Shown here piece by piece: positions 1 through 64,000 of a DNA stretch of 64,000 bases. Source of the stretch: Iamia majanohamensis (GTDB taxonomy: Bacteria; Actinomycetota; Acidimicrobiia; Acidimicrobiales; Iamiaceae); assembly GCF_028532485.1 (NCBI RefSeq), contig NZ_CP116942.1:1240001-1304000 (forward strand). Reading direction: 5' to 3'. Within the stretch, counting starts at the first letter, position 1; the number at the start of each line of letters is the position of its first letter. A program made the translations under genes and the position numbers. The notes below the pieces were generated by a model, which was given only the letters and a program-made list of their open reading frames with translations, was not told the origin of the DNA and did not search any database.

Positions 1-845
1 CCCGGGATGGGCACGGTGCCGTGCTCGATGAGCCAGCGCAGGGCCACCTGGGCGGGCGTGCGGTCGTGGGCCTCGGCCACCTCGCGCTGGACGGCGACCA
101 CGCGCTCCACCTCCTCCATGGGGTGGGTCGAGAACGTGCGGCTGCCGGGCGGGGGCGCGGCGGACGAGTACTTGCCGGTGAGGCGACCCTGGCCGAGCGG
201 CGAGTAGGCGAGGGGCACCACGCCGAGCCGGCGGCAGGCGTCGAGGAGCCCGACGGTGTCGGGGCGGCGCCGCAGCAGCGAGACCTCGACCTGGTTCGAG
301 GCCAGCGCCACGCCCTGGCGACCGAGGGCGACGTGGATCCGCTCCATCTCCCGCACCGAGTAGTTCGACACGCCGACGGCCTGGGTCAGGCCCTCGTCCA
401 CCACGGCGGCCAGGGCCTCGGCCAGCGCGCCCTGGGAGCGCAGGCTCACCGGCCCGTGGAGCTGGTAGAGGTCCACGCGCTCGACGCCCAGGCGGTCGAT
501 GGAGGCGCGCAGGGCGTCGCGCAGCGCGGTGCGCACGCCCAGCTTGTGGGGCAGCGGCATGAACTTGGTGGCCAGCACCAGGCCGTCCCGGCGGGAGGGG
601 TCGGCCGCCAGCAGCCGGCCGATGATGCGCTCGCTCTCCCCACCGCCGTAGACCTCGGCCGTGTCGACCAGGGCCACCCCGGCGTCGAGGGTGGCCGTCC
701 AGGCCTCGGCGATGCGGTCCTCGGTGAGGTCGGTGTCGTAGCCCCCCATCCCCCAGGTGGCGCGGTCGCCCCAGGCCCAGGTGCCGAGGCCGAGCGGGGC
801 CACCGAGGTGGGGCAGCCCGGGAAGGTGACGCCGTGGTCGGTCAT
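1..845 (-). CDS. aldo/keto reductase, C-terminus cut by window edge
   Basis: NAD(P)H-dependent aldo/keto reductase of the TIM-barrel family, probably cytosolic; the substrate cannot be told. Reading leftward from an ATG at 845, 281 codons are open to the window edge. Family hallmarks are visible: the N-terminal GLGTWAWG strand, the catalytic Asp-Tyr region (DAGVALVDTAEVYGGGESE), Lys in VLATKF, the His region (LYQLHGP), GVSNYS, and the late ALRWLIEH..VPIPG motif that marks the cofactor-binding loop. The last ~40 residues are outside the window. No ribosome site is visible; a TAGGGT box at 877-882 (minus strand) would give a short leader. It lies 95 bp downstream of the fur gene's stop, in the same orientation, with no evidence of a functional link. 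Confidence 0.9.
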   Translation of the reverse strand, partial: MTDHGVTFPGCPTSVAPLGLGTWAWGDRATWGMGGYDTDLTEDRIAEAWTATLDAGVALVDTAEVYGGGESERIIGRLLAADPSRRDGLVLATKFMPLPHKLGVRTALRDALRASIDRLGVERVDLYQLHGPVSLRSQGALAEALAAVVDEGLTQAVGVSNYSVREMERIHVALGRQGVALASNQVEVSLLRRRPDTVGLLDACRRLGVVPLAYSPLGQGRLTGKYSSAAPPPGSRTFSTHPMEEVERVVAVQREVAEAHDRTPAQVALRWLIEHGTVPIP

Positions 846-940
846 CGGTGGGGGAGGGGTGTCGGCACGGCGGTCGACCCTACCGAGGCGGGCCGCCGGC
901 TCCGGGCCGGCGGCTCCGGTCCGGCCGGGACCGGGGTGGG

Positions 941-1426
941 TCAGCGGCAGTCCCGGCAGAGGCCGGTGATGGTGAGCCGGTGCGGGGCGGCGGCGAAGCC
1001 GTAGCGGGCGTCGAGCACCTCGGCCAGGGGCCCGACCACGTCGGCGGCGGCCTCCTCCACCCGGCCGCAGCGGGTGCAGACCAGGTGGTGGTGGGCGTGG
1101 TCGACGAGGTGGAACACGGCCGGGCCGGGGCCGAGGTCGACCCGCGCCACGACGTCGAGCTCCTCGAGGGCCTCGAGGGTCCGGTACACCGTCGACAGGT
1201 GCACGTCGGGGTGCTCGGCCTGCACCGCGGCGGCCACGTCCTCGGCCGTCACGTGGTGGTCGTCGCCGGCGTGGAGGGTCGTGACCACGGCCCGGCGGGC
1301 GGTGGTGATGCGTCCGCCCGCACCCCGCAGGAGCTCGAGGGTGGTGGCGATGCGCTCGGCCACCTCCTCGTCGGTGTGGGCGTGGGCGTGGCCTCGGGGG
1401 TGGGCCGGGGCGGGGTCGACGGACAT
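941..1426 (-). CDS. Fur-family metal-responsive repressor
   Basis: Metal-sensing DNA-binding repressor of the Fur superfamily, 161 aa. Visible parts: a His-rich N-terminus (HPRGHAHAH, residues 9-17), a winged helix with the recognition segment HLSTVYRTLEAL (76-87), a metal-site HAHHH stretch (110-114), and two zinc-holding CxxC pairs (C117/C120 and C157/C160). It is divergent from the cbiMNQO importer with 126 bp between, which suggests it controls that operon. On context it is more likely a nickel- or zinc-type member (Nur/Zur) than an iron Fur, but the sequence alone does not settle the metal. Start chosen at the ATG at 1426; frames further upstream run into the promoter region and have no family similarity. 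Confidence 0.88.
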   Translation of the reverse strand: MSVDPAPAHPRGHAHAHTDEEVAERIATTLELLRGAGGRITTARRAVVTTLHAGDDHHVTAEDVAAAVQAEHPDVHLSTVYRTLEALEELDVVARVDLGPGPAVFHLVDHAHHHLVCTRCGRVEEAAADVVGPLAEVLDARYGFAAAPHRLTITGLCRDCR

Positions 1427-1522
1427 GGCCCACCCATGGTGCCGCACGCCGCCGGCGGGTGCGCCCGGGCCGGGCGGTGACCTCCGCCATCCCCAACCTT
1501 GGGGGGTGCGAAGCCCTGGCAG

Positions 1523-1539
1523 CTGCGAACCACTTGCAG
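1523..1539. promoter_or_regulatory. candidate Fur-family operator upstream of cbiM
   Basis: A 17-bp imperfect palindrome, CTGCGAACCACTTGCAG (five of eight base pairs symmetric, TTGC-type half-site), lies one base before the cbiM -10 box and between the divergent fur and cbiM genes. Position and symmetry fit repressor binding; the assignment is inference. Confidence 0.4.
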
Positions 1540-1545
1540 TACGGT
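1540..1545 (+). promoter_or_regulatory. -10 box of leaderless cbiM promoter
   Basis: TACGGT ends 7 nt before the cbiM ATG at 1553, so transcription should begin at or next to the start codon. No Shine-Dalgarno sequence is present. Confidence 0.6.
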
Positions 1546-1552
1546 GCCGCGC

Positions 1553-2245
1553 ATGCACGCCCCCGACGGCTTCATCGACGCCCCGACCTCGATCGCCATG
1601 GGTGCGCTGGCCGCCGGCGGCGTGGGCCTGGCCCTGAGGAAGGCCGGGGCCGACCTCGACGAGAAGCGGGTGCCCCTCGCCGGGCTGGTGTCGGCCTTCA
1701 TCTTCGCGGTGCAGATGCTGAACTTCCCCGTGGCCGGCGGCACCAGCGGGCACCTCATGGGAGGAGTCCTGGCCGCGGTGCTGCTGGGGCCGTGGGTCGG
1801 GTCGTTGTGCGTCACCGTCGTCGTCGTGGTGCAGGCCCTCCTCTTCGCCGACGGCGGCCTCACCGCCCTCGGCTTCAACGTCGTGAACATGGCCCTCGTC
1901 ACCGCCCTCGGCGGCTACCTCGTCTTCGTGGGGCTGCGCAAGGTCCTCCCGAAGACCAAGGGCGGCGTGGTCGTGGCCTCGGGCGTCGCGGCGGGCATCA
2001 GCGTGGTGCTCACGTCGCTGGCCTTCTCGCTGGAGTACGCCATCGGGGGCACCGGCGGGGCCTCGGTCGCCACCGTCACCACCAGCATGGTGAGCGTGCA
2101 CGTCCTCATCGGGATCGGCGAGGGCATCATCACCGCCCTCACCGTGGGGGCCGTGCTCGCCTCCCGGCCCGACCTGGTGTGGGGGGCACGCGACCTGCCC
2201 GCAGCGACGCTGGCACCCGACGACCTCGTGGGGGCGGCGTCGTGA
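1553..2245 (+). CDS. cbiM: ECF transporter S component CbiM/NikM (Ni/Co)
   Basis: Substrate-specific membrane subunit of an energy-coupling-factor importer for cobalt or nickel, 230 aa. The protein begins MHAPDGF, the family's hallmark N-terminus: in structurally studied NikM the free amino end and His2 bind the metal, so the exact start matters and fixes the ATG at 1553. A second ligand, His67 in GGTSGHLMGG, sits at the same number as in NikM2. About six to seven hydrophobic segments follow. It is the first gene of cbiMNQO; the next gene overlaps it by 4 bp (GTGA). Expected control is by the divergent Fur-family protein. Nickel versus cobalt cannot be decided from sequence. Confidence 0.93.
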   Translation: MHAPDGFIDAPTSIAMGALAAGGVGLALRKAGADLDEKRVPLAGLVSAFIFAVQMLNFPVAGGTSGHLMGGVLAAVLLGPWVGSLCVTVVVVVQALLFADGGLTALGFNVVNMALVTALGGYLVFVGLRKVLPKTKGGVVVASGVAAGISVVLTSLAFSLEYAIGGTGGASVATVTTSMVSVHVLIGIGEGIITALTVGAVLASRPDLVWGARDLPAATLAPDDLVGAAS

Positions 2246-2610
2246 GGGCCCGGGTCGGCTTCGGCCTCTTCCTCGCCCTCGGGCTGGTCGTGGCGGCCGG
2301 GCTCGTCCTCTTCGTCAGCCCCCGGGCCAGCAGCGAGCCCGACGGCCTGGAGAAGGTGGCCGAGGACGAGGGCTTCATCGAGGGCGCCGAGGACCACGCC
2401 CTGGCCGACACGCCCACGGCCGACTACGCGGTCAAGGGCGTCGACGACGAGGCCCTGAGCACGGGGCTCTCCGGCCTCATCGGCATCACCATCACCTTCG
2501 CCGCCGCTGGTGCGCTGTTCTTCGCCGTCCGGCGCACCGGCGGCCGCTCCCGTCCCGACGGCGCGCCACCGACCTCCTCGGACAGCTCCCGGGACGGCGC
2601 CGCCGCGTGA
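2242..2610 (+). CDS. CbiN-like PDGLE subunit of Ni/Co ECF transporter
   Basis: Small membrane subunit (122 aa) that works beside CbiM. It has a first membrane segment (about residues 7-27), an extracytoplasmic part carrying the diagnostic PDGLE motif (33-37, EPDGLEKVAEDEGF), and a second membrane segment (about 82-103). The tail is Ser/Gly/Arg-rich and charged. The start is the GTG at 2242 that overlaps the CbiM stop, a translational-coupling arrangement. PDGLE-domain proteins replace CbiN in many nickel/cobalt systems, so the role is helping metal loading into the S component. Confidence 0.88.
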   Translation: MRARVGFGLFLALGLVVAAGLVLFVSPRASSEPDGLEKVAEDEGFIEGAEDHALADTPTADYAVKGVDDEALSTGLSGLIGITITFAAAGALFFAVRRTGGRSRPDGAPPTSSDSSRDGAAA

Positions 2611-2617
2611 CCCGCTG

Positions 2618-3385
2618 ATGGGGGGCGGGCACGCCCACCCGTCGGGCCTGCACCACCCCGGCGACAGCGTCCTGCACCGCCTGCCGGCCGAGGCCAAGGT
2701 CCTGGCCGTGCTGGCGACGATCCTCGCCATCGTGGCCACGCCCCGCGAGGCGTTCTGGGCCTTCGGCCTGTACCTCCTGCTCCTCGTCGCCATCGCCGTG
2801 GCGGCGCGCCTGCCGCTGCGCTTCATCGGTCGCCGGATCCGCATCGAGGTCCCGTTCCTCGCCTTCGCCCTGTTCCTCCCGATCGTGGGCACCGACCCCC
2901 GGGTCGACGTGCTCGGCGTGCCCCTCTCCGAGGCCGGGCTCTGGGCCGGGTGGAACATCGCGGCCAAGGGCACCCTCGGCGTGCTCGCCGCCATCCTGCT
3001 GTCGGCCTCGACCCCGGTGGTCGAGCTGCTCCGGGGCCTGGAGCGGCTCCGGGTGCCCCGCGTGCTCGTCGCCATCGCCGGGTTCATGGTCCGCTACCTC
3101 GACGTGGTCACCGGCGAGGCCGGCCGCATGCGGGTGGCCCGCATCTCGCGGGGCGACGACCCCCGGTGGATCTGGCAGGCCCGGGCCACCGCGGCGACGG
3201 CGGGGACGCTCTTCATCCGCTCCTACGAGCGGGGCGAGCGGGTCCACCTGGCGATGCTCGCCCGCGGCTACACCGGGTCGATGCCCGAGGTGCACCACCA
3301 CCACCCTTCGGCGGGGGCGTGGTGGACCGCGGCGCTGCTCCCCGCCCTGGCGGTCGGGATCTCCGTCACCGCCCACGTGCTGTGA
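2618..3385 (+). CDS. cbiQ: ECF transporter T component CbiQ
   Basis: Transmembrane coupling subunit (255 aa) that links the CbiO ATPase to the CbiM/CbiN substrate subunits. Five hydrophobic segments and the cytoplasmic coupling helices typical of the T component are visible, including the Ala-Arg-Gly motif (MLARGYTG near the C-terminus). The N-terminus is His-rich (GGGHAHPSGLHHPGD), which may be a metal-holding feature. It starts at the ATG at 2618, 7 bp after the PDGLE gene, and its stop overlaps the cbiO start by 4 bp. Confidence 0.9.
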   Translation: MGGGHAHPSGLHHPGDSVLHRLPAEAKVLAVLATILAIVATPREAFWAFGLYLLLLVAIAVAARLPLRFIGRRIRIEVPFLAFALFLPIVGTDPRVDVLGVPLSEAGLWAGWNIAAKGTLGVLAAILLSASTPVVELLRGLERLRVPRVLVAIAGFMVRYLDVVTGEAGRMRVARISRGDDPRWIWQARATAATAGTLFIRSYERGERVHLAMLARGYTGSMPEVHHHHPSAGAWWTAALLPALAVGISVTAHVL

Positions 3386-4125
3386 CCGCGGCCGTCACCC
3401 TCGCCGACGTCCGGTACAGCTACCCCGACGGACGCCCCGCCCTCCGCGGCGTCGACCTCGAGGTGGCCGCGGGGGAGCGCCTGGCCGTGCTCGGGCCCAA
3501 CGGGGCGGGCAAGACGACCCTCGTGCTCCACCTGAACGGCATCCTCGCCCCGAGCGCGGGTGAGGTGCGGATCGGGTCCACCGTCGTGGGTCGGGAGACG
3601 GCGGCCGACGTGCGCCGTCGGGTGGCCCTGGTGTTCCAGGACCCAGACGACCAGCTGTTCATGCCCACCGTCCACGACGACGTGGCCTTCGGCCCGGCCA
3701 ACGCCGGGGTGCGCGACGAGGAGCTGGCCGACCGCGTGCAGCGGGCGCTGGAGGCGGTGGGGCTCCCCGACCTCGGCGGACGGGCCCCCCACCACCTGTC
3801 GTTCGGCCAGCGCCGGCGGGCCGCGGTGGCCACCGTGCTGGCCATGGACCCCGAGGTGCTGGTGCTCGACGAGCCCACCGCCAACCTCGACCCCGCGGCC
3901 CGCCGGGAGCTGGCCGAGGTGCTGCGCTCGCTCGCCCTCACCACCCTGGTGGTCACCCACGACCTGCCCTACGCCCTGGAGCTGTGCCCCCGGTCGGTGA
4001 TCCTCGACGAGGGCCGCATCGTGGCCGACGGCCCCACCGCCGAGCTGCTGGCCGACACCGCGCTCCTGGCCGCCCACCGCCTCGAGCTGCCCTTCGGCTT
4101 CGACCCCCGCTCGGTGGCCCCCTGA
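3382..4125 (+). CDS. cbiO: ECF transporter ATPase CbiO
   Basis: Cytosolic ATP-binding subunit (247 aa) that powers the nickel/cobalt importer. In order: Walker A GPNGAGKT (38-45), Q-loop FQDPDDQLF (85-93, the ECF-type DPDDQ form), signature LSFGQ (139-143), Walker B VLVLDE (159-164), D-loop and switch His (VVTHD). Start is the GTG at 3382 overlapping the CbiQ stop. Last gene of the operon; a weak GC hairpin follows at 4146-4163, before the convergent sigma remnant. Confidence 0.93.
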   Translation: MTAAVTLADVRYSYPDGRPALRGVDLEVAAGERLAVLGPNGAGKTTLVLHLNGILAPSAGEVRIGSTVVGRETAADVRRRVALVFQDPDDQLFMPTVHDDVAFGPANAGVRDEELADRVQRALEAVGLPDLGGRAPHHLSFGQRRRAAVATVLAMDPEVLVLDEPTANLDPAARRELAEVLRSLALTTLVVTHDLPYALELCPRSVILDEGRIVADGPTAELLADTALLAAHRLELPFGFDPRSVAP

Positions 4126-4145
4126 CCCACCGGCGTCGGCGCCGG

Positions 4146-4163
4146 CCCGCCGTGCCGGGCGGG
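4146..4163. terminator. possible weak hairpin between convergent units
   Basis: CCCGCC and GGCGGG form a 6-bp stem with a 6-nt loop just after cbiO and just before the sigma remnant's stop on the other strand. No U tract. It could act in both directions, but hairpins this short arise easily at this G+C. Confidence 0.25.
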
Positions 4164-4164
4164 G

Positions 4165-4352
4165 TCAGGCGAGGGACTCGCCGGGGGTGGTGAGGGCGCA
4201 CCGGAGCGCGACCAGGGCGTCGCGGGCCCGCGTCTTCAGGGTCGCCACCGGCACGCCGAGCGACGATGCCGCCTGCGGGTAGGTGTGGCCCTCGAAGAAG
4301 GCCAGGTCGATCGCCTGGCGCTGCAGGGCCGTGAGCCCGGGTCCACCTCCGG
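4165..4352 (-). pseudogene. remnant of an ECF sigma factor (region 4 only)
   Basis: About 60 codons encode a clear sigma region 4: LTALQRQAIDLAFFEGHTYP, then a helix-turn-helix with ASSLGVPVATLKTRARDAL, then ALRCAL. This is the part of extracytoplasmic-function sigma factors that binds the -35 element. Regions 1-3 (core polymerase and -10 contacts) are missing: immediately upstream lies the stop of the NicO gene, and no ATG, GTG or TTG opens this frame before the domain. I read it as a truncated relic, left beside the transporter it may once have controlled. A CTG-started 60-residue protein cannot be fully excluded. Confidence 0.6.
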
Positions 4353-4355
4353 TCC

Positions 4356-6194
4356 TCAGGTGCCGGCGACGGCGCGCGCCACGAGGTAGGCCCCGCCCAC
4401 CACGACCAGCACCGAGGTGAGGATGGGCAGGTTGACGGCCAGCGCCGCCAGGCGCGGCCGGGTGCGCCGGGCCAGCAGGGGCTCGATGCGGTGGCGGAGC
4501 CGCTCGATCACCAGGCCGGCCCCGACGAGCACGGCCGCGAGGCCGGCGCCGTAGGCCACGATCAGCAGCAGGCCGAACCAGGCCCGCCCGATGGCGATCG
4601 AGCCCAGGAGCACCACCAGGGCCGAGGGGCTCGGCACCAGCCCCCCGGCGAAGCCCATGGCCATCATGTTCCGCATCCGCATGCGGGGGGCGATCTCCTC
4701 TACCTCCACCGGGTCGCCGTCGACGTCCCGGGTGGTCCGAGGGCTCGATGCCTCGTCGTCGCTCGTCGTCGCGGTCACCGCGTCCGCTCGGTCGTCGTCG
4801 CCTGCGTCGGGCGCGTGCCCGTGCGTGGTGGCGACGGCGGTCGGCGGTGCGTCGCCGTGGGTGTGGCGCGCGGCCCCGGCCGGCACAGGGGCGGCGTCGG
4901 CCCGGTCGAGGTGGTCGTGGTCGTCGCCGTGGACGTGGGTGTGCGCCGACGCGTGGGTGTGGGTGTGGTCGTCGCCGTGGGCGTGGTCGTCGCCGTGGGC
5001 GTCGGTGTGGTCGTGGTCGTGGTCGTGGTCGTGGCTGTGCGTGTGGCCGTGGCCGAGCGCGTGGGAGTGGCTGTGGCCCCCGATCCCGTGGTGGTGGTGC
5101 GTGCTGGCCCCCGGGCCGAGGGTGGGGAAGAGGCGGCGGAAGCGGACGGCCCGGCGCAGCAGGACGACGCCGATGCCCACCACCAGGAGGCCGCTGATGC
5201 TGCCCAGCAGGGGGTAGAGGCGCTCGGGGGCCACCGAGGAGTTGCTCACGACGAGCGCCAGGGCGAAGACCCCGCCGGTGTGGGTGACGGCGACGGTCAG
5301 GCCGAGGAGGAGGGCCTGGCGCCGGGTGCCCTCGGAGCCCACCAGGTAGGCGGCCATGACGGTCTTGCCGTGGCCGGGGGCGAGGGCGTGGAAGCCGCCC
5401 AGCACGAAGCTGATGGCCAGGGCCAGGGCGGCGAAGGGGATGGTCAGGCGCCGCTCGCCGACCAGGTCGGTGAGGCGGTCGACCGTCGGGAGGACCCCGC
5501 CCGCCCCGGTCCCGGCGTCCGGGTCGGGGGCGGGGGGCCCGCCCGGGACGACCCGCACCGTGGCCTCCAGCACCCGCGGCGGCGACGACCCCGGGTCCGA
5601 CGGGTAGCTGGTCAACCGGTCGCTGGCGCTGTCGGTGGGGGCGTCGGAGTCGACGACGGTCGTGCGGTCGCCGAGGGCCAGGACCTCCCGCCACCCGAGG
5701 GTCTCGGCGAAGTTGTCATCGGTGAGCCGCACCATGGTCGAGCCCTCGATCGCGGCCGTGGTCGCCGAGAGGTGGCACTCGAGCCGCTGGGTGTCGAGCC
5801 CGGCCTCGCCCTCGGGGAAGGAGAGGTCGGGCTCCTCGGCGGTGGCCAGGGCGAGGGTCCGGCCCGCCACCTCGACGGCCAACCCCTCGGCGACCACGTC
5901 GCACTCGTCGGCGGCGTAGGCGGCCTGCTCCACGCCGGACAGCTCGTCGTCGTCGTCGGTGTCGATGTCCGGTCGGGCCTGGAGGGTGGGGATCTCGGCC
6001 CGGTCCACCACGTAGTCGACCCGGACCTCCTCGAGACCGATCCGCAGCGCGGCCGAGGTGTTGGTCGTGAAGTTCCCGAGGGGGTGGGCCGCAGCAGGGC
6101 GGGCCGGCGTCAGCAGCACGAGGGCGGCGGCCACGGCCAGCACCGCTCCGGTCGCCCCGAGCAGGCGGTGGGGCAGCCCGCGAGCGGCCGTCAC
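4356..6194 (-). CDS. NicO/HupE-like nickel-cobalt transporter with N-terminal domain
   Basis: Membrane metal transporter of 612 aa. A signal peptide ends at about residue 35 (AAAHPLGNF). It is followed by an extracytoplasmic domain of ~190 residues with an acidic DTDDDDELSG stretch resembling an EF-hand loop. The C-terminal NicO part carries GGFHALAPGHGKTVMAAYLVG, the His-rich signature of nickel/cobalt permeases. A very long His/Asp loop (about residues 365-425, repeats of HSHDHDHDH type) separates the transmembrane halves and should bind metal. Start is the GTG at 6194. The direction of transport (uptake or efflux) is not evident. It is convergent with the CbiMNQO importer, so two nickel/cobalt systems meet here. 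Confidence 0.85.
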   Translation of the reverse strand: MTAARGLPHRLLGATGAVLAVAAALVLLTPARPAAAHPLGNFTTNTSAALRIGLEEVRVDYVVDRAEIPTLQARPDIDTDDDDELSGVEQAAYAADECDVVAEGLAVEVAGRTLALATAEEPDLSFPEGEAGLDTQRLECHLSATTAAIEGSTMVRLTDDNFAETLGWREVLALGDRTTVVDSDAPTDSASDRLTSYPSDPGSSPPRVLEATVRVVPGGPPAPDPDAGTGAGGVLPTVDRLTDLVGERRLTIPFAALALAISFVLGGFHALAPGHGKTVMAAYLVGSEGTRRQALLLGLTVAVTHTGGVFALALVVSNSSVAPERLYPLLGSISGLLVVGIGVVLLRRAVRFRRLFPTLGPGASTHHHHGIGGHSHSHALGHGHTHSHDHDHDHDHTDAHGDDHAHGDDHTHTHASAHTHVHGDDHDHLDRADAAPVPAGAARHTHGDAPPTAVATTHGHAPDAGDDDRADAVTATTSDDEASSPRTTRDVDGDPVEVEEIAPRMRMRNMMAMGFAGGLVPSPSALVVLLGSIAIGRAWFGLLLIVAYGAGLAAVLVGAGLVIERLRHRIEPLLARRTRPRLAALAVNLPILTSVLVVVGGAYLVARAVAGT

Positions 6195-6300
6195 GGGGTG
6201 GCGGGCGTCGTCATGGTGAGCGGACCCCTCCCTGCAGGGTGCCGGCCGGGTTCGGTGGACACCGCCGGGTGGCTTGGTGCGGGCGGCGGGGCGCTCGGCC

Positions 6301-7167
6301 TCAGCGCCGGTACTCCTGGAGCTCCACCGTCCAGGGACCGTCGGTAGCCTGCACGCGCAGGCGGAACGCGCCGCCCCGGTTCACCAGGATGCGGGTGCCG
6401 GCGCAGCGCGAGCGGCACTCGACGTCGGCGTAGCCCGCGGCCGCGTCGGGGTCGTCGAGGTCGTCGACGAACACGATCATCTGCTGTGCGTCGCTGCGGA
6501 ACACCAACCGGGTGTCGACGCCTGCGGTCTGGAAGGAGCCGCCCCGGGCCCCGCAGTTCCCGGCGACCGAGCTGACTGTGACCCACCGCCCGCCGTCGCC
6601 CGAGGGGCCGTCGGTCACCGGGAGCGGGATCTGCGGCGGCCCGGTGGAGGCGCAGGGCTCGTCGCGCGTCTCGGGCAGGCGGACCGGAGGGGACTGGGCG
6701 TCGTCGGGGTCGACCACCCCCACGTTGGCCCCCTCGCCGCCCCCGGGGGGATCGTCGACGGTCCGGGGCTGCGCCCCGCCTCCGCCACCGGTCCCGCCGT
6801 CGGTCCCGGGTCCGGTGCCCTCGCCGTCGCCGCTCCCGTCCCCGCCGGGGTCGGCTCCGTCGTCCCCCTCACCGCCGCCGGGGGCCTCCGCCCCGGGGTC
6901 CGGGGCCGCCGTGGTGGGCGCCTCGGTGGTGGTCGGCGTCGCGCTCTGGCCGGCGTCGCTGTTGGGGTCGGCGCCCGGCTCGGTCGTCGTGGACCCGTCG
7001 TCGTCTGGTGCGGTGGTGGTCGTCGACGCCGTGCCCGACGACGCCGTCGGGTCGTCCGCGTCGTCGCCGCCGACGGCCACCAGGCCGACCACGACGAGGA
7101 TCACGGCGGCGGCCGCGGCACCCAGCGCGATGCGGCGCTGCGTGGGTGTCAGGTCGGGCTTCGCCAT
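6301..7167 (-). CDS. membrane-anchored secreted protein, function unknown
   Basis: 288 aa, not recognised. A short cytosolic start (MAKPDLTPTQRR) is followed by one membrane segment (about 13-35). A long low-complexity linker rich in Thr, Pro, Gly and Asp comes next (about 36-165). A C-terminal extracytoplasmic domain has four or more cysteines (PCAST, GNCGARG, ECRSRCAG) that could form disulfides; it ends VELQEYRR. The ATG at 7167 was chosen over a longer frame from 7224 because the upstream part has no signal-like features. It is divergent from the lipoprotein gene at 7270 (102 bp between), and precedes the NicO gene in the same direction. Confidence 0.7.
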   Translation of the reverse strand: MAKPDLTPTQRRIALGAAAAAVILVVVGLVAVGGDDADDPTASSGTASTTTTAPDDDGSTTTEPGADPNSDAGQSATPTTTEAPTTAAPDPGAEAPGGGEGDDGADPGGDGSGDGEGTGPGTDGGTGGGGGAQPRTVDDPPGGGEGANVGVVDPDDAQSPPVRLPETRDEPCASTGPPQIPLPVTDGPSGDGGRWVTVSSVAGNCGARGGSFQTAGVDTRLVFRSDAQQMIVFVDDLDDPDAAAGYADVECRSRCAGTRILVNRGGAFRLRVQATDGPWTVELQEYRR

Positions 7168-7269
7168 GGTCTCGTCGCTCCCACCGATCCGCGCGGACCG
7201 AGGGTTCGGTCCGGTCCGCCGCACCGGGTGACGGTGGCGGCGGTCGAGGTGCGTGCTAGCACAGCACCC

Positions 7270-8109
7270 ATGGCCATCTCCTTGCGCTCCCTACTATTGG
7301 GGGTTGCGGTCGGCGCCCTCGCGATGGCCTCGACGGCGTGCTCCGACGGTGACGACGGCGGGTCCGGCGCGCCGACGACCACCGCCGCCAGCCCCACCAC
7401 GGCGGCGCCCGCGCCGACCGAGCCGGGCACCGCACCGACGCCCCAGCCGACCCTCCGGGCCGCGGTGGAGGGCCTCCTCGACGCCGAGGTGGCGGGCGAC
7501 CCCGCGACCTCGTACCGGTTCCTCGGCAGCGAGGCGCGCGAGCAGTACCGGGACGTGGCCGAGTGGACGCGCCGCCGCAGCCAGCTGCCGACCACCGAGG
7601 GCTACGAGGTCACCGAGGCCGACGACGAGGACACCGTCGTCGCCGAGGTCACCCACCCGCCCGGCCTGGATCCCTTCATCGGGCTCAGCGCGGCGCGCGA
7701 GCGCCACACGTTCTCGGGCGAGGAGGTCGACGGCGGGTGGCTGGTGGCCGCCGAGCCGGAGGTCGAGTACCTGCTGCCGCCCACCTCCGAGGCGGTGCCG
7801 GTGGTCGAGGAGTGGGCGGCGGCGGTGCAGGCGTGCGACGAGGCCGCCGGGGGCGAGCTCGAGGCGGTCGACCAGGTGTTCGGGGCCAGCGTCGGGGCCA
7901 GCGAGCTGTGCGGCTCGTCGGGCGCGGTGACCGGCGGCGAGCCCACCGAGCTGCTGGCCGGGCCGCAGTCCACCGACCTCATCGCCCAGTACTCGACCGA
8001 CATCCTCGCCTGGGCGACGGTCGTGCCCGTCACCGGGCCGGTGACGCCGTTCTCGGTCGTGCTCGCGCCGATCGGCTCGGACTGGAGGGTCCTTGCCGTC
8101 GCCGACTGA
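7270..8109 (+). CDS. lipoprotein, function unknown
   Basis: 279 aa with a lipoprotein signal: hydrophobic stretch then lipobox MASTAC, lipidated Cys near residue 24. A Thr/Pro/Ala linker follows (about 30-57), then a globular domain beginning LRAAVEGLLDAEVAGDPATSYRFL, reminiscent of NTF2-like or low-molecular-weight lipoprotein folds; this is only an impression. ATG at 7270 is preceded by TAGCAC ending 7 nt upstream, close to the leaderless box. The stop at 8107-8109 lies inside the next gene's start, so the two are co-transcribed. The signal region contains rare codons (CTA CTA TTG). Confidence 0.75.
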   Translation: MAISLRSLLLGVAVGALAMASTACSDGDDGGSGAPTTTAASPTTAAPAPTEPGTAPTPQPTLRAAVEGLLDAEVAGDPATSYRFLGSEAREQYRDVAEWTRRRSQLPTTEGYEVTEADDEDTVVAEVTHPPGLDPFIGLSAARERHTFSGEEVDGGWLVAAEPEVEYLLPPTSEAVPVVEEWAAAVQACDEAAGGELEAVDQVFGASVGASELCGSSGAVTGGEPTELLAGPQSTDLIAQYSTDILAWATVVPVTGPVTPFSVVLAPIGSDWRVLAVAD

Positions 8110-9448
8110 CCGCCGCGGGGCCCGGCGCCGGGTCCTGACCGTGCTCGCTGTCGCCCTGCTCGTCGTGCCCATCGGGTGCAGCGGGGGTGGCGACGACCCC
8201 GGCGAGGCGTCGTCGCAGATCCCCTTCTACGAGGTCGATCCGGACAGCACCACGCCGACCGACGAGGCGATCCGCACCGCCCAGGACGCGCTCCGGGCCG
8301 ATCCCGAGGACCCCTCGGCCCAGCTCGACCTGGCCCAGGCCTTCCTCCAGAAGGGCCGGGAGACGGCGGACCCGACGCTCTACACGAGCGCCGAGGTCCT
8401 GCTCGACATGGTCGCCGAGGTGGCCCCCGACGACGTGCGGGTCCTGACCGCCCAGGGCAGCCTGGCGCTCACCCGGCACCTCTTCGCCGACGCCCTCGAC
8501 CTGAGCGACCAGGCCCTGGAGGTCGCGCCCGGCAACGAGACCGCCTACGGCGTGCGGGTCGACGCCCTCAACGAGCTGGGGCGCTACGACGAGGCGGTCG
8601 AGGCCACCCAGGCCATGGTCGACATCCGCCCCAGCCTGGCCAGCCTGGCCCGGGTCTCCTACGCGAGGGAGCTGCAGGGCGACCTCGACGGTGCCATCCT
8701 CGCCATGGGCCAGGCCATCACCGCAGCGGCGGGGTCCGGCGGCGAGAACGTCGCCTTCGCCCAGGTCCAGCTGGGCAACCTCCTGCTCACCCGAGGCGAC
8801 CTGGTCGCCGCGGGGCAGGAGTACGAGGAGGCGCTGGCCACCTTCCCCGAGCTGGCGGCGGCGCGCGCCGGCCAGGCCCGCCTGCTGGTGGCCCAGGAGC
8901 GCTTCGCCGAGGCCGCCGACGTGCTGGCCGAGCTGGTCGAGGAACGTCCGCTCATCGAGTACGCCGTCGCCCTGGGCGACGCCCGCACCGCGGCCGGCGA
9001 CGACGAGGAGGCCGAGGACGCCTACGCCCTCGTGGAGGGCATCGCCCGCCTGCTCGAGGCCAACGGGTTCGAGGTCGACCTCGACCTGGCCCTCTTCGAC
9101 GCCGAGCGGGACCCGGGCGAGGGGTCGGTGGCCCAGGCCCGCCGGGGCCTCGAGCAGCGACCCAACATCATCGGGCACGACGCCCTGGCCTGGGCCCTGT
9201 TCACCGCCGGGCAGCCCGACGAGGCCGCCGACGAGGTCGAGGCCGCGCTGGACACGGGCTCCCGGGACCCCCAGATCCGCTACCACGCCGCCGAGGTGGC
9301 CGCCGCGACGGACGACCGGGCCGCGGCCGAGGAGCACCTCCAGGTGGTGCTCGACACCAACCCGCGCTTCTCCGCCGTCCACGTCGACGACGTCGCGGCC
9401 CTGGCTGACGAGCTGGGCCTCGCCGTGCCGCCCGTCCCCGCCACCTAG
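8093..9448 (+). CDS. TPR-repeat lipoprotein
   Basis: 451 aa. Signal peptide and lipobox (VVPIGC) are followed by a run of tetratricopeptide repeats from about residue 60 to 440 (for example SAQLDLAQAFLQKGRE, ALTRHLFADALDLSDQALEVAP, AYGVRVDALNELGRYDEAVEATQAM). Such arrays form protein-binding scaffolds, here on the outer face of the membrane. The start is a TTG at 8093, overlapping the previous gene by 17 bp, with GGAGG at 8084-8088 as ribosome site; a GTG at 8141 would remove the basic part of the signal peptide. It sits between a lipoprotein and the DUF4331 gene and is likely part of the same functional unit. Confidence 0.85.
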   Translation: MPSPTDRRGARRRVLTVLAVALLVVPIGCSGGGDDPGEASSQIPFYEVDPDSTTPTDEAIRTAQDALRADPEDPSAQLDLAQAFLQKGRETADPTLYTSAEVLLDMVAEVAPDDVRVLTAQGSLALTRHLFADALDLSDQALEVAPGNETAYGVRVDALNELGRYDEAVEATQAMVDIRPSLASLARVSYARELQGDLDGAILAMGQAITAAAGSGGENVAFAQVQLGNLLLTRGDLVAAGQEYEEALATFPELAAARAGQARLLVAQERFAEAADVLAELVEERPLIEYAVALGDARTAAGDDEEAEDAYALVEGIARLLEANGFEVDLDLALFDAERDPGEGSVAQARRGLEQRPNIIGHDALAWALFTAGQPDEAADEVEAALDTGSRDPQIRYHAAEVAAATDDRAAAEEHLQVVLDTNPRFSAVHVDDVAALADELGLAVPPVPAT

Positions 9449-9473
9449 ACCCCGGCTGGCCCGACGGGCCCTC

Positions 9474-9483
9474 ACTATTGGGG
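9474..9483 (+). promoter_or_regulatory. ACTATTGGGG motif upstream of DUF4331 gene
   Basis: An A+T-richer 10-mer in the 177-bp gap before the DUF4331 gene. The same 10-mer, in similar flanks (CCCT before it), occurs at 7293-7302 inside the start of the lipoprotein gene. It may be a regulator or promoter element; this is inference. Confidence 0.3.
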
Positions 9484-9625
9484 AGTGACCTGGGTCATGG
9501 GATGGGCGAGGCTCCCGATGCCGGGGGAACTCGGTCGGCCGTCCGGTGGCCCCTGCGGGGGCGAGCAGGCGGTGGGGAAGGACCTCGACCGGGGTCCGGA
9601 CGGCGACAACACAGGTGGAAGTCAC

Positions 9626-11107
9626 GTGCGAGCACGGAAGCTGGTGGCGGCTGCGGCCGCCCTGTCGATGGCAGGTGTCGGCGTGGTCGCCGGGACCGCG
9701 GCCCCGTCCGGAGCGTCGTCCCACCGGGAGGCCCCGCTGATCAGCGAGGACCCGGTGGCCGACAACACCGACGTCTACATGTTCCGCGACGTGAACGACC
9801 CCTCGATGGTCAACATCGTCGCCAACTACATCCCCCTCGAGCAGCCCGCCGGCGGCCCGAACTTCAGCAAGTTCGGCGACGACGTGCTCTACGAGATCCA
9901 CGTCGACAACGACGGCGACGTCGTCGACGACATCACCTACCAGTTCCGGTTCCGCACCCAGGTGCAGAACCCGGACACCTTCCTCTACAACACCTTCACC
10001 ATCGATCCCGACACCCGCGAGAACCAGAACATCCAGCAGGTGTACTCGGTGCGCAAGATCGAGGACAACGTGTCCACGATGCTGGCCTCGAACGTGCCCA
10101 CCCCGCCGGTCAACATCGGCCCCCGGTCGACGCCCAGCTACAACGACTACGTCGCCCCTGCGGTGACCGGCCTCGCCGGCGGCGGGCAGGTCTTCGCCGG
10201 CCAGCGCGACGACTCGTTCTTCTTCGACCTGGGCTCCGGCTTCGACCTGCTCGGCCTCCGCCCCATCAACGACGCCCACGTGGCCCCGCTCGACCCCGAG
10301 GCGGGCCGCGACGGGCTGGCCGAGAAGAGCACCCACGCCATCATCCTCCAGGTCCCGATCTCGGAGGTCAGCGCCAACGGCGACGTTCCCACCACCGTCG
10401 ACGACCCGGACTCGGTCATCGGCATCTACGCCTCCAGCGCCCGCCAGCGGGTGCAGGTCCTCTCGGCCCGGGGCACCGCCCCCCGCAACCTGGGCCAGTT
10501 CGTCCAGGTCTCCCGCCTGGGCCTGCCCCTGGTCAACGAGGTGCTGATCCCCCTGGGTCGCAAGGACCTCTGGAACGGCACCAACCCCAAGGACGACGCC
10601 CAGTTCTTCGACGTCATCCTCGACCCGGAGCCGACCCGCCTGCTGCCGGTGGTCTACCCGTCGGTGTTCAACGACGAGAACACCCCGGACGGTGGCCAGG
10701 CGAACCGGCCCGACCTCATCCAGCTGCTGACCGGACAGCTCAACGGCCTCAGCGAGGGCAACGCCCTGCCGCCGGCCGACCTGCTGCGGCTCAACCTCGC
10801 CGTCCCGCCCGTGCAGGGCACCCCCGACAACAGCATGGGTGCGCTCGACGGCGACACCGGCGGGTTCCCGAACGGCCGGCGCCTCACCGACGACGTCTTC
10901 GACATCGAGCTGCAGGTCCTGGCCGGTGTGCTCCTCCCCGGCTTCGGCGAGGGCGACCCGAGCAACCCGATCCCCGGCACCGAGGTGCCGTACTCGGCCC
11001 TCAGCGACGGGGTCCAGGAGAACGACCAGCCCGAGCTGCCCGGCTTCCCCTACCAGGGTGATCCGGTGTCCGGCTACGACCAGATCGACGTGACGGCCGG
11101 CGGCTGA
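9626..11107 (+). CDS. DUF4331 family exported protein
   Basis: 493 aa. Signal peptide of about 30 residues, then the family signature SSHREAPLISEDPVADNTDVYMF at the mature N-terminus, with a second conserved part around DDVLYEIHVDNDGDVVDDITYQFRF. The family's biochemical role is not established as far as I know; it is exported and widespread in Actinobacteria, Cyanobacteria and others. The start is the GTG at 9626, supported by AGGTGGAA 6 nt upstream; the longer frame from 9485 lacks a signal peptide start. Neighbours (TPR lipoprotein, NicO transporter with envelope domain, sigma remnant) suggest an envelope module connected with metal handling; that is inference. Confidence 0.88.
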   Translation: MRARKLVAAAAALSMAGVGVVAGTAAPSGASSHREAPLISEDPVADNTDVYMFRDVNDPSMVNIVANYIPLEQPAGGPNFSKFGDDVLYEIHVDNDGDVVDDITYQFRFRTQVQNPDTFLYNTFTIDPDTRENQNIQQVYSVRKIEDNVSTMLASNVPTPPVNIGPRSTPSYNDYVAPAVTGLAGGGQVFAGQRDDSFFFDLGSGFDLLGLRPINDAHVAPLDPEAGRDGLAEKSTHAIILQVPISEVSANGDVPTTVDDPDSVIGIYASSARQRVQVLSARGTAPRNLGQFVQVSRLGLPLVNEVLIPLGRKDLWNGTNPKDDAQFFDVILDPEPTRLLPVVYPSVFNDENTPDGGQANRPDLIQLLTGQLNGLSEGNALPPADLLRLNLAVPPVQGTPDNSMGALDGDTGGFPNGRRLTDDVFDIELQVLAGVLLPGFGEGDPSNPIPGTEVPYSALSDGVQENDQPELPGFPYQGDPVSGYDQIDVTAGG

Positions 11108-11156
11108 GCCGACCGACCCCGACGACCTGATCGCACGACGAACGCAGAGGATGCCC

Positions 11157-11915
11157 ATGACGACGACCCGACCCACGACCAGGCGCCTGCTGGCGGCGGT
11201 GGCGCTGTGCGCCGCCCTGCTGGCCGGCACCCTGGCCTCTGCACCAGCCGGGGCCCAGAGCCAGGAGAACACGACCTACGTCCGGTCGCTCTACGCCGAC
11301 CTCCTGGACCGGGTGAACACCACCGGAGACGATGCCGGGGTGGCCTACTGGGCCAACCGGCTCGACCGCAGGTCCGAGCCCCGCGTCTTCACGGTGCAGC
11401 AGCTGATGAAGGCGGGGTCTGAGTACTACGGCCAGATCGTCGACATCAACTACGCCCTGTTCCTCGACCGCACCGCCGACCCGGGTGGCCGTGACTTCTA
11501 CGTGCAGGGCTGGCGCAACCGCCGCTTCACCCTGGAGCGGGTCGTCACCACCCTCGGCGGCTCGAACGAGTACTACAACCGCCAGGGCGCGACCACCGCC
11601 TCGTTCGTGGACGCCATCTACTTCGACGTCCTTGGGCGTCGGGCCGACGACGGGGGTCGCCAGTTCGGGATCGACTACGTCAGCTCGAGGGGCGGAGGCG
11701 TCAGCGGCCGGGGCCAGTACGTGGCCCTCCTGGTGCGCAGCCGGGAGAAGCGAGGCCAGGTCGTGGACGACGCCTTCGGCACCTTCCTCGGCCGAGCCCC
11801 GACGGCCCAGGAGCGCCAGCAGTTCGTCGACGCCCTCACCCCCACCGGCCTGCGCCGGGAGGACTTCGACGCCCAGCTGGTCGCCAGCACCGAGTACTAC
11901 AGCCGCAACAGCTGA
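11157..11915 (+). CDS. exported DUF4214-repeat protein
   Basis: 252 aa: cleaved signal peptide (ends about ...APAGAQS), then three DUF4214-type repeats, each with a YxxLL(G/D)R..D..G..YW/FW pattern: YADLLDRVNTTGDDAGVAYW (about residues 44-63), NYALFLDRTADPGGRDFYV and IYFDVLGRRADDGGRQFGI. This domain occurs in surface, S-layer-like and secreted proteins of Acidimicrobiia and Proteobacteria; its ligand is unknown to me. Start: the second ATG (11157) has AGAGGA about 5 nt upstream; the ATG at 11151 is less well spaced. It may be co-transcribed with the DUF4331 gene 49 bp upstream. A strong hairpin follows. Confidence 0.85.
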   Translation: MTTTRPTTRRLLAAVALCAALLAGTLASAPAGAQSQENTTYVRSLYADLLDRVNTTGDDAGVAYWANRLDRRSEPRVFTVQQLMKAGSEYYGQIVDINYALFLDRTADPGGRDFYVQGWRNRRFTLERVVTTLGGSNEYYNRQGATTASFVDAIYFDVLGRRADDGGRQFGIDYVSSRGGGVSGRGQYVALLVRSREKRGQVVDDAFGTFLGRAPTAQERQQFVDALTPTGLRREDFDAQLVASTEYYSRNS

Positions 11916-11940
11916 CCGTCCGCATCCGGTCAGACGACGA

Positions 11941-11964
11941 GGGCGGGGCCTCCGGGCCCCGCCC
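11941..11964 (+). terminator. hairpin terminator with UCCG tetraloop
   Basis: A perfect 10-bp G/C stem (GGGCGGGGCC) closed by loop TCCG, 26 bp after the DUF4214 gene and between convergent genes. UCCG closed by C-G is a very stable UNCG-class tetraloop. There is no U tract. Confidence 0.7.
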
Positions 11965-12032
11965 CGTCGCGTCCGCCCGTTGGGGCGGGAGCGAGGTGGC
12001 CGGCTCCGGCACCCGGCGCCGACCCGAGGGGG

Positions 12033-12704
12033 CTAGGCCACCGGCCGGTTGAGGTTGGGCAGCAGGCCGAGGCGGTGGGCCCGCACGACCAGGTCGACCG
12101 CCGAGGTGGCGTCCAGCTTGGCCCGGAGGTGCTTGAGGTGGTCGCGGACCGTCGCCACAGCGATGCCGGCCTCGTGAGCGATCTGCTGGGGTGACCGGCC
12201 CTCGGAGAGGGCGCGGAGGACCTCGACCTCGCGAGCGGTGATGCCGAGGGCATCGGCCCGGACCGAGGACGAGCTCATGGTCACGACCGCATGGGCGGCA
12301 CCGGCGACGGCGCCGACCGCCGCGCCCACCTCCGCCAGGCTGGCCTCGTGGCCCAGCACCCGGGTGGCCCCGTAGGCGTGGAGCTCGTCGAGCACCTCGG
12401 CGTCGACGAACGAGGTCACGATGACGACCTGGGCCGCAGGGTGGGCCGAGGCCACCGACGCGATGGCCGCGCCCAGGTCGGGGACCGGGGACGGGACGTG
12501 GAAGAGGAAGGCGTCGAAGGAGACGCCCGCCGCCAGTGCCGACGCCGCACTCGCTCCGCAGTCGACGACGGTGAGCCCGGCCACGGTCTCCAGGGCCAGG
12601 CAGAGCGCGTCCCGGGAGGTGCGGGCCTGGTCGATGACCGCGACCCGGGTGGACGCCGATGTCGGACCCGACTCGTCGCCCGACGAGTGCTCGACGTCGC
12701 TCAC
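12033..12704 (-). CDS. LuxR-type regulator with degenerate receiver domain
   Basis: 223 aa. Residues ~20-140 have the fold pattern of a response-regulator receiver (RVAVIDQARTSRDALCLAL). However, the usual phospho-acceptor Asp is absent: the strand reads FDAFLFHVPSP (63-73), with Phe/His at the position normally holding Asp, and the paired acidic residues near the start are reduced to one Asp. The C-terminus (about 148-215) is a clear LuxR/GerE helix-turn-helix: LGITAREVEVLRALSEGRS..IAVATVRDHLKHLRAKLD. It therefore probably responds to something other than phosphorylation. Start is the GTG at 12704. No sensor kinase is nearby; the acylase gene lies 117 bp upstream in the same direction. Confidence 0.85.
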   Translation of the reverse strand: MSDVEHSSGDESGPTSASTRVAVIDQARTSRDALCLALETVAGLTVVDCGASAASALAAGVSFDAFLFHVPSPVPDLGAAIASVASAHPAAQVVIVTSFVDAEVLDELHAYGATRVLGHEASLAEVGAAVGAVAGAAHAVVTMSSSSVRADALGITAREVEVLRALSEGRSPQQIAHEAGIAVATVRDHLKHLRAKLDATSAVDLVVRAHRLGLLPNLNRPVA

Positions 12705-12821
12705 GAGGAGGGGTTCGGTGACGGTCGCCGTCCGGATGGGCGCAGGGGGGCCGCTCGGGTGCGGGGGCCCTCCCTCCAGGTGGGTCTGCCGGGCGACGGC
12801 CCGTCGAGTGGGGCGCCGGGC

Positions 12822-15164
12822 TCAGCCTCCGGTCACGGTGCGCTCGACCAGCTCGGGGTCGGCGCGGATCTGCTCCTCGGTGAACAGGAGCGGGCGGGTC
12901 TCCTTGGCCGCGTAGGCCCGGGTCCCGTCGACGTGGTGGGGGGAGCGGGGGTCGCCGGACTGGCCGTAGGCGAGGAGGCCCTCGGCCACCGGCCCGTCGT
13001 CGGTGAGCTCGACGGCCATGAGGAAGCTGGTGCCGTAGGTGCACCGGTAGCCACCGGCGCGGAGCCCGGTGCGCACGGTGCGGTCGCCCTGGAGCTCGAG
13101 CGGGGGCGGGCCGGGCTCGAGGTCGGTGCCGGCCAGGGCGCCGATGGGGGCGAGGATGTTGAGCACGCCCTCCCCCTCGCCGCCGCCGTGCACCGGGACC
13201 CGGGCCTCGCCCCGCTGGGCCCACTGCACCTCGCCGAGGGGGGCGTCGAGGGCCACCCCGGCCCGGGCCAGGGCCGCGACCGCGCCGGCCACCGCCCCCA
13301 CGACGGGGTCGGCCCCCTCGGCCGGGGCGGGGACGAGCCCGGCCGGCGTGGCCACCGGGTCGTCGGGGTCGAAGGGCGTGGCGAAGAGGTCGGGCCCGTC
13401 GCGCTGGGCCTCCTCGGGGAAGCCGGCGACGACCTCGCGCCACAGGGCCGCACCGACCGAGGTCAGGTCGGCCCGACCGTCCCAGCCCCGCAGCACCTCG
13501 GCCGCGGCGGCCACGTCGACGAGCGTGCCGTCGACCTCCACCTCGCCCACGCCGTCGAGGCGATCCAGGACCTCGTCGCGCAGCAGCTCGGCGCTGAGCG
13601 AGGCGTTGTCGAGCACGGCCTCCAGGGCGGAGCGCACCGTGACGTCGCCCCGGGCCACCAGGTCGGCCGCCACCCGGTGGTTCTGGCGGGTCCGGAGGCT
13701 CTGGGGCACCCGCTCGAAGCCGTGCAGGACGGAGTACCCGACGAGCGGCTCGGACGGGTTGGCGAGCCAGTGGGAGTCGTTGGCGTTGGCGACGTAGTCG
13801 GTGCGCTCCAGCTGGGGGAGCTCGTCGTGGGGGACGAGCCCGGGGCTGCGGGCGCCGGGCCGCTCGACCCAGTCGTCGTCGGGGTCGCTGCCGTCGAGCA
13901 GGGCGACCCGGTTGGCGAAGAGCAGCGCCGCCACCGGGTCCTCGGCCACCCGGGTGCGGAACCGCTCCTGGGCCCCGGCGCCGAGGGCGGGGGTGGCCGA
14001 CGCGTCGATGTACCAGACCCGACCGGAGCGGTCCGACGCCAGGGTGTTGACCCAGGGGAGGCCGTCGACCTCGGCGAAGCGGGCCTGCAGGTCGTCGAGC
14101 GACGTGGCCCGGTCCATGGCCAGGAACTGCTGCACGACCTCGACGTTGTCGAGGTTGGCGTCCCGGTAGGTGAAGGCGGTGTCGGTGCCCCACCCGAGGA
14201 GAGGGAGGTTCACCATCGGGCCGTGGTGGGTGCGCCAGAGGGTGCGCTCGACCCGGGTCACCTCGCCGTCGTCGCCGAGGACCTCGACGGCGTGGGTGGT
14301 GGGCTCCATCTCCCGCTCGTCGTCGCCGTGGCGGTACGAGGTGGGCCGGCCCGGCACCAGGTCCAGGCGGGCCAGGGTGAAGCGGTGGCCCTTGGAGAAG
14401 GTGTGGGCCCAGGCCACGTCGCGGTTGAAGCCCATCTGCACGCCGGGGCTGCCGAGCAGGGAGACCCCGTAGACGTCGAGCTCGCCGGGCAGGGTGAGGT
14501 GGCACTCCCAGAAGCGGGCCTCGCCGGTCCAGGGGAAGTGGGGGTTGGCCACCACCAGGCCGTGGCCCGAGGCGGTCGCCTCGCGACCGAGGGCCCAGCC
14601 GTTGCTGGCCTCCTGGTTGCCCCGCCCCAGGGCGCTGAGGGGGGCGGGCGGGGCCGGGCCGTCGGGGCCCGGGGCCTCGGCCCGTCCGATGATGCCGACC
14701 AGGTTGCGGCCGCTGCCCATGAGGGCCACGTCACCCATGTAGGCGTAGAGGTCGAGCTCGGAGATGGGCCGGATCCACTCCGCCCCGCGGCACCAGGCGG
14801 GCAGGGCGTCGGTGGCCACCGCCTCCTCCCGCCAGGCGTCGAGGCCGGCGGCGTAGCCGGCGATCATCTCCTGCAGCTCGGGCGGCTGGGCGGCCCGGAA
14901 GGCCTCGGCCCGGGCGACCACGCCGAGGGCGAGGTAGCCCAGGTCGCTGGCCAGGTGGGCGCCCTCGGGCCCGCCCCCGTGGAACCGGGCCCGCTCGCTG
15001 CGGACCTTCACGATCTGGTCCGCGATGGTGGGCAGGTGGTCGTGGGCGCAGGCCCACCCCTGGCCGAAGCCGAGGTCGCCCCACGTGTCGGCCCGGACGT
15101 GGGCCACCCCGTGGGTCGTCCAGCGGACCTCCGCCGTGTACCTGCCGTTCCCCTCCTGGGCCAT
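12822..15164 (-). CDS. penicillin acylase family Ntn hydrolase
   Basis: 780-aa precursor of the N-terminal-nucleophile acylase family (penicillin G acylases, acyl-homoserine lactone acylases). The autocatalytic site is visible: GNQEASNGWALG places the nucleophile Ser at about residue 187, which becomes residue 1 of the beta subunit after cleavage. An Asn in NDSHWLANPSEPLVGY matches the conserved oxyanion-hole region. No export signal is seen at the N-terminus (MAQEGNGRYTAEVRWTTHG), unusual since many relatives are secreted. The start, ATG 15164, has AAGGTG about 8 nt upstream. Substrate unknown: N-acyl amides, beta-lactams or acyl-homoserine lactones are all possible. Confidence 0.88.
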   Translation of the reverse strand: MAQEGNGRYTAEVRWTTHGVAHVRADTWGDLGFGQGWACAHDHLPTIADQIVKVRSERARFHGGGPEGAHLASDLGYLALGVVARAEAFRAAQPPELQEMIAGYAAGLDAWREEAVATDALPAWCRGAEWIRPISELDLYAYMGDVALMGSGRNLVGIIGRAEAPGPDGPAPPAPLSALGRGNQEASNGWALGREATASGHGLVVANPHFPWTGEARFWECHLTLPGELDVYGVSLLGSPGVQMGFNRDVAWAHTFSKGHRFTLARLDLVPGRPTSYRHGDDEREMEPTTHAVEVLGDDGEVTRVERTLWRTHHGPMVNLPLLGWGTDTAFTYRDANLDNVEVVQQFLAMDRATSLDDLQARFAEVDGLPWVNTLASDRSGRVWYIDASATPALGAGAQERFRTRVAEDPVAALLFANRVALLDGSDPDDDWVERPGARSPGLVPHDELPQLERTDYVANANDSHWLANPSEPLVGYSVLHGFERVPQSLRTRQNHRVAADLVARGDVTVRSALEAVLDNASLSAELLRDEVLDRLDGVGEVEVDGTLVDVAAAAEVLRGWDGRADLTSVGAALWREVVAGFPEEAQRDGPDLFATPFDPDDPVATPAGLVPAPAEGADPVVGAVAGAVAALARAGVALDAPLGEVQWAQRGEARVPVHGGGEGEGVLNILAPIGALAGTDLEPGPPPLELQGDRTVRTGLRAGGYRCTYGTSFLMAVELTDDGPVAEGLLAYGQSGDPRSPHHVDGTRAYAAKETRPLLFTEEQIRADPELVERTVTGG

Positions 15165-15208
15165 GCCCGCACCTTGCCACGTGCGCCCCGGTCGACCGGG
15201 CCGGGGGG

Positions 15209-16279
15209 TCAGGCGGGGACGTCCGCCGGGGTGGGGTCGTCGGGCACGGGCGGGTCGACGCCGCGGACCAGGTCGTGCACGTAGGCCAGCTTGGCCACCA
15301 CCCGGGGCGACAGGGCGAAGGGGTAGAGGTCGCCGTGGCCCATCGAGCGGTTGACCGCGTTGAGGACCCGGGCCAGCGACGCCCAGTCCCGGGCGACGGG
15401 CCAGAAGGTCTCCTCGTCGGGGTCGCCCTCGTGGACCGGCGCGGCGGTGGCGCCGTCGGGCGTCTCGCCCCGGGGCTGGCGCTCGGCCAGCACCAGGCCG
15501 AAGGCGTCGGCGGTCTGGAGGGTGGCCCGGATGTGGAGCAGGTGGGCGAAGGTCTCGGCCCAGTCCTCCCAGGGGTGCATGGTGGCGTAGGCGCTCACGA
15601 AGCGGTCGTGCCAGCCCGGGGGCGCGCCCTCCCGGTAGTGGCGGTCGAGGGCGTCCTGGTAGGACACCTGCTCGTCGCCGAAGAGGGCCCGGAACGAGGC
15701 GTGGTGGCCGCCCCGGTCGACGAGGACGTCCCAGTAGTGGTGGCCCACCTCGTGGCGCAGGTGGCCGAGGACGGTGCGGTACGGCTCGTCCAGCTGGGCC
15801 CGCAGCAGCTCGCGGTGGGCGTCGTCGCTCTCGGCCAGGTCGATGGTGATGACCCCGTCGGCGTGGCCGATCGTCACCGGCTCGAACCGGGTGGAGAGCA
15901 GGTCGAAGGCGAGGCCCCGCTCGGGGTCCTGGGCCCGGTCGACGATCGGCAGGCCCAGGTCGTGGAGCTGGTACACCAGGCGCCGCTTGGCCTCCTCCAC
16001 CTGCACCAGGAAGGCGGCGTCGTCGGGGTCGTCGTCGCCGGGGACGGTGCGGGTCAGCCGGCAGGACTCGCAGCGGGGACCGTCGTCGGGGCGGACCAGC
16101 CAGCTGCACCCCGTGGTGGGGTGCTCGGCGCAGCGCACCCAGCCCTCGCCCCGGGGCCCGTCGAGCACGAGGATGTCGTCCAGGGGCAGGGCGAAGCCGA
16201 GGGGCGCGGCGCAGCGGCCGCACGCGGTGGCGGGGAAGTCGAGCAGGTGCGAGCAGCGCTCGCAGGTGAAGGCGCGCAA
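15209..16279 (-). CDS. zinc-ribbon putative zinc metallopeptidase
   Basis: 356 aa. An N-terminal zinc ribbon (FTCERCSHLLDFPATACGRC; Cys 6, 9, 20, 23) and a second Cys set (C58, C70, C73) precede a domain with the metallopeptidase signature HEVGHHYW (HExxH at about 176-180). This matches the family annotated as zinc-ribbon plus putative zinc-binding peptidase; a protease activity is predicted from the motif. The start is TTG at 16279 with GGAGGA 9 nt upstream. No signal peptide, so cytosolic. Same strand as its neighbours, 44 bp from the acylase gene. Confidence 0.82.
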   Translation of the reverse strand: MRAFTCERCSHLLDFPATACGRCAAPLGFALPLDDILVLDGPRGEGWVRCAEHPTTGCSWLVRPDDGPRCESCRLTRTVPGDDDPDDAAFLVQVEEAKRRLVYQLHDLGLPIVDRAQDPERGLAFDLLSTRFEPVTIGHADGVITIDLAESDDAHRELLRAQLDEPYRTVLGHLRHEVGHHYWDVLVDRGGHHASFRALFGDEQVSYQDALDRHYREGAPPGWHDRFVSAYATMHPWEDWAETFAHLLHIRATLQTADAFGLVLAERQPRGETPDGATAAPVHEGDPDEETFWPVARDWASLARVLNAVNRSMGHGDLYPFALSPRVVAKLAYVHDLVRGVDPPVPDDPTPADVPA

Positions 16280-16327
16280 CGGCGGGTTCCTCCGAGAGGG
16301 CGTCGGGCAGCCGCCGCCGTGATCAGG

Positions 16328-16993
16328 TCAGGTGGTGACGAGGATCCGCTCGCTGGCGAACACGCCGATGCCCACGTGGGAGCCGTCGACCTCGACGGTG
16401 GTGGTGCCGTCGGGCGAGATGGCGGTGACGGTGCCGGTGCGGCCCGGCAGCAGGTCGGCCTGCTCGAGGAACTCGAGCATCCCGGGGGAGAACTCCAGCT
16501 CCTCGGGGATCCGGCTCACGACGAAGGTGGTGCCCACCGCGACGGCCCGCAGGGGCAGGGCGTCGGGTGCGGTGTAGTCGGCGCCGGGGATGGGGTTGCC
16601 GTGCGGGCAGGTGGTGGGCTCGCCGAGCACCCGCACCATGGCCTCCTCGACGTTGTCGGAGATGACGTGCTCCCACTTGCCCGCCTCCTTGTGGGCCTCG
16701 GCCCAGGAGAGGTCGAGCACGTCGGTGAGGAAGCGCTCGGCCAGGCGGTGGCGGCGCACGACCGACTCGGCCAGGCGCAGGCCGTCGACGGTGAGGGTGA
16801 TGCGGCCGTCGATGTCGACGAGGCCCTCGGACTCCAGCTTGCGGATCATCTCCGACACGGCCGGGCGGGAGACCTCGAGGCGCTCCGCGATCCGGGCCTG
16901 GATGACGTCGACGTCGTCCTCGTTGAGCTCGAAGATCGCCTCGCAGTACTCCTCGAACGCAGGGTGGTACTCGGGGGGGCTGTACGTGGCCAC
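16328..16993 (-). CDS. DtxR/IdeR-family iron-dependent repressor
   Basis: 221 aa, the full three-domain length. Winged helix with recognition region RLEVSRPAVSEMIRKLESEGLV (about 38-59); metal-binding/dimerisation domain with HRLAERFL, WEHVISDNVEEAM and the conserved Cys-His motif TTCPHGNPIPG; and a C-terminal SH3-like domain (about 145-221). This is the pattern of Fe(II)-dependent DtxR/IdeR, which represses iron uptake and controls storage; Mn-type MntR lacks the third domain. GTG start at 16993 with TAGGAT ending 6 nt upstream: a leaderless transcript. Confidence 0.92.
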   Translation of the reverse strand: MATYSPPEYHPAFEEYCEAIFELNEDDVDVIQARIAERLEVSRPAVSEMIRKLESEGLVDIDGRITLTVDGLRLAESVVRRHRLAERFLTDVLDLSWAEAHKEAGKWEHVISDNVEEAMVRVLGEPTTCPHGNPIPGADYTAPDALPLRAVAVGTTFVVSRIPEELEFSPGMLEFLEQADLLPGRTGTVTAISPDGTTTVEVDGSHVGIGVFASERILVTT

Positions 16994-16999
16994 GGGGAG

Positions 17000-17005
17000 A
17001 TCCTA
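17000..17005 (-). promoter_or_regulatory. -10 box of leaderless dtxR promoter
   Basis: TAGGAT on the minus strand ends 6 nt before the GTG at 16993; no ribosome site is present. Confidence 0.55.
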
Positions 17006-17120
17006 CCGGCCCCGGGGGCGCGACCAGCGGGGCGTCGGGCCGGTCCCGGCCGCCGGCGGGCCCCCTGCGCCTCCGTGGCGAGCCGCCGACCCCGAGGTGC
17101 CCCCCGGTCGCGCCCGTCGG

Positions 17121-17126
17121 TACGGT
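17121..17126 (+). promoter_or_regulatory. -10 box of leaderless cupredoxin promoter
   Basis: TACGGT ends 8 nt before the GTG at 17135. Confidence 0.55.
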
Positions 17127-17134
17127 GCGGCGCC

Positions 17135-17545
17135 GTGACCCGGCCCCGCCACCGCCCCCTGCTCGTGGCCGTCGCCACCCTCGTGGCGGCGGGCCTGCTC
17201 GGGGCGTGCGGCGGCGACGAGGAGGCCTCCGGCCCCCCGCCCGACTGCACCCGGATCGAGGACGGGGCGGTCACCCTGGTGGCCGAGAACCTGCAGTGGG
17301 ACGCCGACTGCCTCCGGGTCCCCCAGGGCACCGAGGTGACCTTCACCGTCGACAACCGCGACCAGGGCGTGCAGCACAACCTGGACGTGGCGGGGCCCTC
17401 GGGCGAGGAGGGGACCGAGCTGGAGGCCGGGCCGGTGACCCAGACGCTGGTCTACGACGCGACCGAGGCCGGTCGGCACCCCTACGTGTGCGAGATCCAC
17501 CCGGCCATGGAGGGCGACCTCTGGGTGACCCCGGCCGCGGGCTGA
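17135..17545 (+). CDS. cupredoxin-domain lipoprotein
   Basis: 136 aa. Lipoprotein signal (LVAAGLLGAC, Cys about residue 27) followed by a single cupredoxin fold. Type 1 copper ligands are all present: His in GVQHNLD, then Cys-His-Met in YVCEIHPAMEG near the C-terminus. It should be a membrane-anchored, extracytoplasmic small electron carrier or copper-binding protein; its partner is not in view. GTG start at 17135 fits a leaderless transcript. It is divergent from the iron regulator gene with 141 bp between starts. Confidence 0.88.
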   Translation: MTRPRHRPLLVAVATLVAAGLLGACGGDEEASGPPPDCTRIEDGAVTLVAENLQWDADCLRVPQGTEVTFTVDNRDQGVQHNLDVAGPSGEEGTELEAGPVTQTLVYDATEAGRHPYVCEIHPAMEGDLWVTPAAG

Positions 17546-17586
17546 GCGGCGACGACCGGCCCGGTCGCGATGTCACACCCCCGCCG

Positions 17587-17592
17587 TACGCT
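17587..17592 (+). promoter_or_regulatory. -10 box placing an AUC at the lhr transcript start
   Basis: TACGCT ends 6 nt before ATC at 17599, the spacing seen for other leaderless genes here. It lies 42 bp after the cupredoxin stop. Confidence 0.45.
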
Positions 17593-17598
17593 GCGCCC

Positions 17599-20500
17599 AT
17601 CGGCGCACCGCCCCCGCCCCCCGAGCCCGACGCCGGCGACCCGCTCGCCCCGTTCAGCGCGCCCGTGCGGGAGTGGTTCACCACCTCCTTCGGCGCCCCC
17701 ACCGATGCCCAGGCCCAGGGCTGGCCGGCCATCGCCGCCGGCGAGCACGCCCTGGTCCTCGCCCCCACCGGGTCGGGCAAGACCCTCGCCGCCTTCCTCT
17801 GGGGCATCGACCGCCTGATGACCCAGCCCCGGCCGGTCGACGACCGGGGCCGGCCCGTCGAGGGCACCCGCATCATCTACCTGTCGCCCCTCCGGGCCCT
17901 GGCCGTCGACGTCGACAAGAACCTCCGCAGCCCGCTGCGGGGCATCCGCTTCGCGGCCGAGCGGCTGGGCGCCGAGCACGCCGCGGTGGCCGCGGCCGAG
18001 CCCACCGTGGCCCTGCGCACCGGCGACACCCCGCAGGACGAGCGCCGCACCCAGCAGCGCCACCCGCCCGACATCCTCATCACCACGCCCGAGTCGCTCT
18101 ACCTGATGCTCACCTCCCGGGTGCGGGAGACCCTCACCGGCGTCGAGGCCGTGATCATCGACGAGATCCACTCCGTCGCCGCCACCAAGCGGGGGTCCCA
18201 CCTGGCCCTCACCCTCGAGCGGCTGGAGGCCGTCACCGACCGCCCGCCCCAGCGCATCGGGCTGTCGGCCACCCAGCGCCCCCTCGACGAGATCGCCCGC
18301 TTCCTCGGCGGGCACGGCGACGACGGCCGGCCCCGGCCCGTCACCATCGTCGACGCCGGCACCCGCAAGCAGCTCGACGTCGAGGTCATCGTCCCCGTCG
18401 ACGACATGGCCGACCTGGGCCAGCCCGTCACCCCCGAGGAGCTGCCCAGCGGCCCCGCCGCCGCGGCCCCCGCCCGGCGCAGCATATGGCCCTCGATGCA
18501 CCCCCAGCTGCTCGACCTGGTGCGGGCCCACCGCTCGACGCTGATCTTCGTCAACGCCCGACGCCTGGCCGAGCGGCTGGCCACCCGGCTCAACGAGCTG
18601 GCCGCCGAGCAGGACGCCCTGGCCCGGGGCGAGGAGCCCGGTGCCACCTACTCGGGGGATGAGGCCGTGGGGGTGTCGCCCGACGCCGACGCGCCGGTGC
18701 CCGAGCTGGTGAAGGCCCACCACGGATCGCTCGCCCGCGAGCAGCGGCTGGTGATCGAGGACGACCTGAAGGCGGGACGGCTGCGGGGCCTGGTGGCCAC
18801 CTCGTCGCTGGAGCTCGGCATCGACATGGGGGCGGTCGACCTGGTGGTCCAGGTGGAGTCGCCCGGGGCGGTGAGCCGGGGCCTGCAGCGCATCGGCCGG
18901 GCCGGCCACCAGGTGGGCGAGCCCAGCCGGGGCAAGGTCTTCCCCAAGCACCGGGCCGACCTGCTGGAGGCGGCCACCGTGGTGCCCCGCATGGAGGCGG
19001 GCCTGGTCGAGGCCATGCGGTACCCGCGGAACCCGGTCGACGTGCTGGCCCAGCAGATCGTGGCCATGTGCGCCCTCGACGAGTGGGCCGTCGACGACCT
19101 CGCCGCGCTCGTCCGGCGGGCCGCCCCCTTCGCCGAGCTCACCGACGGGGTGCTCACCGAGGTCCTCGACCTGCTCGCCGGCCGCTACCCGTCCGAGGAG
19201 TTCTCCGAGCTGCGGCCCCGCATCGTGTGGGACCGGGTCGCCGGGGTGGTGCGGGGCCGCCAGGGGGCGCAGCGCCTGGCCGTCACCAGCGGCGGCACCA
19301 TCCCCGACCGCGGCCTCTACGGCGTCTTCCTGCCCGACGGCACCCGGGTGGGCGAGCTCGACGAGGAGATGGTCTACGAGAGCCGCCCGGGCGAGACCTT
19401 CCTGCTCGGGGCCACCACCTGGCGCATCGAGGACATCACCCACGAGCGCGTGGTCGTCACCCCGGCCCCCGGCCTGCCGGGGAAGATGCCGTTCTGGCAC
19501 GGCGACGGCCCGGGCCGGCCCCTCGAGCTGGGACGGGCGGTGGGCGAGACGACCCGCACCCTCCGCGACCTGCCCCACGACGAGGCCCTGGCCCGCCTGC
19601 GCGACGTCCACCGCCTCGACGAGCGGGCGGCCACCAACCTCCTCGCCTACATCGAGGACCAGGCCGCCGAGGCCGCGGTGCCCGACGACCGCACCATCGT
19701 GGTCGAGCGCTTCCGCGACGAGATCGGCGACTGGCGGGTGTGCGTCCTCTCGCCGTTCGGGGCCCGGGTCCACGCCCCCTGGGCCATGGTCCTCCAGGCC
19801 CGGCTGGCCGAGCGGTGGGGGGCGCCGGTCGAGCTCATGTGGAGCGACGACGGCATCGTCATCCGCCTGCCCGAGGCCTACGACGAGCTCCCCCTGGAGG
19901 AGCTGCTGGTCGAGCCCGAGGAGGTCGACGAGGCCATCGTCGCCCACCTGCCGGGCACCGCCCTGTTCGCCTCCCGGTTCCGGGAGTGCGCGGCCCGGGC
20001 CCTGCTCCTGCCCCGGCGCCGCCCCGACCGCCGCACCCCGCTGTGGCAGCAGCGCCAGCGGGCCGCCGACCTGCTGGCCGTGGCCGCCCGGCACCCCCGT
20101 TTCCCGATCCTCTACGAGACCACCCGCGAGATCCTGACCGACGTCTTCGACGTGCCCGCCCTGCGCGAGCTGCTGGGCGACCTCCGGGCCCGGCGGGTGC
20201 GGGCCGTCCCGGTCGACACGCCCAAGGCGTCGCCGTTCGCCCAGTCCCTGCTCTTCGGCTGGATCGCGGTCTACATGTACGAGGGCGACGCCCCCCTGGC
20301 CGAGCGCCGGGCGGCCGCCCTGGCCCTCGACCGCGACCTGCTGGCCGAGCTGCTGGGTGCCGACGAGCTGCGCGACCTGCTCGACGCCGAGGTCCTCGAC
20401 GAGGTGGAGCGCTCGCTCCAGCACCTCGACGGGCGGGTGCCGGCCCGCGACCCCGACGAGCTCCACGACGTCATCCGCACCCTGGGGCCGCTGAGCGTGG

Positions 20501-22743
20501 CCGAGCTGGCCCGGCGCTCCGACCCCGGGGGCGAGGCCAGCCGGGCTGTGCGCGCCGCGGGCGGGCCTGCGGGCGCTGCCGCCCCGGCGCCACCCGACGA
20601 CCCGTCGTCGACGGCCGTCGGCCCGCGAATCGCCAGCGAATCGCTTCCCGACCAGGCGCGACGCGACGTGTCGTCCGCCGGCGTCGGCCAGCGAACCGCC
20701 AGCGAATCGCCCCCCGACGACCCGCAGGGAGCCGCGTCGAGCTCCGAGGCGTGGCCCGACGCCGCCCCCGAGCCGGAGCCGGAGCCCGCCCCCTGGCCGC
20801 CGCCGGCGCGCGACGAGCAGGCCGTGCGGGCGACGGTCGAGGGCTGGGTCGACGCCCTGGTCGAGGCCCGCCGGGCCGTGCGCGTCGGCGTGGCGGGGGA
20901 GGAGCAGGTCGCCGCGGCCGAGGACGCAGCCCGCCTGCGCGACGCCCTCGGCTGCGCCGTGCCGGTCGGCCTGCCCTCGGCCTTCACCGAGCCCGTGGCC
21001 CGGCCCCTCCACGACCTGGTGGCCCGCCACGCCCGCACCCACGGCCCGTTCCTCGCCCGCGACGTGGCCGCACGCCTCGCCGTCGACGAGCCGCGGGTCG
21101 TGGCCGCGCTCGCCGACCTCTCCTCCGAGGGTCGCGTCGTGCAGGGCGAGTTCCGGCCCGGCGGCGTCGAGCGGGAGTGGTGCGACAACGAGGTCCTGCG
21201 GCGCATCCGGCGCCGCTCCCTCGCCGCCCTGCGCCGCGAGGTCGAGCCGGTCGAGGCCGATGCCCTGGCCCGCTTCCTCCCCCGGTGGCAGGGGGTGGGG
21301 CTGCCCCGACGCGGCGTCGACGGGCTGGTCGAGGCCCTGGGCGTGCTCCAGGGCGCCCCCATCCCGGCCTCGGTGCTGGAGGCCGACGTGCTGCCCGCCC
21401 GCCTGCCGCAGTACCGCCCGGCCGACCTCGACGGCCTCGCCGCGTCGGGCGAGGTGGTGTGGGTGGGGGCGGGCGCCATCGGCTCGGGCGACGGCCGGGT
21501 CCGCCTGGTCTTCCGCGAGGAGCTGGGCCTGCTCGTGCCCGACCCGGACCCGGCCGAGGCGCCCGACGGGGCGGTGCACGAGGTCCTGCGCGCCCACCTG
21601 GGCGCCCGGGGCGCGTCCTTCTGGCCCGAGCTGCAGCGGGCCGTGGCCGACACCGGCCTGGAGTGGGACGACGCCTCGCTGCTCGCCGCCCTCTGGGACC
21701 TGGTGTGGGCCGGCGAGGTCACCAACGACACGCTCGCCCCCCTGCGGGCCTTCGCCGCCCCCAAGGCCCGGGGCGCACGATCCGGCGGGGGCCGGGGCCG
21801 CGCCGGGCGCCCCCGGGTCGGTCGGCTCACCCGCCTCGGCCCCCCGGCCGCGGCCGGGCGCTGGTCCCTGGTCGCCCCGCTGCGGGAGCCGGTGCCCACC
21901 CCCAGCGAGGCCGCCCTGGCCCGGGCCCAGCAGCTGCTCGAGCGCCACGGCGTGCTCACCCGGGAGGCCGCCCTGGCCGAGGGGGTCGAGGGCGGCTTCG
22001 CCGGCGTCTACCCGGTGCTGCGGGCCATGGAGGACAAGGGCACCGTGCGCCGGGGCTACTTCGTCACCGGCCTCGGCGCCGCCCAGTTCGCCCTGCCCGG
22101 CGCCGTCGACCGCCTGCGGGCCGAGCGCGACCCGGTCGCCTCCCGCCCCGCCCGCCGGGGCCCGGCACCCGTCGGCGACCCCGGCGGGCCCGCCGAGGAG
22201 GCGGACCTGCCCGCGGGGTGGGACCCGGTGCCGGCCGACGACCGGGGGTGGTCGGCCGAGGACCCCTACCCCGGCGTCGACGCCTGGGGCGACGCGTGGG
22301 ACGACGTCGACGGCCCGCCCGACCCCGACACCGCGCCCCTGGTGCTGGCGGCCACCGACCCGGCCCAGCCCTACGGGGCGGCCCTGCCCTGGCCCGAGTC
22401 GGCCGGCCGCCCGGCCCGGGCCGCCGGGGCCCACGTGGTGCTGGTCGACGGCCGGCCCCTGGCCTACCTCGAGCGCGGCGGCCGCAGCGTCGCCCTGTTC
22501 CCCGGCGCCGCCGGCCGGGGCCCCGACGCCGTCCCCCTCCCGCCCACCGACGACGACCCCGCCGGGTTGGGTGACGGGCGCTGGGCCGAGGGCCTGGCCG
22601 GGCTGGTGCGGTCGGGGCGGCGCCGGTCGGTCGAGGTGACCAAGGTCGACGGGGAGCCGGTCCGGGAGTCGCCGGCCGCCGACCTGCTCCGCGCCGCCGG
22701 GTTCACCGACTCCTACCGGGGCCTCGTCCTCCGCTCGCGCTGA
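17599..22743 (+). CDS. lhr: Lhr-family large ATP-dependent helicase
   Basis: Superfamily 2 DNA helicase of the Lhr group (DNA repair), about 1714 aa, longer than typical Lhr (~1500). Helicase motifs in order: Walker A APTGSGKT (about 53-60), STPE-like TTPESL, DEIH box (IIDEIHSVA, about 187), LSATQRP, GIDMG, and QRIGRAGHQ. C-terminal Lhr winged-helix regions continue to the end. No ATG, GTG or TTG exists in frame between the previous gene and the helicase domain; the first canonical option, GTG 17665, loses the conserved PLAPFSAPV. The leaderless -10 box points to ATC at 17599, a rare AUC start. Around residues 1000-1050 a Ser/Pro/Ala linker includes a copy of a dispersed repeat element (20625-20710), read in frame. 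Confidence 0.9.
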   Translation: MGAPPPPPEPDAGDPLAPFSAPVREWFTTSFGAPTDAQAQGWPAIAAGEHALVLAPTGSGKTLAAFLWGIDRLMTQPRPVDDRGRPVEGTRIIYLSPLRALAVDVDKNLRSPLRGIRFAAERLGAEHAAVAAAEPTVALRTGDTPQDERRTQQRHPPDILITTPESLYLMLTSRVRETLTGVEAVIIDEIHSVAATKRGSHLALTLERLEAVTDRPPQRIGLSATQRPLDEIARFLGGHGDDGRPRPVTIVDAGTRKQLDVEVIVPVDDMADLGQPVTPEELPSGPAAAAPARRSIWPSMHPQLLDLVRAHRSTLIFVNARRLAERLATRLNELAAEQDALARGEEPGATYSGDEAVGVSPDADAPVPELVKAHHGSLAREQRLVIEDDLKAGRLRGLVATSSLELGIDMGAVDLVVQVESPGAVSRGLQRIGRAGHQVGEPSRGKVFPKHRADLLEAATVVPRMEAGLVEAMRYPRNPVDVLAQQIVAMCALDEWAVDDLAALVRRAAPFAELTDGVLTEVLDLLAGRYPSEEFSELRPRIVWDRVAGVVRGRQGAQRLAVTSGGTIPDRGLYGVFLPDGTRVGELDEEMVYESRPGETFLLGATTWRIEDITHERVVVTPAPGLPGKMPFWHGDGPGRPLELGRAVGETTRTLRDLPHDEALARLRDVHRLDERAATNLLAYIEDQAAEAAVPDDRTIVVERFRDEIGDWRVCVLSPFGARVHAPWAMVLQARLAERWGAPVELMWSDDGIVIRLPEAYDELPLEELLVEPEEVDEAIVAHLPGTALFASRFRECAARALLLPRRRPDRRTPLWQQRQRAADLLAVAARHPRFPILYETTREILTDVFDVPALRELLGDLRARRVRAVPVDTPKASPFAQSLLFGWIAVYMYEGDAPLAERRAAALALDRDLLAELLGADELRDLLDAEVLDEVERSLQHLDGRVPARDPDELHDVIRTLGPLSVAELARRSDPGGEASRAVRAAGGPAGAAAPAPPDDPSSTAVGPRIASESLPDQARRDVSSAGVGQRTASESPPDDPQGAASSSEAWPDAAPEPEPEPAPWPPPARDEQAVRATVEGWVDALVEARRAVRVGVAGEEQVAAAEDAARLRDALGCAVPVGLPSAFTEPVARPLHDLVARHARTHGPFLARDVAARLAVDEPRVVAALADLSSEGRVVQGEFRPGGVEREWCDNEVLRRIRRRSLAALRREVEPVEADALARFLPRWQGVGLPRRGVDGLVEALGVLQGAPIPASVLEADVLPARLPQYRPADLDGLAASGEVVWVGAGAIGSGDGRVRLVFREELGLLVPDPDPAEAPDGAVHEVLRAHLGARGASFWPELQRAVADTGLEWDDASLLAALWDLVWAGEVTNDTLAPLRAFAAPKARGARSGGGRGRAGRPRVGRLTRLGPPAAAGRWSLVAPLREPVPTPSEAALARAQQLLERHGVLTREAALAEGVEGGFAGVYPVLRAMEDKGTVRRGYFVTGLGAAQFALPGAVDRLRAERDPVASRPARRGPAPVGDPGGPAEEADLPAGWDPVPADDRGWSAEDPYPGVDAWGDAWDDVDGPPDPDTAPLVLAATDPAQPYGAALPWPESAGRPARAAGAHVVLVDGRPLAYLERGGRSVALFPGAAGRGPDAVPLPPTDDDPAGLGDGRWAEGLAGLVRSGRRRSVEVTKVDGEPVRESPAADLLRAAGFTDSYRGLVLRSR
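20625..20710. repeat. GCGAWTCGC inverted-repeat element inside lhr
   Basis: Two 21-nt arms (20625-20645 and 20690-20710), each with two copies of GCGAATCGC or a one-base variant set 11 nt apart, separated by 44 nt. The arms are inverted repeats at 16 of 21 positions. A second copy of the same design is at 40903-40989. Here it adds an in-frame linker (the peptides PRIASESLP and QRTASESPP 22 residues apart). Confidence 0.7.
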
Positions 22744-22758
22744 CGCCGGCCCGAGCCG

Positions 22759-22959
22759 TCACTCCTCCTCGTCGCGGCCCTTCTGCTCCCAGCGCTCGTC
22801 CTCCTCCTTCCACTCCTCGTTGCGGGCCTCGACCCGCTCCCGCCAGCGCTCGGCCGCCTCCCTCGTCGGGTACGGCCCCAGCACGTCGATGTCGGCGGGG
22901 CGCTCGTCGCCCGTCACCGCCCGTCCCCTGGTCAGGTCCCACCACCACGTCTCGGCCAC
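22759..22959 (-). CDS. small conserved acidic protein, function unknown
   Basis: 66 aa, cytosolic. Begins VAETWWWDLTRGRAV, then ADIDVLGPYPTREAAERWRERVE and a highly charged Glu/Arg/Trp-rich end (KEEDERWEQKGRDEEE). The GPYPTREEAE pattern resembles short SPOR-like actinobacterial proteins of unknown role. GTG at 22959 has GAGGAG 5-6 nt upstream, and the Trp-rich start looks like a true N-terminus. It is convergent with lhr, 15 bp away, and divergent from the rhomboid gene (78 bp). Confidence 0.75.
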   Translation of the reverse strand: MAETWWWDLTRGRAVTGDERPADIDVLGPYPTREAAERWRERVEARNEEWKEEDERWEQKGRDEEE

Positions 22960-23037
22960 GGTCGCTCCTCTCGTCGGGGCCCCGACCCTGCCACGTCCGC
23001 CCGGGGGGCACGGCCCCCGCCGCGCGAGCATGGGGGC

Positions 23038-23655
23038 GTGGGCCTCCCGTCGCCGTCGGAGCCCTCGGTGCCCGCCCCACCGACCTCCGACCTCCTCCGA
23101 CCCCTCGTCGTGGTGGGCGTGCTGGTCGCGGCCATGTGGGTCGTCGAGGTCATCGACCTGGTGCCCGGCACCCCCTTCGACTCCTGGGGCATCGAGCCCC
23201 GCCAGGTGGACGGCCTCCTCGGGATCCCCCTGGCGCCCTTCCTGCACTCCGGGTTCGGGCACCTGCTCGCCAACACGCTCTCGTTCCTCGTGCTCGGCGC
23301 CATCATCGCCAGCAGCAGCATCGGGACCTTCGTGCGGGTCACCGTCATCGTCGGCCTGGTGAGCGGGCTGGGCACCTGGCTCCTCGCCGCCCCCGGCACC
23401 GTCCACCTCGGCGCCAGCGGCCTCGTCTTCGGCTACCTCACCTACCTCCTCAGCCGGGGCGTGTTCGCCCGCAACCTGCTGTGGCTGGCCGGTGGGGCCC
23501 TCCTGCTCCTCGTCTACGGCGGCATCCTCTGGGGCCTGTTGCCCCGGCCGGGGGTGTCGTGGACGGGCCACGTCTTCGGCGCCGTGGGCGGCGTGCTCGC
23601 CGCGGCGGTGCTCCACCGGCGGGGCGACGCGCCCGCCCCTGCGTCGACGCCCTGA
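23038..23655 (+). CDS. rhomboid-family intramembrane serine protease
   Basis: 205 aa with about six membrane segments. The catalytic dyad is visible: Ser127 in HLGASGLVFG and His178 in SWTGHVFGAVGG; the conserved loop HSGFGHLLAN (70-79) precedes them. It should cleave transmembrane substrates within the bilayer; no substrate can be named. Start taken at the GTG 23038; no clear ribosome site or TANNNT box, so the start is less certain. The amidase gene follows after 41 bp with its own promoter. Confidence 0.9.
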   Translation: MGLPSPSEPSVPAPPTSDLLRPLVVVGVLVAAMWVVEVIDLVPGTPFDSWGIEPRQVDGLLGIPLAPFLHSGFGHLLANTLSFLVLGAIIASSSIGTFVRVTVIVGLVSGLGTWLLAAPGTVHLGASGLVFGYLTYLLSRGVFARNLLWLAGGALLLLVYGGILWGLLPRPGVSWTGHVFGAVGGVLAAAVLHRRGDAPAPASTP

Positions 23656-23682
23656 GCCGGAGCACGTCCCTCGGCGCGGTCG

Positions 23683-23688
23683 TAGGGT
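23683..23688 (+). promoter_or_regulatory. -10 box of leaderless amidase promoter
   Basis: TAGGGT ends 8 nt before the ATG at 23697. Confidence 0.55.
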
Positions 23689-23696
23689 CGCCGCCC

Positions 23697-25139
23697 ATGG
23701 ACGACCTCCACCACCTCGACGCCACCGCCCAGGCCGACCTGGTCCGCTCCGGGGAGGTGAGCCCCACCGAGCTGGTGTCGGCCGCGGTGGCACGGGCCGA
23801 GGCCACCGGTGGCGACCTCAACGCCATCATCCACCCCCGCTACGAGGAGGCGGTGGCCGAGGCCGGTGGCGACCTGCCCGACGGGCCGTTCCGCGGCGTC
23901 CCCTTCGTGCTCAAGGACCTCGACGGCACCGCCGCCGGCCTCCCCCTGCACATGGGCACCAAGGTGCTCCGCGACCACGGCTACCGGGCCCCGGCGGACG
24001 ACACCCTCGCCGAGCGCTTCCGGGCGGCCGGCCTCGTGGTCATCGGCAAGACCAACACGCCGGAGCTGGGGCTCATCCCCTCGACCGAGCCCGAGGCCAC
24101 CGGCCCCACCCACAACCCGTGGGACCTGACCCGCACGGCGGGAGGCTCCAGCGGGGGCTCGGCCGCCGCCGTCGCGGCCGAGGTGGTGCCGATGGGCCAC
24201 GCCGGCGACGGCGGGGGGTCCATCCGGATCCCCGCCAGCTGCTGCGGCCTGGTCGGGCTCAAGCCGTCGCGCGGTCGGGTGCCGGTGGGCCCCGAGGTCG
24301 GCGAGGCCTGGGCCGGCCTGGTCACCCGCCTGGCCGTGACCCGCTCGGTGCGCGACACCGCCGCCGTGCTCGACGCCGTCGCCGGCAAGGCCGTCGGCGA
24401 CCCCTACTGGGCGCCGCCGCCGGCGAGGCCCTACGCCGAGGAGGTCGGGGCCGACCCGGGATCGCTCCGCATCGGGTGGATCTCCCAGCCGCCCGACGGC
24501 TCGGCCGAGACCGAGCCCGACGTGGCCCTGGCCGTGGGCCGCACCGCCGCCGCGCTCGAGGCGCTCGGCCACCGCGTGGAGCAGGCCGCGCCCCCGGCCC
24601 TCGCCGACGGCTCCTTCGTGGCCCACTTCCTCACCTGCTTCGGGGCGTGGACGGCCCGGGAGCTGGACCGCATCGGCGAGATGGTGGGCGAGCCGGTGAC
24701 CGAGGCCGGCGTCGAGCGGGGCACCTGGGCCATCGCCGAGATGGGGAGGACGGTCACCGCCGCGCAGTACCTGGCCGGGCTCGAGGGCCTGCACCGGGCG
24801 GCCCGGGCGATCATCGGCTGGTGGGAGGTCGACGGCTTCGACCTCCTGCTCACCCCGACGATCCCCGAGGTGCCGCCCACGCTCGGCCAGTTCGGCTCGA
24901 CCCCCGACGAGCCCCTCGCCGGGGTCGTGCGCTCGACCGCCATGGTCGCCTTCTGCGCCGCCTACAACGTCACCGGCCAGCCCGCCATCTCGCTCCCCCT
25001 GGCCCGCAGCACCGCCGGTGTCCCCGTCGGCATGCAGCTGGTCGGGGCCCCGGCCTGCGAGGACGTGCTCCTGCGGGTGGCCGCGCAGGTCGAGGCGGCC
25101 CACCCCTGGGCCGACCGGCGACCCCCTCTGGCGGGCTGA
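23697..25139 (+). CDS. amidase-signature family hydrolase
   Basis: 480 aa, cytosolic amide hydrolase. The Ser-cisSer-Lys triad is readable: Lys73 (VPFVLKDLD), cis-Ser151 in [12 protein letters not shown], and nucleophile Ser175 in [12 protein letters not shown]. Length and motifs match general amidases rather than GatA: no gatB or gatC is adjacent. The substrate is unknown. Start ATG 23697 gives the usual N-terminal helix ([21 protein letters not shown]). Confidence 0.9.
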
Positions 25140-25656
25140 GCCGCCCCGCCCCCGGGCCAGGGGCCCGCCTCATCCGAAGGGGTGAGGCGTGGGTCGACGG
25201 CGGACGGTGGGGAAGGACGGGCGCAGGTCCCGGGGATCGTGGGGATCCACGGGACCGCCCCCCACAGCCTGGGGGTGACGAGGACGGCGCCCCGCCTCTG
25301 GACGGCGGCGGGGTGCCCCTCGTCGAAGCCGACGCCGCCGCGGTGCGGGTGTGGGCTCAGCGGGAGGGGCTCGGTGGCTCCGCGCCCTCGGCCCCGGCCG
25401 ACCGGTCCGGGCCGGGCTCCGGCCCGTCGGCCCGCTCGGGCCGCGGCTGGTGCCGCAGCACCGGCGTCGGTCCCGTCCCGCGCACTGGTACGCCTCGCCA
25501 CATGGTGGTCCCCCCGGATCCGTGGATGTCCGAGGGAGGGTAGGGGCCACCCGCCTCCCGGGTGAAGCCCACGGCGGAGATGTCGGCTGACCGCCGTCCG
25601 CCGTGCACCTCCTCGCCACCTCGCGGAGGGCGAGGTCGGTCGTGGAGGGGGGCGGC
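25140..25656. other. 517-bp intergenic gap, no gene seen
   Basis: Between the convergent amidase and cyclase-family genes. Open frames exist on both strands, but all are Arg/Pro/Ala-rich compositions typical of non-coding high-GC sequence, without domain-like patterns or ribosome sites. A short CGTGG/CCACG hairpin lies near 25240. It may be decayed coding sequence or a long 3' region. Confidence 0.5.
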
Positions 25657-26316
25657 TCAGGGGCAGACGGCCACGGCCCGGACGGGGAAGGTGCCCATGC
25701 CCACCACCGCCGGGGGCAGCGCCGTGAACCGGAAGTCGGTGCCGACCAGGCGGTCGAGGCCGGTGAGGTGCTCGACGACGGGGACGCCTGCGTCGAGGAG
25801 GGCGGTGTGGGCCGGGCGCTCCCCGTCGCCCATGGCGTCGATGTTGACCGAGTCGATGCCGACCACCGAGGCGCCCCCGCGGGCCAGCGCCTCGGCCCCG
25901 GCCCCGGTGAGGTGGGGGTTGGCCTCGTCCCCGTAGGCCGCCGTGCCCCAGCGCTCGTCCCAGCCGGTGAGCACGAGCACGGCGAGGCCCTCGACGTCGT
26001 CGGGCAGCGCGTCCGGGCCGACGGCCGTCGTCCCCCGGGCGTCGACGAGCACCCCGGGGACGTCGACCACCCGGTCGGGGTCGAGCCCGGCCAGGTCGTG
26101 GCCGTCGCCGAAGCGGTGGAAGGGCACGTCGAGGTAGGTGCCGGTGTTGGCCACCATGTCGATCCGGCCGATCTGGAACTCGACGCCGGGGGCGTAGCGG
26201 TCCCGCGACGCCTCGCGGGTGAGGTGGTCGGTGATGACCGGTGCGGGCAGCCCCGGGTAGGTCACGGTGCCGTCGGCGACCGGGTGGCTGAGGTCGAGGG
26301 TGCGCCGGGGGGCCAT
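25657..26316 (-). CDS. cyclase/kynurenine-formamidase-like hydrolase
   Basis: 219 aa of the metal-dependent cyclase family (relatives include KynB arylformamidase). The segment normally HTGTHxDxPxH reads NTGTYLDVPFH (about residues 57-67): Asp, Pro and the last His are kept, but two His positions are Asn and Tyr. The protein may be a divergent subfamily with a changed metal site. Other conserved parts: LDLSHPVADGTVTYPG at the N-terminus and VVGIDSVNID. Leaderless start at ATG 26316 (TACGGT ending 6 nt upstream). Confidence 0.82.
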   Translation of the reverse strand: MAPRRTLDLSHPVADGTVTYPGLPAPVITDHLTREASRDRYAPGVEFQIGRIDMVANTGTYLDVPFHRFGDGHDLAGLDPDRVVDVPGVLVDARGTTAVGPDALPDDVEGLAVLVLTGWDERWGTAAYGDEANPHLTGAGAEALARGGASVVGIDSVNIDAMGDGERPAHTALLDAGVPVVEHLTGLDRLVGTDFRFTALPPAVVGMGTFPVRAVAVCP

Positions 26317-26322
26317 GGCCCC

Positions 26323-26328
26323 ACCGTA
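26323..26328 (-). promoter_or_regulatory. -10 box of leaderless cyclase-family gene
   Basis: TACGGT on the minus strand ends 6 nt before the ATG at 26316. Confidence 0.55.
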
Positions 26329-26433
26329 GGGCCCGTCCCCGCCCCCGTCGCCGGCCCCGCCCGGGTCGGCAGGGACGTGCGGACCGTCGGCAGGATGGGC
26401 GCGACGGAGGTCCCCCCGGGGCCGCGGTGGGGG

Positions 26434-26470
26434 TACTCTCCTCGGCCTGCAGGGTGCCCCGGCGGGGCAC
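26434..26470 (+). promoter_or_regulatory. promoter and leader hairpin of BTAD regulator gene
   Basis: TACTCT (26434-26439) is a -10 box placed ~50 nt before the ATG, so this gene has a leader. The leader carries a perfect 7-bp hairpin, GTGCCCC/GGGGCAC with loop GGC (26454-26470), which could be an operator or an RNA structure. Confidence 0.4.
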
Positions 26471-26489
26471 AGGGTCATCACGAGGTCCC

Positions 26490-29400
26490 ATGTCGTCGGT
26501 CGCACCACCTCAGCCGCTCGAGGTCTCGGTCCTGGGGCCCGTCCGCGCCCGCCGGGCCGGCGAGGACCTGGTCCTCGGCGGGCGTCGCCAGCGGGCCGTG
26601 CTCGCCCGCCTGGCCCTCGCCGGCGGGGAGGCGGTGCCCGCAGCCCGGGTGATCGACGAGCTGTGGCTCGGCGACCCGCCGCCGAGCGCCACCAACACCC
26701 TCCAGAGCTACGTGTCCAACCTGCGGCGGGTGCTGCGGGGCCCGGAGGGCCAGGTCATCGAGCGGGCCGGCGACGCCTACCGCCTGGCCCTGCCGCCCGA
26801 GGCCCTCGCCGCGGCACGCTTCGAGGCCCTGGTCCGGGGGCTGGGGACCGCGGACGACGCCGACGCGGTGGCCCAGGCCGACGAGGCCCTCGCCCTGTGG
26901 CACGGGCCCGCGGTGGCGGACTTCGCCGACGAGCCGTGGGCCCAGGGCGACGCCGTCCGCCTGGAGGAGCTCCGCCTGGCCGCCATGGAGGAGCGCTTCG
27001 ACGCCCTCCTCGCCTCCGGCGGCCACAGCGCCGCGGTCGCCGACCTGGAGGCCGCAGCCGCGGCCCACCCGCTGCGCGAGCGGTTCGCCGGGCAGCTGGT
27101 GCTCGCCCTGTACCGCTGCGGCCGCCAGGCCGAGGCCCTGCGGGCCTACGAGCGCACCCGGTCCCACCTGGCCGACGAGCTGGGCCTCGACCCCGGCCCC
27201 GACCTGGTGCGCCTGGCCGACGCCGTGCTCGTCCACGACCCCGACCTGCTCCACGCCGAGGCGCGGGTCCCCGCCGCCGACCCCGTCGCCCGGGTCGAGG
27301 CGACGCCCGCCGCCCCCCGGGCCCGGGGGGTGCTGGCCACCGGGATCCTGCCCCTGCCACCCGCGGTGGACGAGCGCCGGGGACGCACGGACTTCGTCGG
27401 CCGCGACGCCGAGATGGCGGCCCTGGAGCAGCAGTGGGACCTCGTCACCGAGGGCGACCGCCGTCTGGTGCTGCTCACCGGCGAGCCCGGGGTGGGCAAG
27501 ACCCGCCTGGCCCAGCGCCTGGCCCGCATGGTGCACGAGCAGGGCGGTCCGGTCCTCTGGGGCCGCTGCGCGGCGGAGAACCTGATCGCCTACCAGCCCA
27601 TCGCCGAGGCGGTGCGGACCGCGGTGCGGATGCTCCACCCCGAGCTGGTCCGCACCCTCATCGACCCCCGCCCGGCGCTCGGGCTCGTCCTCCACGACAC
27701 GGTGCCGAGCATCGAGCGGGCCGAGCGCTCCGAGCGCTTCGCCCTCTACGACTCGCTGGCGGACCTCACCGGCGAGGTCAGCGCCGCGGCCCCGGTGCTG
27801 CTGGTGGTGGACGACCTCCAGTGGGCCGACGCCTCCACCCTGGCCCTCCTCCAGCAGGTGCTGGTCGACCACCGCTCGGGGCGGCTCCTCGTGCTGGCGA
27901 CCCTGCGCCGCCCGGCCGGTCGCCCCACCGAGGAGGTCGACCGCCTGCTGGCCGACCTCCACCGCGACCACCTGGTGGCGTCGGTCGAGGTCGAGGGCCT
28001 GTCGGCGCCGGACGTGGGCGCCCTGCTCCGCACCCGGGGGGTGGAGCTCGACGCCGCAGCCGTCGACGCCGTCCGGGACCGCACCGCCGGCAACCCGTTC
28101 TTCATCGAGGCCCTGGTCGACCACGGCGACGACCTGGTCGGGGTCGACGGCCGGTCGCTGCCGACCACCGTGCGCGACGTGCTCGACAGCCGCCTGGCCG
28201 CCATCCCCGCCGACGACGCCCGGGTGCTCACCGCGGCCGCGATCATCGGCCTCCGGGTCGACCTCGACCTCCTGGCCGAGGTGAGCGGCACCGACCCCGA
28301 CGACCTCCTCGACGTGGTCGACCGGGCGGTGGCGTCGGGGCTGCTGGCCGAGGACGAGGACCTGGGCTGGGTCACCTTCCCCCACGCCCTGGTGCGCCAG
28401 GCCCTGGTGGCCCGGACCTCGCGCAACCGCGAAGCACGGATCCACCTCGCCGTCGGCTCCGCCCTCGAGGCCCGGCCGGCGTCGCCCGACCGGGCCCCGC
28501 GGGTGGCCCAGCACCTGCTCGCCGCGGGGCGGGCGTGCCCGCCGGGGCGCGCCGCCCGCGGCGCCCTCGCCGCGGCCGGCGCGGCGGCCTCGGTGGCGGC
28601 CGACGCCGAGGCCCGCACCTGGGCCCGGCGCGCCGCCGAGGTCCTCGAGGGGCTGGCCCCCGAGGCGCGGGAGGGCCTCGACACCGAGGCCGACCTGGTC
28701 GTGGCGGCCAGCAGCCGCAACCTGGCCGAGGTGGACGTGGCCCGGGCCGCCGTCGAGCGGGTCCACGACCGGGCCGCGGCGACCGGCGACGGGCTGCTGC
28801 TCGCCCGGGCCGCCCAGGAGCAGGCCCTGCTCGTCGGCGGCGTGGGGTTCTCCTTCGGGGCCGTCGACCAGGAGCTGCTCGGACGCCTGGAGGAGGCCCT
28901 GGCGGCGCTGCCCGCCGACCACCCGACCGAGCGGTCGGTGCTGCTCTCCTGGATGTCGATCGCCCTCACCGGGGCCGACGACCAGGAGCGCCAGGCCCCC
29001 ATCGCGGCCGAGGCCTGGACCCTCGCCGAGGGCGTGGCCGACCGCCCCGACGTGGTCGCCCTGGCCGCCTTCGCCCGGCACCTGGCCCACGCCGGACCCG
29101 ACGGGCTGGCCGAGCGCCAGCGGGTGCGGCCCGTGCTCCTGGAGGCGACCCGCGACGCGGGGTGGGGCGAGCTGGAGCTGGTCGGCCTGGTCCTCGGCGT
29201 GGTCGACCTGCTGGAGGCGGACCGGGTGCCCGAGTCCGAGGCGGCCCTGGAAGCGGTCCGGAGCCGTCTGGCGGCGGGTGACCCCCGGCCGCTGTTCGAC
29301 GTGTACGTCCACTTCATCGACGCCGCCTTCGCCCTCCTCCGCGGCGACCTGGCCGAGGCCGAGGCCGCCTCCGCCCGCGGCCTCGAGCAGGGGGAGGCGG

Positions 29401-30050
29401 CCCACGGCGGCAACGCCACCCAGGCGTGGGCCGGCCAGCAGTACATGCTGGCCAACTACCGCAGCCAGCTCGGTGGCCTCATCCCGGTGGTGGAGGCCAT
29501 GGTCGAGGAGTTCCCGACCATGGCGGTGTGGCGCGTCGCCCTGGCCACCTGCCAGGCCAACGCCGGGCTGCTGGAGGCGGCGAGGGACACCTACCGGCGG
29601 ACCTACGAGGGCGACGCCCTGCCCCTCCCGCAGAGCTCCACCTGGTACACGACCGTGTGCCAGCTGGCCGAGCTGGCGTGGAACCTCGACGACGCCGACC
29701 TGGCGGCCCGGCTGCTGCCGCTCACCGAGCCGGTCGCCGACCGGGTGGCGGTGACGGGCATGGGCGCGGTGTGCATCGGCCACGTGGCCCGCCACCACGG
29801 CCTGGTCCTCGCCGTGCTGCGGCGCGACGACGAGGCCGTCGAGCTCCTGGAGCGGGCCCGGCGGCGGGCCGAGGAGTGCGGCTTCGGGCCCTGGCTGGTC
29901 CGCACCCAGGTGGAGCTGGCCGCGGTGCGCGAGCGGCGCGGCGGCCCGGGCGACGGGGAGACGGCCGCCGCCCTGCGGGCCGAGGCGCAGGAGGGCGCGG
30001 CCCGCCTCGGCGTGCACCCCTCGCTGCTGCCCGACGACCTCCGGGCCTGA
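26490..30050 (+). CDS. BTAD/SARP-type transcriptional activator with AAA ATPase
   Basis: 1186-aa regulator of the AfsR/SARP style. An OmpR-like winged helix (about 8-100; SYVSNLRRVLRG, AYRLAL) is followed by the bacterial transcriptional activation domain (about 105-245; FEALVRGLG, AVADLEAAAAAHPLRERFAGQLVLALYRCGRQAEALRAYERTR..LADELGLDPGPDL). An AAA/STAND-type ATPase comes next with Walker A LTGEPGVGKTRL (about 328-339) and Walker B LLVVDDLQWADAS. A long helical C-terminus of TPR-like repeats runs from about 650 to 1186. Such proteins hold the DNA-binding part inactive until a ligand and ATP switch them; in actinomycetes they often govern secondary metabolism, but no such cluster is in this window. 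Start ATG 26490 with CGAGG upstream. Confidence 0.9.
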   Translation: MSSVAPPQPLEVSVLGPVRARRAGEDLVLGGRRQRAVLARLALAGGEAVPAARVIDELWLGDPPPSATNTLQSYVSNLRRVLRGPEGQVIERAGDAYRLALPPEALAAARFEALVRGLGTADDADAVAQADEALALWHGPAVADFADEPWAQGDAVRLEELRLAAMEERFDALLASGGHSAAVADLEAAAAAHPLRERFAGQLVLALYRCGRQAEALRAYERTRSHLADELGLDPGPDLVRLADAVLVHDPDLLHAEARVPAADPVARVEATPAAPRARGVLATGILPLPPAVDERRGRTDFVGRDAEMAALEQQWDLVTEGDRRLVLLTGEPGVGKTRLAQRLARMVHEQGGPVLWGRCAAENLIAYQPIAEAVRTAVRMLHPELVRTLIDPRPALGLVLHDTVPSIERAERSERFALYDSLADLTGEVSAAAPVLLVVDDLQWADASTLALLQQVLVDHRSGRLLVLATLRRPAGRPTEEVDRLLADLHRDHLVASVEVEGLSAPDVGALLRTRGVELDAAAVDAVRDRTAGNPFFIEALVDHGDDLVGVDGRSLPTTVRDVLDSRLAAIPADDARVLTAAAIIGLRVDLDLLAEVSGTDPDDLLDVVDRAVASGLLAEDEDLGWVTFPHALVRQALVARTSRNREARIHLAVGSALEARPASPDRAPRVAQHLLAAGRACPPGRAARGALAAAGAAASVAADAEARTWARRAAEVLEGLAPEAREGLDTEADLVVAASSRNLAEVDVARAAVERVHDRAAATGDGLLLARAAQEQALLVGGVGFSFGAVDQELLGRLEEALAALPADHPTERSVLLSWMSIALTGADDQERQAPIAAEAWTLAEGVADRPDVVALAAFARHLAHAGPDGLAERQRVRPVLLEATRDAGWGELELVGLVLGVVDLLEADRVPESEAALEAVRSRLAAGDPRPLFDVYVHFIDAAFALLRGDLAEAEAASARGLEQGEAAHGGNATQAWAGQQYMLANYRSQLGGLIPVVEAMVEEFPTMAVWRVALATCQANAGLLEAARDTYRRTYEGDALPLPQSSTWYTTVCQLAELAWNLDDADLAARLLPLTEPVADRVAVTGMGAVCIGHVARHHGLVLAVLRRDDEAVELLERARRRAEECGFGPWLVRTQVELAAVRERRGGPGDGETAAALRAEAQEGAARLGVHPSLLPDDLRA

Positions 30051-30203
30051 CCCCCGCCCGGTCGGCGCCGGGGTCCGCGGCGCGTCGTCCCTGGTCAGGG
30101 GCATGGGACCGCGCCCCACGCGACGTCCAAGGATCCTCCACCGGCGCGGTCGCACGCTGCGGGTGTCGGAGATGCCGACGCACCCTCACGAAGCGAGACC
30201 GCC

Positions 30204-30932
30204 ATGACCACGACCTTCCGCTCCACCACCGCCGCCGTGCCCGGCACCGATGCCGTGCCCTCGGCGCACCACGAGGCCGTCCCCGCCGCGGCGCGGGGCG
30301 GCAACCGCTGGCCCCTCTTCGGGCTGGCCGGCGCGGTGGCCGGCTTCGCGTCGGTGATGGTGACCATCCCGGACGTCACCGAGGCGCAGGCCCGCCGCGG
30401 CATCAGCGTGGTCGACCAGCTGGAGAGCGGCTCCTACCGCGTCGGCTTCCTGCTCGGCCTGGTCTCGGTGGGCTGCCTGCTCGTCGCCGCCGCCGGGTGG
30501 CGGCGCTGGGCCGAGGAGCGGGCGCCGGGTGACCTGGCCGCCCGCACCGTCGGCCAGGGCCTGGCCGTGACGGCCACGGTCAACGTGATCTTCACCGGGA
30601 TCATGGGCGCCATGGCCATCTACCTGCCGGGCGGCAGCGACGCCGGGCTCGTGTCCCGCCAGCACGTCTTCACCAACTTCGTCCTGCTCGACTTCGGGAG
30701 CCTCCTCGGCTGGTGGGGCGCGGCGGCATCGGCCGTCGCCGTCGCCGTCCTGGCCTTCCGGCGCCCGGGCCTGCTGCCCCGCTGGATGGGCGTGGTGAGC
30801 GTGCTGCTCCTGCTGCCCCCCGTCGCCCTCGCGGTGCTGACCGGCCTCCCCGGCTTCGTCGGGCTCACCCTCCCGATCTGGCTCGCCGTGGTGAGCATCG
30901 GCATGGCCACCTCCCGCCGGGCCCGCGCCTGA
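30204..30932 (+). CDS. polytopic membrane protein, function unknown
   Basis: 242 aa with about six membrane segments after a ~35-residue cytosolic N-terminus. Segments lie near 38-56, 83-102, 120-142, 165-187, 196-215 and 216-235. It resembles DUF4386-like integral membrane proteins by layout only. ATG at 30204, with only a weak GAAGCGAG purine stretch upstream. 153 bp after the regulator gene and 64 bp before the MBL hydrolase gene, all on the same strand. Confidence 0.7.
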   Translation: MTTTFRSTTAAVPGTDAVPSAHHEAVPAAARGGNRWPLFGLAGAVAGFASVMVTIPDVTEAQARRGISVVDQLESGSYRVGFLLGLVSVGCLLVAAAGWRRWAEERAPGDLAARTVGQGLAVTATVNVIFTGIMGAMAIYLPGGSDAGLVSRQHVFTNFVLLDFGSLLGWWGAAASAVAVAVLAFRRPGLLPRWMGVVSVLLLLPPVALAVLTGLPGFVGLTLPIWLAVVSIGMATSRRARA

Positions 30933-30996
30933 GCCGAGCCGCCCGTCCGCCCGGCCGGGGCCCCGGCCCCGGCCCGTCGCACCCAGGAGCCCTCCC

Positions 30997-31815
30997 ATGA
31001 CCCCGCCCGCCCCCCTCCCCGTCGCCCCCGACGTCCACCTCGTGCGCTCGCTGCCCGACGGCGGCGGCCCCCTCCGGGTCGCCATCAACTCCCTCGTCAT
31101 CGGGGGTGAGGAGCCGGTCCTCGTCGACACCGGCGCGGCCACCGGGCGCGACGACTGGTGGCGCCAGGTCGAGGGGCTGGTCGCCCCGGTCGACGTGCGC
31201 TGGATCTTCCTCAGCCACGACGACGCCGACCACCACGGCAACCTCTTCGAGGCCCTGGAGCGCTGCCCCCGGGCGACGCTCGTCGCCAGCGGGGCCATCG
31301 CCCAGCGCCTGGCCGCCCACCGGCGCCTCCCGCTCGAGCGGTGCCGGTGGGTCAACGACGGGGAGTCCTTCGCCGCCGGCGGCCGCGACCTGGTGGCCGT
31401 GCGGCCCCCGGCCTACGACGCCCCGACCACCCGGGGGCTGTTCGACGTCACCTCGGGCGTCTACTGGGCGGCGGACTGCTTCGGCCTCCCGGTGCCCCAC
31501 GCGGTGGACGAGGTCGGCCAGCTCGACCCCGACGTCCAGGTGGAGGGGTCGCTGCTGTGGCACCGCCTGCTCAGCCCCTGGGTCGTCGACGTCGATCCGG
31601 TGCGCTGGACGGCGGCCATCGGGCGGGTGGCCGCCCTCGACCCGCAGGTGCTCGCATCGGCCCACGGGCCGCTCGTGCTCCGCCGGGACGTCGCCCGGGC
31701 CCTCGACCTGCTGGGTGACCTGCCGGGCATGCCCCCGGCGCCGCTGCCCGGCCAGGCCGACCTCGAGGCCGAGGTCGCCGCCCTGGCCGCCCTGGCGCCC
31801 CCCACCCCGGCCTGA
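30997..31815 (+). CDS. metallo-beta-lactamase-fold hydrolase
   Basis: 272 aa. The metal motif is FLSHDDADHHGN (HxDxDH form of HxHxDH/HxExDH), preceded by PVLVDTGAATG and followed by further ligand regions (GVYWAADCFG with Asp; LASAHGPLV with the last His). The HDDADH form and the YWAADCFG block are closest to the diiron oxygen/NO-reductase-type (ODP) MBL group, but no flavodoxin domain is attached. Soluble; substrate unknown. ATG 30997 with AGGAG about 7 nt upstream (CCAGGAGCCCTCCC). Confidence 0.85.
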   Translation: MTPPAPLPVAPDVHLVRSLPDGGGPLRVAINSLVIGGEEPVLVDTGAATGRDDWWRQVEGLVAPVDVRWIFLSHDDADHHGNLFEALERCPRATLVASGAIAQRLAAHRRLPLERCRWVNDGESFAAGGRDLVAVRPPAYDAPTTRGLFDVTSGVYWAADCFGLPVPHAVDEVGQLDPDVQVEGSLLWHRLLSPWVVDVDPVRWTAAIGRVAALDPQVLASAHGPLVLRRDVARALDLLGDLPGMPPAPLPGQADLEAEVAALAALAPPTPA

Positions 31816-31843
31816 GCGGGACGTCGGGGCGGGCCCGGCGTCC

Positions 31844-33271
31844 TCACCAGTGGCGCGGGTACCAGCCGATGTTGGCCGGGGACCGGGGATCGATGCCGCC
31901 CGGGTCGACGAGCAGGGCGAGCACCACCCTGCGGGTCGGGAGGTCGAGGGCGCGGTTGGCCGGTCCGAGGAGCTGGCGGACGGTGCCCCCGGGGGTGAGC
32001 TCCACGCAGCCGCGGGCCTCGACGCCCCGGTAGATCGCGAGCAGCTCGCTGGCGCCGGCGACCGCGGCGGCGCCGAAGTCGGCCACGCAGCACGACAGCA
32101 GGCGGCCCCAGCGCTCCAGGTCACCGCACGTGCGGGCCCGGGCCAGGCGGAGGCCCTCGCGCTCGCAGCCGTCGAGGCGGGCCAGCCGGGCGCTGGCCGG
32201 GACCGGCGTGGCCGGGTCCGGGCGGGGGCCGGTGACCGGGGCCCGGCGGCCCCCGTGGTCGGCGCCGGCGGGCAGGGCGGGCGCGGCCGGCGTCGGGTCG
32301 CGACGGCGCGCCGCCCGCCCGGTGCCCAGGTCCACGGTGAGGTCGACGGTGGCGGGGGAGGGGCGGGGGGTGCGGGGTCGTGCGGGGGGCCGGCGTGGGG
32401 CGGCCGCGCCCCGGGCCCGGGCCGGGGTGCGGGGCGGGCGCGGCCCGGGGTCGGTGACGACGAGGGACCGGCAGCGGTCGGCCAGCGCCGGGAGGCGGCC
32501 CGGGAGCGTGGTGGGCAGGCGGGGGGCGACGTCGGGCCAGAGCCGGGCGACCTCGCGCAGCGTCCCGAGCTCGCCGACGGCGTCGAGCAGCACCCGCTCC
32601 GCCCGCTGCGGCCCGAGGGCGCGGAGCACCGGGCGCCAGGCGGCCAGGTCGTCGACCGAGGCGACGGCGACCCCGGTGGCCGCCGCCGCGTCGAGCACAC
32701 GGACCAGCCGGTCGGGCTGGAGCACCTCGGCGCCGGCCAGGGCCAGGCCGACGGCCCCGAGGCCCACCGCGGCGCCGTCGCCGGGACCGGCCAGGGCCCG
32801 GGCCAGGGCGCGGACGAGGGGCCGGGTCGCGACCCCGAAGCCCCGACGCGCCGCGGTCCGGGCGTCGGGCGCGGCCAGCAGGGGCGCGGCCCACGGGGGG
32901 ACGCGGTCGACGGCGGCGGCACCGTGGTCGTAGGCGGCGCCGAGCAGCGGGTGGCCGGCGCCGCCGAGGGTGGCCACCGGGTCGGTCGCGGCGGCGGGGG
33001 ACCAGGCCCCGGCGGCGGCGACCGCTGCCTCCAGGGCGGCGGCCAGGGCGGCGCGCGCCTCGCAGCGGTCCCGGCCCCGGCGGCGAGCCGCGTCGTCGAG
33101 GCAGGCGACCGCGGCCGACGGGGCCCGGGTGAGGTCGACCTCGTGGCCGGCCTCGGGCACCAATAGGCCCACCGCCACGCGGCCCCGGCCGGGGTGGAGG
33201 GCAAGCACGGGCCGGCCCGCCACCACCACCTCCGCCGTCCCTGCGACCCCGACCCCGCTCACCTCCGGCAC
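31844..33271 (-). CDS. PcfJ-like domain protein
   Basis: 475 aa. Most of the protein is Ala/Arg/Leu-rich helical sequence without a recognisable motif. A Pro/Arg-rich hinge (about 290-360) leads to a C-terminal block resembling the PcfJ-like family: LLSCCVADFG, then LLAIYRGVEARGCVELTPGG and VRQLLGPANRALD, matching the CVGSY / I..G....EV / Q..G..N layout. PcfJ-like proteins are known mainly from conjugative plasmids; their function is unclear. The first GTG (33271) is preceded 7 nt upstream by TTGTGT; GTG 33262 is an alternative. Divergent from the secreted hydrolase gene. No other conjugation genes are nearby. Confidence 0.65.
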   Translation of the reverse strand: MPEVSGVGVAGTAEVVVAGRPVLALHPGRGRVAVGLLVPEAGHEVDLTRAPSAAVACLDDAARRRGRDRCEARAALAAALEAAVAAAGAWSPAAATDPVATLGGAGHPLLGAAYDHGAAAVDRVPPWAAPLLAAPDARTAARRGFGVATRPLVRALARALAGPGDGAAVGLGAVGLALAGAEVLQPDRLVRVLDAAAATGVAVASVDDLAAWRPVLRALGPQRAERVLLDAVGELGTLREVARLWPDVAPRLPTTLPGRLPALADRCRSLVVTDPGPRPPRTPARARGAAAPRRPPARPRTPRPSPATVDLTVDLGTGRAARRRDPTPAAPALPAGADHGGRRAPVTGPRPDPATPVPASARLARLDGCEREGLRLARARTCGDLERWGRLLSCCVADFGAAAVAGASELLAIYRGVEARGCVELTPGGTVRQLLGPANRALDLPTRRVVLALLVDPGGIDPRSPANIGWYPRHW

Positions 33272-33357
33272 CCGCCCGACACAACCACACCGCAGCGCGG
33301 GGAACAAGGGTTCGCTCGGGCCGATCCGGGTGCGCGGCCCCCCGGCGCGGGGTCGCC

Positions 33358-33363
33358 TACGTT
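33358..33363 (+). promoter_or_regulatory. -10 box of leaderless lipase-like gene
   Basis: TACGTT ends 7 nt before the GTG at 33371. Confidence 0.55.
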
Positions 33364-33370
33364 CGGCGCC

Positions 33371-34594
33371 GTGCCCACGCCTCGCCCCCGCCTCGCCGCC
33401 GCCGTGCTCGCCGCCCTCGTCCTGCTGGTCGCCGCCTGCTCGTCCGACGACGAGGGGAGCGACGCCACCACCACGACCGCGCCCGGGGGCGACGCCGCCC
33501 CGTCCGCACCGGGCGAGGAGGGCGGGGCCACCGGCGTGGAGGACCTCGAGCAGTGGACCGAGCGGGGGCCCTACGGGGTCGGCTCCCAGCAGCTGGCCCT
33601 GGCCGACGGCCGCCGGGTGGTCGTCTGGTACCCGGCCGAGGAGGGGGCGGGGACCGAGGAGCCGGTGGAGACCTTCGACATCGCCTCGCTCCTCAACCCC
33701 GACCTGCAGGCCCAGATCCCGGCGGAGATGCGGGTGCAGTACCCGATCCCGGCTGCGCCCGGCGCTGAGCCGGACGCCTCGGGGGGCCCGTACCCCGTCG
33801 TGCTGTTCAGCCACGGCTTCGCCGGCTTCCCGGAGCAGTCGGCCGACCTCGTCACCCACCTCGCCTCCTGGGGCTACGTGGTGGCCGCACCCGACCACGT
33901 GGAGCGCTCGCTCAGCGGGCTGCTCGGCACCGCGGCCCAGGGCGTGGCCGAGCGGGAGGACGTCGACGTGCTCGACGAGACCCTCGACCTGGTGGTCGCC
34001 CAGGGCGACGACGACGCCTCGCCGCTGTCGGGCCTGGTCGACGCCGAGCAGGTCGCCGTCGCCGGGCACTCGGCCGGCGCCGGGGCCGCCTACCGGATGG
34101 CCTCCTCCGACGACCGGATCGACGCGGTCGCCACCTACTCGGTCGGCACCGGGGGCGACGAGGGCCTGCCGGAGGCACCGGACGTGCCCGCCCTGGTGAT
34201 GCTGGGCGAGCGGGACGGCATCATCCCGCCGGAGGCGACCCGGGAGGTCTACGAGGGGCTGTCGGCCCCCCGGTACCTGGTCGAGGTGCCCGACTCCGGG
34301 CACCTGGTCTTCAGCGACCTGTGCCTCATCGGCGCCGAGCAGGGTGGGCTGATCGGCATCGTCGAGGCCATCGAGCTGCCCATCCCCGACGACCTGAAGG
34401 CGCTGGGCAGCGACGGCTGCGACACCGCCGAGTACCTGCCCGCCGACGAGGCCTTCCCCTCGATCGACTCCCTCTCGATCGCCTTCCTCGACGGCTACCT
34501 GCGCGGCGACGCCGCCGCGGTCGACGCCCTGGCCGCCTGGCCCGAGGACGGCCTGCCCGGCCAGCCCCCGGTCACCCTCACCGTCGACGCCTGA
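33371..34594 (+). CDS. lipoprotein alpha/beta hydrolase (PAF-acetylhydrolase-like)
   Basis: 407 aa. Lipoprotein signal with lipobox VAAC (Cys about residue 22), Thr/Ala/Gly-rich linker, then an alpha/beta-hydrolase domain: VVLFSHGFAGFPEQSADLV (oxyanion strand), nucleophile elbow GHSAG with Ser near residue 232, acid region LGERDGIIPPEA, and His in VPDSGHLVFSD. Layout and the VVWYPAEEG opening fit platelet-activating-factor acetylhydrolase-like or chlorophyllase-like lipases acting outside the membrane. Convergent with the gene at 34916; three palindromic repeats lie between them. Confidence 0.86.
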   Translation: MPTPRPRLAAAVLAALVLLVAACSSDDEGSDATTTTAPGGDAAPSAPGEEGGATGVEDLEQWTERGPYGVGSQQLALADGRRVVVWYPAEEGAGTEEPVETFDIASLLNPDLQAQIPAEMRVQYPIPAAPGAEPDASGGPYPVVLFSHGFAGFPEQSADLVTHLASWGYVVAAPDHVERSLSGLLGTAAQGVAEREDVDVLDETLDLVVAQGDDDASPLSGLVDAEQVAVAGHSAGAGAAYRMASSDDRIDAVATYSVGTGGDEGLPEAPDVPALVMLGERDGIIPPEATREVYEGLSAPRYLVEVPDSGHLVFSDLCLIGAEQGGLIGIVEAIELPIPDDLKALGSDGCDTAEYLPADEAFPSIDSLSIAFLDGYLRGDAAAVDALAAWPEDGLPGQPPVTLTVDA

Positions 34595-34673
34595 GCTCGC
34601 CGGCGGTCACCGGGGGGCGGGGCCCCTGCGCCGCCCGGCTCGCCCCGCCCGGCCTCGGCCGGGCCCTGGTCGC

Positions 34674-34718
34674 TTCTGGTCTGAGATGGTGCTCCGCAGG
34701 GCTTGATCCCAGACCGGA
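34674..34718. repeat. palindromic repeat, copy 1 of 3
   Basis: 45-bp element: TTCTGGTCTGAGAT at the left, GATCCCAGACCGG at the right, with an inner GCTCCGCAGGGC. The dyad is less perfect than in copy 2. Preceded by GTCGC like copy 3. Confidence 0.85.
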
Positions 34719-34743
34719 CCGGGCGAGGGGTTCGTTCCGTCCG

Positions 34744-34789
34744 TTCTGGTCTGAGATGGTGCCCTGCAGGGCCTGATCCGAGACCAGAA
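34744..34789. repeat. palindromic repeat, copy 2 of 3
   Basis: 46-bp element, the best dyad: TTCTGGTCTGAGAT against ATCCGAGACCAGAA, with the perfect inner palindrome GCCCTGCAGGGC at the centre. It starts 70 bp after copy 1. Confidence 0.9.
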
Positions 34790-34814
34790 TCGGTGGGCTC
34801 GGGAGTCGGGTCGC

Positions 34815-34860
34815 TTCCGGTCTGAGATGGGGCCCTGCAGGGCCTGATCCCAGACCAGGA
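34815..34860. repeat. palindromic repeat, copy 3 of 3
   Basis: 46-bp element with TTCCGGTCTGAGAT, inner GGCCCTGCAGGGCC, and GATCCCAGACCAGGA. It starts 71 bp after copy 2. The three copies fill the gap between the convergent genes ending at 34594 and 34916, so they may also end transcription from both sides. Confidence 0.88.
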
Positions 34861-34915
34861 CCGGTGGTGTCGGCCGGTCGTCCTGGCCCTCGGGCAGGTG
34901 GTGGAGCGGCCGTCG

Positions 34916-35779
34916 CTAGTTCGTCACGACCTGGCGCTGCTCGACGGTGAGGGGGAGGCTCGTCGTGAGCACGATGGGGGCCTGGACGCCGGAGCGCCCG
35001 GTCGACGAGCGCCAGGTGACCTCGTAGGTGACGGCGACCCGGACGGTGGGGCTGCCCACGTCGGTGTAGGTGTGGCCGCAGTCGGTGGTGGCCCCGGAGA
35101 TCCCCGGGTGCGGGCGCGAGGGGCCCCGGCAGCTGACCGCAGCAGCACCGTCGCCGGGGGTCCACACCGCCTTGGTCGGCGTGGCCGTGACCTCGGCCCA
35201 GATGCCGGGGAGCTCGGCCCGGGCCGTGGCCGGCGTCCACTCCGCCTCGTCCATCCAGTACCAGGTCTTGAGCCCGGTGACCTGGGGGACGCCGTCGGGG
35301 GAGGTGTGGGGGCGGGGCACCCGGATCGGCACCTCCTGGCGGGCGGCCTCGGCCAGGACGGCCGGGTCCGGGAGCGGTGCGGCCCCACCCCCCGCCGGCG
35401 GGGCGGGGGCGGCGTCGGGTGCGTCGGGGCAGGCGAAGGAGGAGAAGTCGGCGTCGCAGCGGAACAGCCCGTTCTGGGTGGGGGCGTTGCGGATGGCCGC
35501 CGGGACCAGCCCACCGCCGCCGGAGCCCCCGTCCGATGCCCCCGAGCCGCCCGACCCGCCCGACGCGCCGCCGGACGCCTCACCCCCACCACCGGACCCC
35601 TCGCCCGAGGGCGGCCCCCCGCCCCCCGGCCGCCCCGGCGTCGCCACATCCGCACCGATGCTTCCGTCGGATCCTCCGTTGTTGCCCGAGCCGGTCTTGC
35701 CGCTCACGGCGTCGGGCGCGACCAGCAGGAGGATCACGGTTGCTCCGATCGCAGCGCCGATGCGGCCTACCCGTCGCAC
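34916..35779 (-). CDS. secreted protein with Gly/Ser linker, function unknown
   Basis: 287 aa, not recognised. Signal peptide (RIGAAIGATVILLLVAPDAVSG), a Gly/Ser-rich region (about 30-90), then a globular part with paired Cys (LFRCDADFSSFACPD; SCRGPS; TDCGHTYTDVG) and an aromatic stretch TWYWMDEAEW. It ends in beta-like segments (VRVAVTYEVTWRS). GTG at 35779 overlaps the stop of the upstream lipoprotein gene by 13 bp, so the two genes form an operon and probably act together at the cell surface. Confidence 0.72.
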   Translation of the reverse strand: MRRVGRIGAAIGATVILLLVAPDAVSGKTGSGNNGGSDGSIGADVATPGRPGGGGPPSGEGSGGGGEASGGASGGSGGSGASDGGSGGGGLVPAAIRNAPTQNGLFRCDADFSSFACPDAPDAAPAPPAGGGAAPLPDPAVLAEAARQEVPIRVPRPHTSPDGVPQVTGLKTWYWMDEAEWTPATARAELPGIWAEVTATPTKAVWTPGDGAAAVSCRGPSRPHPGISGATTDCGHTYTDVGSPTVRVAVTYEVTWRSSTGRSGVQAPIVLTTSLPLTVEQRQVVTN

Positions 35780-36321
35780 TGGGTGACCCCGATCTCTTCG
35801 TCGATGGTCTCCCGATCGGAGTAGCGCCAGCCTCGATCCGTACGCATGGCGGTCGATCGGTACCGATACGCGGCGACGTCGTCATCGACGACGTCGCCAG
35901 ATGCCTCGTCGATCACCGCATCTGCGTCGACCACACACTCGACCACAGTCGCTTCGGAGCCATCTACCTCGACCGTCTCCACCATCTGGTCGGACCGGTC
36001 GTCGGCGCGCGCCACACTGCCGGAGCCGAGGAAGTCGGATGCTTGCTCCTCAAAGTTCTCGAGGTACGAGCCGGTGAGAAACTCGCTCGCCGATTCAACC
36101 TGTTCGTCGCCCAGGTAGATCGCCCGCGATGCCTCGAACCAGTCCTCCGACAGCTGTTCGAGCTGCTCCTCGTCGGTGGGGGTCGGGGCGGTGGTGGTCG
36201 GCGCCGTGGTGGTGGGGGCGGGGTCGGCGGCCTCGTCGTCGGTGCAGGCCGCGCCGGCTGCGAGGGCGAGGGCCAGGAGCGGGACGACGAGCAGGCGCTT
36301 CACGAGAGACCAAGAAAGCAT
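35767..36321 (-). CDS. small lipoprotein, lower G+C than neighbours
   Basis: 184 aa, not recognised. Lipobox LAAGAAC (Cys about residue 26) followed by a Thr/Pro linker and an acidic globular domain (EEQLEQLSEDWFEASRAIYLGDE...GWRYSDRETIDEEIGVTQCDG), perhaps an NTF2-like fold; that is only an impression. Its codons use A/T in third positions far more than neighbours do, and the upstream region is A+T-rich, suggesting recent acquisition. Start: ATG 36321; GTG 36303 (VKRLLVVP) is an equally plausible signal-peptide start, and neither has a ribosome site. Confidence 0.7.
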   Translation of the reverse strand: MLSWSLVKRLLVVPLLALALAAGAACTDDEAADPAPTTTAPTTTAPTPTDEEQLEQLSEDWFEASRAIYLGDEQVESASEFLTGSYLENFEEQASDFLGSGSVARADDRSDQMVETVEVDGSEATVVECVVDADAVIDEASGDVVDDDVAAYRYRSTAMRTDRGWRYSDRETIDEEIGVTQCDG

Positions 36322-36421
36322 GAAAGTGCACCAAAAGCAAGAGAACAGTGTCAGCCCCCGCCAGTCGTGGCCTACCCAGACGTGTGACGGGTTGCACCTC
36401 CCGGCGTCGACGGGGCGGAGG

Positions 36422-36453
36422 AGGGGGCGGGCGCTGGGGCCCGCCCCCTCCCG
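36422..36453. terminator. strong 13-bp hairpin in divergent gap
   Basis: GGAGGGGGCGGGC and its exact complement, separated by GCTGGG. It has terminator strength, but no annotated gene ends here, since the flanking genes point away from it. Either an unannotated transcript ends here or it has another role. Confidence 0.5.
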
Positions 36454-36782
36454 GGGCCGCCGCGCCGGTCGTCGGGGGGCTGCCGCCGCAGGCCGCGCAC
36501 CCCGGTCCGCCGTCGCCCGGGCCGTGCCCCGCGGCCTCCTCCTGTCTGGGGGCCTCAGCGCGTGGCTGTCGGCTCCCATCAGCTGCGAGGGGCGGGGGCG
36601 GGCCCGGGCCACCGACGGTGACCGGCGAGATCCTGGGGCCGGACGGTGCCGGCCCCACGGGTGGTCTACCGGAGGCCCACCACGGCGTCCACCGAGTTCC
36701 GTGGGGGCGCCCTCCCCCCATCGGTCGCCCGACGTCGCCTGTGAGCACCCCGGCGGGCGGCGACGGGCGGCGCCCACGCCCG

Positions 36783-36788
36783 TAGCCT
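36783..36788 (+). promoter_or_regulatory. -10 box of leaderless nei promoter
   Basis: TAGCCT ends 7 nt before the ATG at 36796. Confidence 0.55.
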
Positions 36789-36795
36789 CGGGGCC

Positions 36796-37644
36796 ATGCC
36801 CGAGGGCGACACCATCTGGCGCACCGCGGCCCGCCTCCGCCCCGCCCTGGCCGGCCAGACCCTGCAGCGCTTCGACGCCCCCCGCCTCCAGGGCGACCGG
36901 CCCCGACCGGGCGTCGAGGTGGAGGAGGTGGAGGCGGTGGGCAAGCACGTCCTCGTCCACTTCGCCGGCGGGCTGTCGCTCGACACCCACATGCGAATGA
37001 CCGGCTCGTGGCACCTGTACCGGCCGGGGGAGCGGTGGCGGAAGCCGCGCCACCTGCTCCGGTGCCGGCTGGTGGTGCCGTCGTGGGAGGCGGTGTGCTT
37101 CAGCGCCCCGGTGGTGCGGACCTACCGCCGCGACGGACGGGCCGGGCCGCTCGGTCCCGGCGACGACCCCGTGGCCCACCTCGGGCCCGACCTGTGCCGG
37201 ACCGACGTCGACCTGGAGGAGGCGCTGCGGCGCATGGAGGAGGTCCCGGAGCCGGGGACGACCATCGCCGAGGTGCTGCTCGACCAGACCGTGGTGGCCG
37301 GCATCGGCAACGTCTACAAGAGCGAGGTCTGCTTCGGCTGCGGCCTCGACCCGTTCACCCCGATCGAGGACGTGCCGCCGGACCTGCGGCGCCGCCTGCT
37401 CGAGCTGGCCGCCCGCCTGCTCCGCCACAACCTGACCACCACGCGCCGCACCACCACCGACGGCGGGGTCGGCGCCGTCGCCGTCTACGGCCGCCAGCGC
37501 CAGGGCTGCCGCCGGTGCGGCACGCCGGTGCGGATGGTCCACCACGGGGCCCAGGCCCGGTCGACCTACTGGTGCCCGACGTGCCAGCGCCGGCCCGGGG
37601 GGCGGCGCGCGCCCGCCCCGGCGACGGTACGGTGGACCTCGTGA
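36796..37644 (+). CDS. nei: Fpg/Nei-family DNA glycosylase/AP lyase (Nei2-like)
   Basis: Base-excision repair enzyme, 282 aa. The catalytic N-terminus is intact: MPEGDTIWR, so Pro2 (Schiff base) and Glu3 are present after Met removal, which fixes the start. The MPEGDT form is that of endonuclease VIII rather than MutM (MPELPE). A helix-two-turn-helix region (TVVAGIGNVYKSEVCFGCGL) and a C-terminal zinc finger (CRRCG ... YWCPTCQRRP) follow. The stop overlaps the start of the NDH-2 gene by 4 bp. Confidence 0.94.
   Translation: MPEGDTIWRTAARLRPALAGQTLQRFDAPRLQGDRPRPGVEVEEVEAVGKHVLVHFAGGLSLDTHMRMTGSWHLYRPGERWRKPRHLLRCRLVVPSWEAVCFSAPVVRTYRRDGRAGPLGPGDDPVAHLGPDLCRTDVDLEEALRRMEEVPEPGTTIAEVLLDQTVVAGIGNVYKSEVCFGCGLDPFTPIEDVPPDLRRRLLELAARLLRHNLTTTRRTTTDGGVGAVAVYGRQRQGCRRCGTPVRMVHHGAQARSTYWCPTCQRRPGGRRAPAPATVRWTS
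37628..37633 (+). promoter_or_regulatory. -10 box inside nei for the NDH-2 gene
   Basis: TACGGT, in the last codons of nei, ends 7 nt before the GTG at 37641. Confidence 0.45.
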
Positions 37645-38960
37645 ACGGTCGCACAAGGGTCGTGGTGGTGGGTGCCGGCTTCGGGGGCCTGGCCACGGCC
37701 AAGGGCCTCGAGGACGCCCCGGTCGACGTCACCATCGTCGACCGCCACAACTTCCACACCTTCCAGCCCCTGCTCTACCAGGTGGCCACCTCGGGCCTGA
37801 ACCCGGCCGACGTCGCCTACCCGGTGCGCGGCATCTTCCAGCGCCAGGCCAACGTGCGCTTCCGCCGGGCCGGGGTCACCGCCGTCGACTGGGACGCGGG
37901 CACCCTCGCCCTCTCCCAGGGCGAGGACATCCCGTTCGACCGCCTCGTGGTGTCCGCCGGCGCGACCGTCAACGACTTCGGCATCCCCGGTGTGGCCGAG
38001 CACGGCTTCCCGCTCTACGTCCTGCCCGACGCGGTGCGCCTCCGGAACCACATCCTGGGCCGCTTCGAGGCGGCCGACGCCGACCCCTCGGTGGTCGACG
38101 ACGGCGGGCTCACCTTCGTGGTCGTCGGCGGCGGCCCCACCGGCGTGGAGGTGGCCGGGGCGCTGGCCGAGCTGATCGAGAAGGTGCTCGACCGGGACTT
38201 CCGGGGCAGCCGGGTCGACGTGCGCCGGGCCCACGTGGTCCTGGTGGAGATGGTCGACTCCCTGCTGCCGCCGTTCCACCCGTCGTCGCAGCACCACGCC
38301 CGCACGACCCTGATGCGCCGGGGCGTCGAGGTCCGCACCGGCACGTCGGTGGCCGAGGTGACCGGCACCCGGGTGCGCCTGGAGGGGGGCGACGAGATCC
38401 CCTGCCACACGCTGGTCTGGGCCGCCGGGGTGAAGGCGGTGCCCCTGGCGGCCGCGCTCGACGCCCCCACCGGCCCCGGCGGACGGGTGTCGGTGGAGCC
38501 CGACCTCCGGCTGCCCGGCCACCCCGAGGCCTTCGTCATCGGCGACATGGCGGCGATCGACGACGGCGAGGGCGGTCTGCTCCCGGGCGTGGCCCAGGTG
38601 GCCATGCAGGGCGGCCACCACGTGGCCGACCTCATCACCCGCGAAGCGGTCGGCGAGGGCGACGTCCACGAGCCGTTCCGCTACCGCGACAAGGGCTCCA
38701 TGGCCACCATCGGCCGCCGCGCCGCGGTCGCCGAGCTCCCCGGCGGGCTGCGCCTCAGCGGCACCCCGGCGTGGATCTCGTGGCTGGGCCTCCACCTCCT
38801 CTACCTGATGGGGTTCCGCAACCGGGTGTCGGTGTTCGTCAACTGGGCGTGGAACTACCTCACCTGGGACCGGGGGGCCCGGCTGATCCTCGGCTCGGGC
38901 GAGGGCGACACCAGCCTCCCCGGCGAGGACGAGGACGACGAGGCGCAGACCTCGGCCTGA
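37641..38960 (+). CDS. ndh: type II NADH dehydrogenase-like FAD oxidoreductase
   Basis: 439 aa, single-subunit NADH:quinone oxidoreductase family, membrane-associated and non-proton-pumping. FAD-binding GAGFGG (about 11-16), the family block FHTFQPLLYQVATSGLNPADV, second nucleotide site VVVGGGPTGVEVAGAL, AFVIGDMA (FAD contact) and a C-terminal amphipathic/hydrophobic anchor (WISWLGLHLLYLMGFRNRVSVFVNWAWNYLTWDRGARL). Start GTG 37641 overlaps the nei stop (GTGA) and also fits a leaderless promoter. The tail is strongly acidic. Confidence 0.92.
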   Translation: MNGRTRVVVVGAGFGGLATAKGLEDAPVDVTIVDRHNFHTFQPLLYQVATSGLNPADVAYPVRGIFQRQANVRFRRAGVTAVDWDAGTLALSQGEDIPFDRLVVSAGATVNDFGIPGVAEHGFPLYVLPDAVRLRNHILGRFEAADADPSVVDDGGLTFVVVGGGPTGVEVAGALAELIEKVLDRDFRGSRVDVRRAHVVLVEMVDSLLPPFHPSSQHHARTTLMRRGVEVRTGTSVAEVTGTRVRLEGGDEIPCHTLVWAAGVKAVPLAAALDAPTGPGGRVSVEPDLRLPGHPEAFVIGDMAAIDDGEGGLLPGVAQVAMQGGHHVADLITREAVGEGDVHEPFRYRDKGSMATIGRRAAVAELPGGLRLSGTPAWISWLGLHLLYLMGFRNRVSVFVNWAWNYLTWDRGARLILGSGEGDTSLPGEDEDDEAQTSA

Positions 38961-39020
38961 TCTTCGGCGACGTGCCCTGCGCTTGGCGCCCCGTCCGAGG
39001 GACCGACGGCGGGGCGCGGG

Positions 39021-39914
39021 TCAGGCGCCGCCGCTGGCGACCGGGTTGAGGCGCAGCGCCCGCTGCTCGTCCGTGCGCCGCACGAGGACCCGGCCGCCGT
39101 CGACCGCCACCTCGAACACCGGTTGCGGGCGGGTGGCCGGGCCCCGCCGCACCTCGCCGCCGGCCAGGCCGAAGCGGCTGCCGTGCCACGGGCACTCGAG
39201 GCAGTCGCCGACGACCGGCCCCTCGTGCAGGGGCGCCCCGCGGTGGGTGCAGCGATCGTTCACCGCATGCACCACGCCCCCGCGCCGCACCAGCACCAGG
39301 GGGACCTCGCCGACCTGGACCGCGGTGGGCTCGTCCTCGCCGAGGTCGGACTCGGCCGCGACCTCGGTCCACTCGGAGGGCCCGGAGAGGAAGGCGGTGG
39401 TGTCGACGCCGACGCCGGCGGCGTAGGTCAGGTGGCCACCGAGCCACCCGCCCGCACCGGCGAGACCCGCCCCCGCCAGGGCCAACCCGACCCCGACGGC
39501 GTGACGGCCGCGTCGGCGCGCCTGCCACGAGCCGGCGTAGAGGCCGACGGCCGCGCTGTTGGCGAGGGCGTGGACGAACCCCACCCGGCGCTCGGCCCCG
39601 TCGACCTCGGCCCAGTCCGAGCCGCCGGTCAGCACGGCGGGGACGGCGGCCAGGGTGCCAAAACCGACGGCGGTGCGCGCCGCCGGACGGCTGTCGGGAC
39701 CCCCGAAGGCGTCGAGCCAGCTGGCGGTGATCCAGGCCCCGATGGGCACCGCGACGAGGGCGGGGTGCACGGCGTGGCCGAACCAGGTGCCCGACAGGAG
39801 GTCCTTGACCCGTCCGGGACCCAACCAGGACCCGACGGCACCGGCCACGGCGTCCGCCGGCCGGTCGAGGGCGGTGGCGTGCTCGAGGGCGCGGACGAGT
39901 CGGTCTGCGGGCAT
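39021..39914 (-). CDS. DUF2231 membrane domain fused to Rieske protein
   Basis: 297 aa. N-terminal membrane part with about four segments resembling DUF2231 (GTWFGHAVHPALVAVPIGAW, HALANSAAVGLYAGSW). C-terminal Rieske [2Fe-2S] domain with CTHRGAPLHEG and CLECPWHGSRF, both Cys-x-His pairs intact (PWHGSRF form as in ferredoxin-type Rieske proteins of dioxygenases). It should be a membrane-held electron carrier; its partner is not obvious, though an NDH-2 gene is convergent. ATG 39914 starts at MPADRLVRALE. Confidence 0.88.
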   Translation of the reverse strand: MPADRLVRALEHATALDRPADAVAGAVGSWLGPGRVKDLLSGTWFGHAVHPALVAVPIGAWITASWLDAFGGPDSRPAARTAVGFGTLAAVPAVLTGGSDWAEVDGAERRVGFVHALANSAAVGLYAGSWQARRRGRHAVGVGLALAGAGLAGAGGWLGGHLTYAAGVGVDTTAFLSGPSEWTEVAAESDLGEDEPTAVQVGEVPLVLVRRGGVVHAVNDRCTHRGAPLHEGPVVGDCLECPWHGSRFGLAGGEVRRGPATRPQPVFEVAVDGGRVLVRRTDEQRALRLNPVASGGA

Positions 39915-40145
39915 GGCGGCACCTGCCCCTGCGGTCGGGGCCCAAACGGCAGGGTGCCTGCCCGGCCGACGCCCGGACCCGCCGGCGGCGGTCCTCGTGC
40001 CCTCGCGCGACGCCCGGGAGGTCGTCGAGGCTGCGCGGCGAGGCCGTCGGTGGCTGCCGCCGGGCTCAGCCGAGCTGGTGGCGGACCCGTCCTGGCCCAC
40101 GACACCGTCGGGGCGTGGCTCAGGCAGGACGGGGGAGACGTCCGC

Positions 40146-40754
40146 TCAGCGGCCCCGACCCGGGCCGTCCGGCGGCCCCGGTGATCCGGTCGCCCAGTGG
40201 CCGGACCGACGGGCCACCTCGGCCATGAGGGCGTGCTCCCCGGCGCGAGCCCGGGTCGACGACACGAGGCCGTGGGCCGGGTCGAGGTCGAGGGTCACCA
40301 CCTCGAGCCAGTGGGCGGTGGGTGGGGGAGCGGGCGACGGGGTGCTCGCGGTGCCGGGCGGCCGCGGCGCGAGGAGCACCTTCGGCAGGCGGGCCAGTGC
40401 GGCGTCGCGGGCCGTGAGCGACCCGCCGTACCAGGAGGGGTCGAGGATCTGGGCCCACTTGTCGGCGCCGACCACCACCGCGTCGGCCCCTGCCTCCGCC
40501 GAGATCTCGGCCACCAGCGTGGTGGCGGTGACGGCGACGTCGAGGCCCGGGACCTCGGCCGCCAGGTCCTCGAGCACGGCCCGGCGGACCTCCACGCCCA
40601 CCCGGTCCGCCGGCAGGTCCTCCTTGCCCAGGGCCACCTCGGAGAGCACCAGGCGGACCTCCTCCACGTGGGCGAGCGCAGCCCGGGCGATGGCCACGTG
40701 GGCGACGGTGGGCGGGTCGAACGACCCCGGGTAGACGGCGAGCACCGCCTCCAT
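40146..40754 (-). CDS. cytidylyltransferase-like nucleotidyltransferase
   Basis: 202 aa. N-terminal adenylyltransferase fold with YPGSFDPPTVAHVAIARAAL (the T/HxGH-type nucleotide motif in modified form, ending xxAH) and the C-terminal VSSTRARAG block (ISSTxIR type). Most similar in style to NadD (nicotinate mononucleotide adenylyltransferase) or CoaD, but the HIGH-like motif is altered, so the substrate is open. A Pro-rich insertion (PPGTASTPSPAPPPTA) precedes the last part. ATG 40754. Confidence 0.75.
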   Translation of the reverse strand: MEAVLAVYPGSFDPPTVAHVAIARAALAHVEEVRLVLSEVALGKEDLPADRVGVEVRRAVLEDLAAEVPGLDVAVTATTLVAEISAEAGADAVVVGADKWAQILDPSWYGGSLTARDAALARLPKVLLAPRPPGTASTPSPAPPPTAHWLEVVTLDLDPAHGLVSSTRARAGEHALMAEVARRSGHWATGSPGPPDGPGRGR

Positions 40755-41165
40755 GCTGGCGCGCGGCCGTGGGCGCGCCGCCCCTCCGGGGCCCGCCCGA
40801 CGGGTGGCGCGGCCCGTCCGGGGCGACAGGGGTGACCCGCAGGAGGCGTGACCCGGCACGGGTCGGCGACCACCTCCACCCCGGCCCGCCAGGCCCTCGG
40901 GCGGCGATTCGCCAGCGATTCGCTCCTTGACAGAACCGACGCGCCCCTGTTCAGGCGGTCGTCGGCCAGCGAATCGACAGCGAATCGCCCTCCGAGGCGT
41001 CGCGCGGGGTGCACCACGGTCGGCCTCGGTCGGAGCCCCGGGCGGCCGTCGCCACCCGCCGAGCGGGTCGCCGGCGAGCAGGCGACCGCCGGGGCGCGCC
41101 CCGCCGGCACGCCCCTGCGCTCCCACACCGCCGGCGCCGCCGGCGGGCGGCCTCCGGCCGGGCCC
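40755..41165. other. 411-bp intergenic region carrying a repeat element
   Basis: Between two minus-strand genes. No credible frame. It contains the inverted-repeat element at 40903-40989. Confidence 0.5.
40903..40989. repeat. GCGAWTCGC inverted-repeat element (intergenic copy)
   Basis: Arms of 22 nt (40903-40924 and 40968-40989) are inverted repeats at 19 of 22 positions; each holds two GCGAWTCG units 11 nt apart. The 43-nt centre has a further partial dyad (TTGACAG near CTGTTCAGG). Same architecture as 20625-20710 inside lhr (44-nt centre). Confidence 0.75.
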
Positions 41166-41561
41166 TCAGCCCCGGCCCAGCACCCGGTCGACCCGGATCT
41201 CGATGGCCACCCGGTCGTCCCGCTCGCCCGGCTGGCGGTAGCGCCCGGCGTAGCGACGGACCGCCTCGGCCACCCGGCCGGGGTCGTCGGTGACCTCCGC
41301 AGGGCCCTCCAGGGTGAGCCACCGCCCGCCGTCGACCTGGCACACGGCCGCCCGGCTCCCGGGGGCGGCGACCAGGTTGCGCGCCTTCTTGCTGGGGGCG
41401 AAGGAGATGACCCGCACCAGCCGGGCGTCGGGGTCCCAGGTGAACCCGATGGCCACGACGTGGGGCGAGCCGTCGGGCCGCAGCGTGGTGAGGGTGCCGA
41501 GGTGGCGCTCGGCCAGGAAGGCGGTGACCTCCTCGGGCAGGGCGCCGGGGTCGAGGGCCAT
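41166..41561 (-). CDS. PPOX-class F420-dependent oxidoreductase-like protein
   Basis: 131-aa split-barrel flavin/deazaflavin-binding protein of the pyridoxamine-oxidase-like superfamily. Typical blocks: FLAERHLGTLTTLRPDGSPHVVAIGFTWDPD, FAPSKKARNLVAAPGSRAAVCQVDGGRWLTLEGPAEV. In actinobacteria such small proteins mostly use cofactor F420; the cofC-like gene at 59473 suggests the cell makes it. GGAGG about 7 nt before the ATG at 41561. Confidence 0.85.
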   Translation of the reverse strand: MALDPGALPEEVTAFLAERHLGTLTTLRPDGSPHVVAIGFTWDPDARLVRVISFAPSKKARNLVAAPGSRAAVCQVDGGRWLTLEGPAEVTDDPGRVAEAVRRYAGRYRQPGERDDRVAIEIRVDRVLGRG

Positions 41562-41601
41562 CAGCGGGGCCTCCGGGCCCGGGGGCAGGAGGGGACGGCG
41601 C

Positions 41602-44169
41602 TCACTCGACCGTCACCGCCTCCAGCACGTCGAGGCGGGTCGCCCGGAAGGCGGGGATGGCCGAGGCCAGGATCCCGATCACCACGGCCATGATCAGCAC
41701 GCCGACGACGAAGACGGGCGACACGTTGATCCGCAGCGTGTCGAGGGTGTCGCGCTGGGCCGACATGATGGCCACGCCGCCGGCGACGCCGATGACGAGG
41801 CCCAGCACGGTGCCCAGCAGGGTGATGATGATCGACTCGCCGGTGATCGAGCCGCCCAGCTGCTTGCGGGTGCCGCCCACCGCCCGCAGCAGGCCGATCT
41901 CCCGGGTCCGCTCGAACACCGACAGGGCCACGGTGATGGCCACGCCCAGGGCGCCGATGACGAGGGCGAGGAACAGCAGGGCGAGGAAGATGGCCAGGGA
42001 GAAGGCCAGCTGGCGGTTGTTCTCCTCCTTGATCTCCCCGACGTCGCGCACCTCGGCCGCAGGGAAGGCCTCGGCCGCCTGCTGCACGATCGGGCGCAGC
42101 TCCTCGACGTCGACCCCCTCGGCCGCGGTGACGTCGACGCGGTTGAGGAGCTGGCCCACGCCGGGGAACTGCTCCTGGAAGACCTGGTCGGACACCAGGT
42201 AGTGGCCGTCGGAGTTCTGGGCGATGATGCTGCCCGACTCGTAGATGGCGCCGACCTCGAGGGTGCCGGTCACGCCGTTCGGGTAGGTGACGTCGAGGGC
42301 GGTGCCGATGCCCCAGAGCCCGAGCTCGGCGGTGGCCCGGTCGACGGCGATCTGGCCGGGGCCGAGGGCGTCGATGTCGCCCTCCACCTCGCCCAGGTCG
42401 AAGATCTCGGTCAGGCCGTCGAAGCGCACGCCGTAGACGGGTCGGGACGTGCCCTCCAGCTCCACGTTGCCGCGCTGGACGCCGCTGACGGCGGCGACCT
42501 CGGGCTTCTCGGCCAGGTCCTGGACCAGCGAGGGACCCAGGCTGGGGAAGCCGAACCCGCCGCCCACGACCTCGAGGTCGCCCCTGAAGTCCTCGTCGAC
42601 CGCGGCGTTGATGCTGGAGCCGAAGGACAGGAAGAACACGGCGATGAAGGTGATGAGGGTGACCGAGAGCATGAGCGCCGAGGCGGTGCCGGCGGAGCGC
42701 TTGGGGTTGCGCCGGGCGTTGTCGCGCCCGAGGGTGCCGGCCACGCCGAAGAGCCGGAGGGGCAGGCCGAGCGCACCGGCCATGGGGGGCACGAGGTAGG
42801 GGCCGAGCACGACGGCGCCGGCGAAGAGCACGACGGTGCCCAGCCCGGTCTGGACGATGGCGCCGTTGCCCGTGGCCTGGGCACCGGTGACGAGCAGCAG
42901 CACGCCGACCAGGGCGGCGGCGATGCCGATGACGAGGCGGACCACGGAGCGCTCGGCGTCGTCGGTGGCCACGTCGCGCATGGCGGCCACGGGGGGCACC
43001 CGGCTGGCCCGCAGGGCGGGCACCAGGCTGCACAGCACCGAGACGACCACCCCGACCACCAGGCTGACCACGATGGTCCGGGGGGAGATGACCGGCGCGG
43101 TGCCGGCCTCGCCCAGGCCGGTGGTGGCCAGGACCGACTGGAGCAGCACGGCCAGGGCGACGCCGCCCACCAGGCCCAGCACCGAGGCGATGAGCCCGAT
43201 GGCCCCGGCCTCGAGCACCACCGACCGCAGCACCTGGCCGCGCGCCGCGCCCATCGCCCGCAGGAGGGCCAGCTCCTTCACCCGCTGCCCGATGATGATG
43301 GCGAAGGTGTTGTAGATGAGGAACGACCCCGCGGCCAGGGCGATGAGGGCGAAGACGGTGAGGAAGGTGCGGATCGTGCCCACGAAGGCCCCGATCTGGT
43401 CCTGGGCCTCCTGGGCCGCCTCGTCCGCGGTGATGACCTCGGTGCCGTCGGGCAGCTGCGGCTCGATGCGGTCGACCAGCTCGGTCTGGGTCAGGCCCTC
43501 GTCGCCGATGACGGCCACGGACTGGATCTGGCCGCCCAGCGAGAAGGTGTCGATGGCGGCCGGGGTGTCCATGAGGACGAAGCTGGCGCCGCCCAGGTTG
43601 CCGGTGTCGCCGTAGGTGACGATGCCGACCAGGTCGAGCTCGGCCAGGCCGTTGATGGTCTGCACCCCGACGGTGTCGCCCACCGCGTAGTCGCCGGCGT
43701 CGGCGGTGAGCTGGTCGACCACCGCCTCGGTCGGGCCCTCGGGGGCCCGGCCGTCCTCCACCGTGAACACGTCGATGGCCGGCACCCCGGTCCAGTTGGC
43801 CCCGAAGGAGGGCGCGCCGGTGCTGTTGAGGGGCTCGCCCTCCTTGTCGAGCACCGAGCCGATGCTCTGGACCACGGGCTCGGCCACGTCCACGCCGTCG
43901 ATGGCCCGCACGTCGTCGACCACCGCGAGGTCGAGGTCGGGCCGCGCCTCGCCGCCGTCGAAGGCGCTCGACTCGAACGCGGTCTCGCCCCGGACCTGGG
44001 CGTCGAGGCCCTCGAAGGCGTCGGTGAAGATCGTGTCGAATGACGACGACACCGTGTCGGTGAGCACGAAGGTGCCGGCCATGAAGGCCACGCCCAGGGC
44101 CACCGCGACCGCGGTGAACAGGGTCCGCAGCTTGTGCGCGGCCAGGTTCTTGAGCGCGACCCGCAGCAC
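41602..44169 (-). CDS. ABC transporter permease, FtsX/MacB-like
   Basis: 855-aa membrane protein with two FtsX-type halves. Membrane segment 1 is at about 12-35 (LRTLFTAVAVALGVAFMAG). A large extracytoplasmic domain follows, then three segments (about 255-410), a central pair, a second extracytoplasmic domain, and a final FtsX triplet (about 720-845) ending LDVLEAVTVE. It forms an exporter with the adjacent ATPase; substrates of this type include lipoproteins, peptides or drugs. GTG at 44169 lies one base after the ATPase stop. Confidence 0.9.
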   Translation of the reverse strand: MLRVALKNLAAHKLRTLFTAVAVALGVAFMAGTFVLTDTVSSSFDTIFTDAFEGLDAQVRGETAFESSAFDGGEARPDLDLAVVDDVRAIDGVDVAEPVVQSIGSVLDKEGEPLNSTGAPSFGANWTGVPAIDVFTVEDGRAPEGPTEAVVDQLTADAGDYAVGDTVGVQTINGLAELDLVGIVTYGDTGNLGGASFVLMDTPAAIDTFSLGGQIQSVAVIGDEGLTQTELVDRIEPQLPDGTEVITADEAAQEAQDQIGAFVGTIRTFLTVFALIALAAGSFLIYNTFAIIIGQRVKELALLRAMGAARGQVLRSVVLEAGAIGLIASVLGLVGGVALAVLLQSVLATTGLGEAGTAPVISPRTIVVSLVVGVVVSVLCSLVPALRASRVPPVAAMRDVATDDAERSVVRLVIGIAAALVGVLLLVTGAQATGNGAIVQTGLGTVVLFAGAVVLGPYLVPPMAGALGLPLRLFGVAGTLGRDNARRNPKRSAGTASALMLSVTLITFIAVFFLSFGSSINAAVDEDFRGDLEVVGGGFGFPSLGPSLVQDLAEKPEVAAVSGVQRGNVELEGTSRPVYGVRFDGLTEIFDLGEVEGDIDALGPGQIAVDRATAELGLWGIGTALDVTYPNGVTGTLEVGAIYESGSIIAQNSDGHYLVSDQVFQEQFPGVGQLLNRVDVTAAEGVDVEELRPIVQQAAEAFPAAEVRDVGEIKEENNRQLAFSLAIFLALLFLALVIGALGVAITVALSVFERTREIGLLRAVGGTRKQLGGSITGESIIITLLGTVLGLVIGVAGGVAIMSAQRDTLDTLRINVSPVFVVGVLIMAVVIGILASAIPAFRATRLDVLEAVTVE

Positions 44170-44170
44170 G

Positions 44171-44923
44171 TCAGCCCCCGAGGGACTTCAGCTTGTCGAG
44201 GACCCGCTCCTCGGTCGGGCCCTCCATCTCGTCGACGATCCGCCCGTCGGCGAGGAACAGGACGCGGTCGGCGTAGGCCGCGGCCGACGGCTCGTGGGTG
44301 ACCATCACGATGGTCTGGCCCACGTCGCGCACGGCGGCCTGCATGAACCCCAGGATCTCGGCGCTGGCCCGGGAGTCGAGGTTGCCGGTGGGCTCGTCGG
44401 CGAAGACGATGTCGGGCCGCTGGGCCAGGGCCCGGGCCACGGCCACCCGCTGCTGCTGGCCGCCGGACAGCTCGCTGGGCCGGTGCTTCAGGCGGTCGCC
44501 GAGGCCGACGGTCTCGACGACCTGGTCGAACCAGGCCTGGTCAGTGGTGCCGCCCCCGAGGGTCGTGGGCAGGGTGATGTTCTCCGCCGCGGTGAGGGTG
44601 GGGATGAGGTTGAAGGCCTGGAACACGAACCCGACCCGGGTGCGACGCAGGAGGGTGAGCTCCTTGTCCGACAGCGTGGACAGGTCGGTGTCGCCGATGA
44701 GCACCCGCCCCGAGCTGAGCGAGTCGAGGCCGGCCAGGCAGTGCATGAGGGTCGACTTGCCCGAGCCCGACGGGCCCATGACCGCGGTGTAGCGGCCGCC
44801 CTCGATGGCCACGTCGACCTCGGCCAGCGCCCACACCGCGGTGTCGCCGCGGCCGTAGTACTTGCTGGCCTTCTCGGCCCGGGCGACCACCTTCTGGGCG
44901 GTGGCGGGAGCAGCGTTCGACAT
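44171..44923 (-). CDS. ABC transporter ATP-binding protein (MacB/LolD-like)
   Basis: 250 aa ATPase that drives the FtsX-type permease encoded next to it. Walker A GPSGSGKST (50-58), Q-loop FVFQAFNLIPTLTAAENI (the LolD/MacB form), signature LSGGQQQR, Walker B IVFADEPTGNLDS, switch His VTHEP. ATG 44923 preceded by GGAGG 8 nt upstream. A TAGGGT box near 44992 (minus strand) may be the operon promoter. Confidence 0.93.
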   Translation of the reverse strand: MSNAAPATAQKVVARAEKASKYYGRGDTAVWALAEVDVAIEGGRYTAVMGPSGSGKSTLMHCLAGLDSLSSGRVLIGDTDLSTLSDKELTLLRRTRVGFVFQAFNLIPTLTAAENITLPTTLGGGTTDQAWFDQVVETVGLGDRLKHRPSELSGGQQQRVAVARALAQRPDIVFADEPTGNLDSRASAEILGFMQAAVRDVGQTIVMVTHEPSAAAYADRVLFLADGRIVDEMEGPTEERVLDKLKSLGG

Positions 44924-45097
44924 GACGACCTCCGGGACGGGACCGGCGGGTCTCGGGTGGGGTGACCGCCGCCGGCCGGGCGCCGACCCTACCCGGACCC
45001 GCGCGCCGGGTGCGACGGTCCCCACGGCCCCGACCCGCGGGGTCCGGACCGGGGGGCGGGCGACGGATCGGAGCCGTCCCCCGAGGGCCGGCGTCGG

Positions 45098-45103
45098 TAG
45101 CCT
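45098..45103 (+). promoter_or_regulatory. -10 box of leaderless cyclase-AAA gene
   Basis: TAGCCT ends 7 nt before the GTG at 45111. The intervening CCGGAGG could also look like a ribosome site, but it abuts the start codon. Confidence 0.5.
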
Positions 45104-45110
45104 CCGGAGG

Positions 45111-48100
45111 GTGATCTGCTCCCAGTGCCGTGGCGAGATCCCTGCGGGGGCCCGGTTCTGCCCGTCGTGCGGCCACGCCACCTCGTCACCCGACGACGAG
45201 CGCCGCGTGGTCACCGTCCTGTTCGCCGACATCGTCGGGTTCACCACCCTGTCCGAGACGCTCGACCCCGAGCGGGTCAAGCGCATGGTCGACTCCTGGT
45301 TCGAGCGCCTCGTCGCCGACATCACCGAGTTCGGCGGCCGGGTCGACAAGATCGTCGGCGACGGCATCCTCGCCCTCTTCGGCGCCCCCGTGGCCCACGA
45401 GGACGACGCCGAGCGGGCCGTGCGGGCCGCCCTCCGCATGCAGCAGACCCTCGCCGACATGGCCGAGCGGGCCACCGCCGGCCCCGGGCCCCGGGTGCAG
45501 ATGCGCATCGGGGTCAACACCGGCGAGGTGCTGGTGGGGGCCATGCGGGCCGACGGGGTCATCACCGCCATGGGCGACGTGGTCAACACCGCGTCGCGCC
45601 TGCAGACCGCGGCCCGCCCGGGCGAGGTGCTGGTGGGCCCGACCACCCACGCCCTCACCCTCCACGCCATCGCCTCCGAGCGCCGGGGGCTGCTCACCGC
45701 CCGGGGTCGCGACGCGCCGGTCGAGGCCTGGTCGGCCGTGCGGGCCCTGCTGCCCCCGGGCCAGCGCCCCGACCGCGACCAGGTCCCGCTGGTGGGCCGG
45801 ACCCGCGAGCTCGGCCTCATCGACGCCGCCGTGGCCGCCGCCCTCGGCCACCAGCGGGCCTTCCTCGGCGTCATCGTGGGCGACACCGGCGTGGGCAAGA
45901 GCCGCCTGGTGCGGGAGGCGGCCCAGCGCATCGGCGGCGGCGCTGAGGTGGCCCGGCTCGAGGGGCGGTGCGTCCCCTACGGCGAGGCCAACGTGTGGTG
46001 GCCGCTGGCCGAGGCCCTCCAGACCCTCTGCGACGTGGAGCCCGACGACGAGCTGCCCCGGGTGCGGGACGCGGTGTGGGCCCGGGTGGCCGCCGCCCTG
46101 GGCGACGACGCCCCCGAGCGCGAGCTCGACCGGGTCACCGACGGGCTCCTCGTCCTCATGGGCCACGACGCCGCGCTGGGCCGGCGCGACCCGGCCGCCG
46201 CCCGCGAGGAGGTGGTGGACTCCTTCGCCACGTTCCTCGAGGGCCACCTGCGGCGCCGGCCGGTCGTCCTCCAGCTGTCCGACATCCACTGGGCCGACGA
46301 CGACCTCCTCCGCCTCGTCGAGGTGCTGCTCACCCGGTTGGCCCGCTGCCCCCTCGTGGTCCTGGCCACGGCCCGCCAGGCCGTGCGGGAGCACTGGAAC
46401 CCCCCGCCGGGGCGCCACGACGTGCTGGTCGTCAACCTGGACCCGCTCGACGCCGGCCCCGCCGGCGAGCTGCTGGTCGCCCTCCACGGCGGCGAGGTCA
46501 CCCCTGCGGTGCGCGCCGACCTGCTGGCCCGCAGCGGCGGCAACCCCTTCTTCATGGAGGAGCTGGTCGCCCTCATGGACTCCTCGGAGCCGGGCGCCGG
46601 GCCGCCCCGCCTGCCCGACACGCTGCGGGGCATCGTGACCGCCCGCCTCGACGCCCTGACCCCCGGTGAGCGCGACGTGCTCACCGACGCCGCCGTCATC
46701 GGTCGCCGCGGCCCGGTGTCGGCCCTGCGGGAGATGGCGGCGGAGATGGGCCGCGACGTCGACGTGGACGAGGTGGTGGCCACCCTCGCGGCCAACGAGC
46801 TGCTCGACGTCGAGGACCGGCACTGGGAGTTCCGGTCCGAGATGGCCCGCGAGGTGGCCTACGCCACCCTCACCAAGGCGGTGCGCACCAAGCGCCACGC
46901 CGGCATCGCCGCGTGGCTCGAGGCCCGCGCCCTCGACGGCGTCGACCTCGACGTCACCGCCAGCGGCGCGGCCGACCGCCTGGCCGGGCTGGCCGACCTC
47001 GACGACTCGACCGTGAACCGCATCGCCCACCACTGGGCCGCGGCGGCCGAGCTCACCGCGGAGATGGGCGAGGCCCCGCGCCAGGGCGACCGCAGCGCGG
47101 AGCGGGCCGTGGTGTGGCTGGCCGCCTCCGCCCGCCGGGCCCAGCGGCGCGACCTGCTCCCCGCGGCCGAGCGCGCCTACGGCCGGGCCCTGGCCCTGGC
47201 CGGGCCCCAGCCGGTGGCCCGCCGGGCCCGCCTGCTGGTGAGCCGTTCCCGGGTGCGCTCCGACGCGTGGGACCTGGTCGGGGCCCGGGAGGACGCCGAG
47301 GCCGCCCTCGCCGGCGCCGCCAGCGACGGCGACCGCAGCATCGAGGCCGCCGCCGTGCTCCGCCTGGGCGACATCGACCAGCGCTCGGGGGACACCTCGG
47401 CGGCCATCGCCCGCCTGCGCCACGCGGCCGACCGCTTCGAGACCGAGGGCGACGAGCGGGGGCGGGGCGAGGCCCTCCGCCTGCTCGGCATGGCCCAGAT
47501 GTTCGGCGGCCACCTGGAGGAGGCGGCCGCGTCGGTGGACGAGGCCGGTGCCGCCTTCGCCCGGGCCGGCGACCGCTCGGGCCAGGGCTGGGCCCAGCAG
47601 AACCGGGCGTGGGTGGCCATGCTCGCCGGCGACCTCGACGCCACCGAGGACTGCGTGGGCCGGGCCGTCGCCCTCTTCGCCGGCGTCGACGACACCGTGG
47701 GCCGGGCCTGGTCGATGGGTCTGCTCGCCTTCGTGCGCTTCGCCCAGGGGCGCCGGGAGGAGGCCGAGACCCTGGCCACCGCGATCCTGGAGGAGGCCCA
47801 GGCCTCGGGCGACCGCTGGGCCGTGGCCATGATGCGCGGCCTGGTGGGGAGCCTGCGGCTGTGGTCGGGGCAGGTGGCCGAGGCCCTCGAGGAGACCGCC
47901 CAGGCCTCGCAGATCTTCCGCGACCTGGGCGACCCGTGGGGGCTGGCGGTCAGCCTGGCCACCCACGGCCGGGCCCTGGCCATGAGCGGCCAGGTCGACG
48001 AGGGCTTCGCCGCCATCGCCTCCTCGGACCACCGCCACGAGGCCGGGGAGCGTCCGTCCGACGTCGTCACCATGGCCACCCTCGCCCTGGCCGTCCAGGT

Positions 48101-48656
48101 CGGCGAGCCCGATCGGGCCGGTGCGACCGTCGAGGGCGACGCGCCCCGGGCGGGCGGCACCATGGGCCAGACCGAGGGCGACGTGACCTACGCCCTGGCC
48201 CAGCTCCAGTGCGGTCGGGTCGTCGACGTGCCCGACGCCGGCGACCGGGCCTACGGCCTGGCCGCCAGCGCCCTCGTCGCCGCGGCCGCGGGCCGCGCCG
48301 ACGAGGCCCGGGAGCGGGCCGACGCGGTGGAGGGCTGCCCCGAGGCGACCTACCTCGACCGGGCCCTGGCCCAGGTGGCCGCAGCCATGACCGAGGTGGG
48401 GGCGGGCGACCTGGAGGGGGCCGTGGCCCACCTCGACCGGGCCGACGCCCTGGTCGGCACGACCGACGACCTGGTGGGCCGGGCCATGGTGGCCCTGGCC
48501 CGGGCGGTGGCGGCCGAGGTGGGCGGGGCCGCCTCGGCGGTGCAGGACCGGTCGGCGGCGGCCATCGCGGTGGCCCGCCTGGGCCTCACCTCGGAGGGCT
48601 GGGAGACCGCCTTCTCCCTCGCCGCCGGCTCCCGCCCCCACGCGACCGTCGACTGA
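45111..48656 (+). CDS. zinc-ribbon adenylate/guanylate cyclase fused to AAA ATPase
   Basis: 1181 aa, likely cytosolic sensor-effector. Zinc ribbon C3-C6-C17-C20 (ICSQC..FCPSCG); class III nucleotide cyclase domain (about 33-190) with metal Asp in VLFADIVGFTTL, second Asp in KIVGDGILALFG, and DVVNTASRLQ; then an AAA/STAND ATPase with Walker A GDTGVGKSRL (about 257-266) and Walker B VVLQLSDIHWADDD; then a helical TPR-like C-terminus (about 650-1180). The key metal residues look intact, so cyclic nucleotide synthesis gated by ATPase/TPR ligand sensing is plausible. GTG start fits a leaderless transcript. Confidence 0.9.
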   Translation: MICSQCRGEIPAGARFCPSCGHATSSPDDERRVVTVLFADIVGFTTLSETLDPERVKRMVDSWFERLVADITEFGGRVDKIVGDGILALFGAPVAHEDDAERAVRAALRMQQTLADMAERATAGPGPRVQMRIGVNTGEVLVGAMRADGVITAMGDVVNTASRLQTAARPGEVLVGPTTHALTLHAIASERRGLLTARGRDAPVEAWSAVRALLPPGQRPDRDQVPLVGRTRELGLIDAAVAAALGHQRAFLGVIVGDTGVGKSRLVREAAQRIGGGAEVARLEGRCVPYGEANVWWPLAEALQTLCDVEPDDELPRVRDAVWARVAAALGDDAPERELDRVTDGLLVLMGHDAALGRRDPAAAREEVVDSFATFLEGHLRRRPVVLQLSDIHWADDDLLRLVEVLLTRLARCPLVVLATARQAVREHWNPPPGRHDVLVVNLDPLDAGPAGELLVALHGGEVTPAVRADLLARSGGNPFFMEELVALMDSSEPGAGPPRLPDTLRGIVTARLDALTPGERDVLTDAAVIGRRGPVSALREMAAEMGRDVDVDEVVATLAANELLDVEDRHWEFRSEMAREVAYATLTKAVRTKRHAGIAAWLEARALDGVDLDVTASGAADRLAGLADLDDSTVNRIAHHWAAAAELTAEMGEAPRQGDRSAERAVVWLAASARRAQRRDLLPAAERAYGRALALAGPQPVARRARLLVSRSRVRSDAWDLVGAREDAEAALAGAASDGDRSIEAAAVLRLGDIDQRSGDTSAAIARLRHAADRFETEGDERGRGEALRLLGMAQMFGGHLEEAAASVDEAGAAFARAGDRSGQGWAQQNRAWVAMLAGDLDATEDCVGRAVALFAGVDDTVGRAWSMGLLAFVRFAQGRREEAETLATAILEEAQASGDRWAVAMMRGLVGSLRLWSGQVAEALEETAQASQIFRDLGDPWGLAVSLATHGRALAMSGQVDEGFAAIASSDHRHEAGERPSDVVTMATLALAVQVGEPDRAGATVEGDAPRAGGTMGQTEGDVTYALAQLQCGRVVDVPDAGDRAYGLAASALVAAAAGRADEARERADAVEGCPEATYLDRALAQVAAAMTEVGAGDLEGAVAHLDRADALVGTTDDLVGRAMVALARAVAAEVGGAASAVQDRSAAAIAVARLGLTSEGWETAFSLAAGSRPHATVD

Positions 48657-48661
48657 CGCGG

Positions 48662-48693
48662 GCCGGCCCCCGTCCCGGGGGACGGGGGCCGGC
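48662..48693. terminator. bidirectional hairpin terminator
   Basis: Perfect 14-bp stem GCCGGCCCCCGTCC with loop CGGG, 5 bp after the cyclase gene stop and 26 bp before the end of the convergent peroxiredoxin gene. No U tract. Confidence 0.7.
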
Positions 48694-48719
48694 GTCGTCG
48701 AGGCGTCCGGGGGAGACCC

Positions 48720-49352
48720 CTAGCTCGGCTGCTTGGTGACCCGGAGGTAGGGCTTCTTGGCGTCCCAGCCGTCGGGGAAGCGCTCCTTGGCCTCCTCGTC
48801 GGAGAGGGCGGGGGCGATGATGACGTCGTCGCCCTCCTTCCAGTCCGCCGGCGTGGCCACCTTGTGCTTGGCGGTGAGCTGGAGCGAGTCGATGACCCGC
48901 AGCAGCTCGTCGAAGTTGCGGCCGGTGGAGGCCGGGTAGGTGAGGGTCAGCTTCACCTTGTTGTCGGGGCCCACCACGAACACCGAGCGCACCGTCAGGG
49001 TGTCGTTGGCGTTGGGGTGGATCATGTCGTAGAGGTCGGCGACCTTGCGCTCGGGATCGGCGATGAGCGGGAAGTTGAGGCTGTTGCCGGTGACGTCCTC
49101 GATGTCCTGGCCCCAGTCGCCGTGGCTGTCGACGGGGTCGACCGAGAGGCCGATCACCTTCGTGTCGCGCTTGTCGAACTCGGGCTTGAGGCCGGCCACC
49201 GCACCCAGCTCGGTCGTGCAGACCGGCGTGAAGTCCTTGGGGTGCGAGAACAGCACCGCCCAGCTGTCGCCCTTCCACTCGTGGAAGCTGAGGGTGCCCT
49301 CGGTGGTCTCGGCGGTGAAGTCGGGGGCGTCGTCGCCCAGGCGTACGGCCAT
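48720..49352 (-). CDS. 1-Cys peroxiredoxin (Prx6 type)
   Basis: 210-aa thiol peroxidase reducing peroxides in the cytosol. Peroxidatic Cys45 in HPKDFTPVCTTELG with the Thr and Arg environment of the family; it is the only Cys in the protein, so resolution must use an outside thiol, and the long C-terminal domain (TPADWKEGDDVIIAPALSDEEAKERFPDG) is diagnostic of Prx6. Start: ATG 49352, because GGAGGA lies 6-8 nt upstream; the ATG at 49367 overlaps that site. A SigR-like promoter precedes it. Confidence 0.94.
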   Translation of the reverse strand: MAVRLGDDAPDFTAETTEGTLSFHEWKGDSWAVLFSHPKDFTPVCTTELGAVAGLKPEFDKRDTKVIGLSVDPVDSHGDWGQDIEDVTGNSLNFPLIADPERKVADLYDMIHPNANDTLTVRSVFVVGPDNKVKLTLTYPASTGRNFDELLRVIDSLQLTAKHKVATPADWKEGDDVIIAPALSDEEAKERFPDGWDAKKPYLRVTKQPS

Positions 49353-49391
49353 CGTGAAGTCCTCCATGGGATCTCTGTCTGTCCACGTGGA

Positions 49392-49419
49392 AACCCGATC
49401 GACCTCGTCAGGTATTCCC
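49392..49419 (-). promoter_or_regulatory. SigR/SigH-type oxidative-stress promoter of prx
   Basis: On the minus strand GGGAAT (49414-49419), 18 nt, then GGTT (49392-49395), located ~40 nt before the peroxiredoxin start. This matches the published GGGAAT-N18-GTT pattern of disulfide-stress sigma factors SigR (Streptomyces) and SigH (Mycobacterium). Confidence 0.6.
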
Positions 49420-49462
49420 GGACCGTCCCGCGCCGCGCTCGCCACCGCCCTCGAGGGCGGGC

Positions 49463-50515
49463 TCAGGTGTCGGTGCCGGGCTCGAGGGGGATGCCCTCGC
49501 CCAGGCCGCCCCGGCGGGCCTCGGTGGCGAGCAGCTCCCGCAGCTCGGCCGGCACCTGGTGGCCGGGCTCGTGCTCGTCGACGGTCGGCGCGGCCCGGCG
49601 CGCGTCGGTGACGTCGGGCTCGATGTACATGATCCGGGCCAGGGGGACGTTGGCCCGCACGTTGCGCTCGATGCGGTTCACCACCTCGGCCACCTCCGGG
49701 AAGGTGAGGGTGTGGTCGAGCTCGACCTTGGCCCCCACCACCAGCTCCTCGGGGCCCTGGTGCTGGGTGCGCATGTGGATCAGGCGGAGGACGGCGGGAT
49801 CGATCTCGATGGCGGCCCGGATGGCCTCGGCGTCCTTGCGCGTGGCCGACTCCCCGATGAGCAGCGACTTCATCTCCACCACCAGGACGATGGCGATGAT
49901 GCCGAGCAGCACGCCGATGGCCACGGTGCCGATGCCGTCCCACTCCTCCACGCCGGTGATGTCGGCGGTGGCGACCGAGGCGAGGGCGATGACCAGGCCG
50001 GCCAGGGCCCCGGCGTCCTCCAGGATGACGACGGGCAGCTCGGGGGCCTTGGCGTTGCGGATGAAGGTCGTCCACCGGGACCGTCCCCGGACCTGGTTCG
50101 CCTGGCGCACGGCGGTGCGGAGGCTGAGCCCCTCGACGAGGAGGCCGAAGCCGAGGACGCCGTAGGCCCAGCGCACGTCGGAGAGCGGTTCGGGGTGCTG
50201 GATCTTGTGGATGCCCTCGTAGATCGCGAAGACCGACCCGAGGGTGAACAGCACGATGGCCACCACGAAGGCCCAGAAGTACCGCTCCCGGCCGTAGCCG
50301 AACGGGTGGAGCTCGTCGGCGTCCTTCTTCGCCCGCCGGCCGCCGAGGAGGAGCAGGGCCTGGTTGCCGGTGTCGGCCACCGAGTGGATGCTCTCGGCCA
50401 GCAGCGACGAGGCGCCGGTGACGAGGAAGGCGGCGAACTTGGCCACCGCGACGGCCAGGTTGGCGGCCATGGCCGCGAGCACGGCCCGGGTCCCGCCTTC
50501 ACCTCCTGCAGCCAT
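49463..50515 (-). CDS. cation diffusion facilitator family transporter
   Basis: 350 aa. About six membrane segments with the metal-site motifs HSVADTGNQ (SIHSVAD, segment 2) and LEDAGALAG (segment 5), then a cytosolic ferredoxin-like domain (about 205-300) with RLIHMRTQHQGPEELVVGAKVELD. CDF proteins export Zn(II), Fe(II), Mn(II) or Co(II)/Ni(II) in exchange for protons; the metal cannot be assigned here. ATG 50515 with TACGAT ending 6 nt upstream (leaderless). Confidence 0.92.
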   Translation of the reverse strand: MAAGGEGGTRAVLAAMAANLAVAVAKFAAFLVTGASSLLAESIHSVADTGNQALLLLGGRRAKKDADELHPFGYGRERYFWAFVVAIVLFTLGSVFAIYEGIHKIQHPEPLSDVRWAYGVLGFGLLVEGLSLRTAVRQANQVRGRSRWTTFIRNAKAPELPVVILEDAGALAGLVIALASVATADITGVEEWDGIGTVAIGVLLGIIAIVLVVEMKSLLIGESATRKDAEAIRAAIEIDPAVLRLIHMRTQHQGPEELVVGAKVELDHTLTFPEVAEVVNRIERNVRANVPLARIMYIEPDVTDARRAAPTVDEHEPGHQVPAELRELLATEARRGGLGEGIPLEPGTDT

Positions 50516-50521
50516 GCCCCG

Positions 50522-50527
50522 ATCGTA
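50522..50527 (-). promoter_or_regulatory. -10 box of leaderless CDF gene
   Basis: TACGAT on the minus strand ends 6 nt before the ATG at 50515. Confidence 0.55.
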
Positions 50528-50594
50528 CGCGGGGCCCTCCGACCCGCCGGGGCGTCCTCAGGTGGCGGTGCGCGTCGTGGGCCCCGCGGCGTCG

Positions 50595-52013
<1,419 letters not shown>

Positions 52014-52019
52014 CGGCGC

Positions 52020-52025
52020 AGCGTA
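52020..52025 (-). promoter_or_regulatory. -10 box of leaderless M20 peptidase gene
   Basis: TACGCT on the minus strand ends 6 nt before the ATG at 52013. Confidence 0.55.
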
Positions 52026-52046
52026 GGTGGGTGGTGGGACGCTGCG

Positions 52047-52934
52047 TCAGGCGGTCTCGCCCGGCGCCACCGCGGCGTCGAGGGCGGTGCGCTCCTCGTC
52101 GGTGAGGCGGAGGCCGGCGGCGGCCACGTTCTGCTCCAGGTGGTCCGTCGAGCCGGTGCCGGGGATGGGCAGCACCACCGGCGAGCGCTCCAGCAGCCAG
52201 GCCAGGGCGACGGCCCCGGGGGCCACGTCGAGGCGCTCGGCGGCGGCCGACAGCGCGTCGTGGCCCTCGGCCAGGCTGCCGGTGGCGAGCGGGAACCAGG
52301 GGATGAAGCCGATGCCCTCGGAGGTGCAGACGTCGAGCACGTCCTCCCACTCCCGGTCGACCAGGTTGTAGCGGTTCTGCACCGTGGCGATGGGCGTGAG
52401 GGCCTGGCACTGGTGCAGCTCGTCGACGGTCACCTCGGAGACGCCGATGTGGCGCACCTTGCCCTCCTCCCGCAGCTCGACCATGGTGCCGAGCGAGTCC
52501 TCCACCGGCACCTCGGGGTCGATGCGGTGCAGCTGGTAGAGGGGGATGGTGTCGAGGCCGAGGCGCTTCAGGCTCCCCTCGCAGGCGGCCCGGATGTGGT
52601 CCGGGCGCCCGCACGGGGTCCACTCGCCGGGGCCGCTGCGGGTGAGGCCGGCCTTGGTCGCGACGACCACGTCCTCGGGGTAGGGGCGCAGGGCCTCCCC
52701 GATGATCTCCTCGCTGACGTCGGGGCCGTAGGAGTCGGCGGTGTCGATGAGGGTGGTGCCGAGCTCGACGGCGCGCCGCACCACGGCCCGGGCCGCCTCC
52801 CGGTCGGGTGGCGGGCCCCAGATGCCCTCCCCGGTGATGCGCATGGCCCCGAAGCCGAGGCGGTGGACGGGGAGCTCGCCGGCGATGCGGAAGGTGCCGG
52901 AGGCGGCGGCGTCGGGGGGTGTGGTGGAGGGCAT
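52047..52934 (-). CDS. aldo/keto reductase
   Basis: 295-aa NAD(P)H-dependent oxidoreductase with a TIM barrel: [12 protein letters not shown], catalytic Asp/Tyr in [16 protein letters not shown], Lys in VVVATKAGL, His in [17 protein letters not shown], and the cofactor block [17 protein letters not shown]. Its Phe-Gly-Ala-Met opening groups it with oxidoreductases acting on sugars or aldehydes. Not closely alike to the reductase at 1-845. ATG 52934; a CACACT hexamer 8 nt upstream is only a weak match to the leaderless box. Confidence 0.9.
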
Positions 52935-53068
52935 GGCGTCCCAGTGTGGCGAGGCCGGTCGCCGATCCGAACGTGACCGTGTCCACCCGTGGTGGTCTCG
53001 CCACCCTGGGTGGGGCAAGGCCCCGGTGCGGTCCCGCCCGGCCCGGGCCCCCTGCGCCCCCGAGCGGG

Positions 53069-53074
53069 TACCGT
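53069..53074 (+). promoter_or_regulatory. -10 box of leaderless PrmA-like gene
   Basis: TACCGT ends 7 nt before the GTG at 53082. Confidence 0.55.
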
Positions 53075-53081
53075 CGCCGCG

Positions 53082-53930
53082 GTGACCGGGGTGCGCGTGG
53101 TCGAGGTGGACGTGGCCGACGACGAGGTCGACCTGGCGTCGGGGCTGCTCTGGAGCGCGGGGGTGACGGCGGTGGCCGAGCACCCCGCGCCGGCCGGGGG
53201 CGTGCGCCTGCGGGCCGCCCTCCCCGACGGCGGGGTGAGCGCGGTCGAGGGGGCGATCGAGGGCCGCTGGGCGGTGCGGGTGGTGGACGTGGCCGACGAC
53301 GGCCTCGACGCCTGGCGGGCCCACGCCCAGGTGGTGACCGTCGGGCCCCGCCTCGTCGTGCGCCCGCCCTGGGTCCCGCTCGGGCCCGTCGTCCCCGGTG
53401 CCGTCGTGGTGGAGGTCGACCCCGGGGCCGCCTTCGGCCACGGTGCCCACCCCACCACCCGCCTGTGCCTCGCCGCGGTCGAGGCCATGCTGGCGGCCCG
53501 CCCGGGCGTGACGGTGCTCGACGTGGGGTGCGGCAGCGGCGTGCTGGCGGTGGCCGCGGCCGCCCTCGGCGCCGAGCGGGTGGTGGCCGTCGACGTCGAC
53601 CCCGTCGCCATCGACGTCACCCGGGAGAACGCGGCCCGCAACGACGTGGAGGCCGTGGTCGACGCCCGGCTGGTGGACGCCGAGGACGCCGACGACCCCC
53701 TCGGCGCCGCACCCGGCCGGGCCGACCTGGTGGTGGCCAACATCGGGGCCGGCGCCCTGCGCGCCCTGGCCCCGCACCTCCGGTCCCGCGTCGGGGCCGA
53801 CGGCCGCCTGGTCCTGAGCGGCCTGCTCGATCCGCCCGACGCCGAGGTGGTGGCCGCCCACGCCCCCCTCGTGGAGGTCCGGCGGGCCACCGAGGACGGC
53901 TGGGTGGCCCTCACCCTCGCCGCCCCCTGA
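53082..53930 (+). CDS. PrmA-like (ribosomal protein L11) methyltransferase
   Basis: 282 aa, S-adenosylmethionine-dependent methyltransferase. The N-terminal substrate-recognition part (about 1-90) is followed by the PrmA block [23 protein letters not shown]-binding [20 protein letters not shown], acidic VVAVDVDP, and catalytic-region [13 protein letters not shown]. The family trimethylates ribosomal protein L11, modifying the GTPase centre of the 50S subunit. GHGAH replaces the more usual GTGxH. GTG 53082 starts it; the ABC-F gene follows with its own signals, giving two translation-related genes in a row. Confidence 0.88.
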
Positions 53931-53967
53931 GCGCGGAAACCGAGGCGGCCTGGGGCGCGGCCGGGGG

Positions 53968-53973
53968 TACCGT
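53968..53973 (+). promoter_or_regulatory. -10 box driving ABC-F leader
   Basis: TACCGT ends 7 nt before GTG at 53981, the leaderless spacing seen at many genes here. The predicted transcript would begin at that GTG. Confidence 0.45.
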
Positions 53974-53980
53974 GCCCGCC

Positions 53981-53989
53981 GTGAGCTGA
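53981..53989 (+). other. candidate two-codon leaderless upstream ORF
   Basis: GTG AGC TGA at the predicted first base of the ABC-F transcript. A minimal start-Ser-stop ORF could hold a ribosome beside the downstream hairpin. Confidence 0.3.
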
Positions 53990-53993
53990 CGCG

Positions 53994-54021
53994 CCGGTCC
54001 CCGCCCGCCCTCGACCGGAGG
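53994..54021 (+). promoter_or_regulatory. hairpin overlapping the ABC-F ribosome-binding site
   Basis: CCGGTC (53994-53999) pairs exactly with GACCGG (54013-54018), whose last two bases begin the GGAGG ribosome site (54017-54021) of the TTG start at 54029. The structure would partly mask the site. Confidence 0.4.
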
Positions 54022-54028
54022 TCTCCCG

Positions 54029-55702
54029 TTGCCGTCTGCTCCCGCCCTCACCCTCGCCGCCCACGGCATCCGCCTCGAGCGCGGCGCCGCCACCGTGCTG
54101 GCCGAGGTCGACCTGTCGGTCTCCGCGGGCGACCGCCTCGGCCTCATCGGCCCCAACGGGGTGGGCAAGTCCACCCTCCTGGCGGTGCTGGCCGGCACCC
54201 TCGTCCCCGACGCTGGGCGCGTGGCCCTCACGCCGCCCGACGCGGTGGTGGCCCTGCTCGCCCAGGAACCGGTGCGCGACCCGGCCGAGACGGGCCGGGC
54301 CCGCCTGGCCCGACGGACCGGCACGGCGGCCGCCCAGGACGAGCTGGAGGCCGCCACCGAGGCCCTGGCCCGGGGCGACGCCGGGGCCGACGATCGCTAC
54401 GCCGCCGCCCTGGAGCACTGGCTCGCCGTCGGCGCGGCCGACCTCGACGCCCGGGTGGGCGGCGTGCTGGCCGAGGTGGGCCTGGACGACGACGTCGTCG
54501 ACCGGCCCACCAGCGACCTCTCCGGCGGCCAGGCCGCCCGCCTGGAGCTGGCGGCGGTGCTGCTCACCAGGGCCGACGTGCTGCTGCTGGACGAGCCCAC
54601 CAACGACCTCGACTTCGACGGCCTGCGCCGCCTGGAGCGGGCCGTCCGGGACCACCCGGGCGCGGTGGTCGTCGTGTCCCACGACCGGGCGTTCCTGGAG
54701 CGCACCGTCACCGGCGTGGTCGAGCTCGACGAGCACCACCGCACGGCCCGCACCTACGCCGGCGGGTGGCTCGCCTACCAGGAGGAGCGGGCGACCGACC
54801 GGGCCCACGCCGAGGAGGCCTACGCCACCTACGCCGCCACCCGCGACGACCTGCGGTCTCGGGCCCAGCAGGTGCGGGAGTGGTCCACCCAGGGGACGGC
54901 CAAGGTGCGGCGGTCCGGCGAGACCGACAAGTTCATCCGCCACCACAGGGTGCAGACCAGCGAGCGCCTGGCCGGCAAGGCGGCCCAGGCCGACCGGGCC
55001 CTGTCCCGGCTGGAGGAGGTGGAGAAGCCCTTCGAGGGCTGGGAGCTCCGCCTCGACCTGGCCGAGGCGGAGCGGAGTGGGGCGGTGGTCGCCGTCCTCG
55101 ACGGGGCCGTGGTCGAGCGACCGGGGACCGCCGGTGCGCCCGGGTTCCGGCTCGGCCCGGTCGACCTCGAGGTCCGGGCCGGCGACCGCCTCGTCGTGGC
55201 CGGGCCCAACGGGGCCGGCAAGACCACCCTCGTCCAGGCCCTGCTGGGCCGCCTGCCGCTCGCCGCCGGGACCGGCCGGGTCGGGCCGTCGGTGGTCGTC
55301 GGCGAGGTGGCCCAGGCCCGCACCGCCCTCACCGGCGCCGGCACCCTGCTCGACGCCGTGCTGGCCGCCACCGGCCTCACGCTGGCCGAGGCCCGGTCGC
55401 TGCTGGCCAAGCTCGGCCTCGGCGCCGACGACGTGGGCCGCCCGGCGGCGTCGCTGTCGCCGGGGGAGCGCACCCGGGCCTCGCTGGGCCTGCTCATGGC
55501 GGTGGGCACGAACTGGCTGGTGCTCGACGAGCCCACCAACCACCTCGACCTGCCCGCCATCGAGCAGCTGGAGGCGGCGGTGGCGACCTGGACGGGCACG
55601 CTGCTGGTGGTGAGCCACGACCAGCGCTTCCTGGAGGCCGTGGCCGCCGAGGGCAGCCGGCGGGTGGAGGTCGAAGCCGGGCAGGTGCGCGAGGTGCGGT
55701 GA
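54029..55702 (+). CDS. ABC-F family ATPase (ribosome-associated)
   Basis: 557 aa with two ABC domains and no membrane segments, the hallmark of ABC-F proteins that act on the ribosome (translation rescue or antibiotic protection). Domain 1: Walker [10 protein letters not shown] (41-49), signature [10 protein letters not shown], Walker [14 protein letters not shown]. The linker between (about 255-350), Arg/Lys/Glu-rich, is the P-site tRNA interaction motif region. Domain 2: [36 protein letters not shown]. Start TTG 54029 with GGAGG 7 nt upstream. Its leader has features of translational attenuation. Confidence 0.92.
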
Positions 55703-55722
55703 CCGTGGTCGGGGCCCCGCCG

Positions 55723-55950
55723 TCAGGGGTCGAGGCGCACCGACGGGGCGCCGTCGGCCACCGTCAGGGTGGCGGGCACGCCGAGGGCGTCGAGGGGATC
55801 GACCCCGACCGGGCCGCGCACCTCGACGACCTCCCCCTTGTGGGGGCCGCCCAGCACCGCGAGGTGCAGGACGACGGCCCCGCCGGGGGCCTCGTCGGCG
55901 TCGACCACGATGGCGTCGTGGGTGCCGTCGGGGAGCGGGGAGGGGGGCAT
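55723..55950 (-). CDS. small conserved hypothetical protein
   Basis: 75 aa: MPPSPLPDGTHDAIVVDADE, then VVLHLAVLGGPHKGEVVEVRG and a final VPATLTVADGAPSVRLDP. The pattern of beta strands suggests a small barrel (OB-like), as in actinobacterial proteins of unknown role; no motif allows a function. ATG 55950 chosen since the longer frame (from 56049) runs through the promoter region. Convergent with the ABC-F gene (20 bp) and divergent from hup. Confidence 0.65.
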   Translation of the reverse strand: MPPSPLPDGTHDAIVVDADEAPGGAVVLHLAVLGGPHKGEVVEVRGPVGVDPLDALGVPATLTVADGAPSVRLDP

Positions 55951-56071
55951 CGGCGGAGAGCCTGGCACGTCCGTGCGGCGGGTCCCCGGCGCGCGGGGGC
56001 GGCAGGGTAGCGGACGCGCCCACATCGAGCGCGAACCCTTGCCCGACAAGGCGTTCCGCGTCCGAGGGTGC

Positions 56072-56100
56072 TTGACCCGCCCGATCTGATCGGCTCAGAT
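56072..56100 (+). promoter_or_regulatory. sigma-70-type hup promoter with palindrome in spacer
   Basis: TTGACC, a 17-bp spacer, then TCAGAT, 54 nt before the hup start. The spacer contains the perfect palindrome CCGATCTGATCGG (56081-56093), a likely operator. A CCTTG/CAAGG dyad lies just upstream near 56038-56052. Confidence 0.6.
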
Positions 56101-56154
56101 GCCTGGAGCCCGGAACCACGGGCACCGAACATCCACGATCCAGGAGGTTGGCCA

Positions 56155-56469
56155 GTGGCCAACGTGACCAAGGCCGATTTCATCGCTCAGGTGGCTGCCC
56201 AGGCCGGCACCGACAAGACGACTGCTGCCGCGGTCATCAAGGCCTTCGAGGAGACCGTCCAGGCGACGGTCAAGAAGGGCGACTCCATCGTCCTCACCGG
56301 CTTCCTCAAGTTCGAGCAGGGCCAGCGCAAGGCCGGCACCGCCCGCAACCCGCAGACCGGCGAGCAGGTCAAGACCAAGGCCAAGAAGTACCCCAAGGTC
56401 TCGGCCGGCACCTCGCTCAAGAAGGTCGTCAACAACGAGTCCCCGGCCCCCAAGCTGGCCAAGGTCTGA
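56155..56469 (+). CDS. hup: HU-family nucleoid DNA-binding protein
   Basis: 104-aa histone-like protein that bends and compacts DNA. VTKADFIAQVAAQAGTDKTTAAAVIKAFEETVQATVKKGDSIVLTGFLKFE is the dimer core; the flexible DNA-binding arm is AGTARNPQTGEQVKTKAKKYPKV with the conserved RNP. It lacks the long Lys/Ala tail of mycobacterial and streptomycete HU variants. GTG at 56155 with a perfect AGGAGG 7 nt upstream; strong SD plus strong promoter fit high expression. Codons are highly biased (AAG, GTC). Confidence 0.96.
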   Translation: MANVTKADFIAQVAAQAGTDKTTAAAVIKAFEETVQATVKKGDSIVLTGFLKFEQGQRKAGTARNPQTGEQVKTKAKKYPKVSAGTSLKKVVNNESPAPKLAKV

Positions 56470-56492
56470 GCACCGCCCCCATCTGAACGCTC

Positions 56493-56524
56493 CCGCAGGG
56501 AGGGCCTCCGGGCCCTCCCTGCGG
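56493..56524 (+). terminator. hup terminator with UCCG tetraloop
   Basis: Perfect 14-bp stem (CCGCAGGGAGGGCC) with loop TCCG, 23 bp after the hup stop. Same loop and GGCC-TCCG-GGCC top as the hairpin at 11941. No U tract. Confidence 0.8.
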
Positions 56525-56550
56525 CGCGTCCGGGCCCGGGCCCGGACGGG

Positions 56551-57186
56551 TCACCGGGGGGCGGGCACCGAGGCCGCGGCGCGGTCGGGGTCGTCGCCCA
56601 GGCCCACGGCCAGGTGGCGCACCAGCCCGGCCAGGGCCCGCTCGGCCTGCCGGGCCGACTGCACCCCGGCGCCCAGCTCGATCGACACCAGCCCGTGCAC
56701 GGCGCTCCACAGCTCCAGGGCCACCTCGTCGGCGTCGCCCCCGGCGAGGCGCCCGGCGGCCATGCCCCGCTCGACGGTGCGCACCAGCACGAGGAACGTC
56801 TCCAGCGCGGCCGCCTGCTCGGCCGGGTCGACGAGGACGTCGGTCACGGGGCGGGAGAACATGGCCCGGAACAGGTGGGGGTTGGCGTGGGCGGCCCGGC
56901 GGTAGGCCCGGGCGCAGCCCAGCAGGTCGGCCACGGGGTCGTCGGTGGGGCGCACCCGGTCGAGGCGCCGGCCCAGCTGGCGGAACCCCTCGGAGCACAC
57001 CGCCCGCAGCAGCTCGGGCTTGCCGCCGAAGTGGGTGTAGACGGCCATGGTCGAGGTGCCGACCGCGTCGGCCAGCCTCCGCACGCTCACCGCCTCGGGG
57101 CCGCCCTCGTCGAGCAGGCGGGCGGTCTCGGCCACGAGGGCGGCGCGCACGTCGACCTCGGTGCGGGTCGTCGGGGCCTCGCTCAT
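56551..57186 (-). CDS. TetR-family transcriptional repressor
   Basis: 211 aa. The N-terminal helix-turn-helix (about 10-55: ETARLLDEGGPEAVSVRRLADAVGTSTMAVYTHFGGKPELLRAV) is textbook TetR; the C-terminal ligand domain (about 75-200) follows the Gram-positive TetR C-terminal (WHG) pattern (ELWSAVHGLVSIELG). It is divergent from the carotenoid oxygenase gene and two inverted operator-like sites lie between, so it probably represses that gene and itself. ATG 57186 has AAGGTG upstream; GTG 57195 is the alternative. Confidence 0.9.
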   Translation of the reverse strand: MSEAPTTRTEVDVRAALVAETARLLDEGGPEAVSVRRLADAVGTSTMAVYTHFGGKPELLRAVCSEGFRQLGRRLDRVRPTDDPVADLLGCARAYRRAAHANPHLFRAMFSRPVTDVLVDPAEQAAALETFLVLVRTVERGMAAGRLAGGDADEVALELWSAVHGLVSIELGAGVQSARQAERALAGLVRHLAVGLGDDPDRAAASVPAPR

Positions 57187-57203
57187 CGTTGACACCTTGC
57201 CAC

Positions 57204-57235
57204 AACACCGTTATGGTGCCGTCCACAACGGTGTT
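57204..57235. promoter_or_regulatory. paired TetR operator sites
   Basis: AACACCGTT (57204-57212) and its exact inverse AACGGTGTT (57227-57235). Each is itself an AAC-nnn-GTT half-palindrome, and their centres are 23 bp apart, about two helical turns. The only such pair in the 99-bp divergent gap. Confidence 0.65.
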
Positions 57236-57285
57236 ATGGACGGGTCGACCCACGACCGGCCGCCGTGACCGCCCGGAGGCCCCCG

Positions 57286-58671
57286 ATGGCCGTCGTCACC
57301 ACCAACCCCTACCTGGAGGGGCCCTTCGCCCCGGTGACCGAGGAGGTCACCGCTCACGACCTGGAGGTGGTGGGCACCCTCCCGCCCGAGCTCGACGGCC
57401 GCTACCTGCGCATCGGACCCAACCCGATCATGGCCAACGTGCCCGACCCGGCGACCCACCACTGGTTCACGGGTGACGGCATGGTCCACGGCGTCCGCCT
57501 CCGCGGGGGCCGGGCCGAGTGGTACCGGAACCGCTGGGTGCGCTCCACCCGGGTGAGCGAGGCCCTCGGCGAGGAGCCCGCCCCCGGCGAGCGCCACGGC
57601 GGCATGGACACGGTGAACACCCACGTCATCGGCCACGCCGGGCGGACCCTGGCCCTGGTCGAGGCGGGGGCCCGGCCGGTGGAGCTGGGCGAGGAGCTCG
57701 ACACCATCCGCCACACCGACCTCGACGGCACCCTGCCCAACGGCTTCACCGCCCACCCCAAGCGCGACCCCCGCACCGGCGAGCTCCACGCCGTGGCCTA
57801 CCACTGGGCCCTGCCCCACCTGCAGTACGTCGTGGTCGGCGTCGACGGCCGGGTGCGGAGCGTCGAGCCCATCCCCCTCGACCACGGGCCCATGGTCCAC
57901 GACATGTCGCTCACCGAGCGCTTCGCCGTGGTCTACGACCTGCCCGTCGTCTTCGACCTGGAGGGCGCGGCCCGGGGCGCGAGCTTCCCCTACGCCTGGA
58001 CCGACGCCCTCCCGGCCCGGATCGGGCTGCTGCCCCGCGACGGGACCGCCGCCGACATCACCTGGTTCGAGGTGGAGCCCTGCTACGTGTTCCACGCCCT
58101 GAACGCCCACGACGAGCCCGGCCCCGACGGCACCGGGGGCAAGGTCGTCCTCGAGGTGGTGCGCCACGAGCGCACCTTCGCCCGGGACCGCGTGGGCCCG
58201 GCCGACGCCGTGCCCTCCCTGTGGCGCTGGACCCTCGACCTCGACCGCGGCACGGTGACCGAGACCCAGCTCGACGACCAGGGCCAGGAGTTCCCGCGGG
58301 TGGCCGAGGGCCGGGTCGGGCTCCCGGCCCGGTACGGCTGGGCGCCGCGCATCGCGGTGGGCGGCCCCGGCGACTTCTCCTCCAACGACCGCGTCCTGCG
58401 CCACGACCTGGTCGCCGGCACCGTCGACCACCACCCGGCGGGCGAGGGCCGCCAGGTGGGCGAGGCCGTGGTCGTGGCCCGCGACGGCGCCGCCCCCGAC
58501 GCCGAGGACGACGCCTGGCTCATGGCCCTGGCCCACGACCGGGGCACCGACCGGGGCGAGCTGCTGGTGTGGGCGGCCGACGCGCCGGGCGAGGACCCGG
58601 TGGCCCGGGTCCCCCTGCCCGCCCGCGTGCCCTTCGGCTTCCACGGCAGCTGGGTGCCCACGGCCGGGTGA
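57286..58671 (+). CDS. carotenoid oxygenase family protein
   Basis: 461 aa, a seven-bladed propeller non-haem iron oxygenase that cleaves carotenoids, stilbenes or related alkenes. Family marks: NPYLEGPFAPVTEEVTAHDLEVVGTLPPELDGRYLRIGPNP, HHWFTGDGMVHGVRL, iron-ligand His in TAHPKRDP, VHDMSLTERF, and YVFHALNAHDE, with the last His in FGFHGSW at the very C-terminus. ATG 57286 is preceded by CGGAGG; GTG 57265 is an alternative. Likely controlled by the divergent TetR protein. Confidence 0.92.
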   Translation: MAVVTTNPYLEGPFAPVTEEVTAHDLEVVGTLPPELDGRYLRIGPNPIMANVPDPATHHWFTGDGMVHGVRLRGGRAEWYRNRWVRSTRVSEALGEEPAPGERHGGMDTVNTHVIGHAGRTLALVEAGARPVELGEELDTIRHTDLDGTLPNGFTAHPKRDPRTGELHAVAYHWALPHLQYVVVGVDGRVRSVEPIPLDHGPMVHDMSLTERFAVVYDLPVVFDLEGAARGASFPYAWTDALPARIGLLPRDGTAADITWFEVEPCYVFHALNAHDEPGPDGTGGKVVLEVVRHERTFARDRVGPADAVPSLWRWTLDLDRGTVTETQLDDQGQEFPRVAEGRVGLPARYGWAPRIAVGGPGDFSSNDRVLRHDLVAGTVDHHPAGEGRQVGEAVVVARDGAAPDAEDDAWLMALAHDRGTDRGELLVWAADAPGEDPVARVPLPARVPFGFHGSWVPTAG

Positions 58672-58674
58672 CGG

Positions 58675-58689
58675 GGCGTCGCCGACGCC
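58675..58689 (+). terminator. small hairpin after carotenoid oxygenase gene
   Basis: GGCGTC and GACGCC with loop GCC, 3 bp after the stop. A second, looser CCGCCGG/CCGGCGG pairing follows. Weak evidence. Confidence 0.35.
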
Positions 58690-58735
58690 ACCGGTCCGCC
58701 GGGGTGCCGGTCCGTCCTGACCGGCGGCTGCCGTC

Positions 58736-59476
58736 CTAGCGGTCGGTGCGGATCGTCGCGAACAGCTCGGCCGCAGCCCGGCCCACCCGTCGACCGGCGG
58801 TGGCGGCGTCGTCGTGGAGGCGACGCCGGAAGCGGGCCCGCTCGGTGCCGTCGTCGGCCTCGGTGATGCCCATCGTGGTCTCGAACTGGCTCCGGTGGGC
58901 CTCGAGGGCGTCGGCCTTGGCGTCGACGTGGGCGGCGCCCACCACCTCGGCGTGGGTGGCCACGTCGGCCTCGAAGAGGAGCAGGGCACCCGGGCGGTGG
59001 TGGGCCACCTCGTGCTCGGGGAAGAAGTGGGGGTCCCGCGCCGCGACCAGGCCGTCGACGACCAGGCGCCCGGCGGCGCGGTGGTCGGGGTGGAGGCGGT
59101 GCCGGCGCCAGGGGTCGTGGCCCAGGAGCACGTCGGGCCGGAGGCGCCGGATCCAGAGGGCCACCTCGGAGGTGGCCCGGCGGTCGGCGACCAGGTCGCC
59201 GTCGACCCGGCCGAGGAACGCCACCTCGCCGGTGGCGCCCAGGGCGGCCGCGGCGTCGCGCTGCTCGCGCTGGCGGAGGGCGACCAGGTCGGCCAGGTCG
59301 GCGCCCGGGTCCCAGGTGCCCTTGGACCCGTCGGTGCACACCAGCAGCGACACCTCGCAGCCGGCCTCGGCCCACCGGGCCAGCGTCGCCCCGCAGCCGA
59401 ACTCGACGTCGTCGGGGTGGGCGCCGACGGCCAGCGCCCGCGCCGGCACGGGCAGGTCGCGCGACGTGGTGGTCAC
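58736..59476 (-). CDS. PIG-L/LmbE family zinc deacetylase
   Basis: 246 aa. The zinc triad motif AHPDDVEFGCG (His20, Asp22, Asp23) and the later HPDHRAAG give the N-acetyl-sugar deacetylase family (MshB of mycothiol synthesis, Mca, LmbE). The LGHDPWRRHRLHPDHRAAGRL block is usual for this group. Exact substrate not decidable. GTG 59476 overlaps the cofC stop by 4 bp, so it is translated with cofC. Confidence 0.9.
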   Translation of the reverse strand: MTTTSRDLPVPARALAVGAHPDDVEFGCGATLARWAEAGCEVSLLVCTDGSKGTWDPGADLADLVALRQREQRDAAAALGATGEVAFLGRVDGDLVADRRATSEVALWIRRLRPDVLLGHDPWRRHRLHPDHRAAGRLVVDGLVAARDPHFFPEHEVAHHRPGALLLFEADVATHAEVVGAAHVDAKADALEAHRSQFETTMGITEADDGTERARFRRRLHDDAATAGRRVGRAAAELFATIRTDR

Positions 59477-60075
59477 GGGCCGGGGTGGCCGCAGGGCGCG
59501 GCCAGCTCGGCCTCGGTGGGGAGGTCGAGGTCGCCGGGCAGGTCGACGTCCCACCCGAGGCGGGGGTCGCGCACGATGCGCAGGGGCCGGTCGAGCCGGG
59601 CCACCTCGGCCCGGTGGCGGGCGAAGGACCCGGGCCCGTAGGCGAAGCGGAAGCCGCAGGCCGCGGGCAGGACCACCACGTTGGTCCCCTCGTCGTGGCG
59701 GTCGGGGACCAGCACCACCTCGCCGGGGGCGTGGGCCTCGGCCAGCTCGGCCAGGCCGCGGGCCAGGGGCAGGTCGGCGTGGGCCACCACCACGCGGTCG
59801 GCGCCGGCCGCCTCCACCGCGGCCACGCCGGCCTGCACCGCGCCGTCGAGGCCCAGGCCCGGCGTCCAGCCCACCTCCACGCCCCGGCCCCGGGCCCACT
59901 CGGCCACCTCGGGGTCGTCGCACACCACGGTGACCGGCAGCGGGGCGGCCGCCGCCACCACCAGCCCGGCCATCTCCCGGGCCAGCCCGGCCCGGGCGTC
60001 GGGGTCGAGGGCGGGGGCGAGGCGGACCTTGGCGGCGCGGAACGCCTTCACGGGGACCACCACGCCTGCCGTCAC
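59473..60075 (-). CDS. cofC: 2-phospho-L-lactate/PEP guanylyltransferase (CofC/FbiD-like)
   Basis: 200-aa nucleotidyltransferase that activates phospholactate or phosphoenolpyruvate with GTP in coenzyme F420 synthesis. Rossmann-like start VVVPVKAFRAAKVRLAPALDPDARAGLAREM, then VTVVCDDPEVAEWARGRGVEV, VVAHADLPLA (metal Asp), VVLVPDRHDEGTNVVVLP and GSFARHRAEV, all as in CofC/FbiD. It starts at GTG 60075 with TAGCCT ending 7 nt upstream (leaderless) and overlaps the PIG-L gene. Other F420 genes (fbiA, fbiB, fbiC) are not in the window. Confidence 0.92.
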   Translation of the reverse strand: MTAGVVVPVKAFRAAKVRLAPALDPDARAGLAREMAGLVVAAAAPLPVTVVCDDPEVAEWARGRGVEVGWTPGLGLDGAVQAGVAAVEAAGADRVVVAHADLPLARGLAELAEAHAPGEVVLVPDRHDEGTNVVVLPAACGFRFAYGPGSFARHRAEVARLDRPLRIVRDPRLGWDVDLPGDLDLPTEAELAAPCGHPGP

Positions 60076-60082
60076 CGGGCCG

Positions 60083-60088
60083 AGGCTA
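60083..60088 (-). promoter_or_regulatory. -10 box of leaderless cofC promoter
   Basis: TAGCCT on the minus strand ends 7 nt before the GTG at 60075. Confidence 0.55.
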
Positions 60089-60140
60089 CCGGCGACGACC
60101 GGCCCCGGCCCCGGGACGGCGCCCGGGGCCGGGGCCACGC

Positions 60141-61103
60141 TCACCCGTCCTCGTCGATGGCCTCCTGCAGGCGCTCGTCGGCCTCCTGCACCAGGTCCTC
60201 CAGCAGGTCCTCGTCGGGGTCCTCGACCTCGAGGTCGTCGTCGATCGCCCCGGAGAGGGTCACCGAGGAGACGATGCCGTCGCGCTCCCACAGCACCGCG
60301 GCCAGGCCGGCCTCGACCTCGACGGGCTCGGTGGTGCTGACGGTGATGTCGACCCGGATGCTGGCGTCGCCCACGTCGGGGCCGTCGTCGACCGCGAAGG
60401 TGATCTCGCCGACGCCCTCCTCCTCGCCGTCGTAGGCGATCTCCTCGCACGCCTCGACGAAGCGGCGGGCCGCCACGACGGTGTCCACGTCGGCGGTGAT
60501 GCCCTGGTTCACCTCGACGCCGTCGTCGTCGTCGAAGGTGACCTCGGCCGACGGCAGGCTGGCCCCGTCCTCGTCGGTGGTGGGGGCGAACAGCACGGCC
60601 TCGTCACCGTCGGCGTCCTCGTACTCCTCGAGCAGGGCGACGCACTCGTCGCTGGTCTCCACGTCCTCGGACGGGATCTCCCCGATGTCGGCCCCGCCGC
60701 TGTCGCCGTCCTCCTCGGTGAACCCGTCGCCCACGTCGTCGACCTCGAGCAGGGCGCGCCGCATCTCGGCCGAGGAGAGCTCGGCCCGGTCGTCGCCGTC
60801 GCGGGTGAGCAGGACCACCCCGCCGGCCACCGCCACCACCACGAGCAGCACCACGACCGACAGCCCGACCACCAACGGGGCCCGCGACCCGCCGGACGGG
60901 GGGCCGCCGGCGCCGGGGGGCGGGGCGCCGGGAGGGGGCGGGGGACCGCCCCACGCGCCGTGGCCGCCGTAGCCGCCGGGCGGCGGTGCCGAGGGCGGTG
61001 GCCCGCCCCAGGCCGGGGGTGCCCCGGGTGGCGGTGCGCCCCAGCCCGGGTGCGGTCCCGGGGCTCCGGGTGGGGGAGGCGGACCGGGCGGCAGCGAGGA
61101 CAT
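60141..61103 (-). CDS. proline-rich single-span membrane protein, function unknown
   Basis: 320 aa. Cytosolic Pro/Gly-rich N-terminus (about 1-73, repeats of PPPG and GGPPP), one membrane segment (about 76-100), then an acidic extracytoplasmic domain (about 105-320) with a Cys pair (SDECVALL; FVEACEEI). The layout resembles extracytoplasmic sensor-type domains (PknH-like or lipoprotein LpqN-like), which is only a fold-level impression. ATG 61103 with TACGGC ending 6 nt upstream, one base off the leaderless box. Divergent from gpsA. Confidence 0.72.
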   Translation of the reverse strand: MSSLPPGPPPPPGAPGPHPGWGAPPPGAPPAWGGPPPSAPPPGGYGGHGAWGGPPPPPGAPPPGAGGPPSGGSRAPLVVGLSVVVLLVVVAVAGGVVLLTRDGDDRAELSSAEMRRALLEVDDVGDGFTEEDGDSGGADIGEIPSEDVETSDECVALLEEYEDADGDEAVLFAPTTDEDGASLPSAEVTFDDDDGVEVNQGITADVDTVVAARRFVEACEEIAYDGEEEGVGEITFAVDDGPDVGDASIRVDITVSTTEPVEVEAGLAAVLWERDGIVSSVTLSGAIDDDLEVEDPDEDLLEDLVQEADERLQEAIDEDG

Positions 61104-61229
61104 GCCCCCGCCGTACCGCTCCGGGGCGGCGCCGAAACCCGCCGGGGCGGGGGAGCCCCCACCGGGGCCCGGGCCCCCCTGCGAGCCGGGAGACCGCCCT
61201 CCCCCCGGGGCCGCGGGCCCGGCCCGGTG

Positions 61230-61235
61230 TACCGT
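61230..61235 (+). promoter_or_regulatory. -10 box of leaderless gpsA promoter
   Basis: TACCGT ends 8 nt before the ATG at 61244. Confidence 0.55.
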
Positions 61236-61243
61236 CCGGCGCC

Positions 61244-62257
61244 ATGGACATCCGTGTGGCGGTGATCGGGGCCGGCTCCTGGGGGACGACCGTGGCGGCC
61301 CTGGCCGCCCGCAACACCCCCACCACCCTCTGGGCTCGGCGCCCCGAGCTGGCCGAGCAGATCACCACCGAGCACCGCAACGGCGACTACCTCCCCGACC
61401 ACGACCTGCCCGACGCCCTGGTCGCCACGGCCGACCTCGAGGAGGCCGTCCGCGACTGCGACGTGCTCGTCATGGCCGTCCCCTCCCAGGGCTTCCGGGG
61501 CGCGCTGGAGGACGTGGCCGAGCACCTGCGCCCGTGGGTCCCGGTGGTGAGCCTCACCAAGGGCCTGGAGATCGGGACGCGGATGCGGATGAGCGAGATC
61601 GTCACCGAGGTGGTGCCCGGCCACCCGGTCGGCGTGCTCACCGGGCCCAACCTGGCCAAGGAGATCCTGGCCGGCCACGCTGCCGCCGCGGTGATGGCCA
61701 TGGACGACCACAACGTGGCCCAGGCCCTCCAGGGGCTGTTCCGGGGCGAGCTGTTCCGGGTGTACACCAACGAGGACGTCGTCGGCTGCGAGCTGGGCGG
61801 CGTCCTGAAGAACGTCATCGCCATCGCCGCGGGGATGGCCGACGGCCTGGGGGCGGGCGACAACACCCGGGCCGCGGTCATCACCCGCGGCCTGGCCGAG
61901 ATCTCCCGCCTGGGCATCGCCCTCGGCGGCGAGCCCTTCACCTTCTCGGGCCTGGCCGGCATGGGCGACCTCATCGCCACCTGCACCAGCACCCAGAGCC
62001 GCAACCGCCACGTGGGCGAGCGCCTGGGCCGGGGCGAGTCGATCGACGAGATCATCGCCGCGATGAACATGGTGGCCGAGGGCGTGAAGACCTCCCGGGT
62101 GGTGATGGAGCTGGCCGGGGAGAACGGCTGCGAGATGCCCATCGCGGCCGAGGTGGAGGCCGTCTGCCACGAGGGACGGACCGCGCTGGAGGCCTACACC
62201 GGCCTGCTGAAGCGCGACTCGGGCCACGAGCTCGCCGGCGTCCGCCCCGACCTCTGA
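61244..62257 (+). CDS. gpsA: NAD(P)-dependent glycerol-3-phosphate dehydrogenase
   Basis: 337-aa cytosolic enzyme making sn-glycerol 3-phosphate from dihydroxyacetone phosphate for membrane lipids. Rossmann motif VIGAGSWGTTVAALAA, VPSQGFRG, SLTKGLE, TGPNLAKEI, catalytic Lys region GGVLKNVIAIAAGMADGLGAGDNTRAAVITRGLAEI, and LAGMGDLIATCTSTQSRNRHVG. Length and motifs are standard for GpsA. ATG 61244 fits a leaderless transcript. The next ORF starts 2 bp after its stop. Confidence 0.96.
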   Translation: MDIRVAVIGAGSWGTTVAALAARNTPTTLWARRPELAEQITTEHRNGDYLPDHDLPDALVATADLEEAVRDCDVLVMAVPSQGFRGALEDVAEHLRPWVPVVSLTKGLEIGTRMRMSEIVTEVVPGHPVGVLTGPNLAKEILAGHAAAAVMAMDDHNVAQALQGLFRGELFRVYTNEDVVGCELGGVLKNVIAIAAGMADGLGAGDNTRAAVITRGLAEISRLGIALGGEPFTFSGLAGMGDLIATCTSTQSRNRHVGERLGRGESIDEIIAAMNMVAEGVKTSRVVMELAGENGCEMPIAAEVEAVCHEGRTALEAYTGLLKRDSGHELAGVRPDL

Positions 62258-62259
62258 GC

Positions 62260-64000
62260 ATGCCCGTCGGTCGCCTCCGCCGCGGGGGCCGGAAGGGGTC
62301 GGGGGGCGACGCCGCACCCGGTCCCGACGCCCTCGCCGCGCTCCGGGCCCAGGGGTGGGCCCTGCCCCCCGCGCTGGCCCGCGACGACGTGGTGCCCACC
62401 TGGACCCGCACCGGCGTGGTCGACGGGGCCCGGGCCGCGCTGGTCGACGACCGCGGCCTGGTCACCCCGGTCCGGGGGCCGGGGCGCCCGTCGCTCGACT
62501 GGTGGGTCGGGGCCGAGGACCGCTGGCACGTGCCCGCCCGCGAGGTCGGCGTCACCCAGCGGCGCCTCGAGGGCGCGCCGGTGGTGGAGACGACCCTCCG
62601 CGTCCCGGGCGGGGAGGTCGTGCACCGGGCCTTCGGGGCCCGCGGGCCGGCCCACCCCGGCGGCGACGACTGGGTCGTGGTCGAGGTGGAGAACCGCTCG
62701 GCGCTGCCCGTGGCCCTGGCGTGGGTGGTCCGGCCCTACGACCCCACCGGCGCGACGGGGTCGACCGCGCCGACGCTGTCGGTGGCCTCCGACGCCTTCC
62801 CCGGGGGACCCCGCCTGCTCGCCGCGCCAGAGCCGTTCGGGCTGCTGCCCCGCCCGCCCTCGCGGTGGGCCCGGGGTGCGGCCGGCGCCGACCCCCTGGC
62901 GGTGGTGGAGGCGGGCGACGCCGCCACCGGGGAGGTGGGGGCGCCCGACCCCGACGACCCCGGCCCCCACGGCCTCGCCCTGCTCACCCCGCTGCCCCAC
63001 ACCGCCACCACGCGGGTCGTGCTGTTCGCCTCGCCGGTGCCGGCCGCCGCGCTCGAGGACCAGGAGGTGCTCTGGCCCGAGCGGCTCCCCGAGGCCGCCG
63101 CGGTGGCCCGGGGCTGGACGACCCTCGTCGACCCCGGCCCCCGGGTCGAGCTGCCCGACCCGGTGCTGGCCGAGGCGGTGGCCGCCGCCCGACGCTCGCT
63201 CCCGCTGGCGCACCGTCTGGAGCGCGAGGTCGCGGCCACCGACCAGGAGCAGCCGCCGGCCCGCCACCGCGTGACCACCGGCGACGCCGGGCCGGGTGAC
63301 CGCACGACGGTCGGCGAGGCCATGGAGGCCCTCGCCGCCCTGGCCTGGTGGGGCGACACCGCCACCACCGACCGGGCCCTGGTCTCCTGGCCCGCCGGGC
63401 AGGAGCGGGGCGGCGGCTTCGGCCGGCCCGAGGACACCGCAGCCGCGCTGCGGGCCCTCGCCGCCCACGCCACCGCCTCGGGCGACGTGGGCCCGGCCTC
63501 GGCCTGGCTCCCCGAGGTGGGGGGCGCGATCGAGTCGCTGGGGCGGGCCGCCCGCCGGCCCCCGGAGGGGACCGACCCCCTGGCCGTCGCCGAGGGCCTC
63601 GACGCCGGGGCCCTGCTCCTCGCCGGGCTCGACCAGGGCGAGGCCGCGGCCCGGGTGGCCGCCCACGCGGCCGACGTGCGGGCCGGGGCCCCGTGGTCCG
63701 CGCCGGCGCCGGTCGGCGCGGGCCCGCCGCCGGCCCCGCGCCAGGTGGCCGACGCTGTGGTCGCCGCCCTCCGGGCCGGCGAGCCCGCCCCCGACCTGTG
63801 GGCCGTGCTCCGGGCGGCCTCGCCCACCACGACGTGGTCGGACCCCACCCGGTGGGTGGGCGACGACGGACTCGTGGTCGTGCGGCTCCTCGACGCCGTG
63901 GCCCGCCTGCTCCTGCGGGACGACCCCGACGGCCCGACCCTGGTGCCCTGGATGCCGCCGGCCTGGTGGGGCCTCGGGTGGGAGGTCCACCGGGCCCCGA
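62260..64000 (+). CDS. hypothetical protein, 3' end cut by window edge
   Basis: The frame is open for 580 codons from the ATG at 62260 to the window edge. Not recognised with certainty. Residues ~25-300 look beta-rich (VVETTLRVPGGEVVHRAFGARG, DDWVVVEVENRSALPVALAWVVRPYDPTG); from about 340 onward it is helical with repeats of AL-rich segments (AMEALAALAWWGD, AAALRALAAHA). This beta-sandwich then alpha-helical order recalls (alpha/alpha)6-barrel glycoside-hydrolase-type proteins such as glycogen-debranching-like families, but no catalytic motif is identifiable. It starts 2 bp after gpsA, so it is probably co-transcribed. Confidence 0.7.
   Translation, partial: MPVGRLRRGGRKGSGGDAAPGPDALAALRAQGWALPPALARDDVVPTWTRTGVVDGARAALVDDRGLVTPVRGPGRPSLDWWVGAEDRWHVPAREVGVTQRRLEGAPVVETTLRVPGGEVVHRAFGARGPAHPGGDDWVVVEVENRSALPVALAWVVRPYDPTGATGSTAPTLSVASDAFPGGPRLLAAPEPFGLLPRPPSRWARGAAGADPLAVVEAGDAATGEVGAPDPDDPGPHGLALLTPLPHTATTRVVLFASPVPAAALEDQEVLWPERLPEAAAVARGWTTLVDPGPRVELPDPVLAEAVAAARRSLPLAHRLEREVAATDQEQPPARHRVTTGDAGPGDRTTVGEAMEALAALAWWGDTATTDRALVSWPAGQERGGGFGRPEDTAAALRALAAHATASGDVGPASAWLPEVGGAIESLGRAARRPPEGTDPLAVAEGLDAGALLLAGLDQGEAAARVAAHAADVRAGAPWSAPAPVGAGPPPAPRQVADAVVAALRAGEPAPDLWAVLRAASPTTTWSDPTRWVGDDGLVVVRLLDAVARLLLRDDPDGPTLVPWMPPAWWGLGWEVHRAP

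Follow-up and report, generated by a model that had tools for sequence, protein, structure and literature searches.

How a gene can be controlled from an upstream reading frame that consists of a start codon, one sense codon and a stop is the question raised by a locus of Iamia majanohamensis, in which such a frame precedes the gene of an ABC-F protein. The window analysed here is a stretch of 64,000 nucleotides (C1:1240001-1304000) of the host genome, a single contig of 4.58 Mb. A sequence-only reading of the window had proposed that a ribosome on this mini-ORF keeps a hairpin in front of the ABC-F gene open, so that drugs acting on initiation or termination could induce the gene. The elements of the locus are the following.

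53968..53973, forward strand: TACCGT, -10 element of the TANNNT type
53981..53989, forward strand: leaderless mini-ORF GTG AGC TGA, its first G being the predicted +1
53994..53999, forward strand: CCGGTC, left arm of an SD-masking hairpin, +14 to +19
54013..54018, forward strand: GACCGG, right arm, overlapping the first GG of the Shine-Dalgarno (SD) sequence
54017..54021, forward strand: GGAGG, SD of the ABC-F gene, 7 nt before TTG, anti-SD duplex -10.2 kcal/mol
54029..55702, forward strand: ABC-F protein gene, TTG start at 54029-54031, 557 aa, two ABC_tran domains

The positions of the hexamer, the mini-ORF, both arms, the GGAGG and the TTG were all correct in the sequence-only reading; TACCGT lies 7 nt upstream of the GTG, and the mini-ORF begins 48 nt upstream of the TTG.

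The ABC-F gene and its neighbourhood

The two ABC_tran domains of the 557-residue protein, together with NF000355 (ribosomal protection-like ABC-F) as the nearest curated NCBIfam model, bear out its earlier assignment to the ABC-F class. The match to NF000355 reaches 352.6 bits, which is under the cut-off of 380, and the lower-ranked models are TlrC/CarA/OleB/SrmB with 245.3 bits and EttA with 237.2. The distance from H-loop 1 to Walker A 2 is 176 aa, corresponding to a long interdomain linker; it amounts to 173 aa in Vga(A), 165 in a SrmB/TlrC-type protein and 142 in actinobacterial EttA-type proteins. The gene was found in only 67 of the 395 genomes of the class (E <= 1e-120) and is thus accessory. 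Model scores, linker length and accessory distribution favour, without proving, a role in ribosome protection, so that the label "antibiotic-protection" given to the gene earlier stands as to the ABC-F class and is probable as to the function, the NF000355 score being below its cut-off.

The leader region comprises the 98 nt between the end of a PrmA-like gene (53930) and the ABC-F start. The PrmA-like methyltransferase gene (window 52989-53930; TIGR00406 150.7 against a cut-off of 183.15) lies directly upstream of the leader, and the end of a similar gene is visible upstream of the orthologue L014. A small gene at 56068-56469 of the window encodes an HU/IHF-like domain, which matches the IHF-alpha model with 59 bits, under its cut-off; the gene either carries a long extension at the N terminus or starts further downstream.

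Uniqueness of the arrangement in the genome

The promoter-plus-mini-ORF arrangement is not due to chance, since TANNNT-N7-RTG-NNN-TGA has one match in the 64-kb window where 0.01 would be expected, the looser TANNNT-N6-8-RTG-NNN-TGA occurs a single time in the 4.58-Mb genome, both strands counted, and the same gene carries it in four genomes of the genus. The three other genus genomes contain the pattern exactly once each, about 50 nt upstream of the ABC-F orthologue, at the following sites.

G001:C3:129150: before the ABC-F orthologue
G002:C1:1185734: before the ABC-F orthologue
G003:C60:7164: before the ABC-F orthologue

A general promoter feature of the genome was considered and rejected on the same ground, the pattern being single. 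The two-codon and the start-stop versions of the pattern occur once each elsewhere in the host genome (L178 and L179), neither of them before an ABC-F gene.

Pattern matches before other genes of the genus resembled chance, with one exception. At L184 (G021:C50:2181-2202, minus strand, in a genome of the same family) TACCGT is followed after 7 nt by GTG CGC TGA and, 48 nt on, by a TTG start; the product of the gene behind it resembles a phosphate-binding PstS lipoprotein. Inspection of the list of other genes with a WhiB7 box and a mini-ORF in the 395 genomes revealed no recurring gene and mostly chance matches in AT-rich genomes; the pattern used there allowed GAAA only and misses most true ABC-F cases.

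Conservation across the class

Orthologues were taken from 41 relatives, from the 395 class genomes (67 with the gene) and from a named genome collection. In 31 loci the same order is seen: a -10 element (TANNNT in 28, a relaxed hexamer in three), 6-9 nt, ATG or GTG, zero to three codons, a stop and then the ABC-F start. The start codon is followed by no sense codon in five leaders, by one in 15, by two in ten and by three in one. From the RTG to the main start there are 46-93 nt, from the mini-ORF stop to the main start 35-84 nt, and most of the ABC-F starts are preceded by a recognisable SD. The strict pattern is present in 28 of 83 loci, compared with 0.13 +/- 0.36 in dinucleotide shuffles. 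Conservation of the mini-ORF, on which the sequence-only reading had staked its case, is therefore seen both in the four genus genomes and in the 31 loci, which span 12 families. The leaders L040 and L041 carry the unit GCTTCTGGCTTTCCGA in differing copy numbers, which makes them 76 and 93 nt long and leaves mini-ORF and SD untouched.

The reading frame itself appears to be under selection. Among the 30 RTGs situated at a set distance from a TANNNT, with the gene's own start excluded, a stop within three codons is found in frame in 28 and in the other two frames in 0 of 30 and 0 of 30. Such frame-specific stops would be expected neither of a DNA site nor of chance, and thus point to selection on translation from the RTG. 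The encoded peptides are in turn dissimilar (M*, V*, VS*, VE*, VR*, VK*, MRL*, MTD* and others). As the second codons vary and five leaders lack any, a nascent-peptide sensor was considered and is unlikely, and the GTG-Ser-stop highlighted in the sequence-only reading is to be amended: the serine codon is not conserved, the shortness of the ORF is.

A probable WhiB7/WblC-type promoter

In an alignment of the 31 leaders with the RTG as +1, AT content peaks at -44 to -41, a position at which the window carries a distinct element.

53936..53940, forward strand: GAAAC box, WhiB7/WblC-like, -45 to -41 from the predicted transcription start

The motif GAA[ACT] starts at -46 to -44 in 17 of the 31 leaders, compared with 0.76 per 3-nt bin elsewhere (maximum 4), and GAAA-N26-30-TANNNT-N6-8-RTG occurs in the host genome once, at the ABC-F leader. 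The WblC/WhiB7-activated promoters of S. coelicolor have a GAAAWY motif, 3 bp before a weakly conserved -35 element, a spacer of 16-19 bp, a TANNNT and a transcription start 7-8 bp downstream of the -10 element (PMC7157823). The distances of box and TANNNT in our leaders match this geometry (GAAWC at -45 to -41), and a -35 hexamer is not conserved across the 31 leaders, as in the WblC promoters (PMC7157823). An ECF-sigma promoter was also considered for the GGAAAC box; the distance of 26-27 nt from box to -10 element fits the WblC geometry. Both the -10 spacing and, independently, the WblC-like box point to a transcription start at the RTG, so that in the window the mRNA is predicted to begin with the G of the GTG at 53981. 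The ABC-F promoter is accordingly taken by us to be of the WhiB7/WblC type, with putative membership in the regulon.

Among eight Wbl matches in the host genome, one has the EPWGVWGG motif followed by the AT hook KRRRGRPPK, which marks it as WhiB7-type.

C1:237871-238047, minus strand: L223, WhiB7-type Wbl gene, EPWGVWGG plus AT hook

None of the NCBIfam models reached E 0.001 against L223. By eye, its upstream region, in which TTGACG follows an AT-rich stretch, contains a uORF starting with ATG and a terminator-like repeat, rich in GC and followed by a T-rich run, and resembles the known whiB7 attenuator leaders.

Modelled masking of the Shine-Dalgarno sequence

The hairpin described in the sequence-only reading has held up in part. 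Its sequence is present, and folding of the isolated 50-nt leader yields the CCGGTC/GACCGG helix (-13.3 kcal/mol); with 12 nt of the coding region included, the probability of the helix falls to about 0.02, the SD then being masked by other pairings. Within the genus a GACCGRAGG segment is retained. The exact helix is found in two of the four close relatives examined (L011 and L016), is absent from L010 and L014, and was rejected as the conserved unit.

What appears to be conserved is the masking. In the folding models, freeing the SD and the start codon of the 31 leaders costs 12.0 kcal/mol on average, compared with 8.8 for spacer-shuffled controls, energies that describe the isolated RNA and are silent on folding during transcription. 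When the first 4, 8, 12, 14 or 16 nt are blocked, the cost decreases to 11.3, 10.3, 8.3, 6.5 and 6.2 kcal/mol, respectively, and stays flat past 16 nt, while the shuffled controls remain at 8.8-8.0 throughout. The plateau suggests that the partner of the SD lies within +1 to +16; for vmlR, a ribosome whose P site holds the start codon gives a toeprint at this same distance of 16 nt (PMC9226507). The relief exceeds the mean of the leader's own controls in 28 of the 31 leaders and is without excess in L024, L025 and L031; the Stouffer z of 12.8 is overstated because the leaders are related, although the direction is clear. For the window leader alone the relief is 3.5 against 1.1 +/- 2.1, a value reached by 13% of the shuffles and therefore not significant. 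Across the 31 leaders, however, the modelled masking and its relief by a footprint at the 5' end are conserved and significant, which agrees with the earlier proposal that a ribosome bound there keeps the SD open. Judged from sequence and folding models, the conserved parts are thus the shortness of the mini-ORF and the masking of the SD rather than the serine codon or the exact hairpin.

Proposed mechanism

We propose a two-layer induction of the accessory, probably ribosome-protecting ABC-F protein, to which we assign a probability of roughly 0.6. The first layer would be the WhiB7/WblC-type promoter, with its GAAAC box and TACCGT, and the second a translational attenuation that senses arrest on a start codon. 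As transcription would start at the G of the GTG, the mRNA would open with the leaderless, nearly empty ORF GUG-AGC-UGA. A 70S ribosome would bind the 5'-terminal GUG without an SD, form a single peptide bond at most and leave after termination, whereupon the leader would fold and mask both the SD and the ABC-F start. The first peptide bond or the release would be blocked by lincosamides, pleuromutilins and streptogramin A, and such drugs may also block release on the bare start-stop ORFs. The ribosome thus held on the start codon would cover approximately the first 16 nt, the very stretch that pairs with the SD region, and the exposed SD would allow translation of the ABC-F gene. Since any second codon, or none, suffices, the device should report start-codon arrest instead of a nascent-peptide signal, and its likely inducers are drugs acting on the first peptide bond or on release. 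A translating or terminating ribosome would cover nearly the same stretch, hence the contrast between the on and off states would hinge on dwell time. For the class as a whole, we consider it an evenly balanced proposal that leaderless start-stop and start-X-stop ORFs constitute a sequence-independent sensor of start-codon arrest, the smallest attenuator, with the mRNA 5' end as ribosome binding site.

Other explanations share parts of this scheme. Any 70S ribosome on the 5'-terminal RTG might open the SD, in which case the leader would have no drug specificity and would report free or idle 70S as in starvation, hibernation or a block of initiation. Ribosomes of this kind do bind leaderless starts, as on the 5'-uAUG mRNAs of E. 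coli (PMC4965119), the footprint effect requires mere presence on the start codon and bare start-stop ORFs are tolerated, but the short-uORF ABC-F genes studied so far respond to start-codon-arresting drugs, and we view such an occupancy sensor as unlikely. It is rather improbable that the ribosome merely opens the SD in passing or shields the 5' end and so keeps expression steady without sensing anything, a role suggested for the axe-txe minigene. A two-codon minigene does raise txe expression in cis, possibly via mRNA stability (PMC8708949), and 5'-uAUGs alter downstream expression in E. coli (PMC4965119); yet in a constitutive coupling SD masking beyond that of shuffled controls would serve no purpose, and 35-84 nt from stop to start are long for reinitiation.

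The early stop might also do nothing more than dispose of ribosomes that start on an accidental RTG at the transcription start, and actinobacterial mRNAs beginning with RTG do get translated (PMC4633059). A single base change would remove an unwanted RTG, however, whereas it is kept at +1 in all 31 leaders and TANNNT-N6-8-RTG upstream of ABC-F orthologues exceeds the shuffles by 30 to 1.5, which makes a guard ORF very improbable. We give equally little credence to the view that translation of the mini-ORF controls an attenuation of transcription, whether Rho-dependent or intrinsic. Such a mechanism operates at vmlR and is proposed for are5sc, lmrC and others, and its Rho variant is compatible with the sequence; on the other side, no terminator-like site was found when an intrinsic terminator was sought in the leader, for which reason intrinsic-terminator attenuation was rejected, the leaders measure only 46-93 nt, and the SD itself serves as the right arm. 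With no intrinsic terminator in the leader, the two-layer device was placed solely with the translational kind of attenuation.

Comparison with known systems

In both of the closest known systems, the uORF has three codons (MIN in vmlR, PMC9226507; MLV in are5sc, PMC12421871), and drugs of the lincosamide and pleuromutilin type stall initiating ribosomes on it. The are5sc gene of Streptomyces coelicolor (ARE5 ABC-F; PMC12421871) is likewise an actinomycete ABC-F gene of the WblC regulon, which in Iamia is putative, with a very short uORF; ribosomes halt at its start codon in the presence of lincosamides, pleuromutilin and streptogramin A, as is proposed here. In contrast, it has a 232-nt 5' UTR, a dedicated ribosome binding site for the uORF and a terminator/anti-terminator model (PMC12421871), whereas the Iamia-type leaders have the uORF at the mRNA 5' end, are 46-93 nt long, lack a terminator and may be reduced to start-stop. 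The vmlR gene of Bacillus subtilis (PMC9226507) shares the ABC-F product, the short uORF, arrest of the initiating ribosome, proposed here, and the masking of the SD; its MDN, MDK and MRK variants also work, and the SD-masking hairpin forms a further layer (PMC9226507). It differs in its SD-led uORF, its 219-nt leader and transcription attenuation as the main layer (PMC9226507).

Partial parallels exist beyond the ABC-F genes. The leaderless short ORFs of mycobacteria (cysteine attenuators; PMC4633059) are also actinobacterial uORFs with a 5'-terminal RTG and proposed cis control of the downstream gene, but they are longer and encode a poly-Cys sensing peptide, whereas here there are zero to three codons of free sequence. 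The two-codon minigene of axe-txe (PMC8708949) similarly is a minimal ORF that affects a downstream gene, although not one shown to be leaderless or drug-responsive. In E. coli a 5'-terminal AUG on an SD-led mRNA affects the downstream gene, the AUGXXXUGA leaders concerned being made by mutation and not natural (PMC4965119).

The hallmarks of an ABC-F attenuator, a short conserved uORF and a structure tied to the position of the ribosome, were both found in silico among the 31 leaders. Compared with the vmlR and are5sc attenuators, which it is proposed to resemble in its working, the putative device would be new in being leaderless, with a minimal ORF, a short leader and no terminator; the full texts searched, which included few of the subscription papers, contained no description of a leaderless start-stop ABC-F leader.

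Leaderless orthologues and implications

The leader is not required by every member of the family, since in 33 of 86 loci a -10 element lies 5-10 nt before the ABC-F start itself, which corresponds to a leaderless ABC-F mRNA. This state is seen or probable in relatives from Arthrobacter, Gordonia and Streptomyces, and leaderless orthologues share the box (8 of 28, background 0.53). In the protein tree the mini-ORF state extends over the 12 families, interspersed with leaderless and other states, and nine changes between mini-ORF and leaderless are needed, so that the two arrangements have been swapped several times. A shift of the main start to a downstream position may have released a leaderless RTG for use as a sensor. 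In a deep leaderless set (L058, L068, L069, L071, L072, L074, L077, L079-L081, L083-L087, L089, L092 and L096) the ABC-F start lies about seven codons later than in the window, and some members have a GAA box at -45.

In the known ABC-F attenuators each uORF has a ribosome binding site to itself, and a terminator is often present as well. In the present leaders the proposed sensor is pared down to a start codon at the end of the mRNA and a stop, an arrangement kept over 12 families. Similar elements may have been overlooked, as start-stop ORFs are too small for gene annotation and the usual small-ORF searches to pick up. Should the model prove true, the arrest of an initiating ribosome alone, without a peptide, would suffice for control, leaderless initiation would have a regulatory role, and a leader of about 50 nt would provide a tool to detect inhibitors of the first peptide bond or of release.
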